Positions 1 to 25,374 of a DNA stretch of 25,374 bases are shown here, piece by piece. The notes beneath the pieces were generated by a model. It made no database searches, was not told the DNA's origin, and saw only the letters and a program-made list of their open reading frames with translations. Origin of the DNA: a virus. Position 1 is the first letter of the stretch, and every line of letters starts with the position of its first letter. The translations under genes were made by a program, and so were the position numbers. The stretch spans positions 1-25,374 of IMG/VR virus record IMGVR_UViG_3300042542_005685. One strand, given 5' to 3'.

Positions 1-3000
1 TACTTACTCCATTTTTTTCATTATCAATACCTTTCAATAAAGCATTTATAAAATACGGGGTGTTAACCATAGAGGTAACTTGTTCAGATGTTACCAATCC
101 TGAATAATTAGAATATAATAAATTAAGATCAGTATAATTACTGTATAAATAATCAGGATATTTAACTGTGAAGTAATTGATAAGATCTATTGAAGTTTTA
201 ATTGGGGTTGCACTATTAGGTATTACGAATACCTGTGAATTAAAATTTTTATTTATGTTGTTTTCGTATGTGTAGTTTAATGTCAATTTGTTTCCTGAAG
301 AATTCTCTTTAAGCCTAGCGACCGTTTTTTTGTCCTCAAAGAAAATAAATGTGTCATCAGTGTTATAAATAACATTAGGATCATCGGTTTTATATAATCC
401 GTATACATCAAAAAAGTTCAGTTCGTTAGTAGTCGTATCACTCAAATAGTTTTTAAAATTTTCAACTAATGGTACGCTTGTGTCTAATGTCAAACTTGCA
501 CCGTCAATAGTGTCCATACTAAATAGACCATAATCTTTACTTATTAGTGTATTGATGTATTCCGTAGTAAAATTGTCCCTTTCGTAGTTCCAATATTTTG
601 TAGATGCTCCGTTATTGGAAATTGTTTTCAAATAATCCTCTAAGACAGTTAAATCAAAAGGGTTGTTTTTTAATTTTTCAAGTAAAAATGGTTTGTTATT
701 TATATTTTTACTTATGTTACTGTACTCAAGGTCTGCAATAAATTTATCTATTTGCGGTCTTTTGTAGTTACCTCTGAAAAGTTGCGTGTAGTGTGATGTT
801 AAATATGTCCTTTCCCACCATTCATAAAAAAATGAAATTTCACTTGGATCCTCGTATGGGATTGTGCTGAACGGAAACTCTAAACTATTAGATGAAGCAT
901 AGTCACCCAGTAGTTTTTGATTAACATATGTATACTTTTTACCAACCGGAGCTTTTAGTGTCCCCGCTTCTAAATATTTTTCAGTAAAGAATACTTCAGG
1001 CCAAACCGTTCTGTCAAATGCATTTGTCGTCGGAGCATATGGTGGTGAGCCTAAGTACTGAATAACATACTTATCAACACCATCGGTTGTTTTTTCTTTA
1101 ACAAAGTATGTTGGCCAAGGGTAAACCACATTGTCGGTATTTTGTGATCCCGCATAGTTAACTTGATTTTTTGAGTCTATACCAAAGTTGTTACTTGGGG
1201 GTAAAACTGTCTGAATTCTTTTTGGGTCATTTCTTTTTTGCCAAGCGTCAAAGTGAGTTTGATCCATCAATCTATAGAAAGTGTCTATACCTGCCATAAT
1301 TATTGCAAATACATTTCTTATTGTTGGTGCAAACCCTAATCCGTCATTCTCATTAATAAGTTTATTTGCAAGTAAATCAGAAAAATTTTGTTCTATAGAT
1401 GTTTTCTTGGATTCTAAAGTTGATTTTAGTTTATCAATTTTTGCAAAAAAACTATTCTGAATATAGTTAATATCACCAATCTTTTTTTCCCCATAAGTAA
1501 AAAAAGTCGGGCTGTGAGCTGGATCATCTACAATTAATCCAGTATTTAAATCTCTAACTTTACCAAAAAGTTCAAACTCTTTGGCTATTTGTGTTTTGTA
1601 AGTGTTTAACTCTTGATCGGTAAAATTATTTCTTCCTAATTTTTGTGAAAGACTACTTCTGTAATCATCTTCGGTCAGGTCTGTGTACCAGAATTTTTTA
1701 ACAATATCATCTACAGACAAAGAAACAGGAATAGATTGACCTTCAAAAGTAGTATTACCAATTTTATATGAACCTTTGTTTTCACCAGTCCCAAAAGATG
1801 TGTTATTATTGAGGTCTTTAACTGCCGCGTTAATTTCGGCTTCAATGTCTTTGACAAGTTGGTTTCTAAAATCAAAGTCAATGTTTCTTTTGTAAGGATA
1901 ATAAATTTGATTGTTTTTGATGATGTAACTATCGTTATCTAAATAATTTGTAAGAACTTTATTATATACAGTATCAACTAACTCATCAAGTATATTGTTA
2001 AAAGTTTGAACATCATTTAAAACAGTAAAGTCACCCTTTTCAATTGATTCTTGTACAGATAAATCATAATTCTCCGCTCTCAAAAAAAACTCTTCTATTG
2101 TTAGTCTTGGGAAACCCTTTGGGATTAAACCTTTGGATTCGTAAATACCGTACACCTCATCTAATTTTTGTGCACCTACCGATGTTTGTGTTATTTGGGT
2201 ATTTACTGTAGCATTTGGCGTGGCACTGTTATTTGTCTGGTCGGTTGTTTGAATATTAGTTGGAAACATTTTTGGTGCTACGATTCCATAATCCAATAAA
2301 GTATCAGCTAGAAGACCTGTTAACTTTCCAATAAACTCCAAACTTATTTGATAGTTTCCAGTTCCTGAATCAAATGTTGCATTAAAACTCGATAAATTCA
2401 ATGCGTATCTTATTGCCTTACCATAATACCCTTTGAGTGTTAAATAAAATAGTGGATAAGGCATGTTGAAGAACACGGAATAAAGGGATTTTTCACCTTG
2501 TTCAAATAAAGTTCTTCCTTGCACATCAATTAATCTCATCGAAACTTTTGGTACACCGATACTATTCACCGTCACATTGATTGTTTCAATTCCTAACATT
2601 TGAGTGTCTTCATAATTTGAAGTGTCTTTTGTTCCTTTGACATTTCTTACGGCCTGATTTGACCCTTCTGCAGTTTTCGCACCTTTACCAGTTAACTGAT
2701 CAGTATAAGATGTGTCAAAAAACTTTTTACCTTGTGGTTGTAAAAAATTGATGACTAAGCTCGGGTCGTTAGAACTTGATTTTAAACTAGCAACAGATGT
2801 ATTAAATATGTCCAATGTTTCTCCAACCGCCAATTTTGTTCTTGGCACAACTTTAGTTTCAAGGTTAGCATAAATTACTAACTCCTCATGATCGACTAAT
2901 CGATCTTTGATTACATTATTATCAACAATTTTATTTGGGTCTATTGAAATAATGTTGTCGTAATCGGTTTCAATATAAAGTGGTTTTTTTGAAAAGTTAT

Positions 3001-3007
3001 CTGCCAT
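1..3007 (-). CDS. Large baseplate/tail structural protein, C-terminal part outside window
   Basis: An open frame runs from ATG at 3007 to the left edge with no stop, giving at least 1002 residues starting MADNFSKKPLYIETDYDNII. I checked the beginning, the 1441 region and the left end for in-frame stops and found none. The start overlaps the last 11 nt of the upstream gp53-like gene, so the two are probably translated together. Around residues 140-235 there is a beta-rich block (GIETINVTVNSIGVPKVSMR, then PYPLFYLTLKGYYGKAIRYA) that looks like a tail-tube or hub-type domain of a large baseplate protein. The rest is aromatic- and Asn-rich, without enzyme motifs or transmembrane segments that I can see. 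Its place after the gp53-like gene supports a baseplate role; the exact T4 counterpart (gp6, gp27 or other) cannot be assigned from sequence alone. Confidence 0.75.
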   Translation of the reverse strand, partial: MADNFSKKPLYIETDYDNIISIDPNKIVDNNVIKDRLVDHEELVIYANLETKVVPRTKLAVGETLDIFNTSVASLKSSSNDPSLVINFLQPQGKKFFDTSYTDQLTGKGAKTAEGSNQAVRNVKGTKDTSNYEDTQMLGIETINVTVNSIGVPKVSMRLIDVQGRTLFEQGEKSLYSVFFNMPYPLFYLTLKGYYGKAIRYALNLSSFNATFDSGTGNYQISLEFIGKLTGLLADTLLDYGIVAPKMFPTNIQTTDQTNNSATPNATVNTQITQTSVGAQKLDEVYGIYESKGLIPKGFPRLTIEEFFLRAENYDLSVQESIEKGDFTVLNDVQTFNNILDELVDTVYNKVLTNYLDNDSYIIKNNQIYYPYKRNIDFDFRNQLVKDIEAEINAAVKDLNNNTSFGTGENKGSYKIGNTTFEGQSIPVSLSVDDIVKKFWYTDLTEDDYRSSLSQKLGRNNFTDQELNTYKTQIAKEFELFGKVRDLNTGLIVDDPAHSPTFFTYGEKKIGDINYIQNSFFAKIDKLKSTLESKKTSIEQNFSDLLANKLINENDGLGFAPTIRNVFAIIMAGIDTFYRLMDQTHFDAWQKRNDPKRIQTVLPPSNNFGIDSKNQVNYAGSQNTDNVVYPWPTYFVKEKTTDGVDKYVIQYLGSPPYAPTTNAFDRTVWPEVFFTEKYLEAGTLKAPVGKKYTYVNQKLLGDYASSNSLEFPFSTIPYEDPSEISFFYEWWERTYLTSHYTQLFRGNYKRPQIDKFIADLEYSNISKNINNKPFLLEKLKNNPFDLTVLEDYLKTISNNGASTKYWNYERDNFTTEYINTLISKDYGLFSMDTIDGASLTLDTSVPLVENFKNYLSDTTTNELNFFDVYGLYKTDDPNVIYNTDDTFIFFEDKKTVARLKENSSGNKLTLNYTYENNINKNFNSQVFVIPNSATPIKTSIDLINYFTVKYPDYLYSNYTDLNLLYSNYSGLVTSEQVTSMVNTPYFINALLKGIDNEKNGVS

Positions 3008-3314
3008 AATAAAAAATATGTGTATCTACCGCATTTTTGTAGTCCAAAAGAGCACCTAATAATGGATATGGTATAGCTAATATAGTTCCATCAGGTATAT
3101 TTGTCTCCAATCCACCAAATTCAGGATTAGCCATCAATATTAACCACCCAAAATAAGGTGATCCATATTTCTCAAAACTAATCTTATCTAACCTACTTCT
3201 ATTAGTTCTATAAATGTATTTTTGGTCAGATGGTCTTGTGGGTAATGTCACATAAGGAACAACAGTTTGTTGTCCATTAACAAAAAAATTCTGATATCTA
3301 TTGTAGTATTGCAT
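2997..3314 (-). CDS. gp53-like / LysM-like baseplate wedge protein
   Basis: This 105-aa protein carries a LysM-like core at about residues 40-85: RLDKISFEKYGSPYFGWLIL, then NIPDGTILAIPYP. The pattern of a Leu-rich helix, a Tyr-Gly step, WxLI and Asn-Pro before a proline-ended strand is what T4 gp53-type wedge proteins and P2 tail protein X-type proteins show. In such phages these small proteins help assemble the baseplate and may contact peptidoglycan. The ATG lies one nucleotide after the stop of the 2038-aa gene (TAATATG), and its own end overlaps the next gene by 11 nt, so it sits inside a tightly coupled baseplate operon. It is shorter than T4 gp53 (196 aa) and corresponds only to the LysM-like part. 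The family assignment is by pattern, not alignment. Confidence 0.65.
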   Translation of the reverse strand: MQYYNRYQNFFVNGQQTVVPYVTLPTRPSDQKYIYRTNRSRLDKISFEKYGSPYFGWLILMANPEFGGLETNIPDGTILAIPYPLLGALLDYKNAVDTHIFYYGR

Positions 3315-3315
3315 A

Positions 3316-6300
3316 TTAAACCATTTGTTTTTTCAAGTTAAATAAATTGTCAGTTGAGTCAACTGTTGACCACAAGTCGAATAAGTTCTGCTGATTAGCA
3401 GGGTTGACCGGGTCTTGTTTAACAAAAGTGAACTTTCTAGTTTTGTTTTTGTTAAAGGTAATGTATTTGTTATTAGGGAACTTAGAAATAAAATATTGAT
3501 TATTGAAGTTTTTAAAATTATCGTCTAATGTCTGTTTTGATTTTTCATACTTACTGAATCTTCCATTAGGTATTACCGTAGTTTGATTTCCAACTTGAAC
3601 AGATCCTGACCCTGCATTAATACCTATGTTTGCAAACATAAATGATCTATAATTACTAACACTAAGATCTTGAGTTATTGTTGATACAACATCGTCCATA
3701 AACTTATTTCTGTCTTGTAAAATTTCTTTTCCAAATATTAAGAAGAATCTAACATCTTGCGGAACCACAGAATCGATATAAACATCAAAGTTGAAACTGT
3801 CATTGTATATTTTAGTAGATCCGCTTGGAATCATTTGATATGTACCATACTTGTCATTCAATTCATTAAGATCACTTCCGATTTTTAAAAGATCGTCTTT
3901 TAATTCATCATATGTATTAGCGGCGCCAGCACTAGTCGGGTCAACCTCAGTTGTTCCTGATATGTCATATATTACTGCACCACCCCTTTTATTTTTATAA
4001 CCGTCAACCTGACTTAAAACAAAATTGATCTGATCCGAATTTTTGATGAAATTAATTTCTTCTTGTATTAGTTTAGATGTATTTTTTTCAAGAGATTGTA
4101 AGAAAATACTTTTTCTTGAATCGACCATTTCCGTTAATCTTCTTTTAACTTTTCTTGTTGAGTTATTTGACGCAAAGGATTGGTTAGTGAGTTGTGCTAT
4201 CAACGGACATAAATCGTTTTCAATATCTAATTTAGCTTGGTCGAAAAGTAAATCAACTTTACTTTGGTAGTTCACGGGTTTACCAAATATTTTTACTACT
4301 TGTGGTTGTGCTCCCAATAACCAATCAAATTGACCTTCACTATATTTTCTTTCTGCCGTGTAAAAAATTAATCCACCCCATAAAAGATCGTTTTTAAGAT
4401 CGGTTAAAGTAGTATTAATATTACTGATATAGTTTTCGGTTGCAGAAATCATGTTATTCATGTTATCTTTGTAATTGATGTCCCCGATAACCTGTGATGT
4501 ATTAACATCAAAAGAAGAATTGGTAATAGTACCAATTGTTACCCCACCGTCATTTACCGCAGGTCTTGTAAGAGGAGGCACTCCGGCTTCATTTTTTATA
4601 TCTTCAATTAATTGTTTTTCGAATTCAGGATTTAGTTCTTCTGTTTCTGTAGCTCTTTCATCATAAACTTCTGTATTAGCATAATAGTTGAAGGATAGAG
4701 CATTTTGAAGTTGTGCTACGGGTTCTTTTAGCCCATGTCCTCCAATAAATTTAACATTCATTGAAATACTCGCAATCATTGGTTGAACTCCAATACCTTC
4801 AGGGTTCAAATCGTAAACCGCATTTTCGTAACTAATGTCAAGACTCTCAAAAACAACTTTTGTATGATAAAAGTCACCTATTCTCAAAATACAAATAGGT
4901 GGAGAACCAAAAGCACTATTTGTTACATCATTATAGACTAAAGATGTACCACCTTGTCCTGTTTCAACTGCAGTTGGTATGGTATCTCCTGGTCTCATAC
5001 ATTGTTGTAAAAATGTCAATCTTGCGTTCAACCCTTCGGGTGTTATTGAGTGGAATATAGGATTAAAGTTTTTGATTCTACTTTTGATTCCATCATAAAT
5101 CATAGGATCTTGTTCACGAATCATTTCAAAATAATCACACTCACTCAAAAGTTTTCTCAATAATTTTTTGGTAATTCCTTCTCTTAACTTATTAGTTAAA
5201 GTTTGTTTTTTTACTTGTCGTACTACTGGTGAACTTTCTGACTGTGGTTGTGAGTCTGTTAATGTATTAATGTCAGCAGCTAATGGATTTGGAATTTCAC
5301 TGTCTGGTTGTTCTGTAACATCTGTATTTGTACCAACCACCGGTTCTGTTGGTGGTGGTGTTTGTGATTTTACACCGACTCTAACTCTTCTACACATCAT
5401 ACCCTGAACCGAGTATTTAAGTATTGTTGAGTTACTAAATGGTTTGGAACAGTCAATATCACGGTAATCCGTTTCATTAATTTTTTGATTGTCACCATTA
5501 CTTGAAGTAGAAAATTCAAGTAACTTTTTATCAATCATGTCTTTCATATTTAAATCACCTTCAGTAAAGTCCGTAATCGTTTTGATTACAGAGTTAGTTC
5601 TTCTCTGTGATAATGAATTATTATAGTTAACTGAGCTATTGTTGTTTGAGTTAGCAGATCCAATAACATCTAATACTATTTTATTTCCTGAATCACATAG
5701 TGTTAATATTTTTGAAAGAAGTTCTTTGAAAGTATCGTATTCTTGTTTAAGGAAGCTGAACACCCCCGATATTGAAGTTTTTCTAGTGTCTATGTATTCT
5801 GCCAACGAAAAGTTTGCAGGGGCATTTGTAACCGCATTTCCACCATAAAAATATAGTTTATCTGCGAAGTTATTCCCCCCTCCGTTTATACCGGCAGTAC
5901 TATAATCTGACTCAGCGTTTATCAATTCAGTATAATATTCTTCATATGAACCACTAGTGTCTGTCGATCCAGGTTTTGCTTCTTGAAACAATAATTGTAT
6001 GTCTTGGTATATCTCGGTTTGTAAGTCTTCGGCTATTGTTGTATCAGTTTGTCCAGAACTTTGTTGTTCTACATTGACACTAGTTTCAATAGTTACTTCA
6101 GACTGTATGGTTTCATTTGGAAGTTCTTTAGCTACTTCTTGAAGTGATTCAGTAGATAGGGTTGAGACTACTTGATAAATGTCGTTCAAACTGAAAGACC
6201 CATACTTTTTCAAAAGGTCATAAATATCATACTCAGTACAACCGGCAATAAATGAGTCAATTACTTTTGTAGCAACAGAAGTATTTTGTGACTCTAATTC

Positions 6301-9300
6301 TCTTTTAACTAAAATATTCATGATCGACGGGTGGTCAACTACAATCTTCCACTTTAGTGACCCACTTCTTTCCGTACTTTTATATGTGTATATAGGTTCA
6401 GGTCTACCTAAAAATGTATTACCCTCCCAATCTGTTCTTGTATTTTCATCAAAAACTAAATCATATGGTGGAAACCACATGATTCTACCACCACCTGGAC
6501 CTATTTCACATCCAGGTAAATCGTCCACAGTATAACCCGGTTTATTAGATGTTCTCCAAGCCAAATTTTCAATAGAGAACATATATTTTTTTACTCTACC
6601 ATTTTGTATATTTGTCGAATCAGGTCCTGTCATCGGAGCAATATTCAAGTTATATGTAGAATCTAAAACTGAATAAGACGCACCTCTGATATTACCTTTA
6701 TTGTTTCTTAATTTTCCTTTCTGAAGATTTCTATATGTGTAGTAAGGTCTATCTTTTGTAAACAATCTACAATATTCATATCCTTGAACATCCGTCACAG
6801 GATTGTCAGGATTAGGTTGAACTGATGTTGGGGTGACATATCTAAAAACTCTTGACCCTTTTGTCATTTCCATATAACCATCGTTAAAGACTTTGGATAC
6901 TTGGTTGATTGCATTTCCGACATGTTGTTTTTTGTTTGATGACCTGCTTCCTGCATCAACTAACTTTTGTGTAATGTCTAATATTGAACCGTCTGTTAAA
7001 TTTAAACCAGATGATTTAGATTTATCGAATGTATTTTTTAATAATTCATCTAATCCACTGTTTGTGGAGTTAACCGCTTGGTTATTAAATCCAACAGGTT
7101 GTCCTGGTTTTATATATGTATTATTTGATGTGGTCCATGTAAAGTTCCCAATTAAAGATCCACCCCCAATAACGCCCTTTGTGTCTGATGCACCATCAAA
7201 GAAGTTTCTTGAGTTGATTCCAAAAAATCGGTTATTAACTTGGTTACCTTCGTATTCTTTACCGAGTTCTCCATAGTCAAAAACAGGACCTATACTTGGT
7301 TGATCACCCTTACCTAAGGGTAACTCATTTTTAGGACTTACTACATCTCTAACAAAATTTTTAGTGTTTCCAATATAAAAATTTGGTTTTGGTGCCGACA
7401 AGTTTGGGTTCAATAATGATTCAAAATTATAATCGGGTCTGTAAGCATTAAAAAATAATTGATCAAACAATAATGATCTTGTTGCTCTTGATGTGTTGGC
7501 TAAGAATCTTTCTGATCCTGAATCAATATTGGCCGATAATATTTTATTTGAGAAGTTACTAACTAAACTTCCAATACCCCCAATTGGGTTTGCCAATGCC
7601 TGACTCAAAAAGTTTCTTTCAGGAAAATCAAAGTATTCACCAGGTATAATCGAGTATGGTGAGTAAAGTCCAGCGATTCTTGATGTAAAGTTTAAAATGT
7701 CACCAACAATTGTTGCGGGTTCAGTAATAGAAAAGTTTTTTTGTATTAAAGGAACATTATTGGTGGCAACTCCTAAAATATCAAACGGATCTAATGATGG
7801 CGTATTTCCTATTCCACCAGACGGAGGTCCTACAGTAGAACTTGTTAAAATAGACCTACCTACCGTTTGTTGGTATAATTCAGCAGCAACTCTTGATTTA
7901 AACTCTTGTTGAAGTTTTTTTGCGGCAATTTTTGCCAAGTTTGAGTCGTTACTCAAAGAACCCTCACTACCGTTAGGATTATCACTTGTAAGAATTGCAA
8001 AAGGACTATAAGACGAGGCAACAAATGAAAATGTTGTATCACTATTAGCATATGGTCTATTCAAAGTGTCAGGGAACAATTCATCAATAACTAACGGTTC
8101 ATAGGTCCCTTCTCCTGTATTATATAGATTTTTAATATAGTTGTATTGAATAGATTGTTCGGTTGTCTTATTTGGTGCAGATGCCGTAAAGTCATACTCA
8201 CCCTGATTCGCCTGTGTTTGAAAATTCAAATTAGGATTGATCATGGGTCCAAAACCATTCGGTTGATCCTCAGGCCCGAAGACATTTGCCAAATAGGATA
8301 TCAATTGTGATTGTTCAGTAGTAAGGTTCGGAGACGAACCTCCATAACTATATGGGCCTGAATTTGGTCGTGTTTGGTTGTTTGTGTTTGGGTTTACTTG
8401 ACCATTGAACCCTCCGTCAGGTCCAAAAAAGTTAGTCACATATGCATTTGCTCTTGATTGGTCAGCAGTTATATTTGGTCCATCTGAAACATAATCATAG
8501 TCTCCTTGGTTGGATCCGATTACCAATGTCGGGAACAACACTGAGTTACCATAACCATTTTGTATATTAGTTGGTGAGTATTTGTTCAAGACCCTTAATA
8601 GTCCTTCCATTTTATCCCCTTCTAACTCTAACGGACTAAAAATCGCATCAGAAGGTCCATAATTTCCCTCGTTAGATTTAGTTTGTTTGTTGACATTAGG
8701 GTTTATGGTTTGAGTACTCTGTTGACCCTCAGGACCATATTGGTTAATAACAATTTGTTCTTCTTTTGATGTTCTACCCTTTTTTTCTAAATCACTTCCT
8801 AATGTATCTGAAAAGTCATAGTGACCTTCATTTGGTTTGGATTGTTTGTTAATATTAGGTACTACAGTATTTCTACTGTCATTTTGGTCAGGACCATATT
8901 GATTTATAACAATAAGTTCAGTTTCTTTCTGTACCCCAAAAGTTTCAAGTAAACTTCCTTCAGTATTAATATACCCATAAACACCTTTGTTAGATGTTGT
9001 ATTAAGATTTTTATTTATATCAATTGTATTTCCAAATGAATTTGAAAAGTCTACAGGTCCATATATGTTTTGAACATAAAGTAATTTTTCTGTAGTATCC
9101 CCAATAGTTTCTAATTGTGAACCTATAGTGTTTTTGTATCCGTAATTACCTAAATTACTTTGATTGTTTTTGTTGATGTTGATTTGAATAGTATCTCCAA
9201 ATCCGCCAACTGGATTAAATTTATTTTGTTTAATTAATCTTTCTTCCTGAATTTTTTGTTCAACTGTCACATCAGGTAAGTTACTTACCGAGTAATCAAC

Positions 9301-9432
9301 AAGAACAATTTCTGAGGCAACATTTAATATGTCAAATGAAAAAGATCCGTCTACCTTGTATGGTTCAAGATTACGAACTTGTAATTTTTTTCTGAAGTTT
9401 TCAGTCGAATTAAATGATAGTGGGCTATTCAT
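3316..9432 (-). CDS. Giant multidomain baseplate protein with N-terminal repeats and OmpA-like domain
   Basis: The 2038-aa product has several regions. Residues 70-440 hold seven imperfect repeats of 49-57 aa, most ending in YGP/FGP-like motifs. Residues 940-1045 contain a conserved-looking block (GGRIMWFPPYDL, then GRPEPIYTYKSTERSG and KWKIVVDHPS). Residues about 1193-1290 resemble an OmpA-like peptidoglycan-binding domain ending in NNSLSQRRTNSV. Residues 1512-1585 (LRIGDFYHTKVVFESLDISY, GIGVQPMIAS, VKFIGGHGL) look like a tube-type beta domain as seen in baseplate hub proteins. The C-terminus is Asn/Lys-rich. The gene lies between the tape measure and the gp53-like gene, which supports a baseplate location. 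TATTTATT occurs 13 nt before the ATG. It is far larger than any single T4 baseplate protein, so it may fuse functions that are separate in T4. Confidence 0.75.
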   Translation of the reverse strand: MNSPLSFNSTENFRKKLQVRNLEPYKVDGSFSFDILNVASEIVLVDYSVSNLPDVTVEQKIQEERLIKQNKFNPVGGFGDTIQININKNNQSNLGNYGYKNTIGSQLETIGDTTEKLLYVQNIYGPVDFSNSFGNTIDINKNLNTTSNKGVYGYINTEGSLLETFGVQKETELIVINQYGPDQNDSRNTVVPNINKQSKPNEGHYDFSDTLGSDLEKKGRTSKEEQIVINQYGPEGQQSTQTINPNVNKQTKSNEGNYGPSDAIFSPLELEGDKMEGLLRVLNKYSPTNIQNGYGNSVLFPTLVIGSNQGDYDYVSDGPNITADQSRANAYVTNFFGPDGGFNGQVNPNTNNQTRPNSGPYSYGGSSPNLTTEQSQLISYLANVFGPEDQPNGFGPMINPNLNFQTQANQGEYDFTASAPNKTTEQSIQYNYIKNLYNTGEGTYEPLVIDELFPDTLNRPYANSDTTFSFVASSYSPFAILTSDNPNGSEGSLSNDSNLAKIAAKKLQQEFKSRVAAELYQQTVGRSILTSSTVGPPSGGIGNTPSLDPFDILGVATNNVPLIQKNFSITEPATIVGDILNFTSRIAGLYSPYSIIPGEYFDFPERNFLSQALANPIGGIGSLVSNFSNKILSANIDSGSERFLANTSRATRSLLFDQLFFNAYRPDYNFESLLNPNLSAPKPNFYIGNTKNFVRDVVSPKNELPLGKGDQPSIGPVFDYGELGKEYEGNQVNNRFFGINSRNFFDGASDTKGVIGGGSLIGNFTWTTSNNTYIKPGQPVGFNNQAVNSTNSGLDELLKNTFDKSKSSGLNLTDGSILDITQKLVDAGSRSSNKKQHVGNAINQVSKVFNDGYMEMTKGSRVFRYVTPTSVQPNPDNPVTDVQGYEYCRLFTKDRPYYTYRNLQKGKLRNNKGNIRGASYSVLDSTYNLNIAPMTGPDSTNIQNGRVKKYMFSIENLAWRTSNKPGYTVDDLPGCEIGPGGGRIMWFPPYDLVFDENTRTDWEGNTFLGRPEPIYTYKSTERSGSLKWKIVVDHPSIMNILVKRELESQNTSVATKVIDSFIAGCTEYDIYDLLKKYGSFSLNDIYQVVSTLSTESLQEVAKELPNETIQSEVTIETSVNVEQQSSGQTDTTIAEDLQTEIYQDIQLLFQEAKPGSTDTSGSYEEYYTELINAESDYSTAGINGGGNNFADKLYFYGGNAVTNAPANFSLAEYIDTRKTSISGVFSFLKQEYDTFKELLSKILTLCDSGNKIVLDVIGSANSNNNSSVNYNNSLSQRRTNSVIKTITDFTEGDLNMKDMIDKKLLEFSTSSNGDNQKINETDYRDIDCSKPFSNSTILKYSVQGMMCRRVRVGVKSQTPPPTEPVVGTNTDVTEQPDSEIPNPLAADINTLTDSQPQSESSPVVRQVKKQTLTNKLREGITKKLLRKLLSECDYFEMIREQDPMIYDGIKSRIKNFNPIFHSITPEGLNARLTFLQQCMRPGDTIPTAVETGQGGTSLVYNDVTNSAFGSPPICILRIGDFYHTKVVFESLDISYENAVYDLNPEGIGVQPMIASISMNVKFIGGHGLKEPVAQLQNALSFNYYANTEVYDERATETEELNPEFEKQLIEDIKNEAGVPPLTRPAVNDGGVTIGTITNSSFDVNTSQVIGDINYKDNMNNMISATENYISNINTTLTDLKNDLLWGGLIFYTAERKYSEGQFDWLLGAQPQVVKIFGKPVNYQSKVDLLFDQAKLDIENDLCPLIAQLTNQSFASNNSTRKVKRRLTEMVDSRKSIFLQSLEKNTSKLIQEEINFIKNSDQINFVLSQVDGYKNKRGGAVIYDISGTTEVDPTSAGAANTYDELKDDLLKIGSDLNELNDKYGTYQMIPSGSTKIYNDSFNFDVYIDSVVPQDVRFFLIFGKEILQDRNKFMDDVVSTITQDLSVSNYRSFMFANIGINAGSGSVQVGNQTTVIPNGRFSKYEKSKQTLDDNFKNFNNQYFISKFPNNKYITFNKNKTRKFTFVKQDPVNPANQQNLFDLWSTVDSTDNLFNLKKQMV
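8113..9225 (-). repeat. Seven ~50-residue protein repeats at N-terminus of the giant baseplate protein
   Basis: At the protein level the repeats span residues about 70-126, 127-181, 182-234, 235-287, 288-338, 339-387 and 388-440. The shared pattern is an Asn-rich segment (NxNKQTKxNEGxY), a short acidic stretch with a hydrophobic anchor, and an exit segment such as IVINQYGP, YVTNFFGP or LANVFGP. The first four carry a GSxLE-type middle; the last three carry NxTxEQS instead, which suggests two sub-families made by successive duplication. The DNA copies have diverged, so this is an old array and not a recent tandem duplication. Confidence 0.8.
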
Positions 9433-9468
9433 CTATTGTTTTTTAAATAAATAGATTGAATACTAATT

Positions 9469-11400
9469 TTATGATTCAAATCTTGTTTTAGACTTGGACA
9501 ATAGATTTTTTTGACTGAATATTTCCATCACCTTATTTTTAAGGCTTCTTTGGAATTCTGCGTCTCTTGTTAGTATTTCGGCTAAAGGTCCGGATGTCAA
9601 CCCTTTAACATTCAAATCAACGCTTATATTGAAATTATTATCTACCGTTTGTGTAATGTTTTGTGAAGTTTCTTGTTTTGTAACAATTTGTTGTAGGGGA
9701 AGTGTTTTTTCTTCAGGTCCTTTCAAACTTACATTTTTAGAAAGTGTATCTGAAAATGAACTTGCATTCATATATGTTTCAGTTAAAAGACCTATTTTCT
9801 TATCTAAATCGGGTGCAAAAATTGCTTGGTCGTCTTTAATAAAATCAAACATTTCACCCTTACCTAAAGATAACATTTTTTTTCCTTCCCCAAAAAAAGC
9901 ATCCTCCTGTAGGAGGTCTATAGCTTCAACCGCTTTAGGTAAATTAGCACCCTCAGTATCTGACCTTGAGGGTTTTTGTCTATCAATTTCGCCTTTAGTA
10001 TTTGAAATCATAGTTCTTAATTCGGCAGTATTTGTTAAAAGTCCTTTTGGTATGTCTTTAAGACCGTTCGCAACATTTTGTGTTCCTTCAAATAACGATT
10101 GTTGTCCTTCCTTTATTGTAGTCAATACATTATTTCTCTCAGTTTCAGACAAACTTTTTAACACAACATCCCTAATTATTCTAGCATCCCTTTGCGTTGA
10201 TTCTTGAACACCTAATGTTTGTTCAGCAAGTTGCCTATCTGAAAGGTCAGCTTTATCTTTATAATCTTTTAACGCCTGTTCAAGAGCCGCAGGATTATTT
10301 TGAAGGGTTTTGACTAAATCATTAGTTTCGAATCCAGGTATTTTAAGTTCTAATTTACCTCCTTTTCCTATTTCAGTAAGGGATTTAACCAAGTTCATTG
10401 ATTCTGGTGAAATTTTAGAATCAAAGCCAGCAGTAATAAGTTTGTTCGATATTGCAGTTTGTTTTGCAGCCTCTCTACCAATTTGAATGAACTTTTTGTA
10501 GTCCCCATTTATCGCTTCAACAGATGCCTTTAACCTATCTCTTTGTAGAGCATCTATCGTTATTTCACCTGTTGCGTCATTTACCTTAAATGCTGATTCT
10601 GCAAGATTAATAAATGAATCTTGTAGTTTCCCTACATCGTTTCTTCCTGCATTTAAAAGTTGTGTGAAATTTGTTAAGTCAGAACCAAATCCGCCAATCA
10701 TACTAAGTGTTTGTGCCATTTCGATAGCCTTTTCAGGGTCCAACAAATTTTCCATAGTTTGTTCACTAACTATATCCCCCAATTCAACATTCAAAGACTG
10801 AGCCTTTGCTGTCATTTGTGTTAGACCATCAACTCCACCTTTAAATGCGTATGAGTCTACTAACTGTAAGTTCTTGTTTACATTTTGCAAAAGTTGTGAG
10901 GCATCCAATCCTGATTGTCTTGCAATTTTTGCAATCTCGGCCATTTTTTCAGCACTTTTAGTTTGTGACTTTGTCAACCTCAGAAAAGCACCTTCCATCT
11001 TACCTAACTCCTTGGTTGCCAATCCTGTTGTTTTAGAAAGGGCAACCATTTGTTTTGCCACTTCAAAACTTGGTTGTACTATTTTTCCTGATTCTGTAGC
11101 CAATTCGGACATCGCATCTGTTACATCGGTAACACTACCGCCCATTTTTACAACATCTAAATATGAATCAATCAATCGATTTCTAAACTGATCGGTACTC
11201 ATTACAACACCACTACCAATAGTCTTTTGTAGTTTCAAAGCACTATCGTTCATAGCAGTCAAGGTTGATATACCATTCTCAAAACCTTGTGTAATTCCCT
11301 TTTTGAACGCACTTGTAAGGTTACTAACTATTTCACCATAGGAAGTACCTAACTGATCAAATTCACTAAGTGTTGTAGTATCGTCAAAAAATAATAACAT
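9469..11400 (-). CDS. Tail tape measure protein (gp29-like)
   Basis: The 643-aa product is largely helical, rich in Gln, Lys, Ala and Leu, with long amphipathic stretches between residues 40 and 480 (for example AEKMAEIAKIARQSGLDASQ) and a beta-rich C-terminus (ITQTVDNNFNISVDLNVKG, then a final basic helix). This composition and its place directly after a gp26-like protein and a 40-aa protein, and before the large baseplate gene, are typical of tape measure proteins, which fill the tail tube and set its length. At about 0.15 nm per helical residue, 643 residues would span roughly 95-100 nm, close to the T4 tail (gp29 is 590 aa); this is an inference. TATTTATT occurs at 11415-11422, 14 nt before the ATG. 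No lytic domain is visible. Confidence 0.75.
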   Translation of the reverse strand: MLLFFDDTTTLSEFDQLGTSYGEIVSNLTSAFKKGITQGFENGISTLTAMNDSALKLQKTIGSGVVMSTDQFRNRLIDSYLDVVKMGGSVTDVTDAMSELATESGKIVQPSFEVAKQMVALSKTTGLATKELGKMEGAFLRLTKSQTKSAEKMAEIAKIARQSGLDASQLLQNVNKNLQLVDSYAFKGGVDGLTQMTAKAQSLNVELGDIVSEQTMENLLDPEKAIEMAQTLSMIGGFGSDLTNFTQLLNAGRNDVGKLQDSFINLAESAFKVNDATGEITIDALQRDRLKASVEAINGDYKKFIQIGREAAKQTAISNKLITAGFDSKISPESMNLVKSLTEIGKGGKLELKIPGFETNDLVKTLQNNPAALEQALKDYKDKADLSDRQLAEQTLGVQESTQRDARIIRDVVLKSLSETERNNVLTTIKEGQQSLFEGTQNVANGLKDIPKGLLTNTAELRTMISNTKGEIDRQKPSRSDTEGANLPKAVEAIDLLQEDAFFGEGKKMLSLGKGEMFDFIKDDQAIFAPDLDKKIGLLTETYMNASSFSDTLSKNVSLKGPEEKTLPLQQIVTKQETSQNITQTVDNNFNISVDLNVKGLTSGPLAEILTRDAEFQRSLKNKVMEIFSQKNLLSKSKTRFES

Positions 11401-11414
11401 ATTTTACTTTTTAT

Positions 11415-11422
11415 AATAAATA
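11415..11422 (-). promoter_or_regulatory. TATTTATT box before tape measure gene
   Basis: A one-base variant of the recurrent TATTTATA motif, in sense orientation, 14 nt before the ATG at 11400. A similar TATTTATT is at 9446-9453, 13 nt before the giant baseplate gene. The function as a promoter is inferred from recurrence only. Confidence 0.3.
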
Positions 11423-11429
11423 TTAAAAG

Positions 11430-11552
11430 TTAATTTTTATTGAACGACTCGATCAACTTGTCAACAAAATATCTTCTCTCGAATGTTGGCATGCTCATTA
11501 TATCACTATAAGTGAAGTTGACATACTTTGCGAGATAGAAAATCTCATCCAT
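11430..11552 (-). CDS. Small 40-aa tail-assembly protein between gp26-like and tape measure genes
   Basis: An ATG at 11552 opens a 40-codon frame (MDEIFYLAKYVNFTYSDIMS, MPTFERRYFVDKLIESFNKN). The sequence looks like a compact helical protein with a MPTFERRYFVDKL core, a pattern reminiscent of the short tail-assembly chaperones encoded just before tape measure genes in many tailed phages. It begins 10 nt after the stop of the gp26-like gene, in the +1 frame relative to it, and ends 29 nt before the tape measure ATG. This reading frame is open upstream to about 11615, so it overlaps the end of the gp26-like gene; a frameshifted fusion product is conceivable but there is no compelling slippery site. 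Recognition is by pattern and position only. Confidence 0.65.
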   Translation of the reverse strand: MDEIFYLAKYVNFTYSDIMSMPTFERRYFVDKLIESFNKN

Positions 11553-11562
11553 TAAATTTAAT

Positions 11563-12321
11563 TTATGATTCGAAGAAAGGGCGAAAAAACTCAAGCCCGA
11601 AGGACAGATTAACTGTTACCTTTTCTCCTGATGGGGCCATTACACTTCTTTTAAGATCTAATTTAGGTTCGCACTCTGTGAGGAACTTTCTAAGGAATTT
11701 AGAATCGCCAATTGGCATTTGTGTTATAAAAGATGATATTTTATTTCTGTCCGTATCACCATTCAACTCAACAATACTTTTTTCTAACCTTCTAGTTACC
11801 ACAGGAGCAACCATTCCTTGTGGGTATGATTCTGATAATTTGTCTAATTCTTTCTCATCACCTAAAGTTAACAATTTAACTTTTACATTTTGATTTGTTT
11901 TTGGTAATGTGAAACTAAAAAGTCCATCATTATCAGGTTTGTGAATGGGATCAATAATATTTATTTCTTCTAATAATAAAGAAATATCAAATGGTTTGTT
12001 TGTAGCTGGATCAGTTACTTTTAATTTATACTCAGACCCAAATGAAGTATTTCTTAAAAAAATTAGGATTGCCTGCACATCTACATTTAGTAGCTGATTA
12101 ATGTCAAATCCAGGTTCATAAATTTTAGTTTTCATCAAAAGGGGGATTACCCCATCACTCGATAAATTGGGTGACAACAACATGTTTTCATCACTAGCCG
12201 TTAAATACCCGACTTTCAATGCTTCCCTTTTAGGTTTATAAAATATTCCTTTAGTTGGTAACTTCACCACATCGTGTGGTAAGTTGAAGTCCATTTGTCC
12301 ATATGATTCGACTGTATTCAT
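11563..12321 (-). CDS. gp26-like baseplate hub assembly protein
   Basis: The 252-aa product has the layout of the T4 gp26 / T4_baseplate family: residues 19-40 (VKLPTKGIFYKPKREALKVG), a 'TASDENMLL' segment at 41-49, a loop leading to LLNVDVQAILIFLRNTSFGS at 77-96, and a YKLKVTDP beta segment followed by an acidic stretch. In T4 this protein takes part in building the baseplate hub. T4 gp26 is 208 aa, so this one is slightly longer. It lies in the usual place, before a small ORF and the tape measure gene and after the tail tube. Its leader has GTATATTTAAAA about 20 nt before the ATG, only loosely matching the TATTTATA motif seen elsewhere, and the terminator of the tube gene lies upstream at 12368-12390. 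Confidence 0.7.
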   Translation of the reverse strand: MNTVESYGQMDFNLPHDVVKLPTKGIFYKPKREALKVGYLTASDENMLLSPNLSSDGVIPLLMKTKIYEPGFDINQLLNVDVQAILIFLRNTSFGSEYKLKVTDPATNKPFDISLLLEEINIIDPIHKPDNDGLFSFTLPKTNQNVKVKLLTLGDEKELDKLSESYPQGMVAPVVTRRLEKSIVELNGDTDRNKISSFITQMPIGDSKFLRKFLTECEPKLDLKRSVMAPSGEKVTVNLSFGLEFFRPFFES

Positions 12322-12367
12322 AGTTTTTTATTTTAAATATACTTTACATCTATTATATGTAAACAAA

Positions 12368-12390
12368 AAACCCACCTTGTGAGTGGGTTT
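12368..12390 (-). terminator. Rho-independent-type terminator after tail tube gene
   Basis: On the minus strand AAACCCAC and GTGGGTTT form an 8-bp stem with a 7-nt loop, followed by a T-rich run (TTTTTTGTTT, the first Ts belonging to the stem). It sits 24 nt past the stop of the tail tube gene at 12414 and before the gp26-like gene. It should end or reduce transcription from the highly expressed tube gene. Confidence 0.8.
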
Positions 12391-12413
12391 CGAACATAAT
12401 AATATTTTTTATT

Positions 12414-12902
12414 TTAGTAAACTAATATACAACGATCAGGTCTTAATGTCGCATCAATAGTCATGATGTCAGTCTTATCATAACCTAAGTCACCAAATTT
12501 AACATCGGTTAGGAAACAACCTTGTAATATCCACTTTTCAACCGCAACTCCTGTTGGGTCTAACATTTCTAAATCGATGTCTTTTTTATACCCCGCAGCG
12601 TAACCCATACGACCTGTTACGGACTCAGCGTGTAAACGAACCCACTCCATTAGTGCTTGTGCAGCTGATGGTCCAATAGGGTCTCTAAACTTAACACTAA
12701 TAGGTTCCCACTCGAAGTTACCAGCCACATATGTTTTAGTATTTAAAAAGGCGATATCTTTTGATTCTATTTTTATGCTTGGTCTTGATGTGCTTTCTAC
12801 ATACCAAGAATTGATTCCCAAAGATGTTGGGAAAGTCAATATAAATCGGTTAGCTCTTTTAGGTTCATACTGAAAGGGCATTTTCATTAACAAATCAGCC
12901 AT
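12414..12902 (-). CDS. Tail tube protein (gp19-like)
   Basis: The 162-aa product is almost exactly the length of T4 gp19 (163 aa). It has the same arrangement: an N-terminal strand region (RANRFILTFP), a 'SRPSIKIESKDIAFLNTKTY' stretch with the T4-like 'FxNxKxYVAG' feature at about residues 52-61, a central VKFRDPIG and EWVRLH region, a loop with YKKDIDLEMLDPTG, and a closing strand (LQGCFLTDVKFGDLGYDK, TIDATLRPDRC). Tube hexamers of such proteins stack around the tape measure to form the inner tail tube through which DNA passes. The gene stands alone between a TATTTATA motif 33 nt upstream and a hairpin terminator 24 nt downstream, as expected for a high-copy structural protein. Confidence 0.9.
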   Translation of the reverse strand: MADLLMKMPFQYEPKRANRFILTFPTSLGINSWYVESTSRPSIKIESKDIAFLNTKTYVAGNFEWEPISVKFRDPIGPSAAQALMEWVRLHAESVTGRMGYAAGYKKDIDLEMLDPTGVAVEKWILQGCFLTDVKFGDLGYDKTDIMTIDATLRPDRCILVY

Positions 12903-12935
12903 TGTTTAAATTTTTGTTTTTTCTTTTATTTTTAT

Positions 12936-12943
12936 TATAAATA
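12936..12943 (-). promoter_or_regulatory. TATTTATA box before tail tube gene
   Basis: The sense strand reads TATATTTATA ending 33 nt before the ATG at 12902. It is one of the exact copies of a motif that recurs upstream of genes on both strands. A promoter role is inferred. Confidence 0.4.
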
Positions 12944-13014
12944 TACCTTGTTTCAAATTTTTCTATTTACTTCCAAGTATTTTTAAAATATTCTTTAACT
13001 AGAAAGTTACTTAA

Positions 13015-13899
13015 TTACTTATTATATTTAACTTTTTCATCTCCTTTTGTTAGATATACGGATATAGGAACATCTGGATATTCTTGAGACACTAAATTAT
13101 CTATTGATTTTACATTACCTTCATCGTCATCTGAAAAACCGATCTGTAATATAATCTCATTATTAGCGACACCGTTTTTGAAATAAGCTTTTTTCCCGAT
13201 CTCATCAGCTAATCCTTGACAGTAACTTATGAACTTTCTCATTGCTATAATTTTTAATTTCTCAGGATTGGCAGCACTTCCTTGTCCAAAAGTTACGGGT
13301 TCATAAACACAAAGGTCCAAATATTCGTCAATTAACTCTTTGTCAGAAAAATTGACATCTATTTGTTCGGTCACCATTTCATCTTCTGAGAAAAAATTTC
13401 GGTACTTTTTTAAGTTTTCAACTAGTAACTTACTATTGATACCGTTGTGGTTACTAACAATAAAGTTATACACACCTTCTCTTAAAGCCGAAGGGTTATG
13501 CCCTCTGGCCGTGATAATCGCAAATATTGATCCACCGTTTATACATTCAACAAAGTCATTCCATGATGGTCCTGGTTTAGCAAGCATTGAGTCAATAACA
13601 AACCTTTTGTCACCCATTTCTTTGAAAAATTTAAATGAGTCCTTTGCAAACCCAACAACAGTAGTTCCCTTATAATAAAAGGGTTCAACTCCAATTTTGT
13701 GTCTGTGTTCTGCAAAATCTTCGGTAGACATACCGATTTCATCATCATTTTCGGTCAATACTATAATTTGCGTTGGCATATAAACAATATTATCATCCCA
13801 ATCGAATGCATAATATTTAGTGTCAGGTGTGCCTGTTTCATCAATACCCTCCGACACTATTCTGTTCAAATAGTTGTAAACATGTTTTTTTACATTCAT
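13015..13899 (-). CDS. HAD-superfamily phosphatase-like enzyme
   Basis: The 294-aa product shows the HAD fold motifs in order. Motif I is FDWDDNIVYMPT at residues 32-43, with the nucleophile Asp33 and acid/base Asp35. Motif II is IITARG at 128-133, with Thr130. A Lys for motif III could be Lys214, Lys216 or Lys222. Motif IV is GFSDDDEGN at 254-262. HAD enzymes mostly hydrolyse phosphate esters; T4 uses one in PseT for end repair of nucleic acids. The substrate here is unknown and no kinase domain is attached. Its position, inside the tail module between sheath and tube, is odd for an enzyme. The ATG overlaps the stop of a 45-aa ORF by one base (TAATG), so translation is probably coupled. The leader box at 14047-14054 would serve both genes. 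Confidence 0.8.
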   Translation of the reverse strand: MNVKKHVYNYLNRIVSEGIDETGTPDTKYYAFDWDDNIVYMPTQIIVLTENDDEIGMSTEDFAEHRHKIGVEPFYYKGTTVVGFAKDSFKFFKEMGDKRFVIDSMLAKPGPSWNDFVECINGGSIFAIITARGHNPSALREGVYNFIVSNHNGINSKLLVENLKKYRNFFSEDEMVTEQIDVNFSDKELIDEYLDLCVYEPVTFGQGSAANPEKLKIIAMRKFISYCQGLADEIGKKAYFKNGVANNEIILQIGFSDDDEGNVKSIDNLVSQEYPDVPISVYLTKGDEKVKYNK

Positions 13900-14036
13900 T
13901 ATTTTCTAATTTTCTTCAATAATGTGTCCAACTGAGATTCAGTTAAAATAATGTTTTGTTTTTGTGTAGAAAAAGTTTCAGGACTCATTTTCTTGTCCCC
14001 TATACTTTCTTTGATAATTTTTTTCTCTATTTTCAT
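13899..14036 (-). CDS. 45-aa microprotein coupled to the HAD gene
   Basis: An ATG at 14036 opens a 45-codon frame (MKIEKKIIKESIGDKKMSPE, then TFSTQKQNIILTESQLDTLL, KKIRK). Its stop overlaps the ATG of the HAD gene by one nucleotide (TAATG), and a TATTTATA box ends 10 nt before its ATG, both arguing that it is a real gene. The product is highly charged and probably helical; a short C-terminal LTESQLDTLLKK helix is the most structured part. There is no Cys, no signal peptide and no membrane segment. I do not recognise a family. It could be a small regulator, a partner of the HAD protein, or simply a leader ORF that feeds ribosomes to the HAD start. Confidence 0.6.
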   Translation of the reverse strand: MKIEKKIIKESIGDKKMSPETFSTQKQNIILTESQLDTLLKKIRK

Positions 14037-14046
14037 AGTCTTTTAA

Positions 14047-14054
14047 TATAAATA
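14047..14054 (-). promoter_or_regulatory. TATTTATA box before microprotein-HAD operon
   Basis: The sense strand reads TATATTTATATTAAAAGACT then ATG; the octamer ends 10 nt before the ATG at 14036. It lies right after the hairpin that ends the sheath gene, giving a terminator-promoter boundary within about 35 nt. Confidence 0.45.
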
Positions 14055-14060
14055 TAATAA

Positions 14061-14080
14061 GGGGGATATTTCTATCCCCC
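14061..14080 (-). terminator. Hairpin terminator after tail sheath gene
   Basis: GGGGGATA and TATCCCCC form an 8-bp stem with a 4-nt loop, 14 nt past the stop of the sheath gene at 14095. On the minus strand it is followed by TTATTATATTT; on the plus strand by ATTTTTATTTTC, so it could work in both directions. Confidence 0.8.
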
Positions 14081-14094
14081 ATTTTTATTTTCTA

Positions 14095-17000
14095 TTATAC
14101 ATCATCAAAAGATGCTCCTGTTGGTGTAATAACAAACTCGATGTCGATGTATTCTAATGCTCTTGTAGGTTTCAAGAATATTTTACCCGTTAAAGTATTG
14201 GAATCCAAATCTTCAGGTGTGTTAGAAACTGTAACTCTAAAGTCAATCAAACCTCGGTCTCTTCTAATTTGATCCAAAATTGGGTTTACTGAATCCAAGA
14301 AATCTTGTCTAACTTTATCATCATTTTGTTCGAACAACAATCTGATTGCCACTGCCGAAATCAATTTACGAGCTTGAAGTAATAGTCTTCTAACATTAAT
14401 TCTGTCAAGCGCAGACTCTTTAATTTGTAAAGTTTTATTACCCCAAATTACTGTACCCACATCTGAGAAAGTTGCAATTGGGTTAATTCTACCTTTGTAA
14501 AGTGTGTCTCTATCTTCTTGTGTAAGTTTTCTTCTTGCTTTGATTGAATTTACCAAACCTCTTGTATATCCTGCAGATGCGAACCAAGGGAAAGCAATAT
14601 TATCAGTCAAAGCTAAGTTTCTTACAACTTCAGCCGTTGGTGGTAAATAGATTTGTGTATTGTTCACAGTATCTCTTGTTAATACCCATGGGTAGTAAGT
14701 AGCCGTGTAGTTAGAGTCAATTCCTGTCTCCTCTAAGTTGTCCACAGCTTCTTGTGGGTATATTAAACCTTCTGACACATCATTCCATGTTGGTAAGAAC
14801 ATGTTAAAATCAGGAGTAGTACAAATGTAAATTGAGTCTGCTCTATCTGATTCAATTAAATCAATTGCGTCTTCAACCAAGTTAGAGTTGTTCACATAAT
14901 CGATACCCGGTGTTGTAAATATATTGATGTTTACCGCTTCAGGATTATTGAAGGTTGTTTGACCCCATTTGTAAGCGTAGTAGTCAGTGTTTGCCCAAAC
15001 CTCTTGGTTAGGTCCTGAAATTTGTTTGAAAGCTCCCCATCCAGTTGCTGTTGGATAAGTTGTGGATGGAGCTGCACCAAATTTATAACCTGTTTGACCA
15101 AGTGCGTATGTATCGGCGTTTGTTCTGTATTCTCTATAGATGTCCCATCCGTCAAAACCACCCGCAGGATACAATGTAAACTTACGAGTATTCAAACGAT
15201 AGTATGGGTTGTCTACATCGGTTGGTTCAGAATTAAATGACCCGACACCTACTTCGAATGCCGTTTCACCAGAAGTGTTAAATCCTGCTGCGATTGTTAC
15301 CACAGTGGCCCCACTATCCATGTGGAAACCTTTAACTTGGTAGTTCCATTCAGGACCTGTAGTATCTGTTGCTATGTTCGCAGGTTGTTGTTTACCTTTG
15401 TAATCGAAGAAGTCGTAGTCAACTCCGGTGATGTTAGAAATACCTAAGTATGCCTTTCTTGGGTTTTCACCATTTGAAATTACTGAATTGTCTCCCCCTG
15501 AAGTAGATCCGAAAGGTGGGTTATAAATTAAGTCACCAGGTTTCAAATATTTAGTTTTGTAAACAATGAATGGAGGTGTTGCATCATCATATAATCTCAT
15601 GGTGTAACCCTCAAAACCACATGGTAATGCGTCTTCAGGTGCCTCATCACTCATTTCTAACATTATATATTTTGAATTCAAGTTATATTCTCCGTTTGAT
15701 GTACCAATTTTATTAGCAACAAAGTTGTTTTGAGTTGGGTCTAATGAACAGTTTGTAAAACTTTCAATTACTCTCACATTTTGATCATTATCGTAGAAAT
15801 CTCTAACAAACACATCAAATGTTCTGTTGTTAAATGACATATTTGCAATTGATATTTTAACTAATCTGTTTGCCGCATTACCATCAGAAATTAATTTGAA
15901 TTTAAAAAGTTTGTATACTTTATTACCCCTCAATTCAGAAACAACATATGGTGTCTCAGGAGTCTGATACTGCTCCATGTAAAACCCGATTGAGTTTGTA
16001 GCTAATGATTTAGCACTATTTAATTCAACTAAATTACAATTTAAACCTCTGACATAACCTTGTCTATAACCATTTAAAAGAAGACTACTATAAACCTCCT
16101 CAACAAATAATGGAACTTCTGTTCTGTCTTTTGCAAAATTACTTCTACCGAATACTTTAGAAATATATTCCGAATCCGAAGTAAGCATCGACGTTTCAAA
16201 ACTGAAAGTGTCAGAATCTTTTGTTGTACCGGTAATTAAGAATGTTGCATATGGGTCTGTCGACACACCTGAGTATGCACCTGTACAAACCATACTCACA
16301 TCTGTTGTGCCCGTTACTTGATAAAGTGGTCCGTTTTGTGATGAAGAATAATTGGTAATACCTCGTGATCTTAATGTTGTAACTACAACATTATCCCATG
16401 TTGTGTTTGCGGTTGCAACATAGTTACTATAGAATACAGAAACAGTACCTGAATATGTTCCTGCCGTTGCACCTGTAGTGATAGTGGCCATTGATGCGCC
16501 AAAACCATAACCCGCATAAGTACCTGTCGGTGACGCTGGAGTATAATCAAATAATGCATAGTACCAAGCATCGTTTGTGGATGCCGAAACATTTGTAGAA
16601 GTAAACAATATACTTGGAACTCCGAAAGTTTCGGTAGATGCTGAGACCGTACCCGAACCGTTTAATGTAACACCTGTTGTTGAGTTTGCGGTTGATTGAC
16701 TTACAGAACCCCAGAATTGTGAAGTTGTACCCGTAAGTGGTGATGCTGCTACATAGTATCCGAGTTGGGTGGAAATGTAGGATTGGAAATCAGCATTTAA
16801 AGATGAAGTTCCACCGTCATATTGTGTGTAAGTACTGTAAAAATCAGAACTTAATCCAGCAGGTACTGATGTGATAGTAATATTAGCACTTGATCCTGTG
16901 GTACCTGTAAACTGTACTGTTTGAGGTCCTGTACTAGTTGTTGCCGATAAAGTCGCAGGATCTATATTACCTATAGTGGTAATAGACCAAGACGGTCCAG

Positions 17001-17310
17001 CATCATATCCTGATAAACCTAAAACTCTTGTCACAAACAACTGATTTGATTGTTGTAAGTAAGATTTAGCGATATATGAAGTTTCATATTTAGGGATTTG
17101 TGTGTTAACAAATTTTTCAGGACTAGTACCACCAAAATACACTTGGTACTCATCAAAATTTGTTATAAAAATTGGTTCGAAAGCTGGACCTTGTAAAGTC
17201 TCACCCACCAAACCAAGAGTTGTTACACCCACACTCTGTGCAACAAATGTTAAATCTCTTTCAGATGTATACACACCAGGAGACACAAATACTTTTGTTG
17301 ATGAAGCCAT
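14095..17310 (-). CDS. Contractile tail sheath protein (gp18-like), enlarged
   Basis: The N-terminus (residues 7-20, VFVSPGVYTSERDL) has the SPGVY-x-SERD signature of tail sheath proteins, followed by GLVGETLQGPAF and TNFDEYQVYFG. The C-terminal core is equally typical: FPWFASAGYTRGLVNSIKAR, RINPIATFSDVGTVIWGNKT, a RRLLLQARKLI helix, and a final strand region. Sheath subunits surround the tube and contract to drive it through the cell envelope. At 1071 aa it is much longer than T4 gp18 (659 aa). Residues about 108-370 are a Ser/Thr/Gly-rich insertion, beta-rich in character and poor in Lys, probably exposed on the outer surface; further extra sequence lies in the 560-830 region. The gene is a single transcription unit: a TATTTATA box ends 31 nt upstream and a strong hairpin follows the stop. 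Confidence 0.93.
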   Translation of the reverse strand: MASSTKVFVSPGVYTSERDLTFVAQSVGVTTLGLVGETLQGPAFEPIFITNFDEYQVYFGGTSPEKFVNTQIPKYETSYIAKSYLQQSNQLFVTRVLGLSGYDAGPSWSITTIGNIDPATLSATTSTGPQTVQFTGTTGSSANITITSVPAGLSSDFYSTYTQYDGGTSSLNADFQSYISTQLGYYVAASPLTGTTSQFWGSVSQSTANSTTGVTLNGSGTVSASTETFGVPSILFTSTNVSASTNDAWYYALFDYTPASPTGTYAGYGFGASMATITTGATAGTYSGTVSVFYSNYVATANTTWDNVVVTTLRSRGITNYSSSQNGPLYQVTGTTDVSMVCTGAYSGVSTDPYATFLITGTTKDSDTFSFETSMLTSDSEYISKVFGRSNFAKDRTEVPLFVEEVYSSLLLNGYRQGYVRGLNCNLVELNSAKSLATNSIGFYMEQYQTPETPYVVSELRGNKVYKLFKFKLISDGNAANRLVKISIANMSFNNRTFDVFVRDFYDNDQNVRVIESFTNCSLDPTQNNFVANKIGTSNGEYNLNSKYIMLEMSDEAPEDALPCGFEGYTMRLYDDATPPFIVYKTKYLKPGDLIYNPPFGSTSGGDNSVISNGENPRKAYLGISNITGVDYDFFDYKGKQQPANIATDTTGPEWNYQVKGFHMDSGATVVTIAAGFNTSGETAFEVGVGSFNSEPTDVDNPYYRLNTRKFTLYPAGGFDGWDIYREYRTNADTYALGQTGYKFGAAPSTTYPTATGWGAFKQISGPNQEVWANTDYYAYKWGQTTFNNPEAVNINIFTTPGIDYVNNSNLVEDAIDLIESDRADSIYICTTPDFNMFLPTWNDVSEGLIYPQEAVDNLEETGIDSNYTATYYPWVLTRDTVNNTQIYLPPTAEVVRNLALTDNIAFPWFASAGYTRGLVNSIKARRKLTQEDRDTLYKGRINPIATFSDVGTVIWGNKTLQIKESALDRINVRRLLLQARKLISAVAIRLLFEQNDDKVRQDFLDSVNPILDQIRRDRGLIDFRVTVSNTPEDLDSNTLTGKIFLKPTRALEYIDIEFVITPTGASFDDV

Positions 17311-17341
17311 TTTTAGTTATTAATAAATGATTTATTTTATC

Positions 17342-17349
17342 TATAAATA
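17342..17349 (-). promoter_or_regulatory. TATTTATA box before tail sheath gene
   Basis: The sense strand reads GTATTTATAG ending 31 nt before the sheath ATG at 17310, within the 137-nt gap between the sheath gene and the plus-strand RHH gene. Read on the plus strand the same bases are TATAAATA, the T4 late promoter sequence, but no plus-strand gene starts nearby except at 17448. Confidence 0.4.
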
Positions 17350-17405
17350 CATCATCAAAAAGTAAAAAACTGACTCTGATTCTATTATTTTAAAGGAAGT
17401 ATGTA

Positions 17406-17427
17406 TTTTTTCTGCCTTTTTTCTGCC
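17406..17427 (+). repeat. Two tandem 11-bp repeats, candidate operator of the RHH gene
   Basis: TTTTTTCTGCC occurs twice with no gap (17406-17416 and 17417-17427). The repeat starts 20 nt before the ATG of the ribbon-helix-helix gene and lies about 96 nt from the sheath ATG. RHH repressors usually bind tandem or inverted sites one DNA turn apart, so an 11-bp period fits. Operator function is inferred. Confidence 0.5.
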
Positions 17428-17435
17428 TAATAAAA

Positions 17436-17443
17436 TATTTATT
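17436..17443 (+). promoter_or_regulatory. TATTTATT box before RHH gene
   Basis: TATTTATT ends 4 nt before the ATG at 17448. It matches seven of eight bases of the recurrent motif, here on the plus strand and in the sense orientation of its gene. Confidence 0.3.
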
Positions 17444-17447
17444 TCTA

Positions 17448-17597
17448 ATGAAAAAAATCAAAAACATAAAAATATCAGTAGAAAGTCATGAACTACTAAA
17501 AAAGTACTGTGAAAAGAAGGGACTTAAGATATATAAATTTTTGGAAAATCTGATTAAAAAAAATTGTGAAGAAGTAAAAGATATATACGGTGAGTAA
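17448..17597 (+). CDS. Small ribbon-helix-helix DNA-binding protein
   Basis: A 49-codon frame starts at ATG 17448: MKKIKNIKISVESHELLKKY, CEKKGLKIYKFLENLIKKNC, EEVKDIYGE. This has the Arc/MetJ-type layout: a short basic beta strand (NIKISV), a first helix (ESHELLKKYCEKKG), a turn, and a second helix (IYKFLENLIKKN). Such proteins dimerise and insert the paired strand into the DNA major groove to regulate transcription. It is the only plus-strand gene within the leftward tail module, and its stop codon abuts the stop of the gp15-like gene (TAATTA). Tandem 11-bp repeats just upstream suggest autoregulation and possibly control of the divergent sheath promoter. The fold is a confident guess from pattern; the target genes are inferred. 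Confidence 0.7.
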   Translation: MKKIKNIKISVESHELLKKYCEKKGLKIYKFLENLIKKNCEEVKDIYGE

Positions 17598-18839
17598 TTA
17601 TACTAAAGTAACATTAGTATAAATTGTTGCTGACTCAGAGGAATTCAATTTATTTACTTGCACATTCAAAGTGTCTCCAGCATTTACTTGAATTGTCTCA
17701 ATATCATCACCCAAATAATATGTTACAAAATTTCTTGTTACATATACTGAATATCCTGGTGTACATGAAGATGAAGTCGTGATAGTTCCCCCAGTAGTAT
17801 TTGATAATGTGGGTGTAGACCCACCTTGTACACAAACATTTCCTGTATTACCCGGCGAAAGCGATAATGTAGTTGGTGATCCGTTACAAACAGTGTAACT
17901 TAAAGTATTATTAGTTGTGGATGTGTAAAATATTTTATAGCAACTTTCGACATTGTCAGTTCTTAAGATTCTAATATCTGCATTATATCTGAATACCTCT
18001 GTCAATGAAGTATTACCTGTGACAAACAAAAAGTCTAAATTAAAATCTGTGGGATTCGGTGGTTCAATAACCGCCCTTTTTGATTTTTTTCTTGTATCAA
18101 ATTCAAAAAGTGAAACTTGTCTTGAAATTGCTGGAGTAACCTCAAACTCTTCTTCATCTATCAAAATACCCATCATTAGTATTTTATATGTCGATATGTA
18201 ATATTTTCTTTTTTCTATTTCTTTTACTGATTCATCTGAAACATCCTCCAATGTCATTGGAATGTAGTGTCCTTTGATTTGCGTATATGCTTGTTTTGAA
18301 GTAAATGTTCTCATCATAATTTTGTTGAAGTCATTTACCTCTCTCATTCTATTACAAAATATTCTTACATTATAAGTAATATCTACCGGAATTGGTTGTG
18401 GTATTTTATAAACATCCGCACCTTTTCTTTGACCGTCCCAAGTTGGGACACTGTAATAGAAGAACTGTCTTCTTTCTGGAATATTTGCTCTACCAGCATT
18501 ATTAGTTCCGTATTTTACTTCAGGCATTCTAACAGTAGATATAAATGGTAATGTTATATTACTATCTAAATCCTTAAAGTCCCAAGTTTCTGTAAATTGA
18601 ATCCAACTTTGGTTTGTAATGATTCTATCTATTGTCGGTACTTTTTTTTCATCAACAACTAACTTTAGTTGGTTCTTTACAAAGTCTAACATCCCCCTAT
18701 CCAAATCGGCATGTAAAACACCCTTTGGTAAATAAGTTCCTTTGTCGGTTATTTCTTCCAACAATTCCTGTCTTCGTTCTACCCCAACTTTCTGAGGGAC
18801 TAAAGGAAGTTTTTTTATAAATTGTTTTGGTAAAGCCAT
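17598..18839 (-). CDS. gp15-like tail sheath terminator with C-terminal extension
   Basis: In the 413-aa product, residues 145-240 match the layout of T4 gp15: a 'IPQPIPVDITYNVRIFCNRM' strand/helix region (T4 has NPSPIKMIYELSIFTRYEDD), a helix with the FNKIMMRTF segment, then IKGHYIPM and YKILMMGILIDEE. T4 gp15 caps the end of the tail sheath and tube and connects it to the neck. The position between the gp14-like gene and the sheath supports this. T4 gp15 is 272 aa; the extra length here is a residue 288-413 extension, Ser/Thr/Gly/Asn-rich with Cys300 and three further cysteines, which reads like an exposed immunoglobulin-like or similar beta domain. The ATG lies 2 nt after the stop of the upstream gene, so the two are co-translated. 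The stop meets the convergent RHH gene end to end. Confidence 0.7.
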   Translation of the reverse strand: MALPKQFIKKLPLVPQKVGVERRQELLEEITDKGTYLPKGVLHADLDRGMLDFVKNQLKLVVDEKKVPTIDRIITNQSWIQFTETWDFKDLDSNITLPFISTVRMPEVKYGTNNAGRANIPERRQFFYYSVPTWDGQRKGADVYKIPQPIPVDITYNVRIFCNRMREVNDFNKIMMRTFTSKQAYTQIKGHYIPMTLEDVSDESVKEIEKRKYYISTYKILMMGILIDEEEFEVTPAISRQVSLFEFDTRKKSKRAVIEPPNPTDFNLDFLFVTGNTSLTEVFRYNADIRILRTDNVESCYKIFYTSTTNNTLSYTVCNGSPTTLSLSPGNTGNVCVQGGSTPTLSNTTGGTITTSSSCTPGYSVYVTRNFVTYYLGDDIETIQVNAGDTLNVQVNKLNSSESATIYTNVTLV

Positions 18840-18841
18840 AA

Positions 18842-19357
18842 TTATATTCCTCTAAATTCGTTATCCGTAACAGGAGCCGCTTTTATGGTTCTATAAAACG
18901 GTTTATATCCTCCGTATGAATGTTTCAAATCAGAAACAACCCTACCATCATCAACAACACTATAATACCTAACTCTATTTTCTGTTTCGTAATAACCAAT
19001 ATAATCACCTAAAGAAATTTCCACAGCAAGTTCTACTAATGTTTTTTGGTAAACACTAACTGTTAGATTACCAGGTTCCGACTGATAAAGTTTTGAAGAT
19101 CCTAAATCTGAATTAGTAGGAGTATCTATTTTGACATATCCCTTAAATTCAACAGGAGGTAAAAATTGTATAGCATCTGAAATAGCCTCACCGTAAACAT
19201 CATCAGTATCGGTTCGTTGTCTATCTACTCGATACAAAACAAGTGTGAAATTCATATCACCTAATAACCATTCTTCACCCATCGAAAGGTCCAAATCAAA
19301 GTCCTGTTCTGAAAAAAACTTATTAAGTCTAGTAATTGGAACTCTATTATCTGCCAT
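18842..19357 (-). CDS. gp14-like neck protein
   Basis: The 171-aa product starts MADNRVPITRLNKFF and has a beta-rich core: LVLYRVDRQRTDTDDVYGEA, then VEFKGYVKIDTP, NLTVSVYQKTLVEL and a GDYIGYYETENRVRYYSVVD segment. T4 gp14 has the same order of features (a YYVPRE...FGED segment, a 'VTLSINP' strand, 'EGDLIYFPMDNSLFEINWV'), although identity is low and T4 gp14 is longer (256 aa). Neck proteins of this type join the packaged head to the tail. It precedes the gp15-like gene with a 2-nt gap, while its gp13-like partner is on the other strand at 22318. A TATTTATA box lies 3 nt before the ATG. The assignment rests on pattern and gene order. Confidence 0.55.
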   Translation of the reverse strand: MADNRVPITRLNKFFSEQDFDLDLSMGEEWLLGDMNFTLVLYRVDRQRTDTDDVYGEAISDAIQFLPPVEFKGYVKIDTPTNSDLGSSKLYQSEPGNLTVSVYQKTLVELAVEISLGDYIGYYETENRVRYYSVVDDGRVVSDLKHSYGGYKPFYRTIKAAPVTDNEFRGI

Positions 19358-19360
19358 ATC

Positions 19361-19368
19361 TATAAATA
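19361..19368 (-). promoter_or_regulatory. TATTTATA box before gp14-like gene
   Basis: The sense strand reads GTATTTATAGAT then ATG, so the octamer ends only 3 nt before the start codon. If it is a -10-type element, the transcript would be nearly leaderless. It lies in the 58-nt divergent gap shared with the helicase gene. Confidence 0.4.
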
Positions 19369-19415
19369 CTTTGATTGATTTTTTAGTTGTTAATACTTAT
19401 TTTTAATTATTAATT

Positions 19416-21179
19416 ATGGAAGATTTTATTCCTAAAACCCCCGAATCTAAAGCACTCGTCGCACTTGAAAGTTATGACGGGTCAAATAACTATATTCTAA
19501 ATTTGAAACATAAAAAAGAAAATAGTAGATCTTTTACACCAACAAGAAGTCAATCGGATTACATCAACCTTTACAAAAACACAACACCTAAAGTTGCAAA
19601 AAAGTGGGTCAAGTTAGATAGTTACTTTGGGAAAAAACTGATGGAGGACAAAATGTACACGAAAGAACCGTCAGAAATATATGTAGAAAAGTTATTAGTT
19701 GAAAAAGACAAAGCTTATCATATTTGGGGTAAAATATTTTCAGGTGAAACTTTACATGATTTTTGGATGCCAAAATCAGCGCTAATTAAAGACAATGAAG
19801 TTAAAAATGTGCTTATTGAATATGATAAATATAATCACAGACCTCCGATGGATCACCAAAAAGAAGCAATAGAAAAACTTGTTAGAAACAAAAAGTTTAT
19901 TTTGGCAGATGATATGGGTCTTGGTAAGACTACTGCAACAATTATCGCAGCACTTGAGACGAGAGCTAAAAAAATATTAATTGTTTGTCCCGCTTCTTTG
20001 AAAATAAATTGGCAAAGAGAGATTGAAAACTACTCAGATAGATCTGTTTATATTTCTGAAGGAAAAAAGTTTTCAGACGAACACGATTTTGTCATCATCA
20101 ATTATGACATACTTAAAAATTTTCACGACCCAAAAAAGAAAGATGAATCCACAATTTTAAAGTCTAACTTTGATCTTATTATTATGGACGAGGCTCATAT
20201 GATCTCTAATCCCCAAGCTCAAAGGACAAAAATAGTTAATGATATAACACAAAAATCAACAAGGGTGTGGTTATTATCGGGAACCCCAATGACATCCAGA
20301 CCTATGAATTATTATAATCTTTTAAATCTTGTTGACAGTCCTGTTGCTATGAATTGGATGGCGTATGCTAAAAGATATTGTAACGGATTCCAATTTAGTG
20401 TTGGGAAAAGAAAAGTTTGGAATGTTACGGGAGCCTCAAACTTAGATGAATTAAGAGATAGGACACAAACTCACATCCTCAGAAGACTAAAAGAAGATGT
20501 TTTAGATTTACCTGAAAAAATTATCACACCTGTCTATTTAAGACTTAAATCAAAAGACTATGAAGATTTGATGGGTGAGTATTTTGATTGGTATGACAAC
20601 AATAGTGAAGAATCGTCATCATTAACTTTGCAGTTTGGGAAATTAATGAAAGTGAGAAAAATAATTGCAAGTGAGAAAGTAAAAAGCACTATAGAACTTG
20701 CTGAGAATATTATAGACCAAGGTAAAAAAGTTATTATTTTTACAAATTTTACAGATACACTACAAGAAATTTATAATCACTTTGGTAAGTCTGCAGTCTA
20801 TTTAGATGGATCTTGTTCGAAACCGCACCGACAAAATTCTGTAGACGAATTTCAAACGAACGATAAAATAAAAGTATTTGTTGGTAATTTAAAAGCAGCG
20901 GGGGTTGGATTAACTTTAACCTCAGCGGAAGCTGTAATCATGAATGATTTATCTTTTGTACCTGCAGAACATTCGCAAGCTGAAGATAGATCACATAGAA
21001 TTGGACAAAAAAATTCAACATCAGTATATTATCCTATTTTTGAAAATACAATTGAGGGTGCAATCTACGATATACTAAATAGAAAGAAAAAGATCATTTC
21101 TACAGTAATGGGTGATGATATGATGGATGACGCATCCACAATAGAAGAAATGTTAAATATGATTTCTAAACAAAGGTGA
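19416..21179 (+). CDS. SNF2-family DNA helicase/translocase
   Basis: The 587-aa product has the complete SNF2 (SF2) motor. The motifs in order are an N-terminal MDHQKEAI at residues 145-152, Walker A DDMGLGKT at 165-172, motif Ia (IVCPASLKINWQREI, 189-203), DEAH at 258-261, SGTP at 288-291, motif IV (KVIIFTNF, 438-445), motif V (GNLKAAGVGLTL, 490-501), and motif VI (QAEDRSHRIGQ, 521-531). The overall form resembles SMARCAL1-like annealing translocases that act on replication forks. T4 uses UvsW, a different SF2 helicase, for comparable fork and recombination work, so this may be a functional substitute; that is inference. The N-terminal 140 residues are not recognised. The gene heads the rightward block; its stop lies 11 nt before the SOD ATG. 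The gene starts 58 nt from the divergent gp14-like gene. Confidence 0.92.
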   Translation: MEDFIPKTPESKALVALESYDGSNNYILNLKHKKENSRSFTPTRSQSDYINLYKNTTPKVAKKWVKLDSYFGKKLMEDKMYTKEPSEIYVEKLLVEKDKAYHIWGKIFSGETLHDFWMPKSALIKDNEVKNVLIEYDKYNHRPPMDHQKEAIEKLVRNKKFILADDMGLGKTTATIIAALETRAKKILIVCPASLKINWQREIENYSDRSVYISEGKKFSDEHDFVIINYDILKNFHDPKKKDESTILKSNFDLIIMDEAHMISNPQAQRTKIVNDITQKSTRVWLLSGTPMTSRPMNYYNLLNLVDSPVAMNWMAYAKRYCNGFQFSVGKRKVWNVTGASNLDELRDRTQTHILRRLKEDVLDLPEKIITPVYLRLKSKDYEDLMGEYFDWYDNNSEESSSLTLQFGKLMKVRKIIASEKVKSTIELAENIIDQGKKVIIFTNFTDTLQEIYNHFGKSAVYLDGSCSKPHRQNSVDEFQTNDKIKVFVGNLKAAGVGLTLTSAEAVIMNDLSFVPAEHSQAEDRSHRIGQKNSTSVYYPIFENTIEGAIYDILNRKKKIISTVMGDDMMDDASTIEEMLNMISKQR

Positions 21180-21187
21180 TATTTATA
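21180..21187 (+). promoter_or_regulatory. TATTTATA box before zincin-SOD gene
   Basis: GATATTTATACAT precedes ATG at 21191; the octamer ends 3 nt before the start codon and begins one base after the helicase stop. This supports ATG 21191 rather than the upstream GTG at 21176 as the start. Confidence 0.4.
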
Positions 21188-21190
21188 CAT

Positions 21191-22276
21191 ATGAATGTTG
21201 AAATATCATATAAAGGAATCACGCCAAAAGTAGATCAAGAATTATTAATCAAAAGATTTATTACTTATCTTAAAAAAGAATATCCCCTTAAAGGTGATGT
21301 TAAAATAATTTTCACAAACAAAAGATTCGGTACTATGACCACGGGGTCGAGAACCGATAGTAGTGTTCTAAAAGTGTTAGTTAAAGACAGATTAAATCGT
21401 GATATTTTAAGAACATTGTCTCATGAGTGGCAACACGAATACCAAAGAACCGTTTTAAAAAGAAAAAAGGGAAAAGACATTGGTGGTGAAAACGAAGATG
21501 ATGCTAATGCGATTTCAGGTAAAGATGTTAAAAACTTCGAAAAAAGTAACAAAAAATTAGAAGACATTATCTATACAAAGTTTGAAAAAAAAATAAATGA
21601 GATAGAAAATAAGTTGGAAATAGTTTCATTTAATAATGAAAAAATTATAAGTGAAATTAAACACATTAGTATCGATAAATTACCATACGATTTTGATTCG
21701 TTAGGAAAATTCATAGATACTGAAACTATGAAAACTCATTATAACAAACACTATAAAGGGTATGTTGAAAAATTAAATTTAGAATTAGATAAGATTTCAG
21801 GTAAAGATTTAGATTTAGAAGAAATAATACTCAAAATTTCAAAATTTAATACAAAAGTTAGAAATAATGGTGGTGGGGCTTTTAATCACGCTCTTTTTTG
21901 GAAAATGCTTTCACCCAAAAAACAAGAATTAATAGATCCTATTAAAACTAAAATTGACAAACACTTTGGGTCTTTTGAAAAATTTAAAGAAAAATTTGAA
22001 TCAGAAGCCAAAAGTAGATTTGGTTCAGGATGGGTTTGGTTGGTTTTAACCAAAACAAATGGTCTTAAAATTGTCACTACAGCAAACCAAGATAACCCAT
22101 TAATGGATATTGAAAAAAACGGGGGGTATCCACTATTAGGATTAGATTTATGGGAACACGCATATTACCTCAAGTACAAAAATGAAAGAGACAAATATAT
22201 TAGTAATTTTTGGAAAGTTGTAAATTGGGGGTTCGTAAATGATCTCTACACCACACAAACCAAAAGGAAATTTTAA
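21191..22276 (+). CDS. Fusion of zincin-like HExxH domain and Mn-type superoxide dismutase
   Basis: The 361-aa product has two parts. Residues 1-130 contain SHEWQHEYQR (His78, Glu79, His82), an HExxH zinc-site motif, followed by an acidic ENEDDANAISGKDV segment whose Asp/Glu could be the third ligand. Residues about 164-361 are a Fe/Mn superoxide dismutase: LPYDFDSLGKFID, then KTHYNKHYKGYV (His183), NNGGGAFNHALFW (His233), and LGLDLWEHAYY (Asp319, His323). All four metal ligands are present, as are the second-shell Tyr191 and the TANQDNP motif at 297-303. The NNGGG and TANQD signatures point to the Mn-type. The His usually following KH is Tyr188 here. SOD disproportionates superoxide to oxygen and peroxide. 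A GTG at 21176 overlaps the helicase stop, but ATG 21191 is preferred. A link between the domains (residues 115-165) is charged and helical. Confidence 0.9.
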   Translation: MNVEISYKGITPKVDQELLIKRFITYLKKEYPLKGDVKIIFTNKRFGTMTTGSRTDSSVLKVLVKDRLNRDILRTLSHEWQHEYQRTVLKRKKGKDIGGENEDDANAISGKDVKNFEKSNKKLEDIIYTKFEKKINEIENKLEIVSFNNEKIISEIKHISIDKLPYDFDSLGKFIDTETMKTHYNKHYKGYVEKLNLELDKISGKDLDLEEIILKISKFNTKVRNNGGGAFNHALFWKMLSPKKQELIDPIKTKIDKHFGSFEKFKEKFESEAKSRFGSGWVWLVLTKTNGLKIVTTANQDNPLMDIEKNGGYPLLGLDLWEHAYYLKYKNERDKYISNFWKVVNWGFVNDLYTTQTKRKF

Positions 22277-22284
22277 TGTCTTTT

Positions 22285-22303
22285 TATTTATAAGATATTT
22301 ATA
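22285..22303 (+). promoter_or_regulatory. Two TATTTATA boxes before gp13-like gene
   Basis: TATTTATA is present at 22285-22292 and again at 22296-22303, 11 bp apart (one helical turn), the second ending 14 nt before the ATG at 22318. Both lie in the 41-nt gap after the SOD gene. Confidence 0.45.
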
Positions 22304-22317
22304 TAGAAAATATTCTT

Positions 22318-23436
22318 ATGTCCACAGCAATAATTACAGAACCAGAAAGAAGTAAACTTTACAAAAGAATTAAAAATCTTTTGGGGGCACCATTGCGTTC
22401 AGTCGAACTCGAAGATGAAATGTTGGACTCACTTTTAGAATTATCAGTACAAGATTACGCACAACATGTTAATGATTGGTTGATTGAAAGTCAGTGGTCC
22501 TCACTTTACGGAATGAACTTAGATGAACAATCGCTAACGAGAGCCTTTACAACAAGATCATTAGATTGGGAAACTCAATATACATACGCTTATTCTAAAA
22601 TCGTGGGTCTCCAAGCTGGTGGTGATTGGGTATTGAAAAAAGACTATATTGAGTTAGTACCTCACCAACAGATATATGAAATACCGGCAGGTAGAGAAGT
22701 AAATGAATTACTTTGGTTTTCAAGATCAGAATTAGACGCAGCTTACTTTGATCCATTCATGGGTGGATTTGGTGGATTCGGTGGTATTGGATTGGGTGGG
22801 GGAGCTGGATTTTCTCAAATGGGTACGACAGGTAATTATTTTATTACACCTGCCTTTGACATCCTTTTGAGAATGTCGGACATCAATATTAAAAGAAGAA
22901 TAATTACAGGTGAACTTACATATCGAATTACAGCATTACCTGAAGGTAAAAAGGCATTACATTTAATGAATGTACCTGGTGGAAAATTTGACTTTGGGAA
23001 TATTAATTTCCAAAAATATAGAGTATGGTATTGGTACTACGATACATTTGATAGGGATGGTTGTTTAGCAGCAAATAAGGATGTTGTAAAACTTCCTTCA
23101 GATGTTCCTATCGATGAAATGAGATGGGACGAATTGAACTCACCGGCACAAACTTGGGTAAGAAGATGGTTTACAGCGTATTGTAAAGAAACATTGGCAA
23201 GAGTAAGAGGAAAATATAGTGGAAACTTAAAAACACCAGATTCAGAACTTACACTAGAATATCAGAGTTTACAAACAGAAGCAAAAGATGAAAAAGCTAT
23301 GTTATGGGAAGAATTAAAAACTCGTTTAGAAAGACTAAGACCGGAAAAACAATGGGAAATTAAAGGGTTACAGGCTGAAAATATGAACAAAACCCTTAAG
23401 TTTAGACCATTTACAAGTCCATATACCGTCATATAA
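22318..23436 (+). CDS. gp13-like neck protein
   Basis: The 372-aa product matches the layout of T4 gp13 (309 aa). Residues 14-40 (LYKRIKNLLGAPLRSVELED) correspond to the T4 'LRRLGAPIINVELTPDQ' start. A middle glycine-rich loop (residues 149-163, GGFGGFGGIGLGGGA) occupies the place of the T4 'FLLGMAGINGGMG' segment. The C-terminal part has TWVRRWFTAYCKETLARVRG and then EAKDEKAMLWEELKTRLE, parallel to T4 '[20 protein letters not shown]' and 'EEARLEKEALREEL'. T4 gp13 and gp14 form the neck that closes the head after DNA packaging. The gene is on the plus strand, apart from the gp14-like gene on the minus strand. Start choice is supported by two TATTTATA boxes upstream. It ends 7 nt before the next gene. 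Confidence 0.75.
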   Translation: MSTAIITEPERSKLYKRIKNLLGAPLRSVELEDEMLDSLLELSVQDYAQHVNDWLIESQWSSLYGMNLDEQSLTRAFTTRSLDWETQYTYAYSKIVGLQAGGDWVLKKDYIELVPHQQIYEIPAGREVNELLWFSRSELDAAYFDPFMGGFGGFGGIGLGGGAGFSQMGTTGNYFITPAFDILLRMSDINIKRRIITGELTYRITALPEGKKALHLMNVPGGKFDFGNINFQKYRVWYWYYDTFDRDGCLAANKDVVKLPSDVPIDEMRWDELNSPAQTWVRRWFTAYCKETLARVRGKYSGNLKTPDSELTLEYQSLQTEAKDEKAMLWEELKTRLERLRPEKQWEIKGLQAENMNKTLKFRPFTSPYTVI

Positions 23437-23443
23437 TTAAAAT

Positions 23444-23776
23444 ATGCCAGTTTTTAGATCCATACCTTCATTAAGAATTATTAATGGAAATCAAATTGAG
23501 ACATCGGACTCCGCAGTAGTAATTAGTCAAGACTATACTACAAATGGTGAATATGTGATTGTTTATAAAGGTGAAGAAAATCACGAATTATATTTAAATC
23601 ATAACAACACTGACCATGTAGTTGTTAAATCATTAACCAAAGTTTTAGTAAAAACTGAAAGTTTAATTGATGAAGAGTTTAATGAAGTGGAACTTGATAA
23701 AGGGTCATGTGTTGAATTTAAATATATAAATGGTTTTTGGTATATACTTTCATCTGACGGTTTAAAAAATTCCTAA
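23444..23776 (+). CDS. Small beta-rich phage protein of unknown function
   Basis: The 110-aa product starts MPVFRSIPSLRIINGNQIET and continues with strands: NGEYVIVYKGEENHELYLNH, VVVKSLTKVLVKTE, IDEEFNEVELDKGSCVEFKY and a closing FWYILSSDGLKNS. The alternation of polar and hydrophobic residues and the final W-Y-I-L-S-S strand suggest a compact beta sandwich of the kind found in phage decoration, fiber or tail tip proteins. I do not recognise a specific family. It follows the gp13-like gene by 7 nt in the same direction, so it is probably co-transcribed and may be a virion component. Its last bases overlap the convergent DNA polymerase gene by 4 nt, with no terminator between them. No signal peptide or membrane segment is visible. 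Confidence 0.6.
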   Translation: MPVFRSIPSLRIINGNQIETSDSAVVISQDYTTNGEYVIVYKGEENHELYLNHNNTDHVVVKSLTKVLVKTESLIDEEFNEVELDKGSCVEFKYINGFWYILSSDGLKNS

Positions 23777-25374
23777 TCAAACGATAACGACATAAGATCA
23801 CCGTCCACATCAAACTCATAGAATTCTTCTTGGTCAATTTTTTTGTTTTGTTTCACATATTCCTCCATCATAACTCTATTTTTTTCAACCCACTCTACAT
23901 CAACTAAATTTAAAGTGTCATCAATATACATGTAATACGGATCTATCCCAACATTTTTCCAAAATGTTAATTCCATGTCTGACAGTGATAAAACTTCCTC
24001 TAATGTATCTTGGTGCGCTTCTTTCATTGGGTAGCCTCTCACAAGTTCTGTTTGTGTCTTTGTGAATATAGGTCTGTCCTTAGGGTCCTCAATTAAAATA
24101 TCTTCTCTGATTTCAGGTTTGTATACAACCAATAGTGGTTCAATCCTTTTATTAAACGCCGCCATATATCTTGCAATGTTATACTCACCTAATAAATCGG
24201 GGTTCCTTTCTATTTCTTTTTCATCAATCAAATAACAATTTAAAACTAATTCGTCTTTTTTCTTTTGAACATCTCCGTGTGATTTCTTTTCACCGTTATT
24301 AACATAAAAAATTGTATCACCAAGACCAGGGTTCTTACCCTCCTTAATCAAAAGTTCCATGTGAGCTTGACGAGACATCATGTTACCTGCCTTTGTGGTT
24401 TTTGTGATGTGAACTTTATAATCATCAATAGACTGTTTAACACGAGCCTTATTTGCGATTTTAGCCAAAGGAATTTGTCGGTTATACAACTTATCCACAT
24501 ACTCGTAATAGAAATCTAAAAACTCACCGCCCTTACCATCTAATAACATTCGAAGACCTTTATCCAAGAACTCAGCAACATATGTTTGAAGTTTTTTAGA
24601 CTTAATTGTATTACCCGTAAGTTTTACTTTTCCTTTATCGGTAAGAAGTGCGTAGTTTTTACGAGCAACATTAATTGTAGATGGCCAAACACCGTCAATA
24701 TCCAATCCCATTTCACCCCTCAAAAACAAATCATTGTATTCCGCAACATCCGCTTCAGCGCCGACATATTCTTTTCCTTCTTTAACCAATCCGTTAAGAC
24801 CTTTACCTATGTATTTGTATTCATCACGGTCTGACGGAGTTTCAAAGTTCACACCATCCGTGTCCATTACAAGTGGAACATAACCTCGTTTCATAAAAAA
24901 CATAATCATCTGACGAAGATATTGTCTACCTGTACAAGTAATCTGTTCACCCATATCAATATCCCCCCACGGAAACACTTGTGGTGCTGATAATGAACCA
25001 AAGAAAGCGTTGATGAAGATTTTAATTGGTAACTGCTTTCTATCATATGAAATTGCAAGTTTTGGGTCTATTGTTTTAAATTCACTTGCCAAGTTCTTGT
25101 ATTTGATACGAGTATCACGGAAATACTTTAACATACTCTTCATCGCACCTGTAACATCACAAGCGGGAAAGACATCATGAACCAACTGAATAGATGGGTA
25201 TAGTGAAGAGTAGTCAAGTTTTAATACATTTTTAGAGAACCCAACTTGTACCAAACGAGAAAGACCTCCCGTAAACTTTCTTTTTTCCAATTTTCTTGGT
25301 AATGCTAAGTTATGTTTATAAGACCATGAGGACATAATCATTTTCCATAATGTTGCAGTTCCCATTGTTGAAAG
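23773..25374 (-). CDS. Family B DNA polymerase, N-terminal part outside window
   Basis: The frame is open through the right edge (upstream codons give ...LST before the first Met at 25365), so this is the C-terminal polymerase half. Numbering from that Met, motif A is KLDYSSLYPSIQ at residues 49-60 (Asp51), motif B is KIFINAFFG at 115-123 (Lys115, Asn119), and motif C is VMDTDGVNF at 166-174 (Asp168, Asp170). These are the palm and fingers motifs of replicative B-family enzymes such as T4 gp43. The 3'-5' exonuclease domain would lie beyond 25374. Two positions differ from the usual signatures: NAFFG instead of NSxYG and DTDG instead of DTDS. About 350 further residues (thumb and C-terminal tail, ending DVDGDLMSLSFD) follow motif C. 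The C-terminal end overlaps the convergent 110-aa gene. Confidence 0.88.
   Translation of the reverse strand, partial: LSTMGTATLWKMIMSSWSYKHNLALPRKLEKRKFTGGLSRLVQVGFSKNVLKLDYSSLYPSIQLVHDVFPACDVTGAMKSMLKYFRDTRIKYKNLASEFKTIDPKLAISYDRKQLPIKIFINAFFGSLSAPQVFPWGDIDMGEQITCTGRQYLRQMIMFFMKRGYVPLVMDTDGVNFETPSDRDEYKYIGKGLNGLVKEGKEYVGAEADVAEYNDLFLRGEMGLDIDGVWPSTINVARKNYALLTDKGKVKLTGNTIKSKKLQTYVAEFLDKGLRMLLDGKGGEFLDFYYEYVDKLYNRQIPLAKIANKARVKQSIDDYKVHITKTTKAGNMMSRQAHMELLIKEGKNPGLGDTIFYVNNGEKKSHGDVQKKKDELVLNCYLIDEKEIERNPDLLGEYNIARYMAAFNKRIEPLLVVYKPEIREDILIEDPKDRPIFTKTQTELVRGYPMKEAHQDTLEEVLSLSDMELTFWKNVGIDPYYMYIDDTLNLVDVEWVEKNRVMMEEYVKQNKKIDQEEFYEFDVDGDLMSLSFD

Follow-up and report, generated by a model that had tools for sequence, protein, structure and literature searches.

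In phage T4, leaders of 10-20 residues direct internal proteins into the head (PMC5694885; PMC9026906), gp23 carries a propeptide of 65 residues, and Alt is processed at ITE and LTE (PMC5694885). Metallopeptidases are hub domains of the polyvalent proteins of phages and have been proposed to process the chains that contain them (PMC5512222). Superoxide dismutases (SODs) have been reported from freshwater phages and, in the available portion of that report, read as relieving oxidative stress (PMC6802176); the view of SOD as rare in tailed phages, taken in the preliminary description of this locus, is therefore not upheld. Freshwater phage SODs are thus already known, whereas neither a description of the zincin-leader-SOD architecture considered here nor any account of an SOD behind a head-targeting leader was found in a literature search largely confined to non-subscription papers.

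The window, i.e., the whole analyzed stretch of 25,374 nucleotides (IMG/VR record IMGVR_UViG_3300042542_005685), contains a single reading frame in which a zincin-like domain (residues 1-119), a disordered linker (residues 120-155), and an Mn-type SOD (residues 156-361) follow one another. The features of the locus are listed below; the arrow marks a predicted cut.

19416..21179, + strand: SNF2-type helicase, conserved upstream neighbor (synteny)
21180..21187, + strand: TATTTATA element, promoter-like, of unproven role, 3 nt before the ATG
21191..22276, + strand: zincin-linker-SOD fusion gene, 361 aa plus stop
21191..21547, + strand: zincin-like (IrrE/SprT-like) domain, residues 1-119 (invariant motif, model, viral fold matches)
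21422-21436, + strand: HEWQH, residues 78-82, the HExxH motif
21494-21496, + strand: E102, predicted third metal ligand, 20 residues after HEWQH
21548..21655, + strand: linker, residues 120-155, read as a leader or propeptide, with (I/L)xE motifs I135-N-E137 and I153-S-E155
21647..21655, + strand: predicted prohead-protease-type site ISE↓I, putatively cut after E155 (conserved I/L153 and E155)
21656..22273, + strand: Mn-type SOD domain (Pfam, PDB profile, Foldseek; ligands H183, H233, D319, and H323)
22318..23436, + strand: neck (head-tail adaptor) protein, conserved downstream neighbor (PHROG 211, synteny)

Relatives of the fusion were found in at least 587 stretches of IMG/VR, 80 of which were kept for comparison of loci. 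The fusion is real, as the preliminary description had supposed: the same domain order recurs in hundreds of contigs, too many for chance or misassembly to account for it. The frameshift or assembly error that it had considered as an alternative is contradicted by independent, diverged contigs that keep the fusion and whose SODs form one clade (support 100/99), as well as by purifying selection on both the zincin and the SOD domain; with nothing but rarity in its favor, an artefactual junction of two genes has a negligible probability. The start codon is ATG at 21191, the corresponding M1 being invariant in an alignment of 48 relatives; a GTG at 21176 might serve instead. Of the three parts, the SOD shows the least amino acid change and the linker the most (in 4/4 pairs compared), with the zincin domain in between, synonymous change between the compared fusion genes being mostly near saturation.

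The surroundings of the gene are conserved as well. The SNF2 helicase is located upstream in all 80 kept loci and the neck protein downstream in 75, the other loci having no neck match. Of the 54 distinct upstream regions of relatives, 28 have the TATTTATA element in exact form at 3-5 nt from the start codon, compared with 1.07 expected. In the 166-kb record G001, which matches the window's phage, 19 of 162 reading frames have the element within 80 nt upstream, including the sheath, tail tube, and neck genes. The window itself contains 11 copies, about 4 being expected, often located shortly ahead of a structural gene, on its coding strand (e.g., 21180, 22285, and 22296 on the + strand; 12936, 14047, 17342, and 19361 on the - strand). 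The position of the element before structural genes agrees with expression of the SOD together with them, and the pattern is suggestive of a late promoter; such an element fits a leadered transcript poorly, since only 3 nt separate it from the ATG. One structural gene of the window, at 14095-17310 on the - strand, encodes a 1071-aa tail sheath protein in which the known sheath domains are confined to the C-terminal end.

The SOD assignment is supported by matches to both Pfam families, Sod_Fe_N (PF00081; E 3.9e-21, 75.8 bits against a cut-off of 27) and Sod_Fe_C (PF02777; E 4.4e-40, 136.3 bits against a cut-off of 20.9), over residues 161-350. The family profile matched solved Mn SODs in PDB at E 9e-77, and the top Foldseek match was the Mn SOD of Sphingobacterium (6gsc, E 5e-20). 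The metal ligands H183, H233, D319, and H323, already listed in the preliminary description, are present in the protein and invariant in 48 sequences, as are N299 and Q300 of the Mn-type NQD, the WEHAYY dimer motif, and H187 and Y191, which we take to be second-shell residues, named after E. coli SodA. The sequence strongly predicts SOD chemistry. In a tree with 76 cellular SODs, a long stem branch (0.42 changes per column) leads to the phage clade. Bacteroidota contribute the largest number of the nearest cellular SODs, but the sister row is a Kapabacteria sequence; therefore, these relatives hint only at a donor and not at the host. In a phage-collection record with an SOD (MW462191), the neighborhood of the gene is of bacterial type.

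The N-terminal domain is well supported as a zincin fold. H78, E79, H82, and E102 do not vary in 42 sequences, among them cyanophage relatives that consist of a standalone domain (24-31% identity), and the acidic DDAN segment singled out earlier proved to be part of a longer element, GGxNEDEANA, that holds the predicted third metal ligand E102. When modeled alone (mean pLDDT 93), the domain shows the order helix, sheet, HExxH helix, and Glu helix that defines the zincin core (PMC5512222), so that the lack of a zincin fold, named beforehand as a finding that would speak against the domain, was not observed. Matches in BFVD (TM 0.74-0.88) include viral structures named IrrE-like and SprT-like. 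The fold search of PDB returned weak matches, none at E ≤ 0.001 (M61 aminopeptidase, adamalysins, and YbeY among them), and the profile search of PDB gave matches at chance level only (SprT-like Spartan at E 1.5 among them). The window's domain had no match in PHROG and no metallopeptidase match in Pfam, including none to M78 or SprT at E ≤ 1; thus, its fold and motif place it among zincin-like domains, but it is not assigned to M78 or SprT. Some members of its family do reach Peptidase_M78 in Pfam (best E 6.5e-5).

The linker combines low modeling confidence (pLDDT < 50 for residues 132-134 and 136-161) with a partly helical prediction. In 48 aligned sequences, the triplet at 153-155 is the only (I/L)xE present in every row over the whole protein; its middle residue varies between S, T, N, L, V, M, A, and I. 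A triplet of this form precedes the SOD core by 8 residues in 98 of 99 distinct sequences (82/83 with the zincin domain and 16/16 without it), compared with 1 of 47 testable cellular SODs; an exceptional VSE occurs in L080. In the zincin-less relatives the linker becomes an N-terminal leader, mostly of about 30-35 aa (e.g., MIFNNLKNKIELIESKIANVSFNNEKIISE then IKKVSVEKLPYDF), whereas in the window's protein it is internal. Cleavage after E155 is predicted from this three-residue motif, which is of low specificity, and helical oligomerization is an alternative role for the leader.

Domains on both sides of the SOD vary. The zincin domain is absent from 16 distinct SOD sequences at the locus, all of which keep the linker with (I/L)xE; it was therefore discarded as the sole explanation. 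Its presence requires 11 changes on the tree, at least 9 of them forced by well-supported branches. One SOD gene (L344) has lost part of the zincin domain in frame and kept the linker and motif, and is possibly a deletion intermediate. An SOD was found on all 80 loci reached via the neck protein (78 by motif, L395 and L396 by a WEHSYYL variant), compared with a zincin domain on only part of them. Relatives of 690-820 aa have additional C-terminal domains of several kinds. All 19 non-redundant junctions to these domains contain (I/L)xE; the total of 38 sites at such junctions compares with 14.1 in shuffles (0/1000 as high), and the density of the triplet inside the C-terminal domains is five times lower than at the joints. 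Where the chain ends after the SOD, as in the short forms, this place mostly has no (I/L)xE. In one locus (L291), one of the C-terminal modules is encoded on its own, behind an N-terminal leader (MKYIFTESQLDILKNKILINE), adjoining a zincin-less SOD. The zincin and C-terminal domains are best explained as exchangeable modules.

Comparison of the C-terminal modules with Pfam, PHROGs, and PDB gave nothing convincing. One module (L076, L043, L072, and L291:3923-4999) has an invariant DRKKGQD...FQxKP and is possibly PD-(D/E)xK nuclease-like; another (L054, L069, and L306-L325) has a conserved E...D...SCK and is also possibly nuclease-like. The GQD...FQxK and E...D...SCK motifs are thus a weak indication of nuclease-like modules.

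A T4-type prohead protease (family S77, PF03420 over the cut-off) was found in 6 of 17 partial records, including G001 of the window's phage, which also encodes a scaffold-like acidic protein. In the major capsid proteins of 10/10 records searched, LINE↓A(S/T) stands near residue 60; in that of the window's phage, residue 60 would be the end of the leader, with the site LINE↓A. A strict helix-tag pattern applied to the 166-kb genome did not pick out leaders; a looser pattern retrieved the N-terminus of the capsid protein and two small proteins (MKKIVRLTESDLVNIVKRVIEE and MSKIVRLTESDLKRIVSRVINE), together with three internal matches. Small proteins at L171:12701-13174 and 14362-14715 start with KIVRLTESDL..IV.RVI.EQ, a leader common to proteins in L030, L032, and L035. 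The 166-kb genome also contains a long run of genes (L172, G001:40000-59999) that appear glycosyltransferase- and sugar-nucleotide-like by sequence.

On balance, we lean toward the SOD being a head-packaged cargo matured by the prohead protease, i.e., packed, cut, and probably ejected with the DNA. This reading is favored because the linker motif matches that of the T4 prohead protease and the phage has both such a protease and a capsid protein with a similar site; the SOD leader resembles the T4 tags in motif and in place. Also in its favor are the fixed motif within the part of the protein that changes most, its retention in zincin-less relatives and at the C-terminal junctions, the standalone C-terminal module with a leader, and the location of the gene between SNF2 helicase and neck protein. 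The Mn SOD would be loaded into the assembling head and matured there, residues 120-155 serving as a head-targeting propeptide comparable to the capsid targeting sequence of T4. The T4-type protease would cut after (I/L)xE at 153-155 and free a mature enzyme of about 206 residues, beginning near the point where SODs normally start. The same cut would, in the window's phage, release the zincin-like domain lying ahead of the propeptide; in relatives, this domain may be missing, or further domains may follow the SOD after similar sites. An SOD inside the capsid would enter the host with the DNA, and it may reduce superoxide levels over the first minutes after the phage infects or protect the packaged DNA. 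An earlier suggestion of a virion- or lysis-associated factor is retained in its virion part, with which the leader and its prohead-protease-type motif agree; nothing was found in support of the lysis part.

The main rival of head packaging is an SOD that acts in the host cytoplasm during infection, as an ordinary auxiliary metabolic gene limiting oxidative damage, the linker being a helical spacer or an oligomerization segment with no role in processing. We regard this as rather unlikely, though it draws on several observations: the SOD active site is intact and under strong purifying selection, the linker is predicted to be helical in part, and SOD and other oxidative-stress genes are known from freshwater phages, according to the available portion of the report (PMC6802176). 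An SOD would also be useful to the phage without packaging, and two further points count against packaging itself, i.e., the internal leader of the window's phage, unlike the N-terminal one of T4 internal proteins, and the I or M that follows the predicted SOD cut, unlike the A in the capsid protein. A cytoplasmic role leaves unexplained, however, why P3 and P1 are invariant around a variable middle residue, why the leader is kept after loss of the zincin domain, and why the same motif recurs at every C-terminal junction.

The two remaining readings center on the zincin domain. The preliminary description suggested that the metallopeptidase part processes the fusion, and such an autoprotease, freeing the SOD in the manner proposed for polyvalent proteins (PMC5512222), would account for the invariant HExxH and E102. 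We consider it improbable, because what separates the domains is an (I/L)xE of the kind cut by T4-type prohead proteases, and this site persists in the 16 distinct zincin-less sequences; it is also present at junctions far from the zincin domain and resembles the site in the capsid protein. Still less probable is a zincin effector that cleaves a host protein or repressor in an IrrE-like manner, with the SOD mainly a stable dimeric carrier. The IrrE/SprT-like fold and the occurrence of the domain alone in cyanophages are consistent with an effector, but it is the SOD that is present on every neck-protein locus, changes least, and has invariant catalytic residues.

A broader form of the packaging reading is more tentative, and we put it at somewhat below even: widespread freshwater T4-like phages may pack SOD in the head from a modular chain cut at every joint, inject it with exchangeable partners (metallopeptidase-like or, by weak motif evidence, nuclease-like), and disarm an oxidative defense at DNA entry. 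If head packaging is correct, phages bring an antioxidant enzyme as protein, and not just its gene, to the infection, and superoxide as an early host defense against the entry of phage DNA becomes testable. Leaders ending in (I/L)xE would then be a signature by which further proteins packaged in the heads of uncultured T4-like phages could be listed, and SODs in metagenomic phages would be possible virion cargo and not only metabolic genes.

Taken by its parts, the protein has close counterparts. Bacterial Mn SOD (SodA; the nearest solved structures are 6gsc/5a9g of Sphingobacterium sp. T2) has the same fold, ligands, Mn-type Gln, and WEHAYY dimer interface, whereas the phage SODs form a single long-stem clade and add, on the N-terminal side, a leader bearing (I/L)xE and, in many cases, the zincin domain. 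The latter is similar to IrrE-like (M78) and SprT-like zincins in the HExxH helix, the next Glu helix, and the fold, but differs from them in having, in the window's protein, no M78 or SprT match in Pfam at E ≤ 1 and no linked DNA-binding domain. The freshwater SODs of Kavagutti et al. (2019; PMC6802176) are likewise phage-encoded, but are treated there as metabolic genes, the available portion of that paper containing no mention of fusion, leader, or packaging. The internal head proteins of T4 and Alt, with a capsid targeting sequence cut by gp21, are similar in the T4-type protease, the short leader ending in (I/L)xE, and the matching capsid site; the system described here differs in that the putative cargo is an SOD, the leader is internal in the fused forms, and a chain may hold several cargo domains. 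Polyvalent proteins (Iyer et al., 2017; PMC5512222), in whose main-text account the word superoxide is absent, are also multidomain chains with a zincin-like metallopeptidase and exchangeable partners, but in the chains described here the joints carry prohead-protease-type motifs and the zincin domain is dispensable.
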